This document shows, one piece after another, positions 1 through 64,000 of a stretch of DNA of 64,000 bases (position 1 is the first letter of the stretch; each line of letters starts with the position of its first letter). The notes below the pieces were generated by a model that saw only the letters and a program-made list of their open reading frames with translations, searched no databases and was not told the DNA's origin. Made by a program: the position numbers and the translations under genes. This DNA comes from Gluconacetobacter asukensis (GTDB lineage Bacteria; Pseudomonadota; Alphaproteobacteria; Acetobacterales; Acetobacteraceae): contig NZ_JABEQE010000009.1 of the NCBI RefSeq assembly GCF_014174375.1, forward strand, positions 1 through 64,000, written 5' to 3'.

Positions 1-129
1 GACAGACATGACGTCATCCAGCGCTTTCGACGAAGACAGGCACAACCCGTCAGAAAGCGAAGCTCACAAGCTCAAGACCTCAGAAAATATTAACTTCGCG
101 CCTATGGGGCAACGCCCTTGGAAATCTTC

Positions 130-152
130 GGCGCGGGAAATGCTCCCGCGCC
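130..152. terminator. Hairpin after the ABM-fold gene
   Basis: Perfect 9-bp inverted repeat (GGCGCGGGA at 130-138, TCCCGCGCC at 144-152) with a 5-base loop, 9 bases beyond the stop of the minus-strand gene. No clear T-run follows on the minus strand, so intrinsic termination is only plausible. The first 129 bases of the window hold no gene that I can support. Confidence 0.5.
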
Positions 153-160
153 GGTCGTGT

Positions 161-466
161 TCAGGCGCGGTGCGTCGCCAGGAAACGCACCGCGACCGTC
201 TGGATGCCGAGGTCGCGTACTGCGCCCTCGAAGACCTTGTAATGCGGGGTCGTCAGGTGGGTGTCGAAGGCCGCGCGGTCGGTATAGACCTCGTGCAGGA
301 TGACGGTATGCGGCTCGCCGTCGGGCAGCAGGACGTCGAAGGCGTGGCATCCGGCTTCGTCCGCCACCGAGCGTTCGGCGTCATAAGCGCAGAATTCCAG
401 AAATTTCGTGCGATTCTCGTCGGTTGTCGTGAATTCCGCGATGATGGTCAGTGGTGTGGCGTCCAT
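161..466 (-). CDS. Putative quinol monooxygenase, ABM-fold (antibiotic biosynthesis monooxygenase family), 101 aa
   Basis: Small cytoplasmic protein that matches the ABM-fold pattern: an N-terminal strand (LTIIAEF), an alpha helix with a FLEF segment, and a late segment VILHEVYTDRAAFDTHL followed by a histidine in a T-P-H-Y-K context. Family members dimerise and act as cofactor-free quinol oxygenases or as YgiN-like redox proteins; the substrate here cannot be told. The ATG at 466 was preferred to longer in-frame starts because GGAGG lies about 10 bases upstream and the family begins there. It is divergent from the glycine riboswitch. A stand-alone gene with its own hairpin downstream. Confidence 0.75.
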   Translation of the reverse strand: MDATPLTIIAEFTTTDENRTKFLEFCAYDAERSVADEAGCHAFDVLLPDGEPHTVILHEVYTDRAAFDTHLTTPHYKVFEGAVRDLGIQTVAVRFLATHRA

Positions 467-600
467 GGGTGCGCGCCTCCTTGTCACATTCTGTCCAGCC
501 GCCGAGGGTAGGGCGCGGAATGCTGTCGATCCAGCCCCGATGGCGGTGTGGGGATGATTGACTTGATTGCGGAACATATGCGAAGCATCGGGTGCTGACG

Positions 601-744
601 CGGGAGAGACTGGCGAGAGCCAGCGCCGAAGGAGCAACCGCCCCGGAAACTCTCAGGCCAAAGGACCGCCCGGCTTCGACTTCTGGAGAGAGGCGCCTCG
701 CGCGTCCGCCGACGGGATAGCGATCTCAGGCAAACCGACAGAAG
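601..744 (+). promoter_or_regulatory. Tandem glycine riboswitch upstream of gcvT
   Basis: Two consecutive glycine aptamers. Aptamer 1 (about 601-672) is closed by CGGG/CCCG and has the classic core GCGCCGAAGGAGCAA followed by CTCTCAGGCCAAAGGACCG. Aptamer 2 (about 680-744) is closed by CTTCTG (680-685) pairing with CAGAAG (739-744) and has GGAGAGAG, GCCGACGGG and ATCTCAGGCAAACCGACAG. The two are joined by a 7-base linker, as in known tandem forms. A hairpin GAATCC/GGATTC (753-770) then abuts AGGAGG at 771-776, so control is probably at translation initiation of the leader ORF and gcvT. Known glycine switches of this type turn on gcv genes when glycine is abundant. Confidence 0.93.
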
Positions 745-784
745 GGGCATTCGAATCCGGTTGTGGATTCAGGAGGCTCTGTTC

Positions 785-865
785 ATGTCACGTTGGCCGT
801 TTCCCCTTGTTTTCTCTTCTTCCGCCCTCATGCATGGCGCCGTCGGCGTCCGGAGGGCGGCATGA
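785..865 (+). CDS. Leader ORF (26 aa) between the glycine riboswitch and gcvT
   Basis: A short reading frame begins at ATG 785, eight bases after a near-perfect AGGAGG (771-776) that is much better spaced than most sites in this window. It encodes a peptide starting MSRWPFPLVF and stops with TGA at 863-865, overlapping the gcvT ATG at 862 in an ATGA junction. This suggests that the riboswitch gates ribosome entry at the leader and that gcvT is translationally coupled to it. The peptide has no recognisable domain; it may have no function beyond coupling. gcvT also has its own GGAGGG at 852-857, inside this leader. Confidence 0.5.
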   Translation: MSRWPFPLVFSSSALMHGAVGVRRAA

Positions 866-1995
866 GCGATTCGCTGCAGCGCACGCCGCTCTATGACCTG
901 CATCTGTCGCTGGGCGGGCGCATGGTCCCGTTCGCGGGCTATGAGATGCCGGTGCAGTACCGCGCCGGCGTGATGGCCGAGCACCAGCATACGCGCAATG
1001 CCGCCGGCCTGTTCGACGTCTCCCATATGGGGCAGGCGCATCTGCGTGCGCGCTCGGGGCGGGTCGAGGATGCGGCCCTGGCGCTGGAGCGGCTGGTGCC
1101 GGCCGATATCCTGTCGCTGAAGACGGGGCGCCAGCGTTATACGCAGCTGACCGACGGCAAGGGCGGCATCCTGGACGATCTGATGGTCTCGCGGCTGGGT
1201 GACACGCTGATCCTGGTGGTCAATGCGGCCTGCAAGGACGCGGATCTGGCGCATATCGCCGCCGCCCTGGGCGAGGATTGTATTGTCGAGCCGCTGCCGG
1301 ACCGTGCGCTGATCGCGGTGCAGGGGCCGCAGGCCGGGGCCGTGCTGGCCCGTCTGGCGCCCGCATCGGCGGACATGCGCTTTATGGATGTGGCGGAGTT
1401 CGAGGTGGCGGGCGTGCCCTGCGTGGCCTCGCGTTCCGGCTATACCGGCGAGGATGGGTTTGAACTCGGCATGGCGGCCGATGGCGCGGTGCGGGTGGCC
1501 GAGGCGCTGCTGGCCGAGCCCGAGGTGGCGCCGGCGGGCTTGGGCGCGCGCGACAGCCTGCGTCTGGAAGCCGGGCTGTGCCTGTATGGATCGGATATCG
1601 ACCGCGAGACGACGCCGATTGAAGGTGCGCTGGAGTGGTCGATCCAGAAAAGCCGCCGCACCGGTGGGGCGCGGGCAGGGGGCTTTCCCGGCGCCGACAT
1701 TATCCTGGGACAGATCGAGGGTGGCGTGAGCCGCCGCCGTGTCGGCATTGCGGTCGAGGGCCGCGCGCCGGTGCGTGGCGGAGCGCGTCTGTTCGCCGAT
1801 GATGCGGGCACGAAGCAGGTCGGGCATGTGACCTCCGGCGCGTTCGGCCCGACCTTCGGTGGGCCGGTGGCCATGGGCTATGTCGAGACCGCATTCGCGG
1901 CGACGGGCACGCCTTTGTTCGCCGAACTGCGGGGGCGCTACCTGCCGGCCACCGTGGCGGCGCTGCCGTTCGTGGCGCCCGGTTTCAAACGCTGA
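862..1995 (+). CDS. gcvT: Aminomethyltransferase, glycine cleavage T protein
   Basis: 377-aa cytosolic T protein. It transfers the methylene group from lipoyl-bound aminomethyl on GcvH to tetrahydrofolate and releases ammonia. The N terminus has TPLYDLH and the hallmark FDVSHMGQ; later segments include GYTGEDGFE and the arginine-containing GARDSLRLEAGLCLYG of the folate-binding fold. Length is normal (about 360-380). ATG 862 is preferred to an upstream in-frame ATG at 763: it has GGAGGG four bases upstream and starts where homologues start. First gene of gcvT-gcvH-gcvP and controlled by the glycine riboswitch. Confidence 0.95.
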   Translation: MSDSLQRTPLYDLHLSLGGRMVPFAGYEMPVQYRAGVMAEHQHTRNAAGLFDVSHMGQAHLRARSGRVEDAALALERLVPADILSLKTGRQRYTQLTDGKGGILDDLMVSRLGDTLILVVNAACKDADLAHIAAALGEDCIVEPLPDRALIAVQGPQAGAVLARLAPASADMRFMDVAEFEVAGVPCVASRSGYTGEDGFELGMAADGAVRVAEALLAEPEVAPAGLGARDSLRLEAGLCLYGSDIDRETTPIEGALEWSIQKSRRTGGARAGGFPGADIILGQIEGGVSRRRVGIAVEGRAPVRGGARLFADDAGTKQVGHVTSGAFGPTFGGPVAMGYVETAFAATGTPLFAELRGRYLPATVAALPFVAPGFKR

Positions 1996-2045
1996 GCTTC
2001 AAACGTTGAATTTCACACGCTGACCTGTTGGGTGGAGAGCGGAAC

Positions 2046-2411
2046 ATGACTGTTTATTACACGAAGGAACATGAGTGGCTGCGCGTCGAGGGTGATGTCG
2101 CGGTTGTCGGTATCACCGCCCATGCCGCCGAGGAGCTGGGCGAGCTGGTCTTCGTCGAGGCGAAGGACGAGGGCACCGAGGTTGCGCAGGGTGACAGCGC
2201 CGCCGTGGTGGAATCGGTCAAGGCTGCGTCGGACATCTATGCGCCTGTGTCGGGCACCGTCGTCGGCTTCAATGCCGCGCTGTCGGACGACCCGTCGCTG
2301 GTCAACCGCGATCCGGAAGCCGAGGGCTGGATCCTGAAGCTGCGCATTGCCGATGTCGGGCAGCTTGCCGCACTGCTGGATGCCGACGCCTACGCTGCCC
2401 TGATCGCCTGA
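2046..2411 (+). CDS. gcvH: Glycine cleavage system H protein
   Basis: 121-aa lipoyl carrier that shuttles the aminomethyl intermediate between GcvP, GcvT and the lipoamide dehydrogenase. The N terminus [13 protein letters not shown] and the lipoylation segment [10 protein letters not shown] (Lys59 by my count) are diagnostic; the C-terminal half has YAPVSGTV and [15 protein letters not shown] as expected. The chosen ATG at 2046 follows a GGAG; a start six codons earlier has no support. It lies 50 bp after gcvT and 118 bp before gcvP in the same operon. Confidence 0.96.
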
Positions 2412-2529
2412 AAAATCGGTCTGCCGGCGCGTTGACGCGTTTCTTCCGCGCGGCGCGCGCGCTCGGCGGACCGGTTCCCAAAACAAACTCTCAACGCCGT
2501 TCCTGTTCCTGTCGCGGAGAATATTGATC

Positions 2530-5412
2530 GTGACCTCCACTCTTCTCTGGCAGGGCACGCAGCCCGCCGCCGATGCCTTCTGTGCCCGCCATGTGGGGCC
2601 GGGGGCACGGGATGTTGCCGCCATGCTGGAGGTGGTGGGCGCGGGCTCGCTGGACGAGCTGATGGAACAGACGGTGCCGGCCTCCATCCGCCTGCGCGGC
2701 GAGATGGGGCTGGGGGCGGGCCTGTCCGAGCCCGAGGCTCTGGCGCGCCTGCGCACGGTTGCCAGCCGCAACAAGGTGATGATCTCGCTGATCGGGCAGG
2801 GCTATTACGGCACGGTGCTGCCCGGCGTCATTCAGCGCAACGTGCTGGAAAACCCGGCCTGGTACACGGCTTACACCCCCTATCAGCCCGAGATCAGCCA
2901 GGGCCGGCTGGAGGCGCTGCTGAATTTCCAGACCATGGTCCGCGACCTGACCGGGCTGGATGTCGCCAATGCCTCGCTGCTGGATGAGGCGACGGCGGCG
3001 GCCGAGGCGATGGCCCTGGCGCGCCGGGTGGCGAAGTCGAAGGCCGACGGGTTCTTCGTCGATGCGGACTGCCATCCGCAGACGCTGGCGGTGCTGCGCA
3101 CGCGCGCCGAGCCGATGGGCTGGCGGATCGTGGTCGGCGACCCCGAGCGTGACCTGGACCCGAATGCGGTCTTCGGCGCCCTGTTCCAGTATCCCGGTTC
3201 GTCGGGCCGCGTGCGCGATCCGCGCGCGTGGATCGAGACGCTGCATGGCGCGCATGCCGTGGTGGCGATGGCGGCCGACCCGCTGGCGCTGACGGTGCTG
3301 GAATCGCCGGGTGCGCTGGGGGCCGACATCGCGGTGGGTTCGATGCAGCGCTACGGCATGCCGATGGGCGCCGGCGGCCCGCATGCGGCCTACATGGCCG
3401 TGCGTGATGCCTACAAGCGCAACATGCCCGGCCGCCTGGTCGGGGTTTCGGTCGACAGCCGGGGCGAGCCTGCCTATCGCCTGGCGTTGCAGACGCGCGA
3501 GCAGCATATCAGGCGGGAAAAGGCGACCTCGAACATCTGCACCGCGCAGGTGCTGCCGGCGGTCATTTCCGCGATGTATGCGGTCTATCATGGTCCTGAC
3601 GGGCTGACGGCGATCGCGCGCCGGGTGCATCGCCTGACGGCGATCCTGGCCGAGGGGCTGCGCGCGCTGTCGGTGCGGGTGGAGACGGATGCGTTCTTCG
3701 ACACCGTCACCGTTGCGACCGGCGGCATGTCCGTCCTGATCCGCGCCCGTGCCGAGGATGCCGGCATGAACCTGCGCGCGATCGATGAGGATCGTGTCGG
3801 GATCAGCCTGGACGAGACCACGACGCCTGAGATCGTGCGTGCCGTGTGGCGCTGCTTCTGCCCCGACGCGCAGCGTCTGGCGGCGATGGAGCAGGCTCTG
3901 TCGGTGCCGGACAGCCTGCTGCCGCAGGGCCTGGTGCGGCAGGGCGGTTTCATGACCCATCCGGTCTTCCACGCCCATCGGTCCGAGACCGACATGCTGC
4001 GTTATCTGCGCCGCCTGTCGGACCGCGACCTGGCGCTGGATCGCACGATGATCCCGCTGGGATCGTGCACCATGAAGCTGAATGCGACGGTCGAGATGAT
4101 GCCGGTCACCTGGCCGGAATTCTGCGACATCCATCCGTTTGCGCCGGAAGTGCAGCAGCAGGGCTATGCCGAGCTGTTCCGTGACCTGGAGCGGATGCTG
4201 AAGGCCGTCAGCGGCTATGACGCGGTATCGTTGCAGCCCAATTCCGGGGCGCAGGGGGAATATGCCGGGCTGCTGGCCATCCGCGCCTATCACCGGTCGC
4301 GCGGCGATGAGGGGCGGGATGTGTGTCTGATCCCGGCCTCGGCCCACGGCACGAACCCGGCTTCGGCCCAGATGGCGGGCATGCGGGTGGTGGTCGTGGC
4401 CTGCGACGATCAGGGCAATGTGGATATCGAGGACCTGAAGGCGAAGATCGCACAGAATGCCGGTCGTCTGGCGGCGATCATGATCACTTATCCCTCGACC
4501 CATGGCGTGTTCGAGGAATCGGTGGTCGAGATCTGCGATCTGGTGCATGCGGCGGGTGGCCAGGTCTATCTGGACGGCGCGAACATGAACGCGCAGGTCG
4601 GGCTGTCGCGCCCGGGTGCGTACGGTGCCGATGTCAGCCATTTCAACCTGCACAAGACCTTCTGCATTCCGCATGGCGGCGGTGGGCCGGGCATGGGGCC
4701 GATCGGGGTGGGCGCGCATCTGGCGCCGTTCCTGCCCGGCGTGCCGCAGGAAGGCGGGGTGAACGCGGTTTCGGCCGCGCCGTTCGGCTCGGCGGCGGTA
4801 CTGCCGATTTCCTGGACCTACATGATGCTGATGGGCGATGCGGGCCTGCGCCGGGCCACCGAGGTCGCGATCCTGAATTCCAACTATATCGCGGCCCGTC
4901 TGTCCGGCCATTATCCGGTACTGTATCGCGGGACCAACGGCCGGGTGGCGCATGAATGCATCGTCGACCTGCGCCCGATCCGCGACACGGTGGGGGTGAC
5001 GGTGGACGATATCGCCAAGCGCCTGATCGACCATGGATTCCACGCGCCGACGGTCAGCTTCCCCGTGGCCGGGACCTTCATGATCGAACCCACCGAGTCC
5101 GAGGGGCGGGTGGAGCTGGATCGGTTCTGCGATGCGATGATCGCGATCCGCGACGAGATCCGCGAGATCGAGCAGGGCCGTATCACGGCCGAGCAGAGCC
5201 CGCTGCGCCATGCGCCGCATACCGTGCGGGACCTGACCGACCCTGACTGGGATCGGGCCTATGACCGGCGCCTGGGCTGCCTGCCGGGCGATGTGGTGCC
5301 GGAATCCAAATACTGGTCGCCGGTCAACCGGCTGGACAATGCTTATGGCGACCGAAACCTGGTCTGCTCCTGCCCCGATATCTCGGTCTATGCCGAGGAG
5401 GGCGCGGCCTGA
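2530..5412 (+). CDS. gcvP: Glycine dehydrogenase (decarboxylating), P protein
   Basis: About 960-aa single-chain P protein, i.e. the fused form rather than separate GcvPA/GcvPB subunits. It decarboxylates glycine with PLP and passes the aminomethyl group to GcvH. The PLP lysine lies in [18 protein letters not shown] (Lys709). Other marks are the N-terminal RHVGP, the glycine-rich loop in the first half, and GSCTMKLN at the start of the catalytic second half. The start is uncertain: GTG at 2530 has GGAG ten bases upstream, while an in-frame TTG at 2524 has only a 4-base gap to it; I chose GTG. Last gene of the gcv operon. Confidence 0.96.
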
Positions 5413-5414
5413 CC

Positions 5415-5445
5415 TGACACGGCGTATCGTCCGCCAGGCGTGTCA
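5415..5445 (+). terminator. Possible terminator hairpin after gcvP
   Basis: Inverted repeat TGACACG (5415-5421) and CGTGTCA (5439-5445), starting 3 bases after the gcvP stop. There is no T-run, so this is a weak call. The rest of 5446-5638 shows no gene. Confidence 0.3.
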
Positions 5446-5638
5446 TGCGTGTGGCGCCGGGCTCGACCCGGTCGCAATGCGGCAGGCGCTGGGGACGACA
5501 TATCCTGTTTCAAGAGATTGCGACTGACCGCGAATCGTCCTTGGGGCCGGGCCCGGCAGGGCGCATGGTGATGGTGCAACCGGACGAACCCGTCGCGACG
5601 CGCGACAAAGAAGAAGGGATGGTCCGGGGGAGGCGCAC

Positions 5639-5833
5639 ATGTTCCATCCCGGTGTGGCGGGGCCGAAACGGTCCCTTGCGAGCGGTTCCTGGTACACGAT
5701 TTCCCTGCTCCACGACGATCCGTCGTGGATCGATGCGCGTGACCGGCTGATGGTCGGGCTGATCTGCTGCGGTCTGCTCGGCGCATTCCTCGTCGATATG
5801 GGGGTCCTGTATTTCTCGATGCTCAGACCCTGA
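5639..5833 (+). CDS. Hypothetical small membrane protein, 64 aa
   Basis: Not recognised. A clear GGGGGAGG lies six to seven bases before ATG 5639. The product has a polar N-terminal half followed by one hydrophobic helix (about residues 39-60, LMVGLICCGLLGAFLVDMGV), so a single-pass inner-membrane protein is likely. It stands alone, 226 bp after gcvP, and runs convergently towards the next gene with a strong shared hairpin. The good ribosome site and the membrane helix support a real gene, but no homologue comes to mind. Confidence 0.5.
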   Translation: MFHPGVAGPKRSLASGSWYTISLLHDDPSWIDARDRLMVGLICCGLLGAFLVDMGVLYFSMLRP

Positions 5834-5863
5834 GTGTCTGCCCGGACATGCCGGACGGGCGGG

Positions 5864-5885
5864 CCCGGGCTGTCATCAGCCCGGG
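5864..5885. terminator. Shared hairpin between convergent genes
   Basis: Perfect 8-bp stem CCCGGGCT (5864-5871) / AGCCCGGG (5878-5885) with a 6-base loop, between the 64-aa plus-strand gene and the minus-strand gene whose stop codon lies inside it. Confidence 0.55.
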
Positions 5886-6142
5886 GGCAGGTCCTTCAGG
5901 CGGCGGGCGGCCTGTTCGATCGAGCGGATGATCTGTTCGGCCAGCTCGCGCACCTTCGGGTCCGCATGCAGGCTCAGACGGTCGGCGGACAGCAGGGCCG
6001 GCGACAGCAGGCCGCGTATGTCATGCAGAACCTTGGATCGCGACCCGGAAGCGGGGAGCGAATCGGAGGGGGCGCCCGCAGGCGCGCCGGTGGGGGATGA
6101 ATCGGGACGATCGTCGTCCGAAATCGGGTCGGGCCCTTGCAT
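5876..6142 (-). CDS. Conserved-looking hypothetical protein, 88 aa
   Basis: Not assigned. The first ~30 residues are polar and rich in Asp, Pro, Ser and Gly; the second half is a predicted helical segment, SKVLHDIRGLLSPALLSADRL, that resembles the dimerisation helix of histidine kinases around where the phospho-histidine sits (H-D-I-R), followed by an amphipathic helix EQIIRSIEQAARRL. No ATPase domain is attached. It could be a small HisKA-like or phosphotransfer-like protein, but this is only a resemblance. Divergent from rpmH, with starts 142 bp apart. Confidence 0.55.
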   Translation of the reverse strand: MQGPDPISDDDRPDSSPTGAPAGAPSDSLPASGSRSKVLHDIRGLLSPALLSADRLSLHADPKVRELAEQIIRSIEQAARRLKDLPPG

Positions 6143-6162
6143 GGAGGCTCTTCTCTTGCACG

Positions 6163-6191
6163 TTGACGCGCGGGGAAACGGGAAGTATAAG
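6163..6191 (+). promoter_or_regulatory. Strong housekeeping promoter for rpmH operon
   Basis: TTGACG (6163-6168), a 17-base spacer and TATAAG (6186-6191): close to the sigma70 consensus with ideal spacing. It lies about 95 bases upstream of the rpmH GTG, and downstream genes are closely packed, so it probably drives rpmH-rnpA-yidD-yidC and beyond. Confidence 0.75.
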
Positions 6192-6284
6192 GCGCGCCTC
6201 AGGTCAGGCGGCCTTCGGGCTGCTCCGGCGCGTCGTGGGATTTAGCCGCGTCGCGTTTATTAATGTCAATCGGGGAGTCGCGTC

Positions 6285-6419
6285 GTGAAGCGCACGTATC
6301 AACCGTCCAAGCTGGTCCGCAAGCGCCGTCACGGCTTCCGCGCCCGTATGGAAACTGTCGGCGGTCGCCGGGTGATCGCCAACCGTCGTTCCAAGGGCCG
6401 CAAGCGCCTTTCGGCCTGA
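6285..6419 (+). CDS. rpmH: 50S ribosomal protein L34
   Basis: 44-aa ribosomal protein, too short for usual ORF cut-offs. It starts with GTG at 6285 (GGGGAG about 7 bases upstream) and reads [17 protein letters not shown], then [18 protein letters not shown], the invariant L34 sequence. It sits in the large ribosomal subunit near the 5' end of 23S rRNA. It leads the conserved cluster rpmH-rnpA-yidD-yidC. Confidence 0.98.
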
Positions 6420-6497
6420 TCTATCAGGTCTTGTCGCGTTCCGGGCCCCGATCATCGGGATCCGGGTCCGGATATCGCGCATAGGGGGCTGCGAAGA

Positions 6498-6848
6498 GTG
6501 GCCGACCGTTCCGTCCGTCTCAAGAAGCGTGCCGAATTCCTCCGGGTTGCATCCAAGGGGCGCAAGGTGCCGTCTCCTGGGCTGGTGCTTCAGGCATTGG
6601 GCCGTGACGATGCCGACCCGGCAAGGGTCGGGTTTACCGTAACGAAGAAAGTCGGCAACGCCGTCATTCGCAATCGCACACGCCGCCGTCTGCGCGAGGC
6701 CGTGCGGGTGGTGACGCGTGAGCAGGCGCTGGCGGGGGTCGATCTGGTCGTGATCGGCCGGGACGGGACGCGGGGCCGCGATTTCACGGCCCTGGTCGAG
6801 GATCTGCGCCGGGCCCTGCGCAAGGCCGGCGTCCGGGGGGCGGAATGA
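6498..6848 (+). CDS. rnpA: Ribonuclease P protein component
   Basis: 116-aa basic subunit of RNase P that helps the catalytic RNA bind and cleave the 5' leader of pre-tRNAs. It shows the N-terminal [11 protein letters not shown], the [12 protein letters not shown] strand and the RNR signature helix [17 protein letters not shown] 6498 is used, preceded by GAAGAG. Its TGA overlaps the yidD ATG by four bases (ATGA), indicating coupled translation. Confidence 0.96.
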
Positions 6849-7120
6849 TCCGTCTGGTCCGGACCGCGACGGTCTGGGCTCTGGTCGGGGCGATTCGCGT
6901 CTATCAGCGGTTCGTCAGTCCGCTCCTGGGTTCCAATTGTCGTTTCGTGCCCACCTGCAGCGATTATGCGCAGGAAGCGATTCGCCGCCACGGGCCGTTG
7001 CATGGCGCAATTCTGGCCGGTTGGCGGATCTTGCGTTGCAATCCGTGGAATATCGGCGGATACGATCCCGTACCCACCCGGGAGCGCGTGCGGGCCTCCT
7101 GCTGTTCCTCCCATAGATAA
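6845..7120 (+). CDS. yidD: Membrane protein insertion efficiency factor YidD
   Basis: 91-aa membrane-associated protein of the YidD family. Diagnostic features are an N-terminal amphipathic helix, [15 protein letters not shown], the [11 protein letters not shown] cysteine motif, and [10 protein letters not shown] with a following GGYDPVP. It aids YidC-dependent insertion. Overlaps rnpA by 4 bp and precedes yidC by 21 bp. Confidence 0.95.
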
Positions 7121-7141
7121 CGAGAGTCTGGCCGGTCGCCG

Positions 7142-8911
7142 ATGGATACCAAGCGCTTTATCGTGGCGGTGTTACTCTCCGCCATGGTCCTGGTTGGCTT
7201 TGAATATTTCATGCCGAAGCAGACCCATCAGGAGGTCGCGCAGCAGGTTGCGCAGACCAGCCGGCAGACGCCGCCGTCTGATGCGGCACGCCCTGCGGCG
7301 CCCGTCGCGGGCGTCAGTTCCCAGCCCGTCTCGGTGCCGTCTCCGCAGGCGGAAACGCGGCTGGAGATCGATGCGCCCGCGGTGCGCGGGTCGATCGACC
7401 TGCTGGGCGCGCGGCTGGATGACATGGTGCTGCGCGACTATCACGAGACGGTGGCTGCCGGCAGCCCGCTGGTCCGTATCCTGGAAGCCGCGCACGATCC
7501 GCAGCCCAATTACGTCGAGATCGGTTGGATGAACCTGGCCGGCGGCCAGGTGCGCGTGCCCGATGCCAATACGGTATGGAGTGCGGATGCGCCGAAGCTG
7601 GCGGCCGACCATCCGGTGACGCTGTCCTGGGACAATGGCGAGGGCGTGACCTTCCAGATCGTCGTGGGCATCGATGCGCATTACATGTTCGCGATCGAGC
7701 AGCGGATCGTGAACCATTCGGCGCAGCCGGTGTCGCTCTATCCCTTCGCCCGTGTCAGCCGGGCCTATACGCCCGAGGAAACCGGCGGCTACCTGGTGCA
7801 TGAGGGGCCGATTTCGGTCATCGACGGGCGGCTGGACGAGAGCAGCTATAAGAGCCTGCGCACCGGGGCCACGCCGCCGGGCAATACGTCCTGGACCAAG
7901 GCCGGGCAGGGCGGATGGGCCGGCATTACCGATAAATACTGGCTGACCGCCGTGGTGCCCCAGCAGGGCGCGCCGGTGACGGGCAGCTATGGCTACCAGG
8001 CGAATGGCGGGGCGGGGGTCTATCAGGTCGGCTTCATCGCGCAGGTGCCGACCGTGGTGGGTGCGGGGGCGACCGCGTCGACCACGAGCCATGTCTTTGC
8101 CGGCGCCAAGGAAGTCAGCCTGCTGGAGCAGTACCAGTCCAGCCTGCATATTCCGGATTTCTGGAAGGCGGTGGATTTCGGCTGGTTCGCCTTCATGACG
8201 CGGCCGATCTTCTATGTGCTCGACTGGCTGAACACGCTGCTGGGCAATTTCGGCCTGGCGCTGATGGCCTTTACGCTGCTGGTCAAGGCGCTGTTCTTCC
8301 CGTTGGCGACGCGCCAGTTCCGCTCCATGGCGAAGATGCGCAAGCTTCAGCCCAAGGTGCAGGATCTGCGCGAGCGGTACAAGGGCGACCAGATGGCGCT
8401 GAACCAGCAGATGATGGCGCTGTACAAGACCGAAGGGGTGAACCCGGCCAGCGGCTGCCTGCCCATGCTGGTGCAGATTCCGGTGTTCTGGAGCCTGTAC
8501 AAGGATCTGTACATCACCATCGAGATGCGGCATGCGCCGTTCTTCGGCTGGATTCATGATCTGTCCGCTCCGGACCTGACCAATCTGTTCACGCTGTTCG
8601 GCCTGATTCCGTGGGACCCGGCCGGGCTGTCGCCCTACCTGCAACTGGGTGTGTGGCCGATCCTGTTCGGGGTGACGATGTTCCTGCAGCAGAAGCTGAA
8701 CCCGGCGCCGATGGACCCCGCGCAGCAGCGCGTGTTCCAGGTGATGCCGGTGCTGTTCACCTTCTTCATGGCGCGTCAGCCGGCGGGGCTGGTGATCTAT
8801 TATTGCTGGAACAACCTGCTGACGATGGCGCAGCAGATGGTGATCCAGCGTCGCACGCAGGGCGCGACCAGCCAGGCCGTTCCCGCGCCGGCGGCGGCCA
8901 AGCGGAAATAA
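7142..8911 (+). CDS. yidC: Membrane protein insertase YidC/Oxa1
   Basis: 589-aa inner-membrane insertase. TM1 is at residues ~5-22 (FIVAVLLSAMVLVGFEYF), followed by a large periplasmic domain (~50-350) rich in beta strands, and then the five-helix Oxa1 core. The hydrophilic-groove position in TM2 is a lysine (LLVKALFFPL), where E. coli has arginine. NPASGCLPMLVQIPVFWSLY and the final helix QPAGLVIYYCWNNLLT are typical. The C terminus ends in an Ala/Pro/Lys-rich tail. Folds and inserts respiratory and other membrane proteins with or without SecYEG. Confidence 0.97.
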   Translation: MDTKRFIVAVLLSAMVLVGFEYFMPKQTHQEVAQQVAQTSRQTPPSDAARPAAPVAGVSSQPVSVPSPQAETRLEIDAPAVRGSIDLLGARLDDMVLRDYHETVAAGSPLVRILEAAHDPQPNYVEIGWMNLAGGQVRVPDANTVWSADAPKLAADHPVTLSWDNGEGVTFQIVVGIDAHYMFAIEQRIVNHSAQPVSLYPFARVSRAYTPEETGGYLVHEGPISVIDGRLDESSYKSLRTGATPPGNTSWTKAGQGGWAGITDKYWLTAVVPQQGAPVTGSYGYQANGGAGVYQVGFIAQVPTVVGAGATASTTSHVFAGAKEVSLLEQYQSSLHIPDFWKAVDFGWFAFMTRPIFYVLDWLNTLLGNFGLALMAFTLLVKALFFPLATRQFRSMAKMRKLQPKVQDLRERYKGDQMALNQQMMALYKTEGVNPASGCLPMLVQIPVFWSLYKDLYITIEMRHAPFFGWIHDLSAPDLTNLFTLFGLIPWDPAGLSPYLQLGVWPILFGVTMFLQQKLNPAPMDPAQQRVFQVMPVLFTFFMARQPAGLVIYYCWNNLLTMAQQMVIQRRTQGATSQAVPAPAAAKRK

Positions 8912-8921
8912 GGTTGGTCTG

Positions 8922-9608
8922 ATGTCGGAGTTCGTTACCTCGCAGCCTTCGCCCGAGGAAGAGGAGCGCCTGCGCGAAGCGGGCCGGTTGCTGTTCGCCG
9001 GACCGTGCGACTTCTTCTTCGGGGCGCAGAAGCTGGAGCAGCTTCCGCCGCCCGGCGCGCCGGAGATTGCCTTTGCCGGCCGGTCGAATGTCGGCAAGTC
9101 CAGCCTGATCAATGCGCTGACCGGACGCAAGGCGCTGGCCCGGGCCTCGTCCGAGCCCGGCCGCACCAAGCAGCTCAATTTCTTCGACCTGGGCGGCCGG
9201 CTGACGCTGGTGGACATGCCGGGCTATGGCTTTGCCAAGGCCGCGAAGGACGTGAAGGAAGACTGGCAGGGCATGATGTTCGCGTATCTGCGCGGGCGGC
9301 CGACCCTGCGGCGCGTCATCCTGCTGCTGGATGCGCGGATCGAGATCAAGGCGTCGGATCGCGAGATCATGAGCCTGCTGGACCGCGCCGCGGTGACGTT
9401 CGAGATCGTCCTGACCAAGTGCGATGCGCTTAAGCCTGGCCCGCTGGAGGCCAAGCGGGCCCAGGTGGCCGATCTGGCGCGCCAGCACCCCGCCGCCTAT
9501 CCGCAGATCCTGCTGACCAGCAGCGAGAATGGGCTTGGCATGCCCGAACTGCGTGCCGGACTGACCAGCCTGGCCCTGCCGCCGGCGGACGAAACGGTTT
9601 TATCCTGA
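8922..9608 (+). CDS. yihA: Ribosome biogenesis GTP-binding protein YihA/EngB
   Basis: 228-aa TRAFAC-class GTPase required for 50S subunit assembly. G1 is GRSNVGKSS, the switch I threonine lies in [12 protein letters not shown]3 is DMPGYG, and G4 is TKCD; G5 is near TSSENG. Ten bases after yidC, so co-transcribed. The ~40-residue N-terminal extension before the GTPase domain is normal for the alphaproteobacterial type. Confidence 0.96.
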
Positions 9609-9636
9609 TCACGAACGAGAGACAGGGCACGACCCG

Positions 9637-10566
9637 ATGAGCCAACCGACAAGCGAGACAACGGGCGATATCGTCCAGACCATGAAGGATGCCCAGGAGC
9701 GCGCCGCGGTGCTGGCCCAGGCGCTGCCGTTCCTGCGTCGCTATGCCGGCGATACGATCGTGGTCAAATATGGCGGCCACGCCATGGTCGACGATTCGCT
9801 GTCCAACGCGTTCGGGCACGATATCGCGCTATTGAAGCTGGTGGGGGTCAACCCCGTGGTCGTCCATGGCGGCGGGCCGCAGATCAGCGCGATGCTGAAC
9901 CGGCTGCAGATTCCCTCGACCTTCGTCGACGGGCTGCGGGTCACGGATGCGGCGATGGTCGACGTGATCGAGATGGTGCTGGCGGGCAAGGTCAACAAGC
10001 AGGTGGCCGGGCTGATCAATCAGGCCGGGGCGCTGGCCGTGGGCATTTCGGGCAAGGATGGCGGGCTGATTGCCGCGCGCCGCCTGCGCCGGACGGTGCG
10101 CGATGCCGACAGCCAGATCGAGCAGGTGCTGGATCTGGGCTTTGTCGGTGAGCCGGTGCGCATCGACCCGCGCGTGCTCTATGCCCTGTCGGGCTCGGGG
10201 CTGATCCCGGTCGTGGCCCCCGTCGGCATCGGCGAGAAGGGCGAGACCTACAATATCAATGCCGACACGGCGGCGGGCGCGATTGCCGGTGCCGTGCATG
10301 CGACGCGGCTGCTGATGCTGACCGACGTGCCCGGCGTGCTGGACGAAAACGGGGAACTGATCCCGGAACTGACGGCCGAGGAGGCGCGGCGCGGCATCGC
10401 CAGCGGCATGATCAGCGGCGGGATGATTCCGAAGGTCGAAACCTGCCTGGAAGCGGTTCGTGCCGGGGCAAAGGCGGCGGTGATCCTGGACGGGCGGGTG
10501 CCCCATGCCTGCCTGCTGGAACTGTTTACCGAAGCCGGTCCGGGCACGCTGATTCGCGGCGAATAA
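9637..10566 (+). CDS. argB: Acetylglutamate kinase
   Basis: 309-aa amino acid kinase of arginine synthesis: it phosphorylates N-acetylglutamate. It shows VVKYGGHAM near residue 45, the HGGGPQIS loop, and the C-terminal nucleotide site with [14 protein letters not shown] and LTDVPGVLD. The N-terminal helix before the first strand (about 30 residues) is the kind seen in arginine-feedback-inhibited hexameric enzymes, so feedback control by arginine is plausible. 28 bp after yihA. Confidence 0.96.
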
Positions 10567-10693
10567 GGCGCGTCGGGGGCCCATGGCGATGCATCGCAAG
10601 ATGCGTTGACAGACGGGGGCTTCCTTCGCATGGTCCCGCCACATGGCGACAACGGGCGCCGGCCGGGCCGGTGCTGACAGAGGATTGCAGGAC

Positions 10694-11539
10694 ATGAACG
10701 ACGAACACGCCCTTCGGACCCATATCGAGGCGGTGTGGGAACGGCGCGATACCCTTTCCTCCGCTACGACCGGTGCCGACCGCGAGGCGGTCGAGCAGGC
10801 GCTGGCCGGGCTGGATGCCGGCACGCTGCGCGTTGCCGCACCGTCCGATTCCGGCTGGGTGGTCAATGAATGGCTGAAGAAGGCGGTGCTGCTGTCGTTC
10901 CGGCTGAATGACAGCCAGGTCGTGCAGGCGGCCCCGGCGCCGTTCTTCGACAAGGTGCCGCTGAAATTCGCCGACTGGGACCAGGCGCGCTTCGCACAGG
11001 CCGGGTTCCGCGCCGTGCCGGGTGCCATCGTCCGGCGTTCGGCCTATGTCGCGCCCGGCGTCGTGCTGATGCCGAGCTTCGTCAATGCCGGCGCGCGCGT
11101 CGAGAGCGGCACCATGGTCGATACCTGGGTGACGATCGGAAGCTGCGCGCAGATCGGGCGCAACTGCCATATCAGCGGCGGCGTGGGCATTGGCGGCGTG
11201 CTGGAGCCGTTGCAGGCGTCCCCGGTCATTATCGAGGATGATTGCTTCATCGGCGCGCGGTCGGAGGTGGCCGAGGGCGTGATCGTGGAGCGTGGGAGCG
11301 TTCTGTCGATGGGCGTGTTCCTGAGTGCGTCGACCAAGATCGTGGACCGTGCGACCGGCGAGGTGTTCGTCGGGCGTGTTCCGGCCTATTCGGTCGTGGT
11401 GCCGGGCACGCTGCCGCCGCGCCAGCCGACGGGTGCTGATGGTGCGCCGCTGCCGTCGCTGGCCTGTGCCGTGATCGTCAAGCGTGTCGATGAGCGTACG
11501 CGTGCCAAGACCTCGATCAACGAATTGCTGCGCGATTGA
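10694..11539 (+). CDS. dapD: 2,3,4,5-tetrahydropyridine-2,6-dicarboxylate N-succinyltransferase
   Basis: 281-aa left-handed beta-helix acyltransferase of the succinylase branch of lysine/diaminopimelate synthesis. Hexapeptide-type repeats run from about residue 110 to 220; [20 protein letters not shown] and [29 protein letters not shown] are strongly conserved. ATG 10694 is preferred to an in-frame start 51 bases upstream because AGGA sites precede it and the family starts here. A weak TTGACA (10606-10611) in the 127-bp gap may give dapD-dapE a promoter of their own. Confidence 0.96.
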
Positions 11540-11550
11540 TCGGCGCGGCG

Positions 11551-12696
11551 ATGGAGCCGGAACTGATCGATGCGCTGTCGCTGGCGCAGGAGCTGATACG
11601 CGCGCCGTCCGTCACGCCCGACAGCGGCGGGGCGATCGGCGTTCTGGGCGATGCGCTGCGCCGCCTGGGTTTCGATGTCATCGACCTGCCGTTCGGCGAC
11701 GGTGCGGAGCGGACGCCCAACCTGTTTGCCCGGCTGGGCATGTCGGGCCCGCATCTGTGCTTCGCCGGCCATACCGACGTAGTGCCGCCGGGCAGCGAGG
11801 GATGGACCAGCGGCCCGTTCGACGCCGCCGTGCGGAGCGACGTGCTGTATGGGCGCGGCGCCTGCGACATGAAGGGCGGCATCGCGGCCTTTGTCAGCGC
11901 GGTGGCGCGGCATCTGGGGGGCGGCCGCCCGCTGAACGGGTCGATCAGCCTGCTGATTACCGGTGACGAGGAAGGCCCGGCGACCTACGGCACCGTGAAG
12001 GTGCTGGAGTGGATGGCGGCGAACGGCCAGATTCCCGATTTCTGCGTCGTCGGTGAGCCGACGAATCCCGACCATATGGGCGATGTCATCAAGGTCGGTC
12101 GGCGCGGCAGCCTGAATGCGCGCATCGTCGTCCATGGTGTCCAGGGGCATGTGGCCTATCCCCAGCGGGCCGATAACCCGATCCACCGCCTGATGGCGAT
12201 CCTGTCGGATCTGACCGCGCACCCGCTGGACAAGGGATCGGAATGGTTCGAGCCGTCGAGCGTGCAGGTGACCAGCGTCGATGTGGGCAATGACGCCACC
12301 AACGTCATTCCGGGCCGGGCATCGGCCCGCCTGAACATCCGTTTCAACGACCGGCATACGGGCAAGGATCTGGCACACTGGATCACCGAGACCGTCCGGG
12401 CCCGTGCGCCGGGGGCGGAGATCGATATCCGTGTCAGCGGCGAAGCGTTCCTGACTCCGCCGACCTCGCAACTGGGCATGCTGGTCGAGGCCGTGGAGGA
12501 GGTGACGGGGCGCCAGCCCCGGCTGGACACGGGCGGCGGCACGTCGGACGCGCGGTTTATCAGCCGCTATTGCCCGGTCGCCGAATTCGGCCTGGTCGGT
12601 GCCAGCATGCACAAGGTGAATGAGCATGTCTCGGTCGCCGACCTGCGGGCGCTGACCGATATCTACGCGGCGTTTATCGAAAGGCTGATGGGATGA
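11551..12696 (+). CDS. dapE: Succinyl-diaminopimelate desuccinylase
   Basis: 381-aa M20 metallohydrolase that removes succinate from N-succinyl-LL-DAP. Metal-site motifs: CFAGHTDVVPPG (His, then Asp), GRGACDMKGG, GDEEGPA for the general-base Glu-Glu, and the late histidine in GASMHKVNEH. The dimerisation domain spans roughly 180-290. ATG 11551 is 12 bases after the dapD stop; a TTG overlapping that stop is also in frame, so the exact start is not certain. Confidence 0.95.
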   Translation: MEPELIDALSLAQELIRAPSVTPDSGGAIGVLGDALRRLGFDVIDLPFGDGAERTPNLFARLGMSGPHLCFAGHTDVVPPGSEGWTSGPFDAAVRSDVLYGRGACDMKGGIAAFVSAVARHLGGGRPLNGSISLLITGDEEGPATYGTVKVLEWMAANGQIPDFCVVGEPTNPDHMGDVIKVGRRGSLNARIVVHGVQGHVAYPQRADNPIHRLMAILSDLTAHPLDKGSEWFEPSSVQVTSVDVGNDATNVIPGRASARLNIRFNDRHTGKDLAHWITETVRARAPGAEIDIRVSGEAFLTPPTSQLGMLVEAVEEVTGRQPRLDTGGGTSDARFISRYCPVAEFGLVGASMHKVNEHVSVADLRALTDIYAAFIERLMG

Positions 12697-13331
12697 CGCA
12701 GGGACGCGGCGCGCCGCCCCGACCGATGCCAGGCTCTCCCGCCGGCATCTTCCGGGGCATGATGCTGCTGGGTCGGGGCCGGCGTGAGGGCATGAGCTGT
12801 TTCGGTGTCACGTCTGACGCCGTGCTGACGGCGCTGGCGCCGCGTGTGGCCCTGTGGATGGTCGGCGGGGTGCTGACGGTGGCCCAGGCGCCGACGGCGC
12901 TGAGCGGCGCCAAGATCCTGTTCTCGCTCTGTCTGGTGCTGACGCCGGTGGTCCTGACCCATCTGCTGGCGCGCCTGTGGGGGCGTGAGGCCCTGTGGCC
13001 GCGCTATATGGCGGCTGCCCTGTGGTGCGACTGGCTGGTGCTGTTCGTGATGCTGGCGGCGGTTGCGGTGGTGGCGACGGTGACGCCGGCCGGGATGAGT
13101 CTGCTGCATTCGGCGTTGATCCTGAACGGGATCATATTCGCCTATAATCTCTGGCTGACCTGGTTCGTGGCCCGGGTGGGGCTGGCGCTGGGGGCCGGGC
13201 GCGCCTTGCTGCTGCTGCTGGCGATCGCGGCCGCCATCATGGCGCTAAGCGGGATGTCGGCGGTGCTGCCGCCGCATTATTCGCCGTGGCAGGATTTTCT
13301 GGCACTGCCCACGGCGCATGGGGACCGATAA
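12693..13331 (+). CDS. Hypothetical polytopic membrane protein, 212 aa
   Basis: Function unknown. Starts at ATG 12693 in a 4-bp ATGA overlap with the dapE stop, so it is translated with dapE. After a ~45-residue N-terminal cytosolic part it has about five hydrophobic segments (near 46-64, 72-90, 105-130, 135-160, 170-188). Tryptophans sit at helix edges. It is the last gene of this long plus-strand run, followed by a hairpin. The tight overlap suggests a conserved link with dapE in this lineage but does not reveal a role. Confidence 0.75.
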   Translation: MTQGRGAPPRPMPGSPAGIFRGMMLLGRGRREGMSCFGVTSDAVLTALAPRVALWMVGGVLTVAQAPTALSGAKILFSLCLVLTPVVLTHLLARLWGREALWPRYMAAALWCDWLVLFVMLAAVAVVATVTPAGMSLLHSALILNGIIFAYNLWLTWFVARVGLALGAGRALLLLLAIAAAIMALSGMSAVLPPHYSPWQDFLALPTAHGDR

Positions 13332-13351
13332 GAGGCTTTTGAAACAGCCTC
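13332..13351. terminator. Hairpin between convergent operons
   Basis: GAGGCT (13332-13337) / AGCCTC (13346-13351) with a T-rich loop, directly after the stop of the membrane-protein gene and before truA on the other strand. Confidence 0.5.
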
Positions 13352-13425
13352 CAGGCCCGTCGGCACGGTTCGACACCATGGTCGAGACGGCGTGGGCGTG
13401 ATCCGCATTCAGTGAGGCGGGGCGT

Positions 13426-14235
13426 TCAGGCTGCGGGGCTGAACGGGTTGGGATCGTAGCCGACGCCGGTCAGGTATAGCCCGTCGGGCGGCGCGGTGGG
13501 GCCGGCGGCGCGGCGATCGCAGGCGCGCAGGGCCTCGCCGACGCGTTCGGGGGGCCATGTGCCTTCGCCCACCAGTTTCAGCGTGCCGACCATGTTGCGA
13601 ACCTGATGGTGGAGGAACGAGCGGGCCTCGGCCTCGATCATGATGTCCTCGCCCAGGCGGGTGACGGTCAGCCGGTCCAGTGTGCGCAGGGGGCTTTTCG
13701 CCTGGCAGGCGCTGGCGCGGAACGAGGTGAAATCGTGCCGGCCCAGCAGGTGCCGGGCGGCGAGCGCCATGGCATCGGCGTCCAGGGTGCGCTTGACCAG
13801 CCAGACGCGGCCTTCGTCCAGGGCCAGGCGGCCACGCCGGTTCACGATCCGGTAGCGATAGGACCGGCGGTTGGCGGAAAAGCGGGCGTTCCATTCCGTA
13901 TCGACCGGCACGGCCTGCAGGATGGCGACCGGGTGCGGCTTCATGTGGAAGTTCAGGGCGTCGCGGACCGAGGAGGTCGTCAGTCTGGTCTCTGCGGGGA
14001 AATCCAGATGGGCCACCTGGCCGGTGGCGTGCACGCCGGCATCGGTGCGGCCGGCGGTGATGCTGGTGACGATGCGGCCCGCGGCCAGCCGGCTGGCGGC
14101 CTCTTCGAGCACCTGTTGCACGGACAGGCCGGTGATCTGACGCTGCCAGCCGACGAAGGGCCGGCCGTCATATTCGACGCGGACCGCCCAGCGCGTGATG
14201 GTGGGATCGGGCGGGGTCTGGGTGTCGGTGGTCAC
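13426..14235 (-). CDS. truA: tRNA pseudouridine synthase A
   Basis: 269-aa enzyme that makes pseudouridine at positions 38-40 in the anticodon arm of tRNAs. The catalytic aspartate is in [13 protein letters not shown] (Asp65); [13 protein letters not shown] and [13 protein letters not shown] are also typical. Last gene of def-fmt-truA; its ATG overlaps the fmt stop by 4 bp. Confidence 0.96.
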
Positions 14236-15149
14236 GAGCCCAGCACCGTCCCGCGCCGCACCGGCTGGCCGCGCAGGAAGGAATCGGCGTCCATCATGCC
14301 CCGGCCGGGCCGTTGCAGGCGCGTGATGCGCAATGCGCCCTCGCCGCAGGCCACGGTCAGCGCGTCGTCCAGGATCGTCCCCGGTGCGGCGGTGTGGGGG
14401 GGCGGAGCAGGGATGGCACCGCCGATTTTCAGGACCTGGCCGTCCAGGGTGGTGAAGGTGCCGGGCCAGGGGGTGAGGGCACGGATCTGCCGGTCGAGTG
14501 CTGCGGCATCGCGGGACCAGTCGATGCGCCCGTCCTCGCGCGTCAGGCGAGCGGCGTAGGTCACGCCCTGTTCGGGCTGTGCCTGGCCGGGGCCGATGGG
14601 TTGGCCCAGGGTCGTGACGATCAGGCGGGCCCCCATGGTGGCGAGGGCATCATGCAGCGTGGTGGCGGTGGTGGTTTGTGTCAGCGCGATCTGGTCGGAC
14701 AGCAGCATGGCGCCGGTATCCAGCCCTTCGTCCATCCGCATGATCGTCACCCCGCTCTCGCTGTCGCCGGCCAGGATCGCGGCCTGGATGGGGGCGGCGC
14801 CCCGCCAGCGGGGCAGCAGGCTGGCATGGATGTTGAGGCAGCCCAGGCGAGGGGCATCGAGCATGGCGGCCGGGAGGATCAGCCCGTAGGCGGCGACGAC
14901 CGCGGCATCCAGATTCAGGGCGCGGAAGAAGGCGTGTTCTTCTTCATTGGTGCGCAGGCGCGCGGGCGTGCGTACCGGCAGGCCGAGGGTTTCGGCGGCC
15001 TGGTGGACGGGCGACAGGCGGACCGACTGGCCGCGCCCGGCCGGCCGGGGGGGCTGGCTGTAGACGGCGACGATCTCGTGCCCCGCCGCATGGAGGGCGA
15101 GCAGGGCGGGCACCGCGAAATCCGGAGTGCCCATGAAGGCCAGGCGCAT
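14232..15149 (-). CDS. fmt: Methionyl-tRNA formyltransferase
   Basis: 305-aa enzyme that formylates initiator Met-tRNA with 10-formyl-THF. [15 protein letters not shown] at the N terminus, the active-site segment [16 protein letters not shown], and [11 protein letters not shown] are diagnostic. The C-terminal domain (~205-305) carries KIGGA and is of normal length. Paired with def, which removes the formyl group later, 63 bp upstream. Confidence 0.97.
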
Positions 15150-15212
15150 GAGGGTCTCCAGCCGGAAGGAAGTCTCGGAGAGGGCTTTGGGTGAGGGCGG
15201 CCTGAAACGGCT

Positions 15213-15752
15213 TTACCGTTTCTGGCGCTGTTCCTTGGCGAGACGCCGCATGATCATGTTGCGTTTCAGGGTGGAGAGGTGGTCGACGAAGAGGATGCCC
15301 TCCAGATGGTCGATCTCGTGCTGGATGCAGGTGGCCAGCAGGTCGTCGGCCTCCATTTCCTGCTCGGTGCCGTCCAGCGTGCGGTAGCGGATGCGTACCT
15401 GCTGGGGGCGGATCACCTCGGCATACTGGTTGGGCAGCGACAGGCAGCCTTCCTCGCGGGAGACCAGGGTCTCCGATTCCGCGATCACTTCCGGGTTGAT
15501 CAGGACCAGCGGGTCGCGCTGCCGTTCCTCGCCCAGGTCCACGATGGCGAAGCGCAGGCCCATGCCGACCTGCGGAGCGGCCAGGCCGATGCCCGGCGCC
15601 TCGTACATCGCGGCGAACATGCGGGGGAGCGCGTCGCGCAATGTGGGCTCGTCCTCGGGCCGGACCAGGCGGGTCTTCTGGCGCAGGATGGCCTGGGGGG
15701 CCACCAGGATCGGCATGGGTGTGGCGGCGGCGATTTCGTCGTGACTGATCAT
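15213..15752 (-). CDS. def: Peptide deformylase
   Basis: 179-aa metalloprotease that removes the N-formyl group from nascent proteins. All three motifs are intact: GIGLAAPQVG, EEGCLSLP (metal-binding cysteine) and QHEIDHLEG (two metal histidines and the catalytic glutamate). First gene of the def-fmt-truA operon, divergent from the small heat-shock gene. Confidence 0.97.
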   Translation of the reverse strand: MISHDEIAAATPMPILVAPQAILRQKTRLVRPEDEPTLRDALPRMFAAMYEAPGIGLAAPQVGMGLRFAIVDLGEERQRDPLVLINPEVIAESETLVSREEGCLSLPNQYAEVIRPQQVRIRYRTLDGTEQEMEADDLLATCIQHEIDHLEGILFVDHLSTLKRNMIMRRLAKEQRQKR

Positions 15753-15838
15753 AGGGGCGATGTAGCGATCCTGGCGCGCGCGCGCCAGTGGTTACGCGCG
15801 CGTCAAGGGGGAGAGCTGCGCGGGAGTCGGGACGCGGC

Positions 15839-15866
15839 CTTGCGGAACCGGCCGGGCGTCCCATAT
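15839..15866 (+). promoter_or_regulatory. Sigma32 (RpoH)-like promoter for the small heat-shock gene
   Basis: CTTGCGG (15839-15845), 13 bases, then TCCCATAT (15859-15866). This fits the heat-shock promoter pattern CTTGAAA / CCCCATNT with normal spacing. The start point would fall near 15873, exactly where the first leader hairpin begins. Confidence 0.55.
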
Positions 15867-15872
15867 CATGAC

Positions 15873-15925
15873 CACGCGGGCGCCGATGACGGGTCCGCGT
15901 GATCGTCTCGCTCGGTTGAGGAGGC
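15873..15925 (+). promoter_or_regulatory. ROSE-like RNA thermometer in the 5' leader of the small heat-shock gene
   Basis: Two hairpins fill the predicted leader. Hairpin 1: CACGCGG (15873-15879) with CCGCGTG (15895-15901). Hairpin 2: 15905-15913 pairs with 15918-15925 around a GGTT loop, covering the entire GAGGAGG ribosome site. Within it TCGCT (15908-15912) pairs with AGGA through a bulged G at 15910, the signature of ROSE thermometers (U-U/C-GCU opposite the SD). Known ROSE elements melt on heat shock and free the SD. Confidence 0.6.
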
Positions 15926-15929
15926 CTTG

Positions 15930-16418
15930 ATGTCGGGTAGGCTTTTTGGATCCCCCATGTTTCTGGGGTTTGACCATCTGGAACAGATGTTGGAACGCGC
16001 GTCGAAGGGGGCTGCCGATGGCTATCCCCCCTATAATATCGAGCAACTGAACGCCACGTCGCTCCGGATTACGCTCGCGGTTGCGGGATTCGTGATGGAC
16101 GACCTGCAGATCACGCAGGAAGACAATCAGCTTGTCATTCGTGGACGTCAGACCGACGACACGCAGGGGCGGGTTTTCCTGCATCGCGGCATTGCCGCGC
16201 GCCAGTTCCAGAAGGCGTTCGTGCTGGCCGAGGGAATCGAGGTCAGCGGGGCATGGCTGGATAATGGGCTGCTGCATATCGACCTGGTGCGGCCGCAGCC
16301 GGAAGTGCGCGTGAAGCTGATCGAGATCACGCAGGGGCGTTCCGGCGGAGCAGCGACCGAGATCGACCTTCCCAAGGTTCGTCCCCAGCGCGTCGTGCGG
16401 GCGCTCGAGGACGATTGA
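15930..16418 (+). CDS. Small heat-shock protein, Hsp20/alpha-crystallin family
   Basis: 162-aa ATP-independent holdase (IbpA/HspH class). The alpha-crystallin domain spans about residues 30-130: YPPYNIEQL at its start, RITLAVAGF, NQLVIRGRQ, FLHRGIAARQFQKAFVL and the LDNGLLHIDL strand. The C-terminal extension is long and lacks a standard I-x-I at the usual place, though EIDLPKV may substitute. ATG 15930 follows GAGGAGG. Its sigma32-like promoter and ROSE-like leader both predict heat induction. Confidence 0.93.
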   Translation: MSGRLFGSPMFLGFDHLEQMLERASKGAADGYPPYNIEQLNATSLRITLAVAGFVMDDLQITQEDNQLVIRGRQTDDTQGRVFLHRGIAARQFQKAFVLAEGIEVSGAWLDNGLLHIDLVRPQPEVRVKLIEITQGRSGGAATEIDLPKVRPQRVVRALEDD

Positions 16419-16540
16419 GTCGGCCTCGGCTTTTACCGTCTATCCTTATCGACATGGCCGTCAGCCCGGACAGGACAGGCGGGCTGGCCAACGGGACGAT
16501 CGCCGCATGATGGGGGATTGTCCGTATGGAGGATCGGATC

Positions 16541-16801
16541 ATGAGAATTACCACACAGAAAGGCCAGGTCGTCCTTCAGGCCGACCACACGCCGATCGCC
16601 GATGTCCGTCATCTGACGGATATCCAGATGCGGGCGCTGGGCGTGTCGCGGGTTGCGTATATCAAGCCCGTGATCATCGAAGGGGAAGATGCGTTCGCCA
16701 TTCATGCGGCTGACGGCACCCCGATGGCGCTGACCGAGGATCAGGAAACGGCCATCGAGGCGATCCTGCAGCACGAGATGGTGCCTGCCCTGCTGCACTG
16801 A
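16541..16801 (+). CDS. DUF1150 family protein, 86 aa
   Basis: Small alphaproteobacterial protein that frequently follows an Hsp20 gene, as here. It contains the DUF1150 pattern: ALGVSRVAYIKPV, then FAIHAADGTPMALTEDQETA. Function is unknown, though co-occurrence with Hsp20 suggests a stress or proteostasis link. ATG 16541 was chosen because GGAGG (16528-16532) is eight bases upstream; an earlier in-frame ATG at 16526 overlaps that site and would add five residues. Confidence 0.85.
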   Translation: MRITTQKGQVVLQADHTPIADVRHLTDIQMRALGVSRVAYIKPVIIEGEDAFAIHAADGTPMALTEDQETAIEAILQHEMVPALLH

Positions 16802-16830
16802 ACGCAGCCAATATCTACCGCCTGGGTGCG

Positions 16831-16854
16831 CCGGGACGACAGGGATCGTCCCGG
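16831..16854. terminator. Strong hairpin between convergent DUF1150 and hpf
   Basis: Perfect 9-bp stem CCGGGACGA (16831-16839) / TCGTCCCGG (16846-16854) with a 6-base loop. An outer TACCGCC/GGCGGTA pair (from 16816 to 16859) extends or competes with it. Likely acts on both strands. Confidence 0.65.
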
Positions 16855-16871
16855 CGGTAAGCGGCCCGGCA

Positions 16872-17465
16872 TTAGCCGGGAGTCGGGTCCAGCCAGCCGA
16901 TATTGCCGTCCTGCCGGCGGTAGATGACGTTGATCTGCTCGCTGATGCTGTTGCGGAACATCAGCAGGGTGGAGGCCGCGAGATCGAGGCGCATCACGGC
17001 CTCGCTGACGCTGAGCGTGGCGATTTCGGCCGTGCGTTCGGCGACGATGGTGGCGTAGGCGTGGGTGATGGCCTCTCGTGCCGCGCCGTTCGGTGCCCGT
17101 TCGGTGTCGTCGGCCGGGCGGAGGATGTAGCTGCGCCCCATTTCCGGCGATTTGCGGCGGGGGAGGGTGCGGATATGGTCGTTGACCCGCTCGCGATAGC
17201 GGCGGAGGCGCCGGGCCATATGTTCGGCGGCGTCGTCGAACGCGCCATGGGCATCGGTGCCTTCGCCCTCGCCCCGCAAGGTGAGGCCCCGCGCGGCGTG
17301 AAGATTGATATCACAGGTAAAGAAGGACCGCGCGCGGCTGAACGTGACCTGAGCTTCCAGGGCGCGATCGAAATATTTGTCGGCAAGGCGATCGAGATGC
17401 CCTGTAACCCGGTGTTTCAGGGCGTCGGAGAGGTCGATCTGTTTGCCAGCGACACTGATCTGCAT
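16872..17465 (-). CDS. hpf: Ribosome hibernation promoting factor, long form
   Basis: 197-aa long-form HPF (also called RaiA/YfiA family). The N-terminal domain (1-~100) has the HPF fold (ISVAGKQIDLSDALKHRV, KYFDRALEAQVTFS) and the C-terminal domain (~140-190) has the dimerisation segment VMRLDLAASTLLMFRNS followed by NVIYRRQDGNIGWLDP. It dimerises 70S ribosomes in stationary phase. It lies 88 bp after rpoN, the usual order; a hairpin CGTCCG/CGGACG (17492-17507) sits between them. Confidence 0.95.
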   Translation of the reverse strand: MQISVAGKQIDLSDALKHRVTGHLDRLADKYFDRALEAQVTFSRARSFFTCDINLHAARGLTLRGEGEGTDAHGAFDDAAEHMARRLRRYRERVNDHIRTLPRRKSPEMGRSYILRPADDTERAPNGAAREAITHAYATIVAERTAEIATLSVSEAVMRLDLAASTLLMFRNSISEQINVIYRRQDGNIGWLDPTPG

Positions 17466-17552
17466 GTGACATCACCCCTTGCATAGAGGAGCGTCCGAAA
17501 CCGGACGGAACCAAGCCGGCGGTCCATAATGCTCATTCCGCCGGGCGTGGCG

Positions 17553-18887
17553 TCAGGCCTCGAAAGCCTTTTCCCGTTTTCTCTGCGCCGAATTGGGTAT
17601 CCTTAGCGCATCCCGGTATTTGGCCACGGTTCGGCGGGAGATGTCTATTCCTTCCTTTATTAATTCGTTCACGATTGCATCGTCGGACAGGATCTGCTGC
17701 CTGGATTCATGAGAAATCAGTAGTTTGATGCGGTGACGGACGGCTTCGGCGCTGTGATTGGTGCTGCCGGTGCAGCCGGGAATGGCCGTGGTGAAGAAAT
17801 ATTTCAGCTCGAACAATCCGCGGGGCGTGGCGATATATTTGTTCGCCGTCACCCGGCTGACGGTGCTTTCGTGCAGGCCGACCGCCTCGGCGATGTCGCG
17901 CAGCACCAGCGGCCGCAGATGCCCGACGCCGTGGGCCAGGAAACCGCTCTGGCGGCGCATGATGGCAGTGGCGACGCGGATGATCGTCTCGGCCCGCTGC
18001 TGGAGCGCGCGGGCCAGCCAGTTGGCGCTGGCCAGGCGCTCGGTCATGAAGGGGCGGTCGGCATCGCGCAGGCGGAGCGTGGTCCCTGTGGTCAGCGCCG
18101 AATTCACGATCACCCGTGGCATCGTGTCGGGATTGAGCTCGATGATCCAGTCATGATCCGGGGTGGGCAGCATCAGGACGTCCGGCACGATGATGCAGGG
18201 CTCGCCCGCCATCGCATCCAGGGCCGGGCGGGGCGACAGGGCCCGGATTTCGGTGATCATGGCGGCCAGATCGTCCTGGTCGACGCCGCACAGGGTCTGC
18301 AGCCGGCGCAGGTCGCGCCGGGCCAGCAGGTCCAGGTGCCGCAGCAGCATGGCCATGGCCGGGTCCAGCCGGTTGCGTTCGCGCAGCTGGGCGGCCAGGC
18401 ATTCGCCCAGATCGTGGGCGAACAGGCCGGTGGGTTCGAACTGCATCATCGCGAGGCGCACCCGCTCCACCCGGGCGGTGTCGGTGCCCAGCGTGCGGGC
18501 GATATCCGGGGACGGCGTAGTCATGCGGCCGTCGGAATCCAGCAGGGTGATCAGGTGGGCGGCGATCCGCCGTTCGCCCGCATCGAAGGGCGACAGCCTG
18601 ACCTGCTCGGCCAGTCGTTCGTGCAGGGAGGGTGGGGGGCCGGCCATGCCGTCCGGGGGCTCGTGCCGCGTGCCGTCGTGCCGGGTCGGGGCCGGGGAGG
18701 GAGCGGGGTGGCGTGGCGCGCCGGATGGTTCGGCGGGCTCCAGCAGGGGATTGCGCTCCATCTCTTGCTCGATCACCGACCAGGCGTCGAGATTGGAGAG
18801 TTGCAGTAGCAGGATCGCCTGGCGCAGTTGCGGCGTCATGACCAGGGATTGGGCCTGCCGGAGGGCAAGCTTGGGTCCGATCGTCAT
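17553..18887 (-). CDS. rpoN: RNA polymerase sigma-54 factor
   Basis: 444-aa RpoN. Region I (Gln/Leu-rich, RQAQSLVMTPQLRQAILLLQ) binds activators; the core-binding domain follows, then the HTH (LRDIAEAVGLHESTVSRV) and the RpoN box near the C terminus. The box reads SRRTVAKYRD rather than the near-universal ARRTVAKYRE, two conservative changes in the -24 recognition motif. Directs genes with TGGC-N-TTGC promoters, in other bacteria often nitrogen and motility genes. Follows lptB by 9 bp. Confidence 0.96.
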   Translation of the reverse strand: MTIGPKLALRQAQSLVMTPQLRQAILLLQLSNLDAWSVIEQEMERNPLLEPAEPSGAPRHPAPSPAPTRHDGTRHEPPDGMAGPPPSLHERLAEQVRLSPFDAGERRIAAHLITLLDSDGRMTTPSPDIARTLGTDTARVERVRLAMMQFEPTGLFAHDLGECLAAQLRERNRLDPAMAMLLRHLDLLARRDLRRLQTLCGVDQDDLAAMITEIRALSPRPALDAMAGEPCIIVPDVLMLPTPDHDWIIELNPDTMPRVIVNSALTTGTTLRLRDADRPFMTERLASANWLARALQQRAETIIRVATAIMRRQSGFLAHGVGHLRPLVLRDIAEAVGLHESTVSRVTANKYIATPRGLFELKYFFTTAIPGCTGSTNHSAEAVRHRIKLLISHESRQQILSDDAIVNELIKEGIDISRRTVAKYRDALRIPNSAQRKREKAFEA

Positions 18888-18896
18888 GACGGGCGG

Positions 18897-19688
18897 TCAG
18901 AGGGAGAAATTTTCTCCAAGATAGACGCGCCGCACGTCTTCGTTGGCGACGATCTCTTCGGGGCGGCCCTCCATCAGCACCTGGCCGCTATGCATGATAT
19001 AGGCGCGGTCGATGACTTCCAGCGTCTCGCGGACGTTATGGTCGGTGATCAGCACGCCGATCCCGCGATCCTTGAGGTGGGAGACCAGGTCGCGGATCTC
19101 GCCCACCGCGATCGGGTCGATGCCCGCCAGGGGTTCGTCCAGCAGGATGTAATGGGGCTGGCTGGCCAGGGCGCGGGCGATTTCCAGCCGTCGCCGCTCG
19201 CCGCCCGACAGGGCCAGGGACGGCGAGCGGCGCAGGTGGGAAATCCCGAATTCGCCCAGCAGGCCGGTCAGCATCTCCTCCCGCCGGTCGGGGTCGGATT
19301 CCACGACTTCCAGCGCCGCCATGATGTTCTGTTCGACGTTCAGGCCGCGGAAGATGCTGGCTTCCTGCGGCAGGTAGCCGATGCCCAGCCGGGCGCGCCT
19401 GTACATCGGCAGGCGGGTGATGTCGGTGCCGTCCAGGGTGATCGACCCGCTGTCGGGCTGGACCAGCCCCACGATCATGTAGAAGCTGGTGGTCTTGCCC
19501 GCGCCGTTGGGGCCCAGAAGGCCGACTGCCTCGCCGCGATTGACCTGGAGCGACACGTTCCGGACTACCGGCCGCTTCTTGTAGGACTTGCCGATCCCGC
19601 TGGCGATCAGTCCGCTGAGGGCGCCGCCGGACGCGTGCAGGGCGGCATTCTTCGCCTCGTCGGACAGGGCGTAGGGGATGTCGTTCAT
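18897..19688 (-). CDS. lptB: LPS export ABC transporter ATP-binding protein
   Basis: 263-aa ATPase of the LptB2FG complex that extracts LPS from the inner membrane. Walker A GPNGAGKTT, signature LSGGERRRLEIARALA, Walker B ILLDEP and the H-loop LITDHNV are intact. About 25 extra N-terminal residues precede the domain. The ATG overlaps the lptA stop by 4 bp. Confidence 0.97.
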   Translation of the reverse strand: MNDIPYALSDEAKNAALHASGGALSGLIASGIGKSYKKRPVVRNVSLQVNRGEAVGLLGPNGAGKTTSFYMIVGLVQPDSGSITLDGTDITRLPMYRRARLGIGYLPQEASIFRGLNVEQNIMAALEVVESDPDRREEMLTGLLGEFGISHLRRSPSLALSGGERRRLEIARALASQPHYILLDEPLAGIDPIAVGEIRDLVSHLKDRGIGVLITDHNVRETLEVIDRAYIMHSGQVLMEGRPEEIVANEDVRRVYLGENFSL

Positions 19689-20653
19689 GGGTGGGTTCCG
19701 GCAGGGGGGGGATTGGCCTCGTTGGGGACGATCAGGCCGCTGACCCGTCCGCCCGGACGTTCGGTCATCGTGGCGATTCCGGTATGCATGTTCACGATTG
19801 CCGCGGCTCCGCTGATCTGGTTCTGGCCCCGCGTGATATGCACGTTGCCGACGATCCGCGCGATCCCGGTGTCGGGAACATACACGCCGCGGTCGCCGGT
19901 CACGGTTTCGGTCTGCGTGCGGACGAAAACATGGCCGAACGCGTTCACTTTTTCCAGCTTCCCCGAACTGGTCAATGGGTCTCCGCCCTGTCCGGCCGGT
20001 TGCGGGGCGGGTTGAGCGGTGGATTTTGCGGCGGGCTGGGTCGGTGCGCTGTATCCGACCAGCACGTCGGCGCGGATCTGCCGCCCGTCATTGGTGGTGA
20101 CGGTGGCGTCGCCCCTGCCGACCGACATGCGGGTCTGGGAATAATATTCCATTGAATCCCGGGCCGTCAGCACGTCCTGCGGCGTGGTCAGCTTCAGCCC
20201 GTTGCCGGTGAGGATCATGACCGCCTGGTCGATGTCGTAGACGGCCTTGTCGCCCCAGGCCTGGTCGGTGTCGGTGAAGATGTGGACGTGGCCCAGCGCG
20301 TTCAGGCGATAGACCTCGTTCGCGCCTGATCCCGCCTCCGCACTCTGGGAGCCGTCGGCGGGTGGCGAGGGGGGCGTGGCCGGTGCCGGCGACCCGGCGA
20401 GGGCCTTCTTGCGATAGAAGGCGATCAGGCGGTCGCCGGTCACGGTGACGTTGCCCCGGGTGGCCTGCGCCTTGTCATAGGCGGTGACGGTCTGGGTCTT
20501 CTGGTCCCAGTCGAACCCGCCGGCCGCCGTGACGCTGATCTGGCCGCCATGCGACAGGTCGATGGGCTGGCCGCGCGCGCCGCCCGGAAGGGACAGGCAG
20601 GCCGCGGCGCCGAGGAGCAGGAACGCGGAGGCGGCCTTTGCGGGGGCGGTCAT
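19685..20653 (-). CDS. lptA: LPS export periplasmic protein LptA
   Basis: 322-aa LptA with a signal peptide (hydrophobic AASAFLLLGAAACL, cleavage likely after the GARG region) and an OstA-type beta-jellyroll. It is nearly twice the E. coli length; two low-complexity Pro/Ala/Gln-rich inserts (around 88-110 and 205-232) account for part of this. It bridges LPS from LptC to LptD. Overlaps lptC and lptB by 4 bp each. Confidence 0.92.
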   Translation of the reverse strand: MTAPAKAASAFLLLGAAACLSLPGGARGQPIDLSHGGQISVTAAGGFDWDQKTQTVTAYDKAQATRGNVTVTGDRLIAFYRKKALAGSPAPATPPSPPADGSQSAEAGSGANEVYRLNALGHVHIFTDTDQAWGDKAVYDIDQAVMILTGNGLKLTTPQDVLTARDSMEYYSQTRMSVGRGDATVTTNDGRQIRADVLVGYSAPTQPAAKSTAQPAPQPAGQGGDPLTSSGKLEKVNAFGHVFVRTQTETVTGDRGVYVPDTGIARIVGNVHITRGQNQISGAAAIVNMHTGIATMTERPGGRVSGLIVPNEANPPPAGTHP

Positions 20654-21429
20654 CGACTGGGCTCCGTCTGGGAAGCGTGGGGGGTGGAAGGGTGGCCGGC
20701 CGGGCCGGCATGGGCGTCATCGTTCAGGATCAGCCGCCCCGGGCCGCGGAACTGGGCGATCCCCTCATGCTGGGACAGCAGGACACCCTGGGCGTCCAGC
20801 ACGCCGAACGGACCTTCGGCATGCACCCATTGATCGGAGGCGATGATCCCCTGCCTGAGGTCCATGTCTGCCGTGACCCCGGTGAGGATGACGCCGTCTT
20901 CGCGGTAGAGTGCCACGTCCTGCGTCAGGTCCAGCAATTGTTCATGTTGCAGATACACGCCCTGGGCCGCGCTGACCATCATCCAGTCTCCGCCCTGCAT
21001 CAGCGTGTCGGCGGCCGGCCGGGTGAGATTGATGCGATCCTGGCTGATCTGCTGGGCCTGGTCGGCGGTGATCATGAACGGGCGGTCGTGCTCGTCCAGT
21101 CCCCGATAGACGGCGCCGAGCATGTTGCCGCTGGTGACGTGCAGGTTTTCCATCTCGCGCAGGGCCCCGCGCTGCATGTTGATCAGCCGGTCGAGGGCCG
21201 GCCACAAAGCGATCGAGCCCAGCAGCAGCAGGGCGGCCGCCGGCAGCGCCCATTTTGCCCAGCGGACCAGGCGCTGGCGGCGGGCGATATCGCCCGGCCG
21301 GAGCACCCGGCGGAGGCGGGACGTATCCTGATGCAGCAGCGACCGCTGCCGTGCGACCTGATCGGCGGAGCGGGCGAAATCCTCGCGCCGGGGGGGCTTG
21401 TCGCCGCTGGGAGGCTGGCCGCTGCTCAT
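20650..21429 (-). CDS. lptC: LPS export protein LptC
   Basis: 259-aa bitopic protein. A ~65-residue positively charged cytosolic N terminus precedes a single TM (WALPAAALLLLGSIALW, ~69-85), followed by a periplasmic LptC fold with segments such as GVILTGVTADMDL and GPFGVLDAQGV. It passes LPS from LptB2FG to LptA. Overlaps kdsD and lptA by 4 bp each. Confidence 0.9.
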   Translation of the reverse strand: MSSGQPPSGDKPPRREDFARSADQVARQRSLLHQDTSRLRRVLRPGDIARRQRLVRWAKWALPAAALLLLGSIALWPALDRLINMQRGALREMENLHVTSGNMLGAVYRGLDEHDRPFMITADQAQQISQDRINLTRPAADTLMQGGDWMMVSAAQGVYLQHEQLLDLTQDVALYREDGVILTGVTADMDLRQGIIASDQWVHAEGPFGVLDAQGVLLSQHEGIAQFRGPGRLILNDDAHAGPAGHPSTPHASQTEPSR

Positions 21430-22475
21430 GCCACGCCCGCGCGCAGCAGGTCATGGACATGGAGGATGCCGACGGGAACCCCCTCGCCATCCAGCACGAA
21501 CAGGCTGGTGATCGGGCGGGCGCGTGCGTTCATCAGCCGCAGCGCCTCCGCCGCCAGCACGTCGGGCCCGGTCGTCAGCGGGGAGGTGTTCATGATGTCG
21601 GCCGCGCGGGTGCGGTCCAGGTCGCGGTCCAGGACGCGGCGCAGGTCGCCGTCGGTGATCAGCCCGCACAGCCTTCCGTCGGTGCCGATCACGCCCATGC
21701 AGCCGAATGCCTTGCGCGTCATCTCCATGATGACCTGTCGCAGGGAACTGTCCGGCGTGCCCAGCGGCATGACGCCGCCGCGATGCATCAGGTCCGCGAC
21801 GCGGCGCAGCCGGGTGCCCAGCCGCCCGCCGGGATGGAAGATGCCGAATTCGGTCGCCGAGAATCCGCGCCGTTCCAGCAGGACCACCGCCAGCGCGTCG
21901 CCCAGCGCCAGTTGCATCATGGAGGAGGTGGTCGGCGCGAGGCCCATCGGACAGGCCTCGGGCGCATCGGGGATGATCAGGGGGATGTCGGCCGCGCGCG
22001 CCAGAGTGGATTCGGCGCGGGTGGTGATGGCCACCAGCAGCAGCCCGTACCGCCGCGCATGGGCCACGATATCGGCCAGTTCCGCCGTTTCGCCTGAATT
22101 GGAGAGCGCCAGCACCGCATCGCCCTGCTGGAGCATCCCCAGATCGCCATGAGAGGCCTCAGAGGGATGAACGAAGACCGAGGGCGTGCCCGTCGAGGCC
22201 AGGGTGGACTGGATCTTGCGGCCGATCTGCCCGGACTTGCCGATGCCGGTGACGACGACGCGCCCCGTGAGCGCCGAGAAGGCCGCGATCGTGCGCGTGA
22301 AGGCTTCGCCGAGGGGTGGGGTGCCGTCACCCGCGCGCGCCGGTGCGCGCAGGGCGGCGGCCATCTGAATCAGCCCGTCGGTCTCGCGCGCCAGCACCCG
22401 GCATGCCGCTGCGATATCGGCATCGGTCGGGGGGAAGTCGGAACTGTCACCTGCGGGATGGACGGATTGGGTCAT
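21426..22475 (-). CDS. kdsD: Arabinose-5-phosphate isomerase, KdsD/KpsF family
   Basis: 349-aa enzyme converting ribulose 5-phosphate to arabinose 5-phosphate, the first step of Kdo synthesis for LPS. The SIS domain (~40-200) has VVTGIGKSGQIGRKI, SNSGETAEL and the HPGGRLG linker; two CBS domains follow (~225-345). It fits with the LPS transport genes directly downstream. First gene of the kdsD-lptC-lptA-lptB-rpoN-hpf set. Confidence 0.95.
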   Translation of the reverse strand: MTQSVHPAGDSSDFPPTDADIAAACRVLARETDGLIQMAAALRAPARAGDGTPPLGEAFTRTIAAFSALTGRVVVTGIGKSGQIGRKIQSTLASTGTPSVFVHPSEASHGDLGMLQQGDAVLALSNSGETAELADIVAHARRYGLLLVAITTRAESTLARAADIPLIIPDAPEACPMGLAPTTSSMMQLALGDALAVVLLERRGFSATEFGIFHPGGRLGTRLRRVADLMHRGGVMPLGTPDSSLRQVIMEMTRKAFGCMGVIGTDGRLCGLITDGDLRRVLDRDLDRTRAADIMNTSPLTTGPDVLAAEALRLMNARARPITSLFVLDGEGVPVGILHVHDLLRAGVA

Positions 22476-22545
22476 GCCAGCCGTGTATCGCCATGGCGGT
22501 GGTCCAGGTCAAACGGAACGATGGACCGCGCGGGGGAGAAGAACA

Positions 22546-23175
22546 TCATGCCCGGTGGGCGAAGAGGTCCGGTTCTTCGTATCCCAGCAGGTCCAGCCGC
22601 GCGCGGGCGGGCAGAAAATCGTAGCAGGCCTGGGCCAGTTCGCGCCGTCCCTCACGGTGCAGAAGGGCTTCCAGCTTGGCCCAGAGCGCGTGCAGGTGCA
22701 GCACGTCCGACGCGGCATAGGCCTGCTGTTCCGCCGTCAGGTCCGGGGCGCCCCAGTCGGATGTCTGCTGCTGCTTGCTGAGGTCGACCCCCAGCAGTTC
22801 GCGGCAGAGCTGGGCCAGTCCATGGCGGTCGGTGAAGGTGCGCACCAGCTTGGAGGCGATCTTGGTGCAGATGACCGGCGCCACGGTGATCCCCAGCGTG
22901 TGCTGGAGGATCGCCACGTCGAAGCGCGCGAAATGCATCAGCTTGGTAATGGCGGGATCGGCCATCAGCCGGGCGAGGTTGGGGCTGGGCGTGCCGGGCA
23001 GGATCTGCACCAGATGCGCCGAGCCGTCGCCGGCGGAGATCTGCACCAGGCACAGACGGTCACGATGCGGCTTGAGCCCCATGGCCTCGGTATCGACCGC
23101 TATGGGGCCGTGGAAGGTGATGTCGGCCGGCAGATCGCCGCGATGCAGGAGGATCGAAGGCGTGGTGGCGATCAT
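22546..23175 (-). CDS. rnd: Ribonuclease D-like 3'-5' exonuclease
   Basis: 209-aa DEDDy exonuclease domain without the HRDC domains of full RNase D; this short form is common in alphaproteobacteria. Catalytic motifs: AVDTEAMGL (Asp, Glu), HFARFDVAIL (Asp) and the Tyr/Asp motif YAASDVLHLH. Likely trims tRNA or other small RNA 3' ends. The ATG at 23175 fits the family N terminus; a longer frame would run through the tRNA gene. Its ribosome site is weak. Confidence 0.88.
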   Translation of the reverse strand: MIATTPSILLHRGDLPADITFHGPIAVDTEAMGLKPHRDRLCLVQISAGDGSAHLVQILPGTPSPNLARLMADPAITKLMHFARFDVAILQHTLGITVAPVICTKIASKLVRTFTDRHGLAQLCRELLGVDLSKQQQTSDWGAPDLTAEQQAYAASDVLHLHALWAKLEALLHREGRRELAQACYDFLPARARLDLLGYEEPDLFAHRA

Positions 23176-23389
23176 GCGTAAGTCCCCGCATTGCAGGCGT
23201 GACGACGGAAAATGAAAGAACGGCCCATGATTCCCCACCCGCAACACGCGTGACCGCGCCAACATGCCGTCATGACCGGATGTCGGGGGCGGTGACGGAC
23301 ATATAATATCGGAAGCGCCAATGCGCGAGGGGTGCCGACCAGTCGCCTGAGGCCGCCCATGCGGGCGATGTCTGATACGGCTGAAAAAA

Positions 23390-23476
23390 TGGTGCCCAGA
23401 AGAAGACTCGAACTTCCACGACCTTGCGGCCACAGGTACCTGAAACCTGCGCGTCTACCAATTCCGCCATCTGGGC
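23390..23476 (-). tRNA. tRNA-Leu (anticodon CAG), copy 1
   Basis: 87 nt including an encoded CCA. The acceptor stem GCCCAGA pairs with TCTGGGC; the anticodon stem CAGGT/ACCTG encloses loop TTCAGGT, giving anticodon CAG (reads CUG). The D-loop (AATTGGTAGACGC), long class II variable arm and T-arm GTTCGAGTC are all present. The sequence is identical to copy 2. A T6 run follows the CCA, an apparent terminator. Confidence 0.97.
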
Positions 23477-23509
23477 TCAGAAGGCCCCCGTTTCCGGGGT
23501 GGTGAGGGG

Positions 23510-23538
23510 GATTTACTCGGAAACAACAGGGTGGTCAA
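23510..23538 (-). promoter_or_regulatory. Promoter of tRNA-Leu copy 1
   Basis: Minus-strand TTGACC (23538-23533), 17 bases, TAAATC (23515-23510), followed by a GC-rich discriminator. The leader holds a CCCCGGAAACGGGG hairpin just before the tRNA. Confidence 0.65.
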
Positions 23539-23667
23539 CGGCACCCTTCACATATTCCGCATGGGAAATGACAGGATGTGCAATGCGTAGGAGGCGCCAT
23601 GCCGAAAAGGCGCTCCGACACTGTCGGGCGCCTACCAGCGAACTGATTTTTCAGCATTTGGGAGAGA

Positions 23668-23754
23668 TGGTGCCCAGAAGAAGACTCGAACTTCCACGAC
23701 CTTGCGGCCACAGGTACCTGAAACCTGCGCGTCTACCAATTCCGCCATCTGGGC
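23668..23754 (-). tRNA. tRNA-Leu (anticodon CAG), copy 2
   Basis: 87 nt with encoded CCA, identical in all positions to copy 1, 278 bp away on the same strand. It lacks the T6 run immediately after the CCA that copy 1 has, so transcription could continue into copy 1. CUG is the dominant leucine codon in this GC-rich window, which explains a high gene dose. Confidence 0.97.
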
Positions 23755-23787
23755 TTAGAAGGCCCCCGTTTCCGGGGTGGTGAGGGG

Positions 23788-23816
23788 CGTTTACTCTGCC
23801 CTTGGGGGGCGGTCAA
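23788..23816 (-). promoter_or_regulatory. Promoter of tRNA-Leu copy 2
   Basis: Minus-strand TTGACC (23816-23811), 17 bases, TAAACG (23793-23788), with the same leader hairpin as copy 1. The spacer differs between copies while the boxes are kept, as expected for a selected promoter. Confidence 0.65.
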
Positions 23817-23990
23817 CACGGGCTGGACGATTCGTGTCGTTTTTATTGCATGCGCGGGGCGACGAGGTGTGTCCGGCCGGGCGGGATGGGCGTTGTGCTA
23901 CACGTGTGAAAAAACAGGATGAGGGGCGGGATTCCGCGCGTGGGCAGGCTCCCTGCGCATGGCGGCCGACCCCATATTCGGGGAATGGAC

Positions 23991-24914
23991 ATGACGACGC
24001 GAAAAGTGGCGGCGGTAATCGGCGGTTCGGGATTCCTGGGGCGGCATGTGGTCCGGCGCCTGGCGGAGGACGGGTATGTGGTGCGCGTGGCCGCGCGCCG
24101 CGCCGATCGGGCGGCGTCGCTGCGCCCGCTGGGCGATGTGGGGCAGATCGTGCCGTTGGGGGCCTCGATTCTGAATCCCGAATCGCTCGTGCCGGTGGTC
24201 GAAGGGGCTCGGGTCGTGGTGAACCTGGTCGGCATCCTGGCCGAGCGTGGGCGGGCGACGTTTCAGGCGGTGCATGTTGATGGCGCGGCGGCCGTCGCGC
24301 GTCTGGCGGCTTCGGCGGGGGTGGCGCAACTGGTGCATGTCTCGGCCATCGGGGCGTCGCCGGACAGCCGGTCCGCCTATGGCCGCAGCAAGGCGGCCGG
24401 GGAGGACGCGGTGCTGCGCGCGATGCCCGAAGCCATGATCGTGCGGCCGTCCATCCTCTTCGGGGCGGAGGATCATTTTACCAACCTGTTCGCCACGCTG
24501 GCGCGGTTCAGCCCCATCGTCCCGGTCTATGGCGCGCGGACGCGCCTGCAGCCGGTTTATGTTGCCGATGTGGCCGAGGGAATCCGGCGGCTTCTGGCCG
24601 GCGGCGGATATGCGGGGGCGATCTTCGAATTCGGTGGGCCGGCGATTCGGACCATGGAGGAGATCGCGCGCCTGGTCGTGGCAGCGGTGGGGCGCCGCCG
24701 GCTGGTGGTTGCGGTACCGCCCGCCCTGGCCTGGTGGCAGGCCATGTGGCTGGAGCGCCTGCCCGGAAAGATGCTGACGCGGGACCAGCTGGCGATGCTG
24801 TCGAGCGACAATGTGGCGGCGGATGGGGCGCCGGGCTTGCAGCAGCTGGGTATTCAGCCGGCGTCGTTGGAAATGATTGTTCCATCCTATCTGGGTAGAT
24901 ATAAAATTACATAA
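23991..24914 (+). CDS. NAD(P)H-binding protein, complex I NDUFA9-like subunit family
   Basis: 307-aa atypical short-chain dehydrogenase. The Rossmann motif GGSGFLGRHVVRRLA is at the N terminus, followed by NLVGIL, a Tyr-x3-Lys-like AYGRSKAAGED and VRPSILFGAEDHF. This is the family of the mitochondrial complex I 39-kDa accessory subunit, widespread in alphaproteobacteria. It probably binds NADPH structurally and need not be catalytic. ATG 23991 has GGGGA six bases upstream; an ATG two codons earlier overlaps that site. Confidence 0.9.
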   Translation: MTTRKVAAVIGGSGFLGRHVVRRLAEDGYVVRVAARRADRAASLRPLGDVGQIVPLGASILNPESLVPVVEGARVVVNLVGILAERGRATFQAVHVDGAAAVARLAASAGVAQLVHVSAIGASPDSRSAYGRSKAAGEDAVLRAMPEAMIVRPSILFGAEDHFTNLFATLARFSPIVPVYGARTRLQPVYVADVAEGIRRLLAGGGYAGAIFEFGGPAIRTMEEIARLVVAAVGRRRLVVAVPPALAWWQAMWLERLPGKMLTRDQLAMLSSDNVAADGAPGLQQLGIQPASLEMIVPSYLGRYKIT

Positions 24915-24943
24915 ACAAGCCAGCTCAACGCATTATATGGTCA

Positions 24944-24964
24944 ATTGGTCCGAAGCGGACCAAT
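24944..24964 (+). terminator. Terminator hairpin after the NDUFA9-like gene
   Basis: Perfect 9-bp stem ATTGGTCCG (24944-24952) / CGGACCAAT (24956-24964) with a 3-base loop. The rest of the 205-bp gap to gltD is AT-richer than its surroundings and probably holds the gltD promoter, but no clean pair of boxes stands out. Confidence 0.55.
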
Positions 24965-25119
24965 GTGACCCAGTGACCCGTTTGCTCTGATGGTTCTCGA
25001 TTGGCCTTTTTGTCATAAATGGCAGTGATGCTGTCTTTTATGGTAGATATGTCTGTCGTAGGTGTTCCGCCAACAACACGCACCGCAGGTGACGGTCGGG
25101 CGTTATCCAGGGGGGACCG

Positions 25120-26574
25120 ATGGTCGAGCACATGCTGAAATTCGTCTCCGTGCCGCAGAGCCAGCCCGACAAGCGGCCGGCCGCGGAGCGGAATGGCGAT
25201 TTCGACGAGATCTATCGCGCATTCGCAGTGGAAAAGGCGGAACAGCAGGCCAGCCGCTGCTCGCAATGCGGGGTGCCGTTCTGCTCGGTCCATTGCCCGC
25301 TGGGCAACAATATCCCCGACTGGCTGAAGATGACGGCCGAGGGGCGGCTGGAGGAAGCGTATGCGCTGTCTTCCGCCACCAACAATTTCCCCGAGATCTG
25401 CGGCCGCATCTGTCCCCAGGACCGGTTGTGCGAAGGCAATTGCGTGATCGAGAAGGGGTTCGAGAGCGTCACCATCGGCGCGGTCGAACGCTTCATTACC
25501 GATACTGCCTTCGCCAAAGGTTGGGTGGAGCCGATCCGGCCGCCGGTCGAGCGCGAGACCTCGATCGGCATCGTCGGCGCCGGCCCCGGTGGCCTGGCCG
25601 CCGCGATGCAGTTCCGCCAGCAGGGTTATCAGGTGCATGTCTATGACCGGTACGACCGGATCGGCGGCCTGATGATCTATGGCATTCCCGGCTTCAAGCT
25701 GGAGAAGGACATCGTTGCCCGCCGTCACCTTTATCTGGAGGAATCGGGGGTTCGGTTCCATCTGGGGGTGGACATCACGGATGGCGACGGGGACGGCACG
25801 CTCTCTTTCGCGACCCTGCGCGCCCGCCATGATGCGGTGCTGATCGCGACGGGCGTTTACAAGTCGCGCGATATCGGTGGGCCGGGTGCGGGCCTGGGGG
25901 GGATCGTCAAGGCGCTGGATTACCTGACGATGTCCAACCGGCTGTCGCTGGGCGACGCGTTTGCCCCGGACGAGAGCGCGGCGCTGAATGCCGCCGGCAA
26001 GTCGGTGGTGGTGATCGGCGGTGGCGACACGGCGATGGATTGCGTGCGCACCGCCATTCGCCAGGGTGCGAAATCGGTCAAATGCCTCTATCGCCGCGAC
26101 CGCGCGAACATGCCCGGCTCGATCCGCGAGGTGAAGAACGCCGAGGAGGAAGGTGTGTCCTTCGTCTGGCTGGCGGCGCCGGAGGCGTTCCTTGGAGATG
26201 GCAGCGTCAGCGGCGTGCGCGCCGTGCGCATGAAGCTGGGCATGTCCGATGCCAGCGGCCGCCAGTCGGTCGAGCCGGTCGAGGACAGCGCCTTCGTGCT
26301 GGAAGCCGACCTGGTGATCAAGGCGCTGGGCTTCGACCCCGAGCCGCTGCCGACCCTGTGGGGGCAGCCGGACCTGGCTGTGTCGCGCTGGGGCACGCTG
26401 CGGGTCGACCATGAGAGCTTCATGACCAGCCTGCCGGGCGTGTTTGCGGCGGGTGATATCGTGCGCGGGGCCAGCCTGGTGGTGTGGGCCATTCGCGATG
26501 GACGGGATGCGGCGGCGCAGATGCATCGCTGGCTGGAAAACCGGGCGGCCCAGTGCGCCCAGGCGGCGGAGTGA
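25120..26574 (+). CDS. gltD: Glutamate synthase (NADPH) small subunit
   Basis: 484-aa FAD/Fe-S subunit that feeds NADPH electrons to GltB. The N-terminal cysteine clusters are CSQCGVPFCSVHCPLGN and ICGRICPQDRLCEGNC; an FAD-binding GIVGAGPGGLAAA and an NADPH-binding VVVIGGGDTAMDC follow. ATG 25120 is preceded by GGGGGA at a tight three bases; ATG 25132 (MLKFVSVP) is a possible alternative. It precedes gltB by 5 bp, so the order is gltD-gltB, the reverse of the enteric operon. Confidence 0.95.
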   Translation: MVEHMLKFVSVPQSQPDKRPAAERNGDFDEIYRAFAVEKAEQQASRCSQCGVPFCSVHCPLGNNIPDWLKMTAEGRLEEAYALSSATNNFPEICGRICPQDRLCEGNCVIEKGFESVTIGAVERFITDTAFAKGWVEPIRPPVERETSIGIVGAGPGGLAAAMQFRQQGYQVHVYDRYDRIGGLMIYGIPGFKLEKDIVARRHLYLEESGVRFHLGVDITDGDGDGTLSFATLRARHDAVLIATGVYKSRDIGGPGAGLGGIVKALDYLTMSNRLSLGDAFAPDESAALNAAGKSVVVIGGGDTAMDCVRTAIRQGAKSVKCLYRRDRANMPGSIREVKNAEEEGVSFVWLAAPEAFLGDGSVSGVRAVRMKLGMSDASGRQSVEPVEDSAFVLEADLVIKALGFDPEPLPTLWGQPDLAVSRWGTLRVDHESFMTSLPGVFAAGDIVRGASLVVWAIRDGRDAAAQMHRWLENRAAQCAQAAE

Positions 26575-26579
26575 CGGAC

Positions 26580-29500
26580 ATGGACCAGTTGACCCAGGAT
26601 CACGGATCGCGGGATGCCGGCCAGGAGTTCGTGGCCGAGTGGCATGAGAATGCGCAGGCGATTGCCGGGCTGTACGACGCCACGCAGGAGCGCGACGCCT
26701 GCGGCGTGGGCCTGATCGCGTCGCTGGACGGACGCAAGCGGCGCGAGGTGGTCAATGCCGGTATCGCCGCCCTGAAGGCCCTGTGGCATCGCGGCGCGGT
26801 CGATGCCGACGGCAAGACCGGGGACGGCGCGGGGATTCATCTGGAAATTCCGCAGGATTTCTTTGCCGAGGCGATCCATAGCGGTGGCGAAGGCTGCGTG
26901 GACACGCAGATTGCCGTCGGCATGGTTTTCCTGCCCAAGACGGACCTGGCGGCGCAGGAACGCTGCCGCCAGATCATCGAGACGGAGATCCTGGCCTTCG
27001 GGTACGGCATCTATGGCTGGCGTCAGGTGCCGATCGACACGTCGTGCATCGGTGAGAAGGCCAATGCCACCCGGCCCGAGATCGAGCAGATCATGATCCG
27101 CAACCTGCCGGGGCGGAACGAGGAAGAATTCGAGCGCGACCTGTATGTGATCCGCCGCCGGATCGAGAAGAGTGCCCAGGCCAACTCGCTGGACCTGTAT
27201 ATCTGCTCGATGTCGTGCCGGTCGGTGATCTACAAGGGCATGTTCCTGGCCGAGAACCTGACGGATTTCTATCCCGACCTGCTGGACCCGCGCTTCATCA
27301 GCCGCTTTGCGATCTATCACCAGCGCTATTCGACCAACACCTTCCCGACCTGGAAGCTGGCGCAGCCTTTCCGCCGGCTGGCGCATAACGGCGAGATCAA
27401 CACGATCTCGGGCAACGTCAACTGGATGAAGAGCCACGAGACGCGCCTGGCCGATCCGGGACTGGACCCGGTGATGGAGGATCTGAAGCCGGTGGTGCAG
27501 GCCGCGGGGTCCGACACCGCGATGCTGGACAATGTGTTCGAGCTGCTGACCTTTGCCGGGCGCGATGCGCCGATGGTCAAGGCGCTGATGGTACCGGCCA
27601 GTGTCGGCGGCAATTCGGGCATGCCGCAGAAGCACCAGGATCTGTACGCCTATTGCAATGCGGTGATGGAGCCGTGGGACGGGCCGGCGGCGCTGTGCGC
27701 CACCGATGGGCGCTGGGTGGTGGCCGGGCTGGACCGCAGCGGGTTGCGCCCCCTGCGTTATACCGTGACGGCGGACGGGCTGCTGATCGTGGGCTCGGAA
27801 ACCGGCATGGTGAAGGTGCCGGAGACCGACATCGTGCGGCGCGGGCGGCTCGGGCCGGGGCAGATGATCGGCCTCGACCTTCAGGAAGCGAAGCTCTACG
27901 GCCATGAGGCGCTGCTGGACCTGCTGGCCGGGCGCCGGGATTTCGGCGCCTGGGTGAAGAACATCCAGAAGATCGGCTCGGTGGTGCGGGCCGACGTGCA
28001 GGAGCCGGTGCTGTACGGCCGGGATGAGCTGCGCCGCCGGCAGCTGGCGGTCGGTACGACCCTGGAGGAGCTGGAGACCATCCTGCATCCGATGGTCGAG
28101 ACCGCAGCCGAGGCCATCGGCTCGATGGGTGACGATGCGCCGCTGGCGGTGCTGTCCTCGCGCTATCGGGGGCTGGCGCATTATTTCCGGCAGGCGTTCA
28201 GCCAGGTGACCAACCCGCCGATCGACAGTCTGCGCGAGACGCGGGTGATGAGCCTGCTGACCCGCTTGGGCAATCTGGGCAACATCCTGGAGGAAACCGA
28301 GGTCCAGTGCGACCTGCTGCAACTGCCCAGCCCGGTGCTGACGACCGGCGAGTTCGAGGCGTTGCGCAGTTTCTGCGGCGACAGCGGCTTCGTGATCGAC
28401 TGCACCTTCCCGGCGGCGGAAGGCGAGGCGGGGCTGCGCGAGGCGATCGCGCGCATTCGCCGTGAGGCCGAGGACCGGGTGCGCGAGGGCTGCACCCATC
28501 TGTTCCTGACCGATCAGGGGCAGTCGGCCGACCGGGCCTATATCCCGATGATCCTGGCCACGGCGGCGGTGCATACGCATCTGGTCCGCCAGTCGCTGCG
28601 GACCTTTACCTCGCTGAACGTGCGGTCGGCCGAGGCGCTGGACGTGCATGCCATTGCGGTGACGATCGGGGTCGGGGCGACCAGCATCAACCCGTATCTG
28701 GCGCAGGAAAGCATTGCCGACCGGCTGCGGCGCGGCCTGTTCGGCGATATCTCGCTGCGCGAGGCGGTGGAGCGCTATCGCAAGGCGGTGGACAAGGGGC
28801 TGCTGAAGGTGATGTCCAAGATGGGCATCTCGATCGTGTCGGCCTATCGCGGCGGGTATAATTTCGAGGCGATCGGGCTGTCGCGGGCGCTGACGGCGGA
28901 ATTCTTCCCCGGCATGCCCTCGCGCATCTCGGGCATCGGCCTGTCGGGCATCGCGACCAACGTGATGAGCTTCCATCGGACCGCGTGGGACCAGGCGGTG
29001 ATCGCGCTGCCGGTGGGTGGGCAGTACAAGATGCGTCGTCATGGCGAGGTCCATGCCTTCGACGGCAACCTGATCCATATGCTGCAGACGGCGGTGGCGA
29101 CCGACAGTTTCACGATCTATCGCCGCTATGCCGATGCGGTGCGGCGCCAGCCGCCGGTGGCGCTGCGCGACCTGCTGGATTTCCGGGGTGGGCGGACGCC
29201 GATCCCCGTCGAAGCGGTCGAAAGCATCACGCAGTTGCGCAAGCGGCTGATCGCGCCGGGGATCTCGCTGGGGGCGCTGAGCCCCGAGGCGCATGAGACC
29301 CTGTCGATCGCCATGAACCGGATCGGCGCGAAGTCGGATTCGGGCGAGGGGGGCGAGGACCCGTCGCGTGCCAAGCCGCGCCCGAATGGGGACAATGCGT
29401 CTTCGGCCATCAAGCAGATCGCCTCGGGCCGTTTTGGCGTGACGGCGCAATATCTGAATGATTGCCGCGAGATCGAGATCAAGATGGCGCAGGGCGCCAA

Positions 29501-31127
29501 GCCCGGCGAGGGTGGGCAGTTGCCGGGCTTCAAGGTGACGGGGCTGATCGCGAAGCTGCGTCATGCGACGCCGGGCGTGACGCTGATTTCGCCGCCGCCG
29601 CATCATGACATCTATTCGATCGAGGACCTGGCGCAGCTTATCTACGACCTGAAGCAGATCAATCCGGAAGCCACGGTGACGGTGAAGCTGGTTGCGCGGT
29701 CGGGCATCGGTACCATCGCCGCCGGCGTGGCTAAGGCCAAGGCCGATGCGATCCTGATTTCCGGCCATAGTGGCGGCACCGGCGCCAGCCCGCAGAGTTC
29801 GGTCAAATATGCCGGCCTGCCGTGGGAGCTGGGGCTGGCGGAAGCGCATCAGGTGCTGATGCTGAACCGGCTGCGCCACCGGGTGAAGCTGCGCACCGAT
29901 GGCGGGCTGAAGACCGGGCGCGACGTGGTGATCGCGGCGATGCTGGGGGCCGAGGAATTCGGCATCGGTACCGCCAGCCTGGTCGCCATGGGCTGCATCA
30001 TGGTGCGGCAGTGCCATTCCAACACCTGCCCGGTCGGGGTCTGCACCCAGGACGAGGCCCTGCGCGCCAAGTTCGAGGGTTCGCCGGAGAAGGTGATCAA
30101 TCTGTTCTCGTTCATCGCCGAGGATGTGCGCAACATTCTGGCGTCACTCGGATTCTCGTCGCTGAACGAGATTATCGGGCGGACCGACCTGCTGAAGCAG
30201 GTGTCGCGCGGTGCCGATTATCTGGACGATCTGGACCTCAATTCGCTTCTGGCACAGGCCGATCCGGGGCCGCATGCCCGCTACTGCACCCGGGAAGGGC
30301 GCAATGAGGTGCCCGAGACGCTGGATGCGCAGATGATCGCCGATGCGCGGCCGCTGTTCGACCATGGCGAGAAGATGCAACTGCACTATAACGTGCAGAA
30401 CACGCATCGGGCGATCGGCACGCGCATTTCCTCGCTGATCGTGCGGCAGTTCGGCATGACCAAGCTGGCGCCGGGGCATCTGACGGTGCGCCTGCGCGGC
30501 TCGGCCGGCCAGTCGCTGGGGGCGTTTGCGGTCCAGGGGCTGAAGCTGGAAGTGCTGGGCGACGCCAACGATTATGTCGGCAAGGGCCTGTCGGGGGCGA
30601 CCATCGTGGTGCGGCAGTCGCCGTCGTCGAACCTGGTGTCGAACGAGAACGCGATCATCGGCAACACCGTGCTGTATGGCGCGACGGCGGGGGCGCTCTA
30701 TGCCGCCGGCCAGGCGGGCGAGCGCTTTGCGGTGCGCAATTCCGGCGCCACGGCGGTGGTCGAGGGCTGCGGGTCGAACGGTTGCGAATACATGACCGGT
30801 GGCACCGTGGTGATCCTGGGTGAGGCGGGCGACAATTTCGGCGCCGGTTTTACCGGGGGCATGGCCTTTGTCTATGACGAGAACGGCACGTTCGAGCAGC
30901 GGATCAACCCCGATACATTGCTGTGGAACCGGGTGATCGACCCGAAATGGGAGGGTGTGCTGCGCGGGCTGGTGGAGACCCATGCGCGGGAGACGCACAG
31001 CCGCTTTGCCGCGCTTCTGCTGCACAAATGGGAGAATATCCTGCCGCGCTTCTGGCAGTTGGTGCCGCGCGAATATGCAAAGGTGATCGGCTACACCGCC
31101 GCGACCGAGGCCGCGCGCAGCGCCTGA
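26580..31127 (+). CDS. gltB: Glutamate synthase (NADPH) large subunit
   Basis: 1515-aa GltB. It carries a 40-residue propeptide ending just before the Ntn-amidotransferase cysteine (Cys41 in RDACGVGLIASLDG), a central domain, the FMN synthase domain (~820-1220, with SGHSGGTGASPQSSVKYAG and DGGLKTGRDV), the 3Fe-4S cysteines in CIMVRQCHSNTCPVGVC, and the C-terminal beta-helix with repeated glycines. It makes two glutamates from glutamine and 2-oxoglutarate, central to ammonia assimilation. The ATG 26580 was chosen over an in-frame start 96 bases upstream. Confidence 0.97.
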   Translation: MDQLTQDHGSRDAGQEFVAEWHENAQAIAGLYDATQERDACGVGLIASLDGRKRREVVNAGIAALKALWHRGAVDADGKTGDGAGIHLEIPQDFFAEAIHSGGEGCVDTQIAVGMVFLPKTDLAAQERCRQIIETEILAFGYGIYGWRQVPIDTSCIGEKANATRPEIEQIMIRNLPGRNEEEFERDLYVIRRRIEKSAQANSLDLYICSMSCRSVIYKGMFLAENLTDFYPDLLDPRFISRFAIYHQRYSTNTFPTWKLAQPFRRLAHNGEINTISGNVNWMKSHETRLADPGLDPVMEDLKPVVQAAGSDTAMLDNVFELLTFAGRDAPMVKALMVPASVGGNSGMPQKHQDLYAYCNAVMEPWDGPAALCATDGRWVVAGLDRSGLRPLRYTVTADGLLIVGSETGMVKVPETDIVRRGRLGPGQMIGLDLQEAKLYGHEALLDLLAGRRDFGAWVKNIQKIGSVVRADVQEPVLYGRDELRRRQLAVGTTLEELETILHPMVETAAEAIGSMGDDAPLAVLSSRYRGLAHYFRQAFSQVTNPPIDSLRETRVMSLLTRLGNLGNILEETEVQCDLLQLPSPVLTTGEFEALRSFCGDSGFVIDCTFPAAEGEAGLREAIARIRREAEDRVREGCTHLFLTDQGQSADRAYIPMILATAAVHTHLVRQSLRTFTSLNVRSAEALDVHAIAVTIGVGATSINPYLAQESIADRLRRGLFGDISLREAVERYRKAVDKGLLKVMSKMGISIVSAYRGGYNFEAIGLSRALTAEFFPGMPSRISGIGLSGIATNVMSFHRTAWDQAVIALPVGGQYKMRRHGEVHAFDGNLIHMLQTAVATDSFTIYRRYADAVRRQPPVALRDLLDFRGGRTPIPVEAVESITQLRKRLIAPGISLGALSPEAHETLSIAMNRIGAKSDSGEGGEDPSRAKPRPNGDNASSAIKQIASGRFGVTAQYLNDCREIEIKMAQGAKPGEGGQLPGFKVTGLIAKLRHATPGVTLISPPPHHDIYSIEDLAQLIYDLKQINPEATVTVKLVARSGIGTIAAGVAKAKADAILISGHSGGTGASPQSSVKYAGLPWELGLAEAHQVLMLNRLRHRVKLRTDGGLKTGRDVVIAAMLGAEEFGIGTASLVAMGCIMVRQCHSNTCPVGVCTQDEALRAKFEGSPEKVINLFSFIAEDVRNILASLGFSSLNEIIGRTDLLKQVSRGADYLDDLDLNSLLAQADPGPHARYCTREGRNEVPETLDAQMIADARPLFDHGEKMQLHYNVQNTHRAIGTRISSLIVRQFGMTKLAPGHLTVRLRGSAGQSLGAFAVQGLKLEVLGDANDYVGKGLSGATIVVRQSPSSNLVSNENAIIGNTVLYGATAGALYAAGQAGERFAVRNSGATAVVEGCGSNGCEYMTGGTVVILGEAGDNFGAGFTGGMAFVYDENGTFEQRINPDTLLWNRVIDPKWEGVLRGLVETHARETHSRFAALLLHKWENILPRFWQLVPREYAKVIGYTAATEAARSA

Positions 31128-31150
31128 AGACGCGTCTTCCATCCTGCCTG

Positions 31151-31187
31151 CGCCGCCGCGATGGCCCTGTGGGGTCGCGCGGCGGCG
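31151..31187 (+). terminator. GC-rich hairpin after gltB
   Basis: CGCCGCCGCGA (31151-31161) pairs with TCGCGCGGCGGCG (31175-31187) apart from a 2-base bulge, 24 bases past gltB. No T-run follows. Confidence 0.4.
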
Positions 31188-31263
31188 CGTTCCGCATTAG
31201 ATATCAGGGCAGGATCGGCCCTCCGTACGATTGTGCCGGGGGCGTTGAAGGAGTGGCGCGCCG

Positions 31264-33102
31264 ATGCCGAAGCTGAATCTTGCCTCTGGCCCGATGGATC
31301 ACAGCCCCTTGCGGGCCGCCGATGGGGGCGCGCCGGTGGGCGCGGTCGGGGAGCTGCCGCGCTGGGACCTGCGGGACCTGTATGAAAGCCCCGAATCGGA
31401 TGCGCTGCGCACCGATCTGGAGCAGGCCGAATCCGACGCCGCCGCCTTTGCCGCCGCCTGGAAGGGGCGGTTGGCCGGGGCTGCGCCCGGCGAGCTGGCC
31501 GAGGCGATCGGGGAATATCAGCGGATCGACGAGGTGCTGGGCCGGGCGGCGTCCTACGCGCAATTGCTGTTTGCCGGCGATTCGTCGGATGCCGGGATCG
31601 GGCGGTTCTCGCAGTCGATCAACGAGCGGCTGACGGATATTTCCAGCCATCTGCTGTTCTTTACCCTGGAGCTGAACCGGATCGGGGAGGAGGAGCTTTC
31701 CGCCCGTCTGGCTGACCCGGCGCTGGCGGTGTGGATGCCGTTCCTGCGTGACCTGCGGGTCTTCCGGCCGCATCAGTTGAGTGACGAGATCGAGCAGGTC
31801 CTGCACGAGAAATCGGTGACCGGGGCCTCGGCCTGGAGCCGTCTGTTCGACGAGACGATGGCCGGGCTGCGCATTCCGCTGGATGGGCGGGACCTGACGG
31901 TGGGGGAGGCGCTGAACCGCCTGTCGGACCAGGACCGTGCGGTGCGCGAGCGGGCGGCGAAGGCGATCGGCAGCGTGTTTGGCGGCAATATCAAGCTGTT
32001 CTCGCTGATCACCAACACGCTGGCCAAGGACAAGGCGATTACCGACTCGCTGCGGCATTATCCGCGCCCGGGGTCCTACCGCAATCGCAGCAACATGGTG
32101 GAGGACGAGGTCGTCGACGCGCTGGTGCAGGCGGTGACGGAGGATTATCCGCGCCTGTCGCATCGCTATTACGCGATGAAGGCGCGCTGGCTGGGGCTGG
32201 AGAAGCTGGAACATTGGGACCGCAATGCCCCGCTGCCGGCGGCGGACGAGCGGGTCATTCCGTGGGACGAGGCGACGCGGCAGGTGCTGGCGGCCTATGA
32301 AGGGTTCGACCCGCGCATGGGCGCGGTGGCGCGGCGGTTCTTCGACAATCCGTGGATCGATGCGCCCCCGGTGCCGGGCAAGGCGTCAGGCGCGTTCGCG
32401 CACCCCACCGTACCGTCGGTCCACCCGTATCTGCTGCTGAATTATCATGGTCGCACCCGTGATGTGATGACGCTGGCGCATGAGCTGGGCCACGGGGTGC
32501 ACCAGGTGCTGGCGGCGCCGCATGGTTATCTGATGTCGGGCACGCCGCTGACTCTGGCCGAGACGGCCAGCGTGTTCGGCGAGATGCTGACCTTCCGCGC
32601 GCTGCTGGATGCCGAGACCGATCCGGCGCGGCGGCGGCTGATGCTGGCCGCCAAGGTCGAGGACATGCTGAACACGGTCGTGCGCCAGATCGCGTTCTAC
32701 CGGTTCGAGACGCTGGTGCATGACGAGCGGAAATCGGGCGAATTGCTGCCCGAGCGGATCGGCGCCATCTGGCGGCAGGTGCAGACGGAAAGCCTGGGGC
32801 CGGCCTTCAACTTTACGCCGGATTATGACGTGTACTGGACCTATGTCCCGCATTTCATCCATTCTCCGTTCTATGTCTATGCGTATGCATTCGGGGATTG
32901 CCTGGTGAATGCGCTGTATGGCGTGTTCACCTCTGGCCATGCGGGGTTCCAGGACAAATATCTGGACATGCTGCGGGCGGGCGGCACGATGCGGCACCGC
33001 GAATTGCTGGCGCCGTTTGGGCTGGACGCGGCCGATCCGGGTTTCTGGCGCAAGGGGCTGGACGTGATCGCCGGATTTATTGACGAACTGGAGCGTGCCT
33101 GA
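31264..33102 (+). CDS. pepF: M3 family oligoendopeptidase (PepF type)
   Basis: 612-aa zinc metallopeptidase. HEXXH is in TLAHELGHGVH (His406, Glu407, His410), and the third ligand is the glutamate in LAETASVFGEM about 28 residues later. The N-terminal ~200 residues form the helical PepF/M3 lid (WDLRDLY is the family's opening motif). It degrades cytosolic oligopeptides. GGAG is 11 bases before ATG 31264. Its stop overlaps the reading region of the next gene's ribosome site, so the two are co-transcribed. Confidence 0.93.
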   Translation: MPKLNLASGPMDHSPLRAADGGAPVGAVGELPRWDLRDLYESPESDALRTDLEQAESDAAAFAAAWKGRLAGAAPGELAEAIGEYQRIDEVLGRAASYAQLLFAGDSSDAGIGRFSQSINERLTDISSHLLFFTLELNRIGEEELSARLADPALAVWMPFLRDLRVFRPHQLSDEIEQVLHEKSVTGASAWSRLFDETMAGLRIPLDGRDLTVGEALNRLSDQDRAVRERAAKAIGSVFGGNIKLFSLITNTLAKDKAITDSLRHYPRPGSYRNRSNMVEDEVVDALVQAVTEDYPRLSHRYYAMKARWLGLEKLEHWDRNAPLPAADERVIPWDEATRQVLAAYEGFDPRMGAVARRFFDNPWIDAPPVPGKASGAFAHPTVPSVHPYLLLNYHGRTRDVMTLAHELGHGVHQVLAAPHGYLMSGTPLTLAETASVFGEMLTFRALLDAETDPARRRLMLAAKVEDMLNTVVRQIAFYRFETLVHDERKSGELLPERIGAIWRQVQTESLGPAFNFTPDYDVYWTYVPHFIHSPFYVYAYAFGDCLVNALYGVFTSGHAGFQDKYLDMLRAGGTMRHRELLAPFGLDAADPGFWRKGLDVIAGFIDELERA

Positions 33103-33103
33103 C

Positions 33104-34462
33104 GTGGCGGACGAACGGGATCTCGACAATACCGGCATGTTCGGCGAACTGCGCCGGATGGTGCGGACGTCGGGCGCGGTCGGCGGCATCGCCGCGCGCA
33201 TTGCAGGCCACAAGATGGGGCTGCGTACTGATCACGCCACCCATGCCGGTGACCTGAAATCGGTGCTGGGCGGCCTGAAGGGGCCGCTGATGAAGGGCGC
33301 GCAGCTTCTCTCCACCATTCCCGGCGCGCTGCCGGACGAATATGCGGCGGAACTGGCGCAGCTTCAGGCCAATGCGCCGCCGATGGGGTGGAGCTTCGTG
33401 CGCCGACGCATGAGCACCGAACTGGGGCGCGACTGGGAGCGGCGCTTCCGCTCGTTCGAGCATGAGGCCGCTGCGGCCGCCAGCCTGGGGCAGGTGCATC
33501 GGGCGGTGCTGCCGGACGGGCGCCGGGTGGCGTGCAAGCTGCAATATCCGGACATGCAGGCGACGGTGGATTCCGACCTGCGGCAGTTCCGCATGGCGGT
33601 GGGGCTCTATTACCGCATCGACAGCACGATCAAGCAGGATGACGTGCTGGTGGAGCTGACGGCCCGCCTGCAGGAGGAGTTGGACTATCTGCGCGAGGCG
33701 GCGAACCTGCGACTGTACAACCTGATGCTGGCTGAGTGCCCGGATGTCAGCGTGCCGATGCCGGTCGAGGATCTGACGACGCGGCGGCTGCTGGTGATGG
33801 ACTGGCTGGATGGCAGGGGTGTGCAGTCGGTGCTGGATACCGACCCGGCGCAGGAGCAACGCGATTCCATGGCGCGCGCGCTGTTCCATGCCTGGTACGT
33901 GCCGCTCTATCGCAACGGCGTGATCCATGGCGACCCGCATATGGGCAATTTCACGGTGCGGTCGGATTATGGGCTGAACCTGCTGGATCTTGGCGCGATC
34001 CGCATCTTCCCGGCCCGTTTCGTGCAGGGGATCATCGACCTGTATCGCGCGTTGGAGACCAATGACGAGGATCTGGCCTATCATGCCTATCAGGCCTGGG
34101 GCTTTGTGAATATGTCGCGCGAGACCATGCGCGTGCTGAACGAGTGGGCGCGCTTTGTCTACGAACCGCTGATGCAGGACCGCGTGCGCGCGATCCAGGA
34201 GAATGACGACCCGCAATATGGCCGGGCGGTGGCCGAGCGGGTGTATGCCGGCCTGAAACAGACTGGGGGTGTGCGGCCGCCGCGTGAGTTCGTGCTGGTG
34301 GATCGCTCCGCGATCGGTCTGGGCAGCGTGTTCCTGCGGCTGGGGGCGAAGCTGAACTGGTATCGGCTGTTCCAGGAGCTGATTGCCGATTTCGATGCGG
34401 CGAAACTGGCGGCGCGGCAGGAAGAGGTCCTGCGGCAGGCGCGGGTTCCTCCCACGGCCTGA
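33104..34462 (+). CDS. ABC1/UbiB (AarF/COQ8) atypical kinase-like protein
   Basis: 452-aa member of the UbiB family. The alanine-rich nucleotide loop AAAAASLGQVH, catalytic HGDPHMGNF and metal-binding LLDLGAI are present. The N-terminal KxGQ motif, which normally plugs the active site, reads MKGAQLLST: lysine and glutamine kept, glycine replaced by alanine. There is no C-terminal membrane anchor, so this is not the main UbiB of ubiquinone synthesis. GTG 33104 immediately follows the pepF stop and has GGAG ten bases upstream. Confidence 0.88.
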   Translation: MADERDLDNTGMFGELRRMVRTSGAVGGIAARIAGHKMGLRTDHATHAGDLKSVLGGLKGPLMKGAQLLSTIPGALPDEYAAELAQLQANAPPMGWSFVRRRMSTELGRDWERRFRSFEHEAAAAASLGQVHRAVLPDGRRVACKLQYPDMQATVDSDLRQFRMAVGLYYRIDSTIKQDDVLVELTARLQEELDYLREAANLRLYNLMLAECPDVSVPMPVEDLTTRRLLVMDWLDGRGVQSVLDTDPAQEQRDSMARALFHAWYVPLYRNGVIHGDPHMGNFTVRSDYGLNLLDLGAIRIFPARFVQGIIDLYRALETNDEDLAYHAYQAWGFVNMSRETMRVLNEWARFVYEPLMQDRVRAIQENDDPQYGRAVAERVYAGLKQTGGVRPPREFVLVDRSAIGLGSVFLRLGAKLNWYRLFQELIADFDAAKLAARQEEVLRQARVPPTA

Positions 34463-34793
34463 GACGCTTTTTCAACATATCTTAACCCTGCTCGATCGAA
34501 CATGGCCAAGCCTTCCCTAGGGAGGGCGTGGCCGGCTGTGCCTGGTTTCGCGTCATGCGCGATCGCGGACAATCGGGCAGAGACCTGTTTCCCGAAGCGG
34601 TTTGTTTCTCAAAACCATGCGATATCGTGCTATCGTGAAAGCCTCGACGGTCCCGAAAGGGGAGCGGAAAGCGGGATAGGGCGAACCGATCGGGAAGATG
34701 CCATGTCCGCCTGCCTCGTTCCGATGGTCGTGGCAGCGAAGCGTGTCCGGCCGGGTGCAATCGGTCCTCTTGATCCTTCTGTTCGAGGTTTGA
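34463..34793. other. 331-bp noncoding interval before the rpf locus
   Basis: No credible gene on either strand. It contains a long imperfect palindrome at 34504-34533 (GGCCA...TGGCC outer arms, TCCC/GGGA inner arms, 13 pairs plus one wobble and one mismatch) that could terminate the ABC1 gene, and a purine-rich stretch around 34655-34700 with repeated GGGA/GCGGAAAGCGGGA. The promoter of the receiver-GGDEF-EAL gene should lie here, but I see no convincing boxes. Confidence 0.6.
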
Positions 34794-36926
34794 ATGCGAC
34801 TCGTAGTCATTGTCGATGACCGTTCGACCAATCGGACCATCTTCGCCCGGCTGGCGGTGACCCTCGGGACCGACATTCGGGTTGAAAGCTTCGCGACGCC
34901 GCAGGAGGCGCTGGACTGGTTCGGGACATCGCCGGTGCCCGATCTGATCATTACGGACTACAAGATGCCCAGGATGGACGGCGCGGCCTTTACCGCCCGT
35001 ATCCGCGCGCTTGACTGGGGATATGACGTGCCGATCGTGGTCGTCACGGCCTATGAGGACCGCAATTACCGGATCAGTGCCCTTGATGCCGGCGCGACCG
35101 ATTTTCTGCTCAGTCCGGTCGATCATACCGAATTCCTGACGCGTGCCCGTAACCTGTTGCAGTTGAGCTGGTACCAGAAGCGGGTGCGTTCGCGCGCCGT
35201 GCAACTGGAAGAAGAGCTGATCAGCAGTCGTCAGGCGCATGACGATCTGCTGCGCGGCAGCCGCGACCGGCTGCTGCAGGTGATCGATACTGTTCCCGCC
35301 ATGATCAGCGCGACGGATATCGACGGAAACTATATCTTTGTTAACAAGTTTCACGAGAGCGTCCTCGGGGGGCAGTCGCGCACGGTCGATGCGGCGTCAT
35401 TGACGCTGGACCGGCAGGTCCTGGAGGGCGGGGTGCCCACGGCCCGTTACGAGGAAACCATTGTCGATCGGCATGGCGTGACATGGAGCCTCCTGACATC
35501 GAAGATTCCGTTTTATGACGATGCGAACGGCAAACATTATGTACTGACCACGTCTCTTGATATAACGGACCGCAAGAAATCCGAAAAGGAGCTGCATAGT
35601 CTTGCATATTACGATCAGCTGACGGGCCTTCCCAATCGATCCAATCTTGAAAAACATACGCAGACGCTTTTGCTGCGGGGCGATGATCGGCCGTTTGCTT
35701 TTTTTCTTCTGGATCTCGATCGTTTTAAAAGTGTCAACGATACGCAGGGTCATACGGTCGGGGACCAGTTGCTGCGCCAGGTTGCGGTGCGGCTGACATC
35801 GATTTTGCCCCGTGCCTGCTTTATCGCCCGTCTGGGTGGTGACGAGTTCGCGATTGTCCACGATATCAGGCGTATGGACGATGCCGGCGAGCTGGCCGAG
35901 CAGATTATTGCGATCTTTGCGTGCCCGTTCACGCTGGGCGATCTGGCGGTGAATGTCGGCGTCAGTGTCGGGATCGCATTAAATTCCGACCCGGCCCTCA
36001 CGTTCGAGACGATGCTGAAACGCGCCGATCTTGCGATGTACCGCGCGAAGAACGAGGGGCGGCATCGATATGCCTTCTTCGAAACGGCGATGGAGCAGGC
36101 CGTCTCTGTCGCGGCCGATCTGGAGCAGGCGCTGCGCCAGGCGATCGAGAGTGGTGCGTTCACGCTGCACTATCAGCCCGAGATCGACCTGGCATCCGGT
36201 CTGGTGACAGGGGTCGAAGCGTTGATCCGGTGGGTGCGGCCGCAGGGGGAGCTTGTCTATCCTGGCCATTTCCTGCCGCTGGCGGAGGAAACCGGCCTGA
36301 TCGTGCCGATGACGGTCTGGTCGTTGCGCGAGGCCTGTCGTCAGGGAGCGGCATGGGTGCGGGAGGGCATCCATATCCGTATGGCGGTCAACCTGTCCGG
36401 CATGTTGTTCCGTTATCATGATGTCCAGCAGATGGTGCTGGATGCCATCACCGAAAGCGGCCTGGACCCGGGTTTCCTGGAGCTGGAACTGACAGAGACG
36501 GCATTGATCGAAAATCCGGAAAAGGCGGGGCGACAACTGGCGGCGTTGCAGCAGATGGGCGTGTCTGTCGCGATCGACGATTTCGGGACCGGCTATGCCT
36601 CTCTCGTCTATCTGACCACATTGCCGATCCACAGGCTGAAGATCGACGCGGTCTTCGTCAGGGAAATCGATTCCTCGTCCAGCAGCCAGGCGATCATCAA
36701 GGCGATCATTGCCCTGGGCAACAATTTGAATATCCCGGTGATTGCGGAGGGCATTGAACGGGAAGATCAGTTGTACTGGTTGAAGGCGCAGGGATGCCAC
36801 CAGGCCCAGGGTTTCCTGTTCAGCCGCCCTGTTCCGCCTGACCAGTTCCGTCACTTGCTGCGAAGTGGTGCCTTGAGCGTGTCGGATGGTCTGACCCCAT
36901 CGGTCGAACGGCCTTCCGGGAATTGA
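34794..36926 (+). CDS. Response regulator with REC-PAS-GGDEF-EAL domains (RpfG-type receiver)
   Basis: 710-aa cytosolic cyclic-di-GMP enzyme. REC (1-~120) has the phospho-acceptor Asp55 (ITDYKMPRMDG); its ALDAGATDFL and RARNLLQL segments closely resemble RpfG. The normally conserved lysine before Pro is Ser107 (FLLSPVD). A coiled linker and PAS (~155-275) follow. GGDEF is intact (348-352) with no RxxD I-site. EAL is intact: EALIRW (Glu475), NLSG, ELELTET, DDFGTGY, KID, AEGIE, QGFLFS. So both cyclase and phosphodiesterase activity are possible. It sits beside RpfC- and RpfF-like genes where RpfG (REC-HD-GYP) would be expected. Confidence 0.95.
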   Translation: MRLVVIVDDRSTNRTIFARLAVTLGTDIRVESFATPQEALDWFGTSPVPDLIITDYKMPRMDGAAFTARIRALDWGYDVPIVVVTAYEDRNYRISALDAGATDFLLSPVDHTEFLTRARNLLQLSWYQKRVRSRAVQLEEELISSRQAHDDLLRGSRDRLLQVIDTVPAMISATDIDGNYIFVNKFHESVLGGQSRTVDAASLTLDRQVLEGGVPTARYEETIVDRHGVTWSLLTSKIPFYDDANGKHYVLTTSLDITDRKKSEKELHSLAYYDQLTGLPNRSNLEKHTQTLLLRGDDRPFAFFLLDLDRFKSVNDTQGHTVGDQLLRQVAVRLTSILPRACFIARLGGDEFAIVHDIRRMDDAGELAEQIIAIFACPFTLGDLAVNVGVSVGIALNSDPALTFETMLKRADLAMYRAKNEGRHRYAFFETAMEQAVSVAADLEQALRQAIESGAFTLHYQPEIDLASGLVTGVEALIRWVRPQGELVYPGHFLPLAEETGLIVPMTVWSLREACRQGAAWVREGIHIRMAVNLSGMLFRYHDVQQMVLDAITESGLDPGFLELELTETALIENPEKAGRQLAALQQMGVSVAIDDFGTGYASLVYLTTLPIHRLKIDAVFVREIDSSSSSQAIIKAIIALGNNLNIPVIAEGIEREDQLYWLKAQGCHQAQGFLFSRPVPPDQFRHLLRSGALSVSDGLTPSVERPSGN

Positions 36927-37011
36927 GATATGGTGAATCATATGCTCATTCCCTGGTTGAGGGGTGTCCGGGCCGTCCGGGTTCCGGATACTGAAGGCAG
37001 GGTGGGTCGAC

Positions 37012-39504
37012 GTGCGTAACCTGCTGGCGCGCATGCGGCGGGGTGGCGACGGCGAGCATCAGATTGTCCTGAACCGGCTGGTGATCGCCGTCATCATTCT
37101 GGTCTATGTCGTCGGACTCTTTCTGGGTGGCGGTTTCGAGGACAGGGATCAGTTTGTCTGGTCGGTTGTATGTGCCGTTCTTTATCTGGCGGGCGGTGTG
37201 GCAATTGCCGCCGCCCTGGTTGCGTGGCCGCGTCCCTCTCCGGCGCGGCGGATCGTCCAGATGATATGGGACATCGGTTTTCTGTCGTTTGGCATGTATC
37301 TCGACGGGGTTGCGGTTATCCCGTTCTATCCGCTCTATCTGTGGGCCATCCTCGGATACGGGTTTCGTTTCGGCCTGCCTTATATTACGGGCGCCGCCTT
37401 TCTGGCCGCCGGCGGGTTCACGCTGGCGGTGCATGCGTTGCCCGTATGGCGGGATGCCGGTCACCTGTTGGCCGGTCTGACGCTTGGTCTGCTGGTTGTC
37501 CCGCTTTATTCGGCGTCACTGATCCGATTCCTGTCCAATCTCAGACGACGTGCGGAGGAAGCCAATCAGGCAAAGACGATGTTCCTGGCCAGCGTCAGTC
37601 ACGAACTGCGCACACCGCTGAATGCCGTGATCGGCATGACGCACCTGCTGAACGACACGGCGCTGGATGCCGAACAGCGCGAGATGCTGCAGACGGTGCG
37701 CGTCGCGGGGACCTCGCTTCTGGGGATGGTCGAGGGGTTGCTGGATTTCGCCCGGATCGAGAACGGACGCATGCCGGTACAGGCACAGCCGGTTGACCTG
37801 ATGGCCCTGCTGAATGCGGTCCGGCGCATTGCGGGGGTGGCGGCGGGGGAAAAGGGCCTGCTTCTGGCCTGTCATGTCACCGCCCGTACGCCGCTATGGC
37901 TGATCGGGGATGAAAAGCACCTGCGGGACGTCTTGCTGAACCTGGTCGGTAATGCGGTCAAATTTACCGACAAAGGACATGTGACCATCCGGGTCGATGC
38001 CCTGCCCGCCGGAAGCGGTGGGCCGGCCCGTCTGGTAATCGAGGTTGTGGATACCGGTATCGGCATCTCGCAGGCTGCGTTGGAACGGATTTTCGACCCG
38101 TTCACCCAGGCGGATGCAACTGTGATCGACCGGTTCGGCGGGTCTGGACTGGGGCTGGCAATCTGCCGCCAGCTGGTCACGCTGATGGGGGGCGAGATCG
38201 GAGTCCGTAGCCGGGAGGGGCATGGCAGTACGTTCCGTGTGACCTTGCCGCTGAGGATCGGGACGGCACCGGGCGGGGAAACCGGGACGGGGCTGCCACC
38301 TGTGCTGCTGTGGGCGCGCCAGCCTGATCGTTATCAGGCGCTGACGGCCCGTTTGACGGCCTTGGGGGCGCGGCTCGCCACTGTTTCACCCAATGAGGGC
38401 GTATCCGACGTTCTGGGGCGGCTGGAGCATCCGCATGTCGTGTTGACCGATATGCCGGACGAGATGCTGCCTTTGCCGGCCGACCTGCCGGTGGTGCTTC
38501 TGCAGCCGTCAGGCGTGGAGGGATCGCTGGCCGAAACGGTGCGGCGCGATAGCGTATCGATGCTTCCCGCCGATGCGGGCGATGGGTGGATTGGGACGGC
38601 GCTGACCGTCGCCGCGGCCTTTTTGCTCCGGGAAGACCCGTCCGATTCGGACTCGGGGGGGCCCGATATGTCTGCCGGCCGTTCGCTCTCGATCCTGGTG
38701 GTCGAGGACAATATCGTGAACCGGAAGATCCTGTGCAGGCTGCTTTCCCGGATCGGGCATCGCTGGCAGGCGGTGGCGAATGGCGAGGAAGCCCTGGATA
38801 TCCTGCAGGAGATGCCATTCGATCTGGTCCTGATGGACCTGAACATGCCGGTCATGAACGGGATCGAGGCGACGAAGCTTCATCGGTTTTCCGAAGTCGG
38901 GGGCGGGAGAGGGATTCCGATCGTCGCGTTGACGGCTGACGGGACGCCCGAGACCCAGAAGCGGTGTCGGGAGGCGGGGATGGATGCTTTCCTGCTCAAG
39001 CCGGTGGCGCTGGAGGCCCTGGTGCAGGCGATCGAGGCGCTGGTGCCTGCTGAGGCGGGTATCCGACATGCGTGCGATCGTCCGTCCGGCGGCGATGAGT
39101 GCCCCAGGCGCGGGGAAGCGACCGTGGTGGTGCCCTTTCCCGTCCCCACCATCAATCGCCGGATGGTGCAGGATCTGCTCGACCTGGGTGGCGAGCGCTT
39201 CCGGGCCGAAGTCATTGGCGATTTTCTGCGGGATGCCGTGGAGATCGTCACGCGGATGGATCACGCGGTGAAAGATGGGGATCGGTCGCGCCTGCTGGAC
39301 GAAGCGCATGCGTTGCGCAGTGCCGCCGCCAATGTCGGAGCGGAGCGTCTGGCGGCCTTATGTCATGAATGGCGGGGCATCCCCCATATGAACGGGCAGG
39401 AAAGGGCGCGGGCCCATCAGGAGGCGATCTGGCTGGAGATGAACGCGGTGGAGGACGCATTGCGGCCGTATACGGTCGTGCCGTTGGCGGACAGCCCGTC
39501 CTAG
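37012..39504 (+). CDS. rpfC: RpfC-like hybrid sensor histidine kinase
   Basis: 830-aa membrane kinase. Five hydrophobic segments (~20-170) form an RpfC-type sensor, including PLYLWAILGYGFRFGLPY, where RpfC has a similar PLY...GNGLRYG block. HisKA phospho-His197 (SVSHELRTPLN), HATPase (NLVGNAVKFT, DTGIGIS, GSGLGLAI), a degenerate receiver (~420-540, no acceptor Asp), a true receiver (Asp609 in LMDLNMP) and an HPt domain (His766 in AHALRSAAANVG) follow. GTG 37012 has AGGGTGG upstream; a GTG at 36964 is also open. In Xanthomonas RpfC senses DSF and phosphorelays to RpfG; the same role is inferred. 85 bp after the REC-GGDEF-EAL gene. Confidence 0.9.
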   Translation: MRNLLARMRRGGDGEHQIVLNRLVIAVIILVYVVGLFLGGGFEDRDQFVWSVVCAVLYLAGGVAIAAALVAWPRPSPARRIVQMIWDIGFLSFGMYLDGVAVIPFYPLYLWAILGYGFRFGLPYITGAAFLAAGGFTLAVHALPVWRDAGHLLAGLTLGLLVVPLYSASLIRFLSNLRRRAEEANQAKTMFLASVSHELRTPLNAVIGMTHLLNDTALDAEQREMLQTVRVAGTSLLGMVEGLLDFARIENGRMPVQAQPVDLMALLNAVRRIAGVAAGEKGLLLACHVTARTPLWLIGDEKHLRDVLLNLVGNAVKFTDKGHVTIRVDALPAGSGGPARLVIEVVDTGIGISQAALERIFDPFTQADATVIDRFGGSGLGLAICRQLVTLMGGEIGVRSREGHGSTFRVTLPLRIGTAPGGETGTGLPPVLLWARQPDRYQALTARLTALGARLATVSPNEGVSDVLGRLEHPHVVLTDMPDEMLPLPADLPVVLLQPSGVEGSLAETVRRDSVSMLPADAGDGWIGTALTVAAAFLLREDPSDSDSGGPDMSAGRSLSILVVEDNIVNRKILCRLLSRIGHRWQAVANGEEALDILQEMPFDLVLMDLNMPVMNGIEATKLHRFSEVGGGRGIPIVALTADGTPETQKRCREAGMDAFLLKPVALEALVQAIEALVPAEAGIRHACDRPSGGDECPRRGEATVVVPFPVPTINRRMVQDLLDLGGERFRAEVIGDFLRDAVEIVTRMDHAVKDGDRSRLLDEAHALRSAAANVGAERLAALCHEWRGIPHMNGQERARAHQEAIWLEMNAVEDALRPYTVVPLADSPS

Positions 39505-39513
39505 AGGCTGCCC

Positions 39514-39553
39514 GGAGCGTTTTCAAAAGGCGGGTGCCTGATGAGAACGCTCC
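39514..39553. terminator. Bidirectional terminator between rpfC and rpfF
   Basis: GGAGCGTTTTC (39514-39524) pairs with GAGAACGCTCC (39543-39553) with one mismatch. It lies between convergent genes; A/T-rich bases occur at both stem bases. Confidence 0.6.
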
Positions 39554-39567
39554 GGTATCCTGTTCGG

Positions 39568-40542
39568 TTAGCTGGCGACGCTTTCCGGTCGCGGTGTGCC
39601 GATGCGCCGGTTCTGGGCGCTGACCAGCCGCATCATCTTGCGCAGGTCGGCTTCGGTGAGCTTCAGCGCGGCGTCCACCCAGATATCGGTAATGTCGCGC
39701 AGTTCCTGATGGCTGATCGGATTGACCAGGCGCTTGATGCGCTGGATCGCGTCATGCGCGTTATGACGCCTGTCGATCCGGGCCAGATGTTCGCAGACGG
39801 CAGATTCGCCTTCCCCCGTTTCGGCGACAGCGTCGACGATCCCCATCTCGTGCAATTCCGTCGCCGTGTAGGTCTGGCCACTGAGGATGATTTTTTCGGC
39901 TATGCGGGGATTGAGGCGCCGCGACAGGAGTGTGTATGCGCCCATGCCGGGGAACAGGTTGAACAGGATTTCCGGCAGGCCGAACTTGGCGTGTTTTTCG
40001 GCAATGATGACGTCGCACGACAAGGCGGCTTCGAACCCGCCGCCGAGTGCGTCGCCTTGCACCAGCGCGACGGTGGTCAGGCAATGGCCGTAGCCGTCAG
40101 CGTTGGCGAAGACCACGTCGACGCAATGATAGGCATAGCGGCGCAGGCCGTTTCGGTCGCCCTGCATGATTTTCTCGGCGAACAAGGAAAGATCACCGCC
40201 GAGATTGAAGATGCCGGGAACCCGTGACCCCACGACGATATGCCGGAACGGCAGGGCGCCATCCGTTTGCTGTGCCAGGTGGTGGATGTTCTGTTGCACG
40301 GTGTGCAGATCGCGCAGCAGGGGAGGAGAGAAGCTGGGGCGGCCGCCGGGCCGCATGAAGGTCCATAATGTCTGCGCGGCCTGATCGAGCCGGATGTCCA
40401 CGGTGGGCAGGCTGTCCAGCGAGGGGGATGATGTCTGGCCGAAGACCGCGTGCTGCGGGTCGCGCGCGTTGTCTGGCGCCAGATGGGACGGGTTGAAGGG
40501 CGAGGCGGGCGCGACGGCTCGAAGGCTGGATTTCAGTGACAT
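39568..40542 (-). CDS. rpfF: RpfF-like DSF synthase (crotonase family)
   Basis: 324-aa enoyl-CoA hydratase/thioesterase-type enzyme that in Xanthomonas makes the cis-2-unsaturated fatty acid signal DSF. It aligns by eye with RpfF throughout the core: VPGIFNLGGDL, VQGDALGGGFEAALS and GLPEILFNLFPGMGAY. The two catalytic glutamates, Glu171 (GGGFEAALS) and Glu191 (PEILFN), are 20 residues apart, exactly as Glu141 and Glu161 in RpfF. The N terminus has about 30 extra residues. AGGAG lies 6 bases upstream of the ATG. Convergent with rpfC. Confidence 0.93.
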   Translation of the reverse strand: MSLKSSLRAVAPASPFNPSHLAPDNARDPQHAVFGQTSSPSLDSLPTVDIRLDQAAQTLWTFMRPGGRPSFSPPLLRDLHTVQQNIHHLAQQTDGALPFRHIVVGSRVPGIFNLGGDLSLFAEKIMQGDRNGLRRYAYHCVDVVFANADGYGHCLTTVALVQGDALGGGFEAALSCDVIIAEKHAKFGLPEILFNLFPGMGAYTLLSRRLNPRIAEKIILSGQTYTATELHEMGIVDAVAETGEGESAVCEHLARIDRRHNAHDAIQRIKRLVNPISHQELRDITDIWVDAALKLTEADLRKMMRLVSAQNRRIGTPRPESVAS

Positions 40543-40786
40543 GACACTCTCCTTTTCTGAACCGGGCAGACGCCTTCATGCCTGTCGGATGCGGGCGTTT
40601 CGGTTCGGGCTGGAGCGTAGCTGCCGGTCGCGTGTCATGGCGATCATCAATTCAAGATCTCCCGTTTCTTGCAGAAGCAGGAAGGGGGGCGGTTCAGGCA
40701 TGATGAATATTGCCGACGGATTATTCTGTGCTGGCGTCGTTTATTGGTTGTTTCGGGCCTGGATGGCTGGGGGACTTTGATCGTCT

Positions 40787-41590
40787 TCAGCCTGGGGGGA
40801 AAGGCAGGGACAGTTGCCGCATGAGGGCAGGGATGCCGTCCGGCATGGCGCGTCGGGCGCGTTCGAAGCGCAGGGTAAAGGCCAGGTCGGGACCGGGCTG
40901 GTGGGGGCTCGCCAGCAACCGCTCCAGATCGTCGGTGGCCAGGCCCCGGATGCGTCGCCCGCGCAGGGGGCCGTGGGGCACCTTCACCAGCAGTGCCGGC
41001 TGGCGCGACCATTGCAGCAAGTCCTCGACCGAGGCCAGCGCCAGCATGTCGCGCAGATGGTGGGCCGTCACATAGGCGTCGGGGCCGGCGCGATGGGCGG
41101 GGTTGCCCAGATGCTTCTCCAGCCCGGCCGGGCGGCGGGAATAGCGCAGCCCCTGGTTGGAGTGGCCGGGCTCGTCCGGCCACAGGCGTAGCGCGCATTT
41201 ATAGGTGCAGATCCATCCGGTGCCGGCCATCAGCGTGGGCGGCAGGTGGGCGCGTAGCCAGCCTTGTTCGAAGCTGGCGCGGTGCGCGGCGAAGGCAAGC
41301 GGGCGGGCCGGTGGGCGCAGGATGTCGGGCGCGATGGTCGTGATGGGCGGCGCGTCGCGCACGTCCTGGTCGGTAATGTGGTGGATGGAAGTGGTCCAGG
41401 GCGCGATCGGGCCGCCGGGGTGGGTCAGCTGTGCGCGGGGGCCGTCCGCCAGTTGCCAGCCGTCCGGGGCGTGTGCCACGTCCTGCCAGCCGATTTCGAC
41501 GATTCCGCCACGCGTGGCGTCGCGGTCGCTGGTTTCCAGGTCGATGACGCGGACATAGGGTGTGGATTGGGGGGACAGGGTGCCGTCCAT
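40787..41590 (-). CDS. DEDDh-type 3'-5' exonuclease (ExoX/DnaQ-like)
   Basis: 267-aa nuclease. Motif I is VIDLETSD (Asp, Glu); motif III is the H...D pair in HRAGPDAYVTAHHL. Motif II, usually HNAxFD, reads AHRASFEQ, with Glu in place of the metal-binding Asp. The ~75-residue C-terminal part (HGPLRGRRIRGL) resembles the tail of exodeoxyribonuclease X. It is probably a DNA-repair or nucleic-acid turnover enzyme. Divergent from uvrB (starts 121 bp apart). Confidence 0.85.
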   Translation of the reverse strand: MDGTLSPQSTPYVRVIDLETSDRDATRGGIVEIGWQDVAHAPDGWQLADGPRAQLTHPGGPIAPWTTSIHHITDQDVRDAPPITTIAPDILRPPARPLAFAAHRASFEQGWLRAHLPPTLMAGTGWICTYKCALRLWPDEPGHSNQGLRYSRRPAGLEKHLGNPAHRAGPDAYVTAHHLRDMLALASVEDLLQWSRQPALLVKVPHGPLRGRRIRGLATDDLERLLASPHQPGPDLAFTLRFERARRAMPDGIPALMRQLSLPFPPG

Positions 41591-41710
41591 CCAGCCAGTC
41601 TAGGGACAGGCCGTGCGAATCCCAAACCGATTCGGCACGCCCGGCGTGCAGGCTGGTGCGCGTATGACGGCTCTTGCGCTGGCGCCGCGTGATCCCCACA
41701 GTCCAGAACC

Positions 41711-43945
<2,235 letters not shown>

Positions 43946-43972
43946 AGCTAACAGGGACGGGAAGAGAGACGG

Positions 43973-44860
43973 ATGATCGAACTGAAGGCGGGGGCGGCCC
44001 GGCTGGGCCTGATTCCCGAACTGGGTGGCGCGGTCGCCTTCTGGAAAAGCGGGAAGGTCTGCGTGTTCGACGCCGTCAGCGATCCGAACCTGCTGGCACA
44101 GAAGGGGCATAGGGTTGCGGCCTATCCGCTGGTGCCGTTCTCCAACCGCGTCGCGGACGGGCATTTTCGCTTCGATGGCGCGGAATATCGGATGAAGCCG
44201 AATTTTGCCGGCGAGCCCCATGTGATCCACGGCAATGGCTGGGAACATCCGTGGGAACTGGAATTGCTGTCGGACGACAGTGCCACGCTGCAACTGGAAT
44301 GGCATCCGCCCTATGACCGACCCATGGATGAATGGCCGTTTGCCTATCGGGCGCAGGTCCGGTTCGATCTGCGCGAAGAGAGTCTGGCGGTGGGGATGGT
44401 GATCGAGAATATCGACCAGCGGCCTCAGCCGGTCGGGTTGGGGTTTCATCCTTATTTCCCTCGGCGCAGCGGCGTGAAGCTGGGGTTTTCGGCCGATACG
44501 GTGTGGACGAATGACGAGCAGCATCTGCCGGCGCTGCGCGTGCCCGCCACGGGGGAATGGTCGTTCGAGCGGATGCGCGCGGTCGAGGGCGAGGCGATCG
44601 ACAATTGCTATGCCGGTTGGGACGGTGCGGCCTTCCTGCGCTGGCCCGATGATGGGCTGGCGCTGACCATTTCGGCCAGTCCCACCTTTCGCCACCTTGT
44701 GCTGTTCACGCCGCCGGACAGGGATTTCATTGCGGTCGAGCCGGTGAGCAACATGAACGACGCGCTGAACCATACCGGCGTGACCGACCGGGGGATCACC
44801 ATCCTGGCGCCGGGGGCGCGGCTGGAAGGGTACATCCATTTTGCGCTGACCGCGTGCTGA
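43973..44860 (+). CDS. Aldose 1-epimerase family protein
   Basis: 295-aa galactose-mutarotase-fold protein. Likely catalytic residues: the histidine in VIHGNGWEHPWE, the histidine in GLGFHPYFPRR, and the general-base glutamate in FIAVEPVSNMNDALN. Arg in FSNRVADG begins the sugar site. It interconverts alpha and beta anomers of a hexose or hexose phosphate; the substrate is not clear. 27 bp after uvrB and 6 bp before greB. Confidence 0.9.
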   Translation: MIELKAGAARLGLIPELGGAVAFWKSGKVCVFDAVSDPNLLAQKGHRVAAYPLVPFSNRVADGHFRFDGAEYRMKPNFAGEPHVIHGNGWEHPWELELLSDDSATLQLEWHPPYDRPMDEWPFAYRAQVRFDLREESLAVGMVIENIDQRPQPVGLGFHPYFPRRSGVKLGFSADTVWTNDEQHLPALRVPATGEWSFERMRAVEGEAIDNCYAGWDGAAFLRWPDDGLALTISASPTFRHLVLFTPPDRDFIAVEPVSNMNDALNHTGVTDRGITILAPGARLEGYIHFALTAC

Positions 44861-44866
44861 GGCACA

Positions 44867-45424
44867 ATGCGGCCCATGACGCATGATGACGACGACGATG
44901 ACGAGGCGCGGCCCCGGGCCATAGATGGGGTGTCGCGCTACATTACCCCCACCGGCATGGATGCGACGCGACGGGAACTGAGCGCCCTGCTGTATGAAGA
45001 ACGACCGCGCATCGTCGAGATCGTGTCGTGGGCTGCCGGCAATGGCGACCGCTCGGAAAATGGCGATTACCTCTACGGCAAGAAGAGGCTGCGTGAGATC
45101 GACCGCCGGGTCCGCTTTCTGACCCGCCGCATCGAAAAGGCGATCGTGGTCGATCCGGCCGCGCAGACGCAGCGGAATCGGGTCTTCTTCGGGGCCACCG
45201 TGACTTATGTGACGGAGGAGGATCTGGAGCGGACGGTCGTGATCGTGGGGGTGGACGAGGCGGATCTGGCGGCGGGACAGGTCAGCCTGGCATCGCCCAT
45301 CGCCCGGGCCCTGCTGGGCGGCCATGTGGGCGATGAAGTGCGGGTCCTGACGCCGGCTGGGGCCGAATTGATCGAGATTCTGGCGATTTCCTATCCCGAA
45401 CCTGTCGGGGTGGATGCGCTATGA
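44867..45424 (+). CDS. greB: Transcription elongation factor GreB
   Basis: 185-aa Gre factor that rescues backtracked RNA polymerase by stimulating transcript cleavage. It has the coiled-coil tip GDRSENGDYLYGKKRLREIDRR with the acidic residues needed for catalysis, and a C-terminal FKBP-like domain (GATVTYVTEEDLERTVVIVG, SPIARALLGGHVGDEV). The N terminus starts with a run of six aspartates. Two ATGs (44867 and 44876) are possible; the first has GAGG four bases upstream. Confidence 0.94.
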   Translation: MRPMTHDDDDDDEARPRAIDGVSRYITPTGMDATRRELSALLYEERPRIVEIVSWAAGNGDRSENGDYLYGKKRLREIDRRVRFLTRRIEKAIVVDPAAQTQRNRVFFGATVTYVTEEDLERTVVIVGVDEADLAAGQVSLASPIARALLGGHVGDEVRVLTPAGAELIEILAISYPEPVGVDAL

Positions 45425-45515
45425 GGTTTTTCGCGGTCGAGAACTCGACTAAGAAGCAAGGGCCGGTGACAGATCGTGTCACCCCGGTATCGGATTGTAC
45501 CCGGAGGTCGCGTTG

Positions 45516-46511
45516 ATGTCCCGCTCGCTGAAAATTGCCGTGCAGATGGATCCCCTGTCGGGGATCGACATCAATGGCGATTCGACTTTTGCCCTGATGC
45601 TGGAGGCACAGGCGCGGGGGTACGATCTGTTTGTCTACCAGGTGCAGGGGCTGAGCCTGCGCGAGGGGCGCGTGGCCGGCGGCGCGCGGGCCGAGCGGCT
45701 GACGGCGCGTGCGCGGCCGGCGCGGGTCCGGCGGGTTGCGGGCGACCATGCCGAACTGGGCGAGGAGCAGGTGCTCGACCTGTCCGAGATGGATGTGATC
45801 CTGATGCGGCAGGACCCGCCTTTCGACATGGCCTATATCAGCGCCACCCATATGCTGGAGCATGTGCATGGCATCGGGCCGGGCAAGGCACTGGTGGTCA
45901 ACGATCCGGAATCGGTGCGCAACGCGCCCGAGAAACTGCTGGTCACGCATTTTCCGGACCTGATGCCGCCGACGCTGGTGACGTGGGATGTGCTGGCGAT
46001 CCGCGAGTTCCGCGCCGAATGGCGCGACATCATCGTCAAGCCGCTGTTCGGCAATGGCGGGGCGGGCGTGTTCCGCATCCGCGAGGATGACGAGAACCTG
46101 AATTCGCTGCTGGAGATGCATTTCGCGCGTTCGCGCGAGCCGCTGATGATCCAGCGCTATGAGCCGGCGGTGCGCCGGGGGGACAAGCGCATCATCCTGG
46201 CCGACGGGGCGCCGATCGGTGCGATCAACCGCGTTCCGGCGCAGGGCGAGGCCCGGTCGAACATGCATGTGGGTGGCCGCGCCGTGAAGGTGGAACTGAG
46301 CCCCCGGGATCGCGAGATCTGCGAGGCGATCGGGCCGATGCTGCGCGAGAAGGGGCTGATCTTCGTGGGTATCGACGTGATCGGCGACTGGCTGACGGAG
46401 ATCAATGTCACCTCGCCGACGGGCCTGCAGGAAATCGACCGTTTTGACGGCATCAATTCCGCCGGGCTGATCTGGGACTGCATCCTGCGGCGGCTCGACG
46501 GTGGCGTGTAA
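45516..46511 (+). CDS. gshB: Glutathione synthetase
   Basis: 331-aa prokaryotic ATP-grasp enzyme that joins gamma-glutamylcysteine and glycine. [13 protein letters not shown] at the N terminus, VMLRQDPPFD-like [12 protein letters not shown], the glycine-rich [13 protein letters not shown] loop, and [14 protein letters not shown] at the active site are diagnostic. CGGAGG lies ten bases before ATG 45516. Stand-alone. Confidence 0.97.
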
Positions 46512-46625
46512 CCGGCGCCAGGATGGCGGACGAGAGAGAGGAGTGGGTGATTTGCGCTGTGCCGCGGGGCTTTGGTCCACTATCCCCTTGAAGACAATCG
46601 CCCGGCAGGGCACAGAGGGTTCCCG

Positions 46626-47354
46626 ATGAGCAACGTTCTTCAAGACGCGCCGGCCGAGGCGGATGCCGCCAGCCTGGCCTGTGCCCCGGCGCCGCGTTCG
46701 GCCCTCGATGCCGAGGCCGTCAAGGCCGCCTATCGCCGCTGGGCCGGTGTCTATGACACGGTGTTCGGCGGGGTTTCGGCCTTCGGGCGCAAGCGGGCGG
46801 TCGCCGCCGTGAACAGCCTGCCGGGCACGGCGGTGCTGGAGGTGGGCGTGGGCACCGGCCTGGCCCTGCCGCATTATCGCGCCGACAAGCGCATTACGGG
46901 CATCGACCTGTCGGGCGACATGCTGGACCGCGCGCGCCAGCGGGTGGCGCGGATGAACCTGCGCAATATCGACGCGCTGCTGGAAATGGATGCCGAGGAT
47001 ACGCGGTTCGCGGATGCGTCGTTCGACATCGCGGTGGCGATGTTCGTGGCCTCCGTCGTGCCCAACCCCCGCCGGCTGTTGGCGGAGCTGAAGCGCGTGG
47101 TGCGGCCGGGCGGACATATCCTGTTCGTCAATCATTTCCTGGCCACCGGCGGCGTGCGGCTGGTGGTCGAGCGCGGAATGGCGCGGGCGTCGCATTCGCT
47201 GGGCTGGCACCCGGATTTCGCGATGGAAGCGCTGCTTCCGCCCGACGATCTGGCCCGCGCGACCATTCAGCCGGTGCCGCCGGCGGGGCTGTTCACGCTG
47301 GTGACTTTGCCGCGCCTGGCCACGGCGGCCCGGGTGGAGAAGCCCGCCGCCTGA
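46626..47354 (+). CDS. pmtA: Phosphatidylethanolamine N-methyltransferase, Rhodobacter PmtA type
   Basis: 242-aa SAM-dependent methyltransferase. Motif I VLEVGVGTGLALP, TGIDLSGDML, and the RFADASFDIAVAMFV, VVRPGGHILFVNHF blocks match PmtA, which makes phosphatidylcholine by three methylations of PE at the membrane face. Phosphatidylcholine is a major lipid in acetic acid bacteria, where it supports acid tolerance. ATG 46626 was preferred to a start 54 bases upstream. A UbiE-like quinone methylase is a less likely alternative. Confidence 0.85.
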   Translation: MSNVLQDAPAEADAASLACAPAPRSALDAEAVKAAYRRWAGVYDTVFGGVSAFGRKRAVAAVNSLPGTAVLEVGVGTGLALPHYRADKRITGIDLSGDMLDRARQRVARMNLRNIDALLEMDAEDTRFADASFDIAVAMFVASVVPNPRRLLAELKRVVRPGGHILFVNHFLATGGVRLVVERGMARASHSLGWHPDFAMEALLPPDDLARATIQPVPPAGLFTLVTLPRLATAARVEKPAA

Positions 47355-47358
47355 CGCT

Positions 47359-47382
47359 GCCCCGCCATGCCGGGGGCGGGGC
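47359..47382 (+). terminator. Terminator hairpin after pmtA
   Basis: GCCCCGCC (47359-47366) / GGCGGGGC (47375-47382), an 8-bp perfect stem starting 4 bases after the pmtA stop. Confidence 0.55.
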
Positions 47383-47480
47383 CTGGTGGCCCTCGTCTTG
47401 GCGGCCAGGGTTCGGTAACATGATCACGATTTCGAGCACGGCCGCCCTCCGGCGGCCCATCGGCGCAGGAGAAGTGGCGT

Positions 47481-48812
47481 ATGCCGGCAGAGAGGCAGGT
47501 CCGGATGAATGTCGCAACCGGCGGCTTCCTGACGCGGAGCGGTGGCGTGAGCGGCCATAAGGCGGTTGGAACGCTCTATCTGGTCATGGCGGTTCTGGCT
47601 GGTCTGGTCGGTGGCAGTCTGGCGCTGCCGTTGCGGGCGGGGCAGGCTGTCGGCGGCGCGTGGATGGCGATCGACCATGGTGCGCTGATGGTTCTGTTCT
47701 GCGCCCTGCCGGCGCTGGTCGGCGGGTTTGGCTCGTGGTTCGTGCCGCTGCTGCTGGGCGCGCCCGACATGGCTTTCCGCCGCCTGAACCTGGCCTGCTG
47801 GGCCGGTATTGCCGCCAGTTTCGGGCTGGTCGTCGCCGGCGTGTCGACGGCGGGCGCGATGATGCTGTGGTGTGTGGCGATGCTGGGGCTGGCGATCAAT
47901 ATCGTCGCCACTGCATTGAACATGCGGGGCCGTGGCGTCGGGCTGGGCGCCATGCCGCTGTTCGTCTGGGCGCAGGTCCTGACGGCGATGATGATGGTGA
48001 TCGTGCTGCCGGTGCTGGCGGCGGCGCTGACGCGGGGCCTGCTGGCCGGTGCGGGCGCGGATGTCGCGGCGCGGGCCCTGCGCGTGTTTTCGGGCCCGGA
48101 AGTCGGGCTGCTGCTGCTGCCGGCGGCTGGTGTGATCTGCCAGTTGGTCGAAACCTTCTCGGGTGTGGCGCTGCGCCTGCGCGGAGCTGCGCTGGGGGCG
48201 ATGGTCGTGCTGTCGGTCGGCGGGGCGTCTGTCTGGGTGCATGATCTGTTCGCGACCGGGTTGGCGGCGCAGCCTGCCGCGCGGCCGTTGGTCGAGCAGG
48301 CCGTCATGGCGCTGCCGATGCTGGTGCTGCTGGTGGCCTGGGGCCGGACGATCCTGGCCGGTCGGCCGGTTTTCCGCGTGCCGATGCTGTGGGCCGTTGC
48401 CTTCATGGCGATGCTGGCTGCAGCACCCTTGCAGGCGCTGGCGGGCGGTGGGCCCGACGCGCATGCGCTGGTGCTGCCGGCGGCGCTGTTCGCCGCGTTC
48501 GGCGGTTTCTATTACTGGATCGGCAAGATGGCCGGCGGCGCCTATCCGGAAGGGGCGGGGCGCCTGCATGTGGCCCTGGCGGTTGGCGGGAGCATCGCGG
48601 GCCTGGTGCCCGGCGGTGTGATGGCTGGGGTGGCGATGCAGGGCCTGTCGATGGTCGTCTTCGTGGCCGTGCTGGCTGTGGCGCTGCTGGGGCGTCGCCG
48701 TGTTGCCGGGAATTATTGGGGAGCGGGTGCCCGCACCCTGGAATGGACGCTGCCGTCGCCCGCGCCGCGTGATTCCTTCGCCGGCTTCATGGTGGGGGGA
48801 GCCGGGGCATGA
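47481..48812 (+). CDS. Degenerate cytochrome c oxidase subunit I (CtaD/COX1) homologue
   Basis: 443-aa membrane protein with about 11-12 helices. It clearly derives from COX1: GTLYLVMAVLAGLVGGSLAL, LVGGFGSWFVPLLLGAPDMAF, GGFYYWIGKMAGGAYPE and a C-terminal WGAGARTLEWTLPSP. Low-spin haem ligands are kept (His66 in AIDHGAL, His328). The active site is gone: HPEVY is GPEVG (Gly205, Gly209), HH is His254-Asp255, HFH is Asp326-Ala-His328, and the K-channel lysine region is LVLLVAWG. It cannot bind CuB or high-spin haem normally. It is ~90 residues shorter than COX1. The frame is open and overlaps ctaB by 4 bp. AGGAG lies 9 bases before the ATG. Confidence 0.88.
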   Translation: MPAERQVRMNVATGGFLTRSGGVSGHKAVGTLYLVMAVLAGLVGGSLALPLRAGQAVGGAWMAIDHGALMVLFCALPALVGGFGSWFVPLLLGAPDMAFRRLNLACWAGIAASFGLVVAGVSTAGAMMLWCVAMLGLAINIVATALNMRGRGVGLGAMPLFVWAQVLTAMMMVIVLPVLAAALTRGLLAGAGADVAARALRVFSGPEVGLLLLPAAGVICQLVETFSGVALRLRGAALGAMVVLSVGGASVWVHDLFATGLAAQPAARPLVEQAVMALPMLVLLVAWGRTILAGRPVFRVPMLWAVAFMAMLAAAPLQALAGGGPDAHALVLPAALFAAFGGFYYWIGKMAGGAYPEGAGRLHVALAVGGSIAGLVPGGVMAGVAMQGLSMVVFVAVLAVALLGRRRVAGNYWGAGARTLEWTLPSPAPRDSFAGFMVGGAGA

Positions 48813-49753
48813 GCGCCAGCGCCACCGCGTCGGAGGCGCCGCGTTTCGAGGCGGCGCTGGTCGGGACCGAGGCCCGCGACTGGTTCGCGCTGCTGAAGCC
48901 GCGCGTGATCTCGCTGGTGGTGTTTACCGGTGCCGCCGGTATGGCGATGGCGCCGGGGCACCTGAACCCGGTGATCGCGTGTGTGGCCATCCTGTGCATC
49001 TGCATGGCGTCGGGTGCGGCGGGTGCGATCAATATGTGGTACGATCGCGATATCGATGCGATCATGACCCGTACCGCGCGCCGCCCGATTCCCGATGGGC
49101 GTATTCGGCAGGATCAGGCGCTGGGGTTTGGGATTGGCCTGTCGGCGGCGTCCGTGCTGCTGATGTGGCTGGCGACGAATGCGCTGGCCGCGTTCATCCT
49201 GGCCTTTTCCATCTTCTTCTATGCCGTGATCTATACGATGTGGCTGAAGCGCTCGACGCCGCAGAACATCGTGATCGGCGGGGCGGCCGGTGCCTTTCCG
49301 CCCATGATCGGCTGGGCGGCGGCCACCGGGTCGCTGGATGTGATGCCGGTCGTGATGTTCGCGATCGTTTTTCTGTGGACGCCGCCGCATTTCTGGTCGT
49401 TGTCGCTCTATGCCTGCAAGGATTATGGCCGGGCCGGTATTCCGATGCTGCCGGTTGTGCGTGGGGCCCGGCATACGCGCTGGCAGATCCTGATCTATAC
49501 GCTGATCCTCTCGGCCGTATCGCTGGTGCCGTCGGTGCTGCATCAGGCGGGGTGGCTGTATTCCGCCACCGCGCTGTTGCTGGATGCCGGATTCGTGGGC
49601 TGCGCGGTGCGGGTGCTGCGGGACCGGCAGGATGCGACCGGTGTCAGCCTGACGGGCGATGGCGCGGCGCGACGGGCGTTCCGCTTCTCGCTGCTCTATC
49701 TGTTCCTGCTGTTCTGTGGCCTGCTGGCCGATCATTTCCTGATCATGGGCTGA
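48809..49753 (+). CDS. ctaB: Protohaem IX farnesyltransferase (haem O synthase)
   Basis: 314-aa UbiA-type prenyltransferase with about eight or nine TM helices. The first Asp-rich motif is NMWYDRDIDAIMTRT, the second is YACKDYGRAGIPML; RRPIPDGRI and FLWTPPHFWSL are typical. It adds farnesyl to haem B to make haem O, needed by cytochrome bo3 as well as aa3, which explains its retention beside a dead COX1. The ATG overlaps the COX1-like stop. Confidence 0.97.
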   Translation: MSASATASEAPRFEAALVGTEARDWFALLKPRVISLVVFTGAAGMAMAPGHLNPVIACVAILCICMASGAAGAINMWYDRDIDAIMTRTARRPIPDGRIRQDQALGFGIGLSAASVLLMWLATNALAAFILAFSIFFYAVIYTMWLKRSTPQNIVIGGAAGAFPPMIGWAAATGSLDVMPVVMFAIVFLWTPPHFWSLSLYACKDYGRAGIPMLPVVRGARHTRWQILIYTLILSAVSLVPSVLHQAGWLYSATALLLDAGFVGCAVRVLRDRQDATGVSLTGDGAARRAFRFSLLYLFLLFCGLLADHFLIMG

Positions 49754-49764
49754 GGAGGCCGGTG

Positions 49765-49902
49765 ATGGATCAACCGCTTGCCCTGACGCAAGACGAGGCC
49801 CGCGAATGCGTGCGCCGCCATCGCGGCCGGGTCCTTGGTGTGGCCTTTACCCTGCTGGGACTGGCGGCCGTGTTTTACGGTCTGGCGCTGGTCCGCATGT
49901 GA
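49765..49902 (+). CDS. CoxF-like small membrane protein, 45 aa
   Basis: Short gene below usual ORF cut-offs. GAGGAGG lies six bases before ATG 49765. The product is MDQPLALTQDEARECVRRHR followed by one hydrophobic helix (VLGVAFTLLGLAAVFYGLAL) and VRM. In size, topology and position (straight after ctaB) it matches CoxF-type proteins of alphaproteobacterial aa3 clusters, where ctaG and ctaE would come next; both are missing here. Confidence 0.75.
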   Translation: MDQPLALTQDEARECVRRHRGRVLGVAFTLLGLAAVFYGLALVRM

Positions 49903-49936
49903 CGGGCCGCCTGTGCGTGAAGGCGGGCAGGGATGG

Positions 49937-51148
49937 TCAGGGACTGGTTTGTTCGGCCGTATCTGCTTTCAGATAGAGGAATGCCAGCGCCGCTTCGTCG
50001 TTGGGGAAATAGCCCCGCGCCTGGACAGCCCGGCCGAGCATCGCATTCAATGCCTTGATGGCGTGTGTGGTGGCCAGGAGCATCCGGCCCCAGGGGCTCT
50101 CTGCCGCGAAGGCGGTTTTCCCGGCCAGGGCGGCGCGGTCCTTCAACGCCATGAAATCCGGTAGATGGTGCAGCAGATGGTCGATCGAGGGGTGGACCCG
50201 CGCCTGCGGAAAGGCCGTGCGGACGGCATCCGGAAAGCCGTCGGGCTCGTCGACCACGGCCATCAGGATATCTTCCACGCCCCGGCGCTTCAGTGAGTCC
50301 ATGATATGGCGGCCCAGTGCGGCGCCCTCATGCCGTTCGATCCATAGGCCGAGAAGATCCGTGGTGCCGTCGAGGCGCATGCCCAGCACGATATGCACCG
50401 GCTTGTCGCAGATGATGCTGTCGTCGCGGATTTTTACCCGCAGCGTGTCGAAGAAGATCGCGGGATAGAGTGCGTTCAGCCGGCGGCGCTGCCAGGCGGT
50501 GAGCGCATCGCGAAGCGGGCCTGTCATCCGGGCAGTCTGTTCCGGTGTGGGCGCGTTCTCGTCGATCTCGGGCGTATGGTCATGGATGTCGCGGCTGCCG
50601 GGGGGCGGCGCATACATTGCGGCAATCCGCTCATCGACGCCGGGAAATGGCTGCGCGTTGGGGGCCGTGGATGTGGGGTCAAGGACGTTCGTGAGATCGG
50701 GTAGCGTGTCCGCCGCTGTCTGGTCGGCGGTGGTCTGGGGCCTGTTGCCGGTGTGGTCGGTCGACTGGCCGTTCAGGATGGGCGTGCCCGGACCTTCTTT
50801 CAGGCCGGTATTGAGCAGACGGTCGATCAACGCCTTGTCCATATCGCTCGCCAAGGCCCAACTGTGGGTCATGTCCGGGGTCATGCGGTCGGTTTGCCCC
50901 TGCGTGTCGGTTCCTGGCATGCCGGCTGCCGGGTTGGTTCGATCGGGTGCTGACATCAGGGTGCGTTCATAGGCGCGTCCCCAGATTGCCGGATGGATGG
51001 TTTCCCCGCCGGCGCTCGCGACGAGAGAGGCCGCGTTCATGGCGGCCTGTGCGGCGGCGTCGGTGGCCGTAGGGAACTGGTCTGCCGGAATGGGCAGGGC
51101 AGCGGAGTCCGTGGCGTTCTCGAGGTTGGGCGCGGGCATGTCCGACAA
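49937..51148 (-). pseudogene. IS256/mutator-type transposase relative, shortened and catalytically altered (403 codons)
   Basis: Residues ~104-393 align by eye with IS256-family transposases: DKALIDRLL, PGVDERIAAMYA, LYPAIFFDTLRVKIRDD, VLGMRLDGTTDLLGLWI, RRGVEDILMAVVDEPDGFPDAV, and ARGYFPNDEAALAFLYL. The first two catalytic aspartates remain (Asp234, Asp300). The catalytic Glu of NAIExLN is Lys365 (TTHAIKALN), and ~45 residues before it are missing, as is most of the DNA-binding region. Residues 1-100 are low-complexity Ala/Thr/Asp/Pro. A TTG at 51148 or ATG at 51139 could start it, but the frame extends upstream to an amber codon. No terminal inverted repeats were seen. Either a decaying relic or a domesticated protein. 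Confidence 0.7.
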
Positions 51149-51391
51149 TGTGGCGGAAAGCAGAGCATCGGAGAGCGCCAGTGGATCGCCTGCTGTTTCG
51201 GCTGAGAGGATGGCCAGGGCTGTGATGGCTTCCGCCGACAGGGTGACGGTATCGCCGCCACCCGATGCCGACGCAGGATCGGAGCCGCTGTCGCCAGGGG
51301 GCTATGCGCCGGCGGTCTTTGACGTGTCGCTCTCGGCGCCCGGAAAGGAGAGGGGGGCCGAGTCAGGCTGTATGGCGTCGATCCTGATCAT
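51149..51391 (-). other. Upstream in-frame extension of the IS256-like gene, split by an amber codon
   Basis: An ATG at 51391 with a well-spaced GAGGG (51401-51405, 9 bases away) opens MIRIDAIQPDSAPLSFPGAE and runs in the same frame as the IS256-like gene. A TAG at 51304-51302 interrupts it at codon 30; after it the frame stays open into the 403-codon part with the same composition. This looks like the original start, broken by one nonsense change (CAG to TAG would restore it). Confidence 0.55.
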
Positions 51392-51494
51392 CGGGCTGTT
51401 CCCTCGATGGATGGGGGTGGGATCAGGCTCCGTTTCAAGGATTAGAGAATCGTTAAATCATGCTGAAACCCCGCCCGGGGACCGGATCGGCCGC

Positions 51495-52154
51495 TTATGT
51501 TGCGTTGGTGGTTGGGGCTCCGTCGCGGGTGACGTGCCGTGTCCGGTAGCGCCGGTAGAGGATGGTCCACAGGGCCAGGCCGCCCATTGTGGCGTAGCCG
51601 AGGATGGGGCCGACCATGAGATAGGTGCTGATCGGCAGGCTGTAGATGAGTGCGACCGAGATGGCGACGTTCGCCAGCAGGCCGCAGCCCCATACCAGCG
51701 TCATGACCATGATCGTGTGCCGTACGGGCGGGTCGTCGCGGCGTGCGTCGAAATCGGCAAGGGCCTGGGCGGATGTGCGGGTCATCGTGGCCCGGGCCAG
51801 CGGGTAGATCAGCGGCTTGCCGATCGCGGCCGAGAACAGGAAGGCCAGGCCGATCAGGAATGTCGCCATCTGTTCGCGCAGTTCCAGCAGCCGTGCCGAG
51901 CCGCCGCCGACGAATGCGAGCAGGGAGAGGGCAATGCCAGCCAGGGCGATGAGGGACAGCGCATCGATCCGGCGCCTGTAGACGAAGCCGCCGACACTCC
52001 ACAGTAGCGGGGGCAGGGACGAGGCCAGCAGCGCATCGACATCGCCCCAGCCTGCGTGCATCCGGTCGTAGATCAGCACCGGGGCGGCGAAATTCACCGC
52101 CAGATCGAGCGCGAGGAGCGCGAGGCGGGGGGTGCTGCGGGGCAGGCTGTTCAT
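51495..52154 (-). CDS. VC0807-like polytopic membrane protein, 219 aa
   Basis: About six TM helices. APVLIYDRM near the N terminus, then [48 protein letters not shown] and [24 protein letters not shown], match the VC0807 family of unknown function, distantly like the intracellular septation protein IspZ/YciB. Its ATG overlaps the carotenoid-oxygenase stop by 4 bp, so the two genes are translated together and probably share the TetR-type control. Confidence 0.82.
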
Positions 52155-53596
52155 TGCGCTTTGCCCCTGGCGATCCAGTTGCCGTGGAAGCCGGGCGGAA
52201 CGCGGTGGGGCAGGCGGATGCTGGCAACCGGTGGCTCCTGAAACCGTCGGGCATCCAGGATGACGAGGTCGGTCGTCTCGGTCGCCATGTCGATGACGAA
52301 GCCGATCAGCCAGCCATGGCCTTCGGGACTGTCCGCGGTCTCTGGCACGAAGACGAATTCGCCGGGATGGTGGTTGGCGCCGAAATCATGGATTTGCCGT
52401 TCGCCGGTTGCGAGATCGTGCGCGTAGAGCGCCGTTGCGCCGAGAAAGCGGTTGGCGGGATCGGCCGGCAGGGCGAGGCTCCAGGCATGGCGGTAGGGTT
52501 GGCCGAAGAATCGTTCGTCCGGGCGGGGGAATTCCTGGGGGGCGGCGTCGAGCGTGCGGATGGCGACGGTGCGGCTGGCGGGGTCGATGGTCCAGCGTTC
52601 CAGCCCGCGCGACCGTGCATCCGGCCCCTGCGCGCCGTCGCCGAACATCGTGTCGTAGACACAGAGATCGAGGATCACCAGCCCGTCATCAATGTCATGG
52701 GCGTTGGCGACGTGGAAGGCGTATCCCGGTGCGACCGGGCACCAGATGATGTCCTCCTGCCGGCCTTGGCGCGGCATCAGCCCCACCCGTGCCTGATGGG
52801 CCGGGTTCCAGCGATAGGGGAAACCGTGGCCGGCGACCAGCGTCTTCATGGAAAAGGTGACGGGCAGGTCGAGGATGATCACGAAACGGTCGCTGATTGC
52901 GCAATCATGGATCATCGGGCCGTGTTTTACCGCAATCGGTTCCTCGCGGGTCACGCGGCCGGTTGCATCGACCACGACGTGGCGGATGGTGCCGGGATCG
53001 CGGCCCTCGTAACAGATAGCGTGCTGTTCGCCGGTTTTCGGATCGCGGTGGGGATGGGCGCTGAAGGAGCCTTGCAGCGAGCCGTCGAATGGATTGTAGC
53101 GCTGATCGTCGAGTGTTTCGCCGAGTTCGACCGGATAGCTGCCGGCCTCGACCAGTGCGAAGGTGCGGCCGCCGATATCGACGACATTGGTGTTCACCGT
53201 ATCGAATGCGTGGCGCGGCCCCGGCGCGGGGGCGACGCCGCGCGCCTTGGCGACGGCGTTCGAGCGGATCCAGCGGTTGCGGTACCACAATGCGCGGCCA
53301 TCCGCGATTGCGAGCCCATGGACCATGCCGTCGCCGATGAACCAGTGATAGGAGGCCGGGTCGGGTGCCACCGGGTTGGGGCCGATGCGCAGATAGCGCC
53401 CGTCGAGCCCGGCGGGGATCGTGCCGGTGACCGTCAGTTCGGTCAGAGTCCGTTCCTCGGTCATCGGTGTGTGCATGCCGGTCAGGAACGGGTTGCCATT
53501 CGCGGGCGGTGGCATGTGTTTGCGGTTGAATGCGGCCAGGGTCTCGATGCCCTTGGTCACTGTTCCGCGGATCAGCGTTTCGATCGGGCTTCCCAT
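52151..53596 (-). CDS. Carotenoid oxygenase (CCD/RPE65 family)
   Basis: 481-aa non-haem iron dioxygenase. [10 protein letters not shown] marks the N-terminal blade. The four iron histidines are visible in [26 protein letters not shown] and the C-terminal PGFHGNWI. The seven-bladed propeller length is normal. Such enzymes cleave carotenoids, apocarotenoids or stilbenes (lignostilbene); the substrate is unknown. Divergent from a TetR gene 28 bp away, with a large inverted repeat between, so induction by a cleavage substrate or related small molecule is likely. Confidence 0.93.
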
Positions 53597-53609
53597 GTCG
53601 GCCTCCGAT

Positions 53610-53651
53610 GTTTACGCTGTTAATATGAGTGAGAATGATAACAGCGTCAAC
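53610..53651. promoter_or_regulatory. Inverted repeat operator between carotenoid oxygenase and tetR
   Basis: Arms GTTTACGCTGTTA (53610-53622) and TAACAGCGTCAAC (53639-53651) match at 12 of 13 positions, with 16 bases between. The right arm and spacer cover the start codon and first nine codons of the TetR gene; the left arm is 14 bp from the oxygenase start. Probable TetR-binding site controlling both directions, or in RNA a hairpin that hides the TetR start codon. Confidence 0.65.
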
Positions 53652-54197
53652 TTAAAGAAGCGGTCCTATCATCATGGCGATCTGCGTGCGGCGCTGATTG
53701 CCGAGGGGCTGCGGTTGCTGGGAAAGCGGGATGTGGACGCGCTGTCGCTACGCGAGGTCGCGCGGGGCGTCGGGGTGAGCGCGACCTCGGTCTATCGCCA
53801 TTTTCCGGACAAGGATGCGTTGCTGACCGCGTTGGCGCTGGAGGGACTGGCGCAACTCGGCGCGGCGCAGCGCGCGGCGGCCGAGGCGGCGGGTGGCGGT
53901 TCGGCCGGTTTCGCGGCGACGGGGCGCGCTTATGTGCGGTTCGCGCTGGCCAATCCGGCGCTGTTTCGCCTGATTTTCACCTCGCCCGTGCTGGAGCCCG
54001 CGAAGGCCGCCGGCACGCTGGATTCGGAAGCCTGGACGCTGTTGCAGGCCAATGCCGCGATGGTGGCGGCCCGGCAGGGGGGGGAGGCCGCCACCCGCGC
54101 CATCGAGGCCTGGGCCCTGGTCCATGGTCTGGCCATGCTGATGCTCGATGGCCAGATCCCGGCAGACGAGACGATTATCGAGAAGGTCATCGGGTAG
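53625..54197 (+). CDS. TetR family transcriptional regulator
   Basis: 190-aa repressor. The N-terminal HTH is RAALIAEGLRLL...LSLREVARGVGVSATSVYRHFPDKDALL (residues ~15-65); the C-terminal ligand domain (TetR_C_33/WHG type) has YVRFALANPALFRLIF and WALVHGLAMLMLDGQI. ATG 53625 lies inside the inverted repeat, which may mean autoregulation by both DNA binding and RNA structure; no clear ribosome site precedes it, so a near-leaderless transcript is possible. A longer frame overlapping the oxygenase gene was rejected. Confidence 0.92.
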   Translation: MSENDNSVNLKKRSYHHGDLRAALIAEGLRLLGKRDVDALSLREVARGVGVSATSVYRHFPDKDALLTALALEGLAQLGAAQRAAAEAAGGGSAGFAATGRAYVRFALANPALFRLIFTSPVLEPAKAAGTLDSEAWTLLQANAAMVAARQGGEAATRAIEAWALVHGLAMLMLDGQIPADETIIEKVIG

Positions 54198-54245
54198 GAC
54201 CGATCGCCACGATGAGCCTTGGCGGGAAGGCCTGCGGGCGGCCGG

Positions 54246-56114
54246 TCAGGGGTTGCCTCCGCGCTTGCGGACGACGCGGATCGCTATCAGGGCCGCCAGG
54301 CCTGCGAGGATGATGGCGAAGACCAGCTTGATGGGGAGGCCGGACCCGCCCTGTGCCTGCGCCTGGGGCGTCTGCGGTGCGGTGGGGGCCTGGGGCGGCA
54401 CGTTGGCCGTGGCCGCCATCGGTGGTGGTGGAGCCGATATTGCCGGGGTGGTTGCGGCCTGCGGCGGTGGAATCAGCATGGCCGCGTCATCGTCGGACAG
54501 GAAGCCGTCGGTCCTCGGGCGGTTGGCTGCCTGCTGCCAGGCGGTGATTGCGGCCCGCGTGGCCTCACCATAGACGCCGTCCACCACCGTATCGGCCGGC
54601 AGGAGGCCGAGTTCGGCCAGTTTTTTCTGGAGCGCGATGTGGCGATCCAGCGGGCGTTGGCTTTCCATGAGGGCGGCGCCGGAGAGCCGGACGCGATATT
54701 GGGCTGCCAGACGGTCCATGGCGTCGGCGTAACAGGCGGCGCCGTTGGGTGGGATAGCCTGCGCTTCGTCGCCGGGGGCGGGCAGGCCGCAGGATTGGTT
54801 GGCCGTGGTTTCGTCGAGGACGACCTGCTGCCTGAGGTCCTTCCATCCGTCCTGACCGACCTGATGGCGCAATGCGTAATAGACCTGGTCGAACATCAGT
54901 TCGTGCCGTGCGGCCTCGCTGTCCTGGCACAGCATGGTGGCCACGCCGTTGCCGGCCGGCGGAGGGGCGCAGGGGAAATCGGGATGGTACGGCCCGGACG
55001 GCGCGGAGCCGGCGCCCGTGGCGGGGCGGTCGGACAGGAGTGCGCGGGCCTGTGCGGCCGAGATATAATCATTGCGGGTCAGGAAGGCCGCCAGCCCCTG
55101 CGGGAAGGGAAGCGGGGTGCGATCGGCCTTGGAGCAATAGCGGCCGTTCGCGGTTTCCTCGGTGGATTTCAGGCTGCATGGCGATACGCCGAACCCGCTT
55201 TTCGTCGAATTCTGCGCACGCGGCAGCATATGGGCCCAGGCGACGGAAAGCTGGCCGAGGCGGGCGCGGGTGGCGACGTAATAGGCCAGATAGCCATTGG
55301 GCTCCGACCGGCCGGACGCCTCCCATTGCCGGGTCTGCTTTGCCAGATCCTCGACCAGATAGGAACGGTAGGCCGGATCGTCGCTGACATTGGTGAGTTC
55401 GCCGTCGTGATAGCGATAGAGGATCACGGGCGTGAAGGACCCGGCATGCGAGGCGAAGGTGTACAGAAAGGCCTGATCGTAGGTCACGATGACGGGATCA
55501 TGCGCGCCCGGTACCGCGACGATGGCGGGCGGGCCGCCGCCATCCTGCATGCCAAGGTCGGCATGCACCCATTGCCCGTCCGGACCCCGGCCGAAGATGG
55601 AGGTGACCTCGCAGCAATGGGCGCCGCCCGTATAGGCCGAAACCATGATCTGGGGCACGGCCGAGGTGGCATCCAGCCTCTGGATGCTTACCCTCAGGTC
55701 CATGAAGCCCGCATCCTGCCCGTAGGGTGCCAGCGGAAAGGATGCCGGGCGTGCCTGCCCCTTGGCCCTGATGGACAATGTGGCGATGCGGCAGGTGGAT
55801 GATGGATTGGGATCGGCCGGCTGCCATGCCATGGCGGCGCCGCATTGTGTTGAGGGTTTCAGCGTGATGGAGGCTGTCAGCCCGCCGGCGGCGAGATCGA
55901 GCCGGGCGCGGTCGCCGAGGCTTGCCTCTGCCAAAGCCGGCACGATGGTCGAAGCCGCGTGCGCCGGCCGGCCGCCGAGGGACAGTATGACAAGGGCGAG
56001 CAGGCCGGAGACGGCAAGTCGGTGTCCGGTTGCGGCATCGTGAAGAAATGGCTGGGACATCAAGCTGCTCTTTCCGATTGAGGGTTCCGGCGACGTTCTG
56101 CCTGGAAACGTCAT
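54246..56114 (-). CDS. Exported protein with LprI-like and peptidoglycan-binding-like regions, 622 aa
   Basis: Not clearly assigned. A signal peptide is predicted (LAVSGLLALVILSLGGRPAHA, ~33-53). A long beta-rich N-terminal half contains TGGAHCCEVTSIFG. A cysteine-rich helical region (~395-485: MLCQDSEAARHELMFDQVYY...SCGLP...ACYADAMDRLAAQY) resembles LprI/DUF1311 domains. A peptidoglycan-binding-like segment follows (~500-550: LQKKLAELGLLPADTVVDGVYGEATRAAITAWQ), then a Pro/Ala/Gln-rich linker and a C-terminal TM (KLVFAIILAGLAALIAI). So it is probably an envelope protein anchored at both ends of the periplasm. Its ATG overlaps the upstream stop by 4 bp; ATG 56060 is an alternative start nearer the signal peptide. 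Confidence 0.75.
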   Translation of the reverse strand: MTFPGRTSPEPSIGKSSLMSQPFLHDAATGHRLAVSGLLALVILSLGGRPAHAASTIVPALAEASLGDRARLDLAAGGLTASITLKPSTQCGAAMAWQPADPNPSSTCRIATLSIRAKGQARPASFPLAPYGQDAGFMDLRVSIQRLDATSAVPQIMVSAYTGGAHCCEVTSIFGRGPDGQWVHADLGMQDGGGPPAIVAVPGAHDPVIVTYDQAFLYTFASHAGSFTPVILYRYHDGELTNVSDDPAYRSYLVEDLAKQTRQWEASGRSEPNGYLAYYVATRARLGQLSVAWAHMLPRAQNSTKSGFGVSPCSLKSTEETANGRYCSKADRTPLPFPQGLAAFLTRNDYISAAQARALLSDRPATGAGSAPSGPYHPDFPCAPPPAGNGVATMLCQDSEAARHELMFDQVYYALRHQVGQDGWKDLRQQVVLDETTANQSCGLPAPGDEAQAIPPNGAACYADAMDRLAAQYRVRLSGAALMESQRPLDRHIALQKKLAELGLLPADTVVDGVYGEATRAAITAWQQAANRPRTDGFLSDDDAAMLIPPPQAATTPAISAPPPPMAATANVPPQAPTAPQTPQAQAQGGSGLPIKLVFAIILAGLAALIAIRVVRKRGGNP

Positions 56115-57835
56115 TTCGGCTTTCGGCGGGCGCCTTTTCGCGCGGGTTTGCTGCCGGGTGGCCGGCGGGTCGGTTGCGGGGGCGGTGCCATGAGGTTCAT
56201 GAGAAGGGCCATGATGTCTTCGTCGGCTCCGTCCGGCATGTCTTCGTCTATTGTGAACGAGGCGGCAAGCCGTGCCTCCAGTGTCTGGTCGATGATCGCC
56301 GCCATCACCGGTATGCGCCGGAGCGGGTCGCCCTGGCTGATTGCGCGTGCGGTCATCGCGAAGGAGGGGGCCTCAGGATCGCCCTGGTCCTTCAGGAGCA
56401 GCGCCGTCCGGGCGATGATGGAAGCCCAGAAATCCCGACGTGTTTCAAGCCAGGTCCATAATGCATGCGCGCGGGCCGTGCTGGTGGTCTCGGTTCCGTC
56501 GAATATGTCGTCATTATCCTCGATCCAGTTGGCGATCATGGGATAGGAAGGGGGCCAGTCCTCGCTCGCGGCAACGAGTGTCTCACGCTCCTCCGGATCG
56601 AGGGAGGCAAGGGCGTTTTCCGGATCGTACGCGCTCAACATTGCCTGGACGGAGGCGTCCTGCGTCGGGCGAAGAGATGTCAGGGCGCAGATCTCCGCGA
56701 CATCGGCCAGGCCGGGCGCCGGATAGACGGCATTCTTACGCCCCTCCGCCAGGGCGAAGCTCAGGGCGGCCTGGATATAGTCCAGCGAGACGTCGCCCTC
56801 GCCGCCCAGGGCTGAAATCTGCTGCAGGAGGCCACGCTGCTCCGCCGCGTTGGCGCAGGGGACGACATAGGCGTCCTTTACGCCAAATCCCTGCTTGAGC
56901 AGGACCATGGCGATTGCCCGGGCCCGGCCTTTCTGAAGCGCGATCGCGAGGCTTTGCGCGCCCGCGCCGTCGATAGGGCTGGAAACGCATCCTACGATCC
57001 GGTGCGATGGCGGGGTGTCCCTGTCCTGGGAAATACCGGACCGGATGGCGTTCCTGATCAGGGCGTCCACGCGCTGCCGAACGGGGTCGTCGACGATCCA
57101 GCTTCTCAGAACCGCCAGGCGGCCGAGGGCCTGCGGACTGAGTCTGCCGGCGGCCAGACGATCGGTCAGGCCTTCGAGGGCGCCGCTCCGGACCTGTTCG
57201 GACGTATCGAGAAGCCAGGCGCAGGCCAGTTGTTCGAAGCGCGTGTCGGGATTCGCGGCGGCGACCTTGCACAACAGGAATCTGGCGTCAGGGGGGATGC
57301 CGGGCAGGATTTCGGCAAATGCCTGATGCAGGATCGAGGGATCGTCGCCGACATCGTTCAGGAGGCTTTCGGATATCTTTGCGAACGCGGCTTCGGGATT
57401 GGTTTCGTCCCCTGGGGGAAGTGAGGCCGTTTCCTGAAGGATGGCCTGCTCGTCGGGCGCCAGACCTGCCGGGACGGGAAGGCCGGCCCTGACATAGCAT
57501 CGGGTTATCGCGATGTTGCCGCCCACCGTGACCGCCCCTTTCCGGGACAGGTCGACCAGATGGTGCGATACGGCATCGAGACACCGTTTGCCGAAACGCT
57601 GGCCGCCTTCCCGCGCCATGCGGGCCTGGTCGAGCGTCATCGTCAGGAGCGCACACAGTGCCTCGTCCGGATCGTCGCCGGCCGGTGTGGAGGCGATCTC
57701 CTGCGCAAGGGCCTGGACATTCCGTGGGTCGGTGGCAAGCGCGCGGGCTGATTCCGTCTGCATTTCGTGAAACAGGTGGTCCACACCCGGTGGTGGAGAG
57801 GAGGTGCGCGGCGGACCGGGTTTCCTGGTGGCCAT
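56111..57835 (-). CDS. Hypothetical helical-repeat protein, 574 aa
   Basis: Function unknown. No signal peptide or TM. Many short helices with Ala/Leu/Arg periodicity (for example LLDTSEQVRSGALEGLTDRLAAGRLSPQALGRLAVL) suggest HEAT-like repeats. A central region (~290-345, HRIVGCVSSPIDGAGAQSLAIALQKGRARAIAMVLLKQGFGVKDAYVV) resembles a segment of uncharacterised SEC-C/UPF0149-type helical proteins only loosely. The C terminus is a basic Pro/Arg/Lys tail. Translationally coupled to the exported protein downstream (ATGA overlap), so they may act together. Confidence 0.7.
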   Translation of the reverse strand: MATRKPGPPRTSSPPPGVDHLFHEMQTESARALATDPRNVQALAQEIASTPAGDDPDEALCALLTMTLDQARMAREGGQRFGKRCLDAVSHHLVDLSRKGAVTVGGNIAITRCYVRAGLPVPAGLAPDEQAILQETASLPPGDETNPEAAFAKISESLLNDVGDDPSILHQAFAEILPGIPPDARFLLCKVAAANPDTRFEQLACAWLLDTSEQVRSGALEGLTDRLAAGRLSPQALGRLAVLRSWIVDDPVRQRVDALIRNAIRSGISQDRDTPPSHRIVGCVSSPIDGAGAQSLAIALQKGRARAIAMVLLKQGFGVKDAYVVPCANAAEQRGLLQQISALGGEGDVSLDYIQAALSFALAEGRKNAVYPAPGLADVAEICALTSLRPTQDASVQAMLSAYDPENALASLDPEERETLVAASEDWPPSYPMIANWIEDNDDIFDGTETTSTARAHALWTWLETRRDFWASIIARTALLLKDQGDPEAPSFAMTARAISQGDPLRRIPVMAAIIDQTLEARLAASFTIDEDMPDGADEDIMALLMNLMAPPPQPTRRPPGSKPARKGARRKPK

Positions 57836-57881
57836 ACTGTTCCTTCAGGATCGCGAAGGGCAGGACGCCCCCGGATGGATC

Positions 57882-57908
57882 TGTTTTTCCGATATTGAAC
57901 GAAAAACA
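57882..57908. promoter_or_regulatory. Inverted repeat in the divergent region before nitronate monooxygenase
   Basis: Perfect 8-bp arms TGTTTTTC (57882-57889) and GAAAAACA (57901-57908), 11 bases apart, in the 139-bp gap between the helical-repeat gene and the plus-strand monooxygenase. A possible operator; no regulator gene is adjacent. Confidence 0.4.
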
Positions 57909-57974
57909 CTATGAATTGGTTCTGGGGCGGGTCAACTGTAACCGCCTGGTCCGGCGGTGGCGGGGGCGCGATTC

Positions 57975-59060
57975 ATGTCGGGTTTCGATCGTATCGATCT
58001 GGCTTTTCCGCTGATCCAGGCGCCGATGGCTGGGGTTTCCACGCCGGTGCTGGCAGCTTCGGTCTCCGATGCCGGCGGTCTTGGGTCCATCGGTGTCGGC
58101 GGGGCCGATGCGGCTGGGGCACGTCGGATGATCGCGGAAATCCGGGAGCGGACCGATCGTCCGTTCAATGTGAACCTGTTCGTCCATCCGGCACCGCGCC
58201 GCGATCCGGCGCGGGAGGAGGCGTGGTGTGCGTGGCTTGCGCCCGTGTTCGCCACGTTCGATATGCCGGCGCCGGCATTATTGCGTGCGCCTTACAGGAG
58301 CTTTGCCGACGATCCGGAGATGCTGGACATGCTGCGGGTGGTTCGGCCGCCGGTGATCAGCTTCCATTTCGGGTTGCCCCCGGCGGATATCGTCGCGGTG
58401 CTGCGGGCGGCCGGGGCGGTGCTGCTGGCCACCGCGACCAGTGTGGAGGAAGCGCGCGCGGCCGAGGAGGCCGGCATGGACGCGATTATCGCGCAGGGGA
58501 TCGAGGCCGGCGGTCATCGCGGGATGTTCGACCCTGCCGCGCCTGACGATGCGCTGGGCACCTTCGTGCTGACCCGCCTGCTGGCCCGGCAGTGTCGATG
58601 CCCGGTGATTGCCGCCGGCGGGATCATGGATGGGGCGGGCATTGCGGCCGCGCTCGATCTGGGCGCCGTTGCCGCCCAGATGGGGACGGCTTTTATCCTG
58701 TGTCCGGAATCCGCTGCCGATGCGGCCTATCGCGCGGCGCTGATGGGGCCGGCGGCCTTTCATACGCGGCTGACCAGCCTGATTTCCGGCCGCCCGGCGC
58801 GGGCGCTGGTGAACCGTTTCACCGCCCTGGGCGACGGGGGCAACGTGCCGGTTCCGCCGGATTATCCCGTGGCCTACGATGCGGGCAAGGCGCTTAATGC
58901 CGCCGCCAAAGCGTGTGGAGAAGCCGGGTTCGGTGCCCAATGGGCCGGGCAGGGGGCGCCCATGGCGCGATCCATGCCAGCGGCGCAACTGGTCGCCTGT
59001 CTGCGGGACGAACTTGCGGCTGCCCGTGCGGAGGCAAAGGCTTTGCCGGATCGGCGGTAG
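57975..59060 (+). CDS. Nitronate monooxygenase (2-nitropropane dioxygenase family)
   Basis: 361-aa FMN-dependent TIM-barrel enzyme. FPLIQAPMAGVSTP at the N terminus, VNLFVHP, SFHFGLP, the catalytic-histidine loop QGIEAGGHRGMF, and the phosphate-binding PVIAAGGIMDG and GTAFILCPES match class I nitronate monooxygenases. It oxidises toxic propionate 3-nitronate or other alkyl nitronates. ATG 57975 fits the family start; a GTG six codons earlier is also in frame. Confidence 0.93.
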   Translation: MSGFDRIDLAFPLIQAPMAGVSTPVLAASVSDAGGLGSIGVGGADAAGARRMIAEIRERTDRPFNVNLFVHPAPRRDPAREEAWCAWLAPVFATFDMPAPALLRAPYRSFADDPEMLDMLRVVRPPVISFHFGLPPADIVAVLRAAGAVLLATATSVEEARAAEEAGMDAIIAQGIEAGGHRGMFDPAAPDDALGTFVLTRLLARQCRCPVIAAGGIMDGAGIAAALDLGAVAAQMGTAFILCPESAADAAYRAALMGPAAFHTRLTSLISGRPARALVNRFTALGDGGNVPVPPDYPVAYDAGKALNAAAKACGEAGFGAQWAGQGAPMARSMPAAQLVACLRDELAAARAEAKALPDRR

Positions 59061-59087
59061 CGGTTCACCCGACGGGCGTCGCGCATT

Positions 59088-60230
59088 CTATGTGACGAGC
59101 AGGTGGGGCACGATGGGTGAGACATGGCGGATGACGGTGTCGGCACTTTCGCGCACCGTCAGCCCGGCGAAATGGCTGCCGACGATCCAGGCCCCGATGG
59201 AGGCGGTGACGCCGTCTATGCGGTGATCGGCATAATGCTGATAGATGCGGGGATAATCGCCATAGGTGCCGGGTTCCAGCGCCAGCGTTTCCGTGCCGGA
59301 GACGATGCGGACATTTTCGCCGCCGCGTGCGTGGATGGGCTTTTCGACGTAGCGCTCCATGCCGTCCGGCGTCCAGGCGGCAGGCAGAAGGAGCGGATGG
59401 CCGGGATGGCGCTGCCATAGCGCGGGCAGGAGCGCCTTGTTGGAGAGAAGGGCCGCCCAGGGCGGATTGAGAAACCGGCAGCCGCATTGGCGCAGATGGC
59501 GGGCGCCCGCATCGCGGAACATCAACTCCCACGGATACATGCGGATCATGGAGCGGATGATGCGGCCGCGATGCAGCAATTGTCCGTCGGTGCTGATTTC
59601 GAGATCGCGCAATTCGCAATGCACCGCCTCGAGCCCGGCCTGCCGCGCCCAGTCGGCATAGTAGCGGGCATGGACCGCGTCCTCTCGATTGTCGGGGTAG
59701 GGAACGACATGGACGATATCGTCCACGCGGCCCTGGGCGCGGAGGGCCATCAGGTGGTTGACCAGTGCGGCTTCGCTGAGGGCGCGGTCGGCTTCGGCGG
59801 GATGGGTCGCGCGCCGCCATGCGGCCTGCATGCGCGTGCTTTCCGGCAGGGTGGCGGGCGTATCGGCGTTATATTCGATCAGTTTCGGCTGCCCGTCCTG
59901 CCATGCGAAATCGAAGCGGCCGATCAGGAAGGCATCGCGGCGTTCCCAGGAGTCGCGCACCACCGGCTGCATGGCCTCGGGAATGCGGAATGCGTCCAGG
60001 CCGCGCCGTGTGCGGACGGCCTCGTCCACCAGGTCGAGGCACATTCGGTGCAGACTCTCGGCCGCGCGGCGCAGGGTTTCGGCGGCGACCGGCGTGATGG
60101 CGTAACAGACGTCTTCACGCCAGGCGAAGCTGCCGTCATCGTTGCGGTAATAAGTGTAGCCGATGGCGTCGGCCTGGCCGGGCCAATCGGCGCGGGGGGT
60201 GGACGCAATGCGCGTGATGCCGGAGGCCAT
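59088..60230 (-). CDS. Glutathionylspermidine synthase-like ATP-grasp protein (YgiC/YjfC family)
   Basis: 380-aa protein of the GspS C-terminal domain family, without an amidase domain. Recognisable blocks: YTYYRNDDGSFAWREDVCY, RFDFAWQDGQPKLIEYNADTPATLPES, LLSNKALLPALWQRHPGHP, VEKPIHARGGENV and the C-terminal IGAWIVGSHFAGLTVRES...PIVPHLLV. Such proteins ligate an amine to a peptide in E. coli GspS; the YgiC/YjfC group has no proven substrate. The start at 60230 fits the family but has no purine-rich ribosome site, hinting at coupling to the gene 13 bp upstream. Confidence 0.87.
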   Translation of the reverse strand: MASGITRIASTPRADWPGQADAIGYTYYRNDDGSFAWREDVCYAITPVAAETLRRAAESLHRMCLDLVDEAVRTRRGLDAFRIPEAMQPVVRDSWERRDAFLIGRFDFAWQDGQPKLIEYNADTPATLPESTRMQAAWRRATHPAEADRALSEAALVNHLMALRAQGRVDDIVHVVPYPDNREDAVHARYYADWARQAGLEAVHCELRDLEISTDGQLLHRGRIIRSMIRMYPWELMFRDAGARHLRQCGCRFLNPPWAALLSNKALLPALWQRHPGHPLLLPAAWTPDGMERYVEKPIHARGGENVRIVSGTETLALEPGTYGDYPRIYQHYADHRIDGVTASIGAWIVGSHFAGLTVRESADTVIRHVSPIVPHLLVT

Positions 60231-60243
60231 GGGGAAAAGACGG

Positions 60244-60627
60244 TTATTCGCCGCCGCCCCCATGGCCGGCGGCGCTGGCGCCGAAACCGGCATGGCCTGC
60301 TGATTCCGCCTCGCCGCTGCTGCCGCCCGCGCGCGGGGCGTCGTCGTTATCGCTGCCGCGGCTGCTGGTGGGGATGAAGAAGGCTCCCCCGCCGGAAGCA
60401 TGGTATGAGTGGTGCTGCTGGTGATCGCAATCCTGCGGCTTGCGGCCCTGCGGATCGTCCGGCCGGGTGCCGGCTGCTGCCGTGGGCTGGCCTTGCGCGG
60501 CGGGAGCATCCTGACGGCAGGCCTGGTCGTCCGCCAGGTGACGTGCGTCGATCAGGAACGCTGTCGCGCCGGCCGCCCCCATCGCTCCTGCGGCTGCCAC
60601 AAGAATGATTGTCCTGGGTTTGGTCAT
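60244..60627 (-). CDS. Small exported/membrane protein, YgiB (DUF1190)-like, 127 aa
   Basis: N-terminal hydrophobic segment (TIILVAAAGAMGAAGATAFLI, ~6-26), then a cysteine-containing DQACRQDAP stretch and a low-complexity His/Gln/Gly/Ser-rich tail with AFFIPTSS. In layout and context (directly upstream of a YgiC-like synthase) it resembles YgiB/DUF1190 proteins, but it is shorter and identity is loose. Probably anchored at the inner membrane with its tail in the periplasm. AGGA precedes the ATG by about 10 bases. Confidence 0.65.
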   Translation of the reverse strand: MTKPRTIILVAAAGAMGAAGATAFLIDARHLADDQACRQDAPAAQGQPTAAAGTRPDDPQGRKPQDCDHQQHHSYHASGGGAFFIPTSSRGSDNDDAPRAGGSSGEAESAGHAGFGASAAGHGGGGE

Positions 60628-60670
60628 TGAAAAGGTCCTGACAACAGGTGCCGCTCCGTCACGGGTGCAC

Positions 60671-61927
60671 TCATTCCGGCGCCACGGTGCGGGTGGCGAG
60701 CGTGCGCATGCCGTCGGAGATCCGGTCGCGCAACTGGCGCAGCTGCGCTTCCTGCTTGCGGGTGCGCTCGACGGCCAGGCGGTCGTTCTCCGCCATTTCG
60801 GCCAGGGCCTGCGTCACCTTGTCGGCCGCCTGGGACAGGGCTTCGATCTGGCGCGGATCGACCCCGCGCTGGGCGGCCGTGGTGCGGGCGGCTTCCAGCG
60901 CGCCGTCGGCCACCAGGCCCAGCACCTGGCGATCGGCCTCGTTGAGCTTGTCGCGGGCGGCGGCGGCATGGCGATTGTCGACCTGCCCGACGGCGACGGC
61001 GCAGGCGGCCTTGAGGTTGGGAATGGTCTTGGTCAGGGCCGAATGCAGGGCCACGATCCGGGCCTCGGCGGCCTCGCGCGTGCTCTTGAGCATCGGCACG
61101 GTCAGGGCCGCGCGCATCAGGCCCTCGCGCTGTTCGGCGAGGTGCCCCGCGAAATTGGCCAGCCGGCCGCGCAGTTCCATGACCTCGGCCGCATCCACCG
61201 GGTCGTTGGTGGCCAGCGCGTGCCGTCGCAGGCTCTCGGCCTCCTGCTGTCCACGTTCCAGGGCCAGTTGGCCGGCGGCGATGTCGATGTTCAGTTCGCG
61301 CACCGCGTGCCGCAGGGCCTGGTACATCGATTCGAAATTCTCGATATTGCGCTTCAGGTCCGCGATGGTGGTGCGGGCCTTCGCTTCCTGCTGGTCCATC
61401 AGGGTGGTGAAACGCTTGCGGTTTTCGGCGAAGCCGGACAGCGCGTCCTTCGCTCCGCCGACCAGGCCGCCGATGCGGGCCAGCAGGCCGCCGGGCCGCG
61501 CGCCCTCGCCGCTGGCGATCTTGCGCAGGTCGCCGATGCGCAGGATCTTCACCCCGTCCAGGACCGAGGCCGCGATGTCGCCCACGGCGTCGGACTGGCC
61601 CAGGGTGCGGCCGGCCAGCATGCGGTCGGCGATGTCCGCAAGCTGGGTCAGCGCGCCGGTACCATGTTCGAGCAGGGTGTTGAGATCGTGGAAATTCACC
61701 ATGTCCGCGCGCCGATGGGCCTCGGCGACCATATCGGGGGGCAGCCTGTCCAGTTCCACCAGCCGGGCGAACGTTGCCATCGGCTGGTGCAGCGGGCCTT
61801 CCGAAGCCGCTGCGGGCGGGGGTGCCGATGGTTCGGCGGGCAGGGCGGGCGGTGTGGGTTCGTCCTCGGCATACAGGGCGCTGAGGTCGAGGGGCTTGTC
61901 CTTGTCGGCGTCGTGTTCCGGCGGCAT
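60671..61927 (-). CDS. telA: TelA family protein (toxic anion resistance)
   Basis: 418-aa soluble alpha-helical protein of the TelA/KlaA family. An acidic Pro/Ala-rich N terminus (~50 residues) precedes a long coiled-coil-rich domain; typical segments are FAENRKRFTTLMDQQEAKARTTIADLKRNIENFESMY, MELRGRLANFAGHLAEQREG, LTVPMLKSTREAAEARI, and IPNLKAACAVAVGQVDNR. Linked to tellurite resistance on plasmids and to envelope-acting toxin tolerance in Gram-positives; the molecular role is unsettled. It starts 1 bp after the YbjQ-like gene ends. Confidence 0.92.
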   Translation of the reverse strand: MPPEHDADKDKPLDLSALYAEDEPTPPALPAEPSAPPPAAASEGPLHQPMATFARLVELDRLPPDMVAEAHRRADMVNFHDLNTLLEHGTGALTQLADIADRMLAGRTLGQSDAVGDIAASVLDGVKILRIGDLRKIASGEGARPGGLLARIGGLVGGAKDALSGFAENRKRFTTLMDQQEAKARTTIADLKRNIENFESMYQALRHAVRELNIDIAAGQLALERGQQEAESLRRHALATNDPVDAAEVMELRGRLANFAGHLAEQREGLMRAALTVPMLKSTREAAEARIVALHSALTKTIPNLKAACAVAVGQVDNRHAAAARDKLNEADRQVLGLVADGALEAARTTAAQRGVDPRQIEALSQAADKVTQALAEMAENDRLAVERTRKQEAQLRQLRDRISDGMRTLATRTVAPE

Positions 61928-61928
61928 T

Positions 61929-62843
61929 TCAGATATCCAGCGACAGGGTCAGGGTGGGAGCGAGGTCGAAATCGGGGTCGGGCTGGCCGGTGTCGAGCAT
62001 GGCGGTTCCGACCGCCAGGAATTCGACGATATGGTCGCCCCAGACATGGGATTCTTCCTGCAGGCGGGTGCCGATGATCTCGTTGGCGCCGCTGGCGGCG
62101 GCGTGGGCGGTCATGCGCTCCATCGCGGCCTCGCGGGCCGTGTAATAGGCCTGGGTGAACAGGTCCAGTTCCACGCACTGGCCGGTCTGGCGCAGCGTGG
62201 TCAGCAGGCTGCGCCGGGGAATATGCTGGACGCAGCAGCCGATGACCAGATCCAGCGGCCGGCGGCCGGCCTTGAGCGCCAGGGCGAAATCCTGGCCGGA
62301 CAGGTCGGACGTGAAGGGGCGCCCGTCGGGGCGGCGGTAGCCGGGATGCCCGTCCTGATGGACGATGGCGCTGCCGAAGGCGCGGAATTCCAGCATGCCG
62401 GAATCGGCAAGCTGCGCGATTTCCAGGCGCGTGCCGACGATTCCGTCCGCGCCCAGCGCCTCGGCCTCGGCCCGCATGATCTCGACCGCCTTTTCGCGTG
62501 CGCCATACATGGCGCCGGTGATATCCGTCAGTTCGTAGGCGCTGTTGTTGAGCTGGAAATTCGCCTGGACCTTCCAGATGCTGTTGCCCATGCACAGGCC
62601 GAGCGCGCGGAAGCCCGCATGTTCGACCACCAGCAGTTCACGGACGCTGAAATCGGAGGTGACGACCCCGCTCTGCCGGGCATGGCCTGCCATGAAGCCG
62701 GTGGGCGCGGTCGCGGAGGGGCCGTCGCCGGAGGGCGCGGCACTTGGAGTGGCGGGTGTCTGGTTCCAGCCGGGCGGGCTGGCGGCGGGGTGGCCGGGAC
62801 CGTCGGCCGGGGGAAAGCCCGGCATACCATCGAAAATGCCCAT
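61929..62843 (-). CDS. Protein with two YbjQ-like (heavy-metal-binding/DUF74) domains, 304 aa
   Basis: A ~50-residue Pro/Gly/Ala-rich N terminus precedes two repeats of the YbjQ fold. Repeat 1 ends EALGADGIVGTRLEIAQL...MLEFRAFGSAI (~130-160); repeat 2 ends ASGANEIIGTRLQEESHVWGDHIVEFLAVGTAM (~250-285). YbjQ domains form pentamers; the metal-binding annotation of the family is predicted rather than proven. No signal peptide, so cytosolic. 19 bp after the related gene upstream, and likely co-assembled with it or with TelA. Confidence 0.8.
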   Translation of the reverse strand: MGIFDGMPGFPPADGPGHPAASPPGWNQTPATPSAAPSGDGPSATAPTGFMAGHARQSGVVTSDFSVRELLVVEHAGFRALGLCMGNSIWKVQANFQLNNSAYELTDITGAMYGAREKAVEIMRAEAEALGADGIVGTRLEIAQLADSGMLEFRAFGSAIVHQDGHPGYRRPDGRPFTSDLSGQDFALALKAGRRPLDLVIGCCVQHIPRRSLLTTLRQTGQCVELDLFTQAYYTAREAAMERMTAHAAASGANEIIGTRLQEESHVWGDHIVEFLAVGTAMLDTGQPDPDFDLAPTLTLSLDI

Positions 62844-62862
62844 GCGCTGTCGTCTTTCTTCC

Positions 62863-63954
62863 CTAGCTGAACAGGTCGCCGAAATTGCCGAGCAGGTCGC
62901 CGACGGCGCCGGTTGCCTCGGCGGCCCCGGTTTCGATGGCCGCGCCGATGATCGCAGATGCGCCGGCCAGACGTTCTTCGCCCGCCAGGTCCACGGCCGT
63001 GTCGAGCAATTCGGTCTTCTCGGCGAGGTCGGCGTCCTCTTCCGCGACTTCCACCCCGTTTTCGATCCCGGCGAAGAGCGGGCGGTGCCCTGCGATCCGC
63101 GCCGCGTGGTCGTCGAGCGCGGCCAGAAAGGTGGGGGCGAGCGGGAATGTGCCGGGCAGCCGTCGGTAGCCTAATTGGGTGATTGCGGCGCGCAGGCGGC
63201 AGGACGTGATGACTCCGTTGTTTGTTTCCACCGAAATAGAGACGATTTCGTCATGGGCCAGCGCGCCCGTCCAGAAGGCGCGCAACGGATCGTCGGTCAG
63301 GCGGGCCAGCGCCGCGTCGCGCGCCTGGCGTTTCCATTGACCCAGGAGCGGGGTCTCGCCGCCGCCCCAGGGAGCCAGTGCCGCGTCATAGTGGAACGGG
63401 ACATCCACCGTTTCGATTGCGCCGACCGAACAGCCGATCGGCACGACGCCCGCGCGCATGGCCAGGGCGAAAATGGTGGCGTTCCACGGTACGCAGGGCA
63501 GCGCCGGACCGGCGTCGAGGCCCGGAACCGTCACCGCGTCGCCATGCAGCAGGAAGCCCAGCGTGTCGCCACCGCCCGCCAGCCGATAACGCAGGTTCAG
63601 CACGGCGTTGGCCCCGCGTGACAAGGCGGCGGCGCGCAGGCGGAACATGGCCATGCGCCAGCCCTGCTCATGCACCGTCGCCCAATGCGACTGGCCGAGG
63701 GAAAAGCCGGTCTTCCACCATGCCTCGGCATGGACGCTGCCCAGCGCGCGCGTTGCGCCTCCGGCGAGGCCTTGGCGGACCGAACCCAGCCGCACGATCG
63801 GCGGTGGCCGGCCATCAAGTTGAGCGAAGGCATTGCCGGCTGGCTGCGCGCCGGAGGGGGGAGGGGTGAAGGGGACGGCGTTCGCCGGAGCCGGCCCGGC
63901 GGTGCGCGCGGATGTGCCGGCGCCCAGGAAGCCGAGGAGGCGCCGCAATGTCAT
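62863..63954 (-). CDS. YbjQ-like domain protein, 363 aa
   Basis: Related to its downstream neighbour but more divergent. The best YbjQ signature is AALSRGANAVLNLRYRLAGGGDTLGFLLHGDAVTV (~110-145), preceded by an AWWKTGFSLGQSHWATVHEQGWRMAMFRLRA helix; a second half (~165-270) may be a degenerate repeat (HDEIVSISVETNNGVITSCRLRAAI). The C-terminal ~70 residues are acidic and end in Gly/Ala-rich GAAEATGAVGDLLGNFGDLFS. Its ATG overlaps the stop of the next upstream gene by 4 bp. Confidence 0.72.
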   Translation of the reverse strand: MTLRRLLGFLGAGTSARTAGPAPANAVPFTPPPSGAQPAGNAFAQLDGRPPPIVRLGSVRQGLAGGATRALGSVHAEAWWKTGFSLGQSHWATVHEQGWRMAMFRLRAAALSRGANAVLNLRYRLAGGGDTLGFLLHGDAVTVPGLDAGPALPCVPWNATIFALAMRAGVVPIGCSVGAIETVDVPFHYDAALAPWGGGETPLLGQWKRQARDAALARLTDDPLRAFWTGALAHDEIVSISVETNNGVITSCRLRAAITQLGYRRLPGTFPLAPTFLAALDDHAARIAGHRPLFAGIENGVEVAEEDADLAEKTELLDTAVDLAGEERLAGASAIIGAAIETGAAEATGAVGDLLGNFGDLFS

Positions 63955-64000
63955 CCGGACCAGCGTGTGGCGTGGGCCAGGGCGTCGCCTTCGCCGGAGA
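63951..64000 (-). CDS. C-terminal fragment of an upstream operon gene, cut by the window edge
   Basis: The last 15 codons (ending ALAHATRWSG) of a minus-strand frame run in from beyond position 64000 and stop at 63951-63953, overlapping the next ATG in an ATGA junction like others in this operon. Too short to identify. Confidence 0.5.
   Translation of the reverse strand, partial: SGEGDALAHATRWSG

Follow-up and report, generated by a model that had tools for sequence, protein, structure and literature searches.

In the available portion of a review of DSF signalling, two core pathways, RpfC-RpfG and RpfR, are described and no alphaproteobacterial one is named. The RpfF-RpfC-RpfG system of Xanthomonas ends in an RpfG regulator with an HD-GYP output. 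The RpfF-RpfR system of Burkholderia and Cronobacter uses a PAS-GGDEF-EAL protein and a presumed signal-triggered breakdown of c-di-GMP. A DSF locus outside the xanthomonads also occurs in Leptospirillum, where, according to the excerpt available, rpfFCG has an HD-GYP output and genes all in one direction.

The locus described here was found in a window of 64,000 nucleotides (the whole stretch of DNA analysed; Gluconacetobacter asukensis, contig NZ_JABEQE010000009.1, positions 1 to 64,000) from a genome that was 99.74% complete in 64 contigs. All three open reading frames were located at the positions given by the first-pass annotation. The rpfG position was occupied by a response regulator of 710 aa with the domains REC-PAS_4-GGDEF-EAL (REG; 34794..36926, + strand), as assigned from the ORF, Pfam and a receiver tree. 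It was followed by an RpfC-type hybrid kinase of 846 aa with a GTG start and a TM sensor-HisKA-HATPase-REC-HPt architecture (KIN; 36964..39504, + strand; ORF, Pfam and PDB match). A predicted DSF-type synthase of 324 aa (RpfF; 39568..40542, − strand) was assigned from the ORF, NCBIfam, fold, tree and alignment. The convergent order REG-KIN><rpfF was that of rpfG-rpfC><rpfF in Xanthomonas, with which the synthase, the kinase architecture and the receiver clade were also shared, and differed from Leptospirillum in both output and gene direction. The sites returned by a promoter and terminator scan of the locus were no more numerous than in shuffled sequence. We proposed, with moderate confidence, that the three genes form a quorum-sensing locus of the DSF type, with an RpfC-type relay that leads to REG, whose EAL-type output stands in place of HD-GYP. 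A literature search, with most subscription journals and all preprints outside its scope, gave no report of such an arrangement among the matches listed.

The three genes recurred together. Regulator, kinase and rpfF were found side by side in 68 fetched loci, in the convergent order in 62 and in a different order in 6. Among 200 family genomes, RpfF was present in 51 and the RpfC sensor region in 52, and the two co-occurred in 48 (Fisher p 1e-37), with 3 and 4 exceptions, respectively. A chance neighbourhood of three genes was ruled out by this recurrence and co-occurrence, and the ORFs, domains and recurrence bore out the earlier proposal of one DSF locus made of rpfF, rpfC-like and rpfG-position genes. 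Within the genus the trio was present or absent as one unit: it sat between ABC1 and exonuclease-like genes in three relatives, and the same two genes lay 40 to about 350 bases apart, without the trio, in five others.

It was concluded that the window protein is a genuine RpfF, predicted from its sequence and model to be a DSF-type synthase. Glu171 and Glu191, 20 residues apart, were present and invariant in 14 aligned rows; residues, fold and tree agreed with the RpfF-like crotonase, bearing both catalytic glutamates at the RpfF spacing, that had been annotated initially. The NCBIfam model PRK08788 was passed (370 bits, cut-off 177), and the RpfF equivalog NF053515 scored 244 bits, under its cut-off of 550. 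The 12 best PDB matches of the predicted model were all RpfF/DfsA chains (E 3e-28 to 2e-24); after a gap, other crotonases, including DspI of P. aeruginosa, matched from E 1e-15. In a quick tree of 135 rows (L031-L034, as duplicates, and L044, L101, L102 and L123 were omitted), 127 RpfF rows were separated from 8 other crotonases with an SH-aLRT of 98. Clustering with ordinary enoyl-CoA hydratases, which would have refuted the earlier proposal, was found in neither the tree nor the fold search, and that identity was rejected.

On its domain content, KIN is an RpfC-type kinase. HisKA, HATPase_c, Response_reg and Hpt were matched by Pfam, which upheld the domain string of the hybrid kinase annotated earlier; the five TM helices also claimed for it were not confirmed by a hydropathy scan, which found four in KIN (4 or 5 in three of four comparison kinases, 2 in that of locus L081). 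Among the best 25 NCBIfam matches none passed its own cut-off. The best PDB sequence match of the KIN receiver (38692..39036, + strand; Asp625) was the Xanthomonas RpfC receiver of the RpfF-RpfC complex (3m6m_D), and an HPt domain with His782 followed (39208..39378, + strand). His213 and the HPt His782 were conserved in all 88 kinases and Asp625 in 87 of them. Along these observed domains and residues, phosphate would pass from His213 to Asp625 and His782 and then to Asp55 of REG.

We proposed that KIN would sense a DSF-type or related acid at its membrane end, where the segment GGDGEHQI (37042..37065, + strand) was aligned to residues 15-22 of Xanthomonas RpfC. Two of the five DSF-sensing residues (R15, D17, S18, E19 and Q22) were retained, D17 and E19, and three were changed, in a set that was defined in Xanthomonas RpfC and varies in homologues of other bacteria too. 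Position 18, at which anything other than Ser or Thr weakens DSF sensing in Xanthomonas RpfC, was Gly in KIN. At position 22, 36 of the 38 kinases from loci with a REC-PAS-GGDEF-EAL regulator had Met, Ile or Thr instead of Gln, whereas all 8 kinases from loci with HD-GYP regulators had Gln. These replacements would suit a two-component c-di-GMP switch that has become deaf to DSF, with KIN responding to some other cue and RpfF either held in check by the kinase receiver or producing a fatty acid for other species. Such a switch was considered unlikely, as 85 of the 88 kinases retained Glu19 and the other three had Asp there, RpfF and the sensor region co-occurred with few exceptions, and the trio was gained or lost as a unit.

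The domains of REG were delimited by Pfam as Response_reg (residues 4-117), PAS_4 (165-261), GGDEF (271-425) and EAL (445-679). Its RpfG-type receiver (34803..35144, + strand) carried the phospho-acceptor Asp55, and the usual beta-5 Lys, in a further difference from Xanthomonas, was replaced by Ser107. In the receiver tree, all 44 RpfG-position receivers fell into one clade whatever their output (100/99; 999/1000 bootstraps, in a careful run whose bootstrap was not fully settled), separate from 27 other receivers of the source genome and 3 unlinked HD-GYP regulators. The tree took 44 of 75 available RpfG-position receivers and 12 of 73 kinase receivers, hand-picked for spread, and the window receiver was represented by L045, whose REC-PAS is identical. 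By sequence, the receiver of REG is a member of the RpfG clade. This clade and the Pfam domains supported the earlier view of an RpfG-type receiver fused to a non-HD-GYP output, and HD_5 (HD-GYP) found no match at E 0.001 in REG or the whole source genome. The four output labels failed to sort cleanly in the tree, REC-PAS-GGDEF-EAL requiring 4 changes (one of five rows labelled REC-PAS, L111, is REC-PAS-HisKA_2 by Pfam); this pattern would fit repeated exchange but also the small number of columns. Across 60 loci (L031-L034, L102 and L106 omitted), receiver divergence correlated with that of the kinase REC (r 0.76) and HPt (0.73), as against 0.59 for the TM part and 0.62 for RpfF.

The beta-5 Lys was replaced by Ser, Thr or Ala in 23/23 receivers of the REC-PAS-GGDEF-EAL type in the tree and was absent from all 36 non-HD-GYP RpfG-position receivers there (S 32, T 3, A 1); therefore, the phospho-switch may work differently or weakly. 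The same loss could be taken to mean that REG works independently of phosphorylation, with a receiver that serves for interaction with other proteins such as KIN or RpfF. We considered this improbable, since Asp8, Asp9, Asp55 and Thr85 were invariant in 41/41 regulators and the HPt histidine was invariant in every kinase. A phosphorylated REG would instead transmit the signal to its output along a long helix; in the REC-PAS model a 56-residue helix (111-166) connects REC to PAS.

The PAS_4 domain of REG (35286..35576, + strand) scored 24.0 bits against a cut-off of 23.1, with no single stretch passing. Compared by alignment with its counterparts in other genera, it was short of about 13 residues, and it was likewise shortened in most of the genus. 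It had been suggested at first that the locus merges both known schemes, REG being the phospho-acceptor of RpfC and also a direct DSF receptor through an RpfR-like PAS. The presence of PAS_4, a PAS common to regulators with differing outputs, and the reported DSF binding by PAS_4 of the Xanthomonas kinase RpfS would agree with this, although REG is a response regulator and not a kinase, and its likeness to RpfS is one of PAS class. However, the fatty-acid contacts of RpfR (S169, N172, Y183, R187 and N202) were found in 0/45 regulators compared with 6/8 PAS-GGDEF-EAL comparators, and, with just the PAS as query, PDB sequences gave 8 unrelated weak matches and no RpfR even at E 10. The PAS of RpfR is reported as class PAS9, and no FI domain was found at the N-terminus of REG, which is taken up by the receiver. 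A fold search with the REC-PAS model gave receivers and REC-bearing proteins among the best 50 matches and did not place the PAS.

Thus, REG shares with RpfR the PAS-GGDEF-EAL string and the breakdown of c-di-GMP presumed to follow the signal, and differs in its receiver in place of FI, its PAS class, the missing ligand signature and its separate GGDEF-EAL clade, and a kinase is interposed in the present system. RpfR-type sensing by this PAS was rejected because of the missing signature and the different class; because signature, class, FI domain and clade all fail to match, neither an RpfR-like output nor signal sensing through PAS found support, and the merged scheme as a whole was judged very doubtful, the shortening of the PAS in the window also speaking against it. 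In the relay that we favour, the PAS would serve as a third input or for dimerisation rather than as an RpfR-type signal pocket.

The output of REG consisted of GGDEF (35604..36068, + strand; with its GGDEF motif at residue 348 and no RxxD I-site) and EAL (36126..36830, + strand), in which all catalytic residues checked were intact. In a quick tree that used 33 of the 45 regulators, the GGDEF-EAL parts of REG-type proteins formed a clade apart from RpfR, with the joining fork supported at 80 only. Among the best 25 NCBIfam matches of REG, the sole one to pass its cut-off was the general model of the GGDEF domain. The breakdown of c-di-GMP is likely to be the output of REG, because the EAL catalytic residues were invariant in 41/41 regulators while the GG of GGDEF was missing in 4 of them. 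The idea that one protein both makes and degrades c-di-GMP was therefore kept in part: the motifs permit both, and strict conservation was seen for EAL alone. Phosphorylation of REG would most likely increase its phosphodiesterase activity, so that c-di-GMP falls, and the GGDEF domain probably has weak cyclase activity or regulates EAL under the control of GTP. The single PilZ match in the source genome lay within a fused BcsA-BcsB frame (cellulose synthase), which strengthened the earlier proposal of cellulose as an output; the synthase is probably the main c-di-GMP target.

A third DSF arrangement common in the acetic acid bacteria family would extend DSF signalling to industrially relevant bacteria and would show a quorum-sensing phosphorelay that retains its receiver while swapping the output enzyme. 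Relatives with yet other outputs at the RpfG position suggest a widespread, exchangeable signalling device. In the reading that we give about an even chance, this position is a standard socket, one conserved receiver linked to RpfF and supplied by an RpfC-type kinase, on which at least four outputs have been mounted: HD-GYP, PAS-GGDEF-EAL, PAS-HisKA, or REC-PAS plus a separate HWE kinase. Signalling of the DSF type would in that case be common among Alphaproteobacteria; in Acetobacteraceae it would act on c-di-GMP through a non-homologous phosphodiesterase, and elsewhere it would feed kinase-to-kinase cascades. In other lineages the RpfG position is occupied by HD-GYP, by HisKA, or by REC-PAS alone next to a gene for an HWE kinase. 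Such a naturally occurring range of outputs permits tests of what sets kinase-regulator pairing.

The first-pass annotation had described a single locus; its arrangement recurs family-wide with several exchangeable outputs that were not visible from the window alone. At 58 genus and family rpfF places fetched, the REC-PAS-GGDEF-EAL regulator was found in 32 and REC-HD-GYP in none. The kinase lay on another contig, not adjoining the regulator, in 2 of these 32. Neither gene was inside the fetched stretch at 15 of the 58 places; these include loci near the end of a contig, and L078, in which the contig end truncates the kinase. The domain profiles behind the locus labels were built from those same loci, with Pfam checks on 5, 6 and 10 proteins. 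Outside the class, 31 of 50 matches were fetched. Other alphaproteobacteria carried REC-PAS-HisKA at the RpfG position. Of the seven family loci labelled as having an HWE kinase gene beside a bare REC-PAS, two (L087 and L094) were confirmed by Pfam; the HD_5 label was upheld at 7 HD-GYP loci.

The three genes of the rpf locus were located side by side. The regulator REG, standing in the place of RpfG (34794-36926, plus strand), was resolved by Pfam into REC-PAS_4-GGDEF-EAL. The RpfC-type hybrid kinase KIN (36964-39504, plus strand) starts 37 bases past it, and the gene for the synthase RpfF (39568-40542, minus strand) lies 63 bases beyond KIN. An ABC1-type kinase gene (33080-34462) was found upstream of REG. 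Beyond RpfF followed an exonuclease-like gene (40787-41590, minus strand), whose scores reached the cut-offs of neither Pfam nor NCBIfam. Next to it came a frame of 744 aa (41711-43945), a putative uvrB. As an observation, the first-pass annotation of an Rpf locus with REC-PAS-GGDEF-EAL in place of RpfG was confirmed; of its interpretation, the RpfG-type receiver stood and the RpfR-like output did not.

The receiver was placed in a tree of 95 sequences, of which 44 came from the RpfG position (the regulator gene beside rpfC/rpfF), 27 were others of this genome, 12 belonged to kinases, 3 to unlinked HD-GYP regulators and 9 to other proteins. The 44 were labelled REC-PAS-GGDEF-EAL (23), REC-HD-GYP (8), REC-PAS-HisKA (8) or REC-PAS (5). 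All of them formed a single clade (100/99; 999 of 1000 bootstrap trees), inside which those lacking HD-GYP were nested as a clade of their own (100/95). It was therefore concluded that the receiver at this position is common and the output variable, and that REG carries an RpfG-type receiver. The series of exchanged outputs adds to the interest of the locus. By Pfam, REC-HD_5 was detected in one Rhodanobacteraceae locus and HD_5 at the seven remaining REC-HD-GYP loci too, REC-PAS_4-GGDEF-EAL in Hansschlegelia, Lutibaculum and G. johannae, and REC-PAS-HisKA at five other alphaproteobacterial loci (HATPase in four). A REC-PAS-HisKA protein in this position suggests a second kinase downstream of RpfC; in class genomes, such genes were observed near RpfC and RpfF at loci L104-L110, L112-L115, L117-L119 and L121.

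It was also observed that an output-less REC-PAS gene stood beside a separate PAS-domain gene at L087, L088, L090, L092, L094, L095 and L102. Pfam identified an HWE kinase in L087 and L094 only: in L087, where both genes were scanned, a PAS-HWE kinase was encoded by its own gene after REC-PAS_4, and in L094 the HWE kinase gene was scanned. At L102 (genome G088), rpfF was broken into two overlapping frames, with the kinase and REC-PAS gene retained.

Asp8, Asp9, Asp55 and Thr85 of the REG receiver were invariant in 41/41 REGs (the REC-PAS-GGDEF-EAL regulators of the window and related loci), and phosphorylation of REG is plausible. Throughout the tree's 36 RpfG-position receivers without HD-GYP, Ser, Thr or Ala stood in place of the beta-5 lysine, which was present in 7 of the 8 HD-GYP ones and in 25 of 27 other receivers of this genome; the switch of the REG receiver may be unusual.

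An output of the RpfR type was ruled out by its contact pattern, PAS class and GGDEF-EAL clade. The spacing pattern of the RpfR fatty-acid contact residues, taken from PMC6361424, was found in 6 of 8 PAS-GGDEF-EAL comparators (L138, one of the two misses, is not convergent with rpfF) and in 0/45 REGs. The PAS of RpfR is reported as a PAS9 domain in PMC8846402, whereas that of REG is PAS_4; one comparator matched the solved RpfR PAS over its full length (215 bits). The GGDEF-EAL parts of 32 of 33 REGs formed one clade (98) and those of the seven convergent RpfR proteins another (100). The fork joining the two had a support of 80, and the genome's eight remaining GGDEF-EAL proteins fell outside, so a closer tie of REG and RpfR to each other than to other GGDEF-EAL proteins is possible but weak.

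The EAL residues examined were invariant in 41/41 REGs, while the GG of GGDEF was lost in 4; the I-site Arg was present in 20, the Asp in 26 and both in 20 of the 41, and both were missing from REG of the window. This pattern favours a phosphodiesterase output for REG, which would probably lower c-di-GMP. The chemistry would be that of RpfG, but the domain is unrelated (HD-GYP versus EAL). The genome gave nine EAL matches, none to HD_5 and a single one to PilZ, within a fused BcsA-BcsB cellulose synthase frame; cellulose would be a candidate target.

KIN contained HisKA, HATPase, receiver and HPt domains (Pfam), and its receiver was closest in the PDB, by sequence, to that of RpfC from a structure of the RpfC-RpfF complex (E 1e-24), in agreement with its description as an RpfC-like hybrid kinase. 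Across 88 aligned kinases, neither the phosphorylated His nor that of HPt varied, and the receiver Asp was kept in 87. According to PMC5391125, R15, D17, S18, E19 and Q22 of the 22-residue sensor of Xanthomonas RpfC are required for DSF, Thr being the sole tolerated replacement of Ser at position 18. The residues of KIN aligned to these were G, D, G, E and I. Position 22 was Gln in all eight kinases from HD-GYP-regulator loci, and Met (21), Ile (14), Gln (2) or Thr (1) at REC-PAS-GGDEF-EAL loci. Judged by this alignment, the KIN sensor is homologous to the Xanthomonas one but altered, and its ligand may differ from Xanthomonas DSF. Two receivers ahead of HPt were noted in the RpfC-type kinases of L132, L134, L135, L137, L140, L143, L157-L159 and L161-L164, where the stretch fetched held no REC-HD-GYP gene.

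Against PRK08788, a crotonase family with a cut-off of 177, RpfF scored 370 bits; its 244 bits for the RpfF equivalog model fell short of the cut-off of 550. Its best four PDB sequence matches were 3m6m, 6dgn and 5fus, RpfF-named or family structures, and 7zq7, titled RpF-1. RpfF was modelled with a mean pLDDT of 84 (below 50 for residues 1-39), and the model retrieved 12 RpfF/DfsA chains first (TM-scores 0.87-0.94 on target), other crotonases, including P. aeruginosa DspI, being nine orders of magnitude worse in E. Glu171 and Glu191 were invariant in 14/14 aligned rows. In a 135-row quick tree, 127 RpfF rows separated from 8 other crotonases (98 SH-aLRT), two of them from the window's own genome. 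The tree and the fold matches ruled out an ordinary enoyl-CoA hydratase, and RpfF would presumably produce a DSF-type signal.

The window is part of a Gluconacetobacter genome, and its RpfF shared 97% identity with the G. aggeris and G. tumulicola proteins. The regulator-kinase-rpfF trio is present or missing as a block: it occupied the window's site in genomes G940, G934 and G938, and other sites in G941, G943, G123, G935 and G939. No trio gene separated the ABC1 gene from the exonuclease-like gene in G042, G937, G174, G939 and G123, where the gap between them was 40 to about 350 bases; RpfF was wholly absent from G042, G937 and G174. G939, of the same genus, carried a divergent trio (L052; RpfF 51%) whose RpfF clustered with other genera, which suggests horizontal gain. 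The RpfC sensor part was found in 52/200 family genomes, 48 of which also had RpfF. Given RpfF, receiver distances gave partial r values of 0.58 and 0.56 with the kinase REC and HPt, 0.40 with HisKA-HATPase and 0.34 with TM, each unmatched in 999 permutations. These correlations are consistent with, though not proof of, a phosphorelay pair in which KIN would pass phosphate to REG.

With the window's genome counted, RpfF occurred in 9/14 genus, 51/200 family, 26/386 class-sample and 59/397 phylum-sample genomes. In genus and family, 58 places were fetched. Kinase and REC-PAS-GGDEF-EAL stood together at 30 of them, and the regulator stood without the kinase at 2; a further 7 had the kinase plus REC-PAS with a gene separate from it, 4 only the kinase and 15 neither. 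REC-HD-GYP occurred in 0/58. The rest of the class (31 places) gave REC-PAS-HisKA 15, REC-PAS-GGDEF-EAL 5, receiver-less GGDEF-EAL 3, neither 7, and one labelled REC-PAS (HisKA_2 by Pfam). Outside the class, 31 places gave REC-HD-GYP 7, PAS-GGDEF-EAL 8 (seven convergent with rpfF, as RpfR), kinase alone 14 and neither 2. All three genes were present in 68 loci (named duplicates excluded), 62 of them with the regulator followed by the kinase and rpfF convergent on both; the order deviated in L053, L054, L057, L060, L092 and L106.

Two core DSF pathways are described in PMC4504480, an rpfFCG locus with HD-GYP in Leptospirillum in PMC8357829, and DSF systems of the acidophiles Leptospirillum and Acidithiobacillus in the survey PMC9040811. 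The accessible part of a review on acetic acid bacteria (PMC7889782) mentions DSF only within a list of signal classes, and those of PMC10304161, PMC4698668 and PMC10972369 name no alphaproteobacterial Rpf locus. Among the matches listed in the literature search, there was no publication on such a locus with a REC-PAS-GGDEF-EAL regulator.

Some further observations were made. Receiver-less GGDEF-EAL genes adjoined rpfF in alphaproteobacterial L036, L131 and L144, with no RpfC-type kinase in the stretch; a scan of the L036 and L131 genes detected PAS_7 in both. An RpfF-like gene of Aquimarina algiphila (Bacteroidota; L043) showed 42% identity across residues 98-313. The window also carries two consecutive tRNA-Leu(cag) genes on its minus strand (23390-23476 and 23668-23754).
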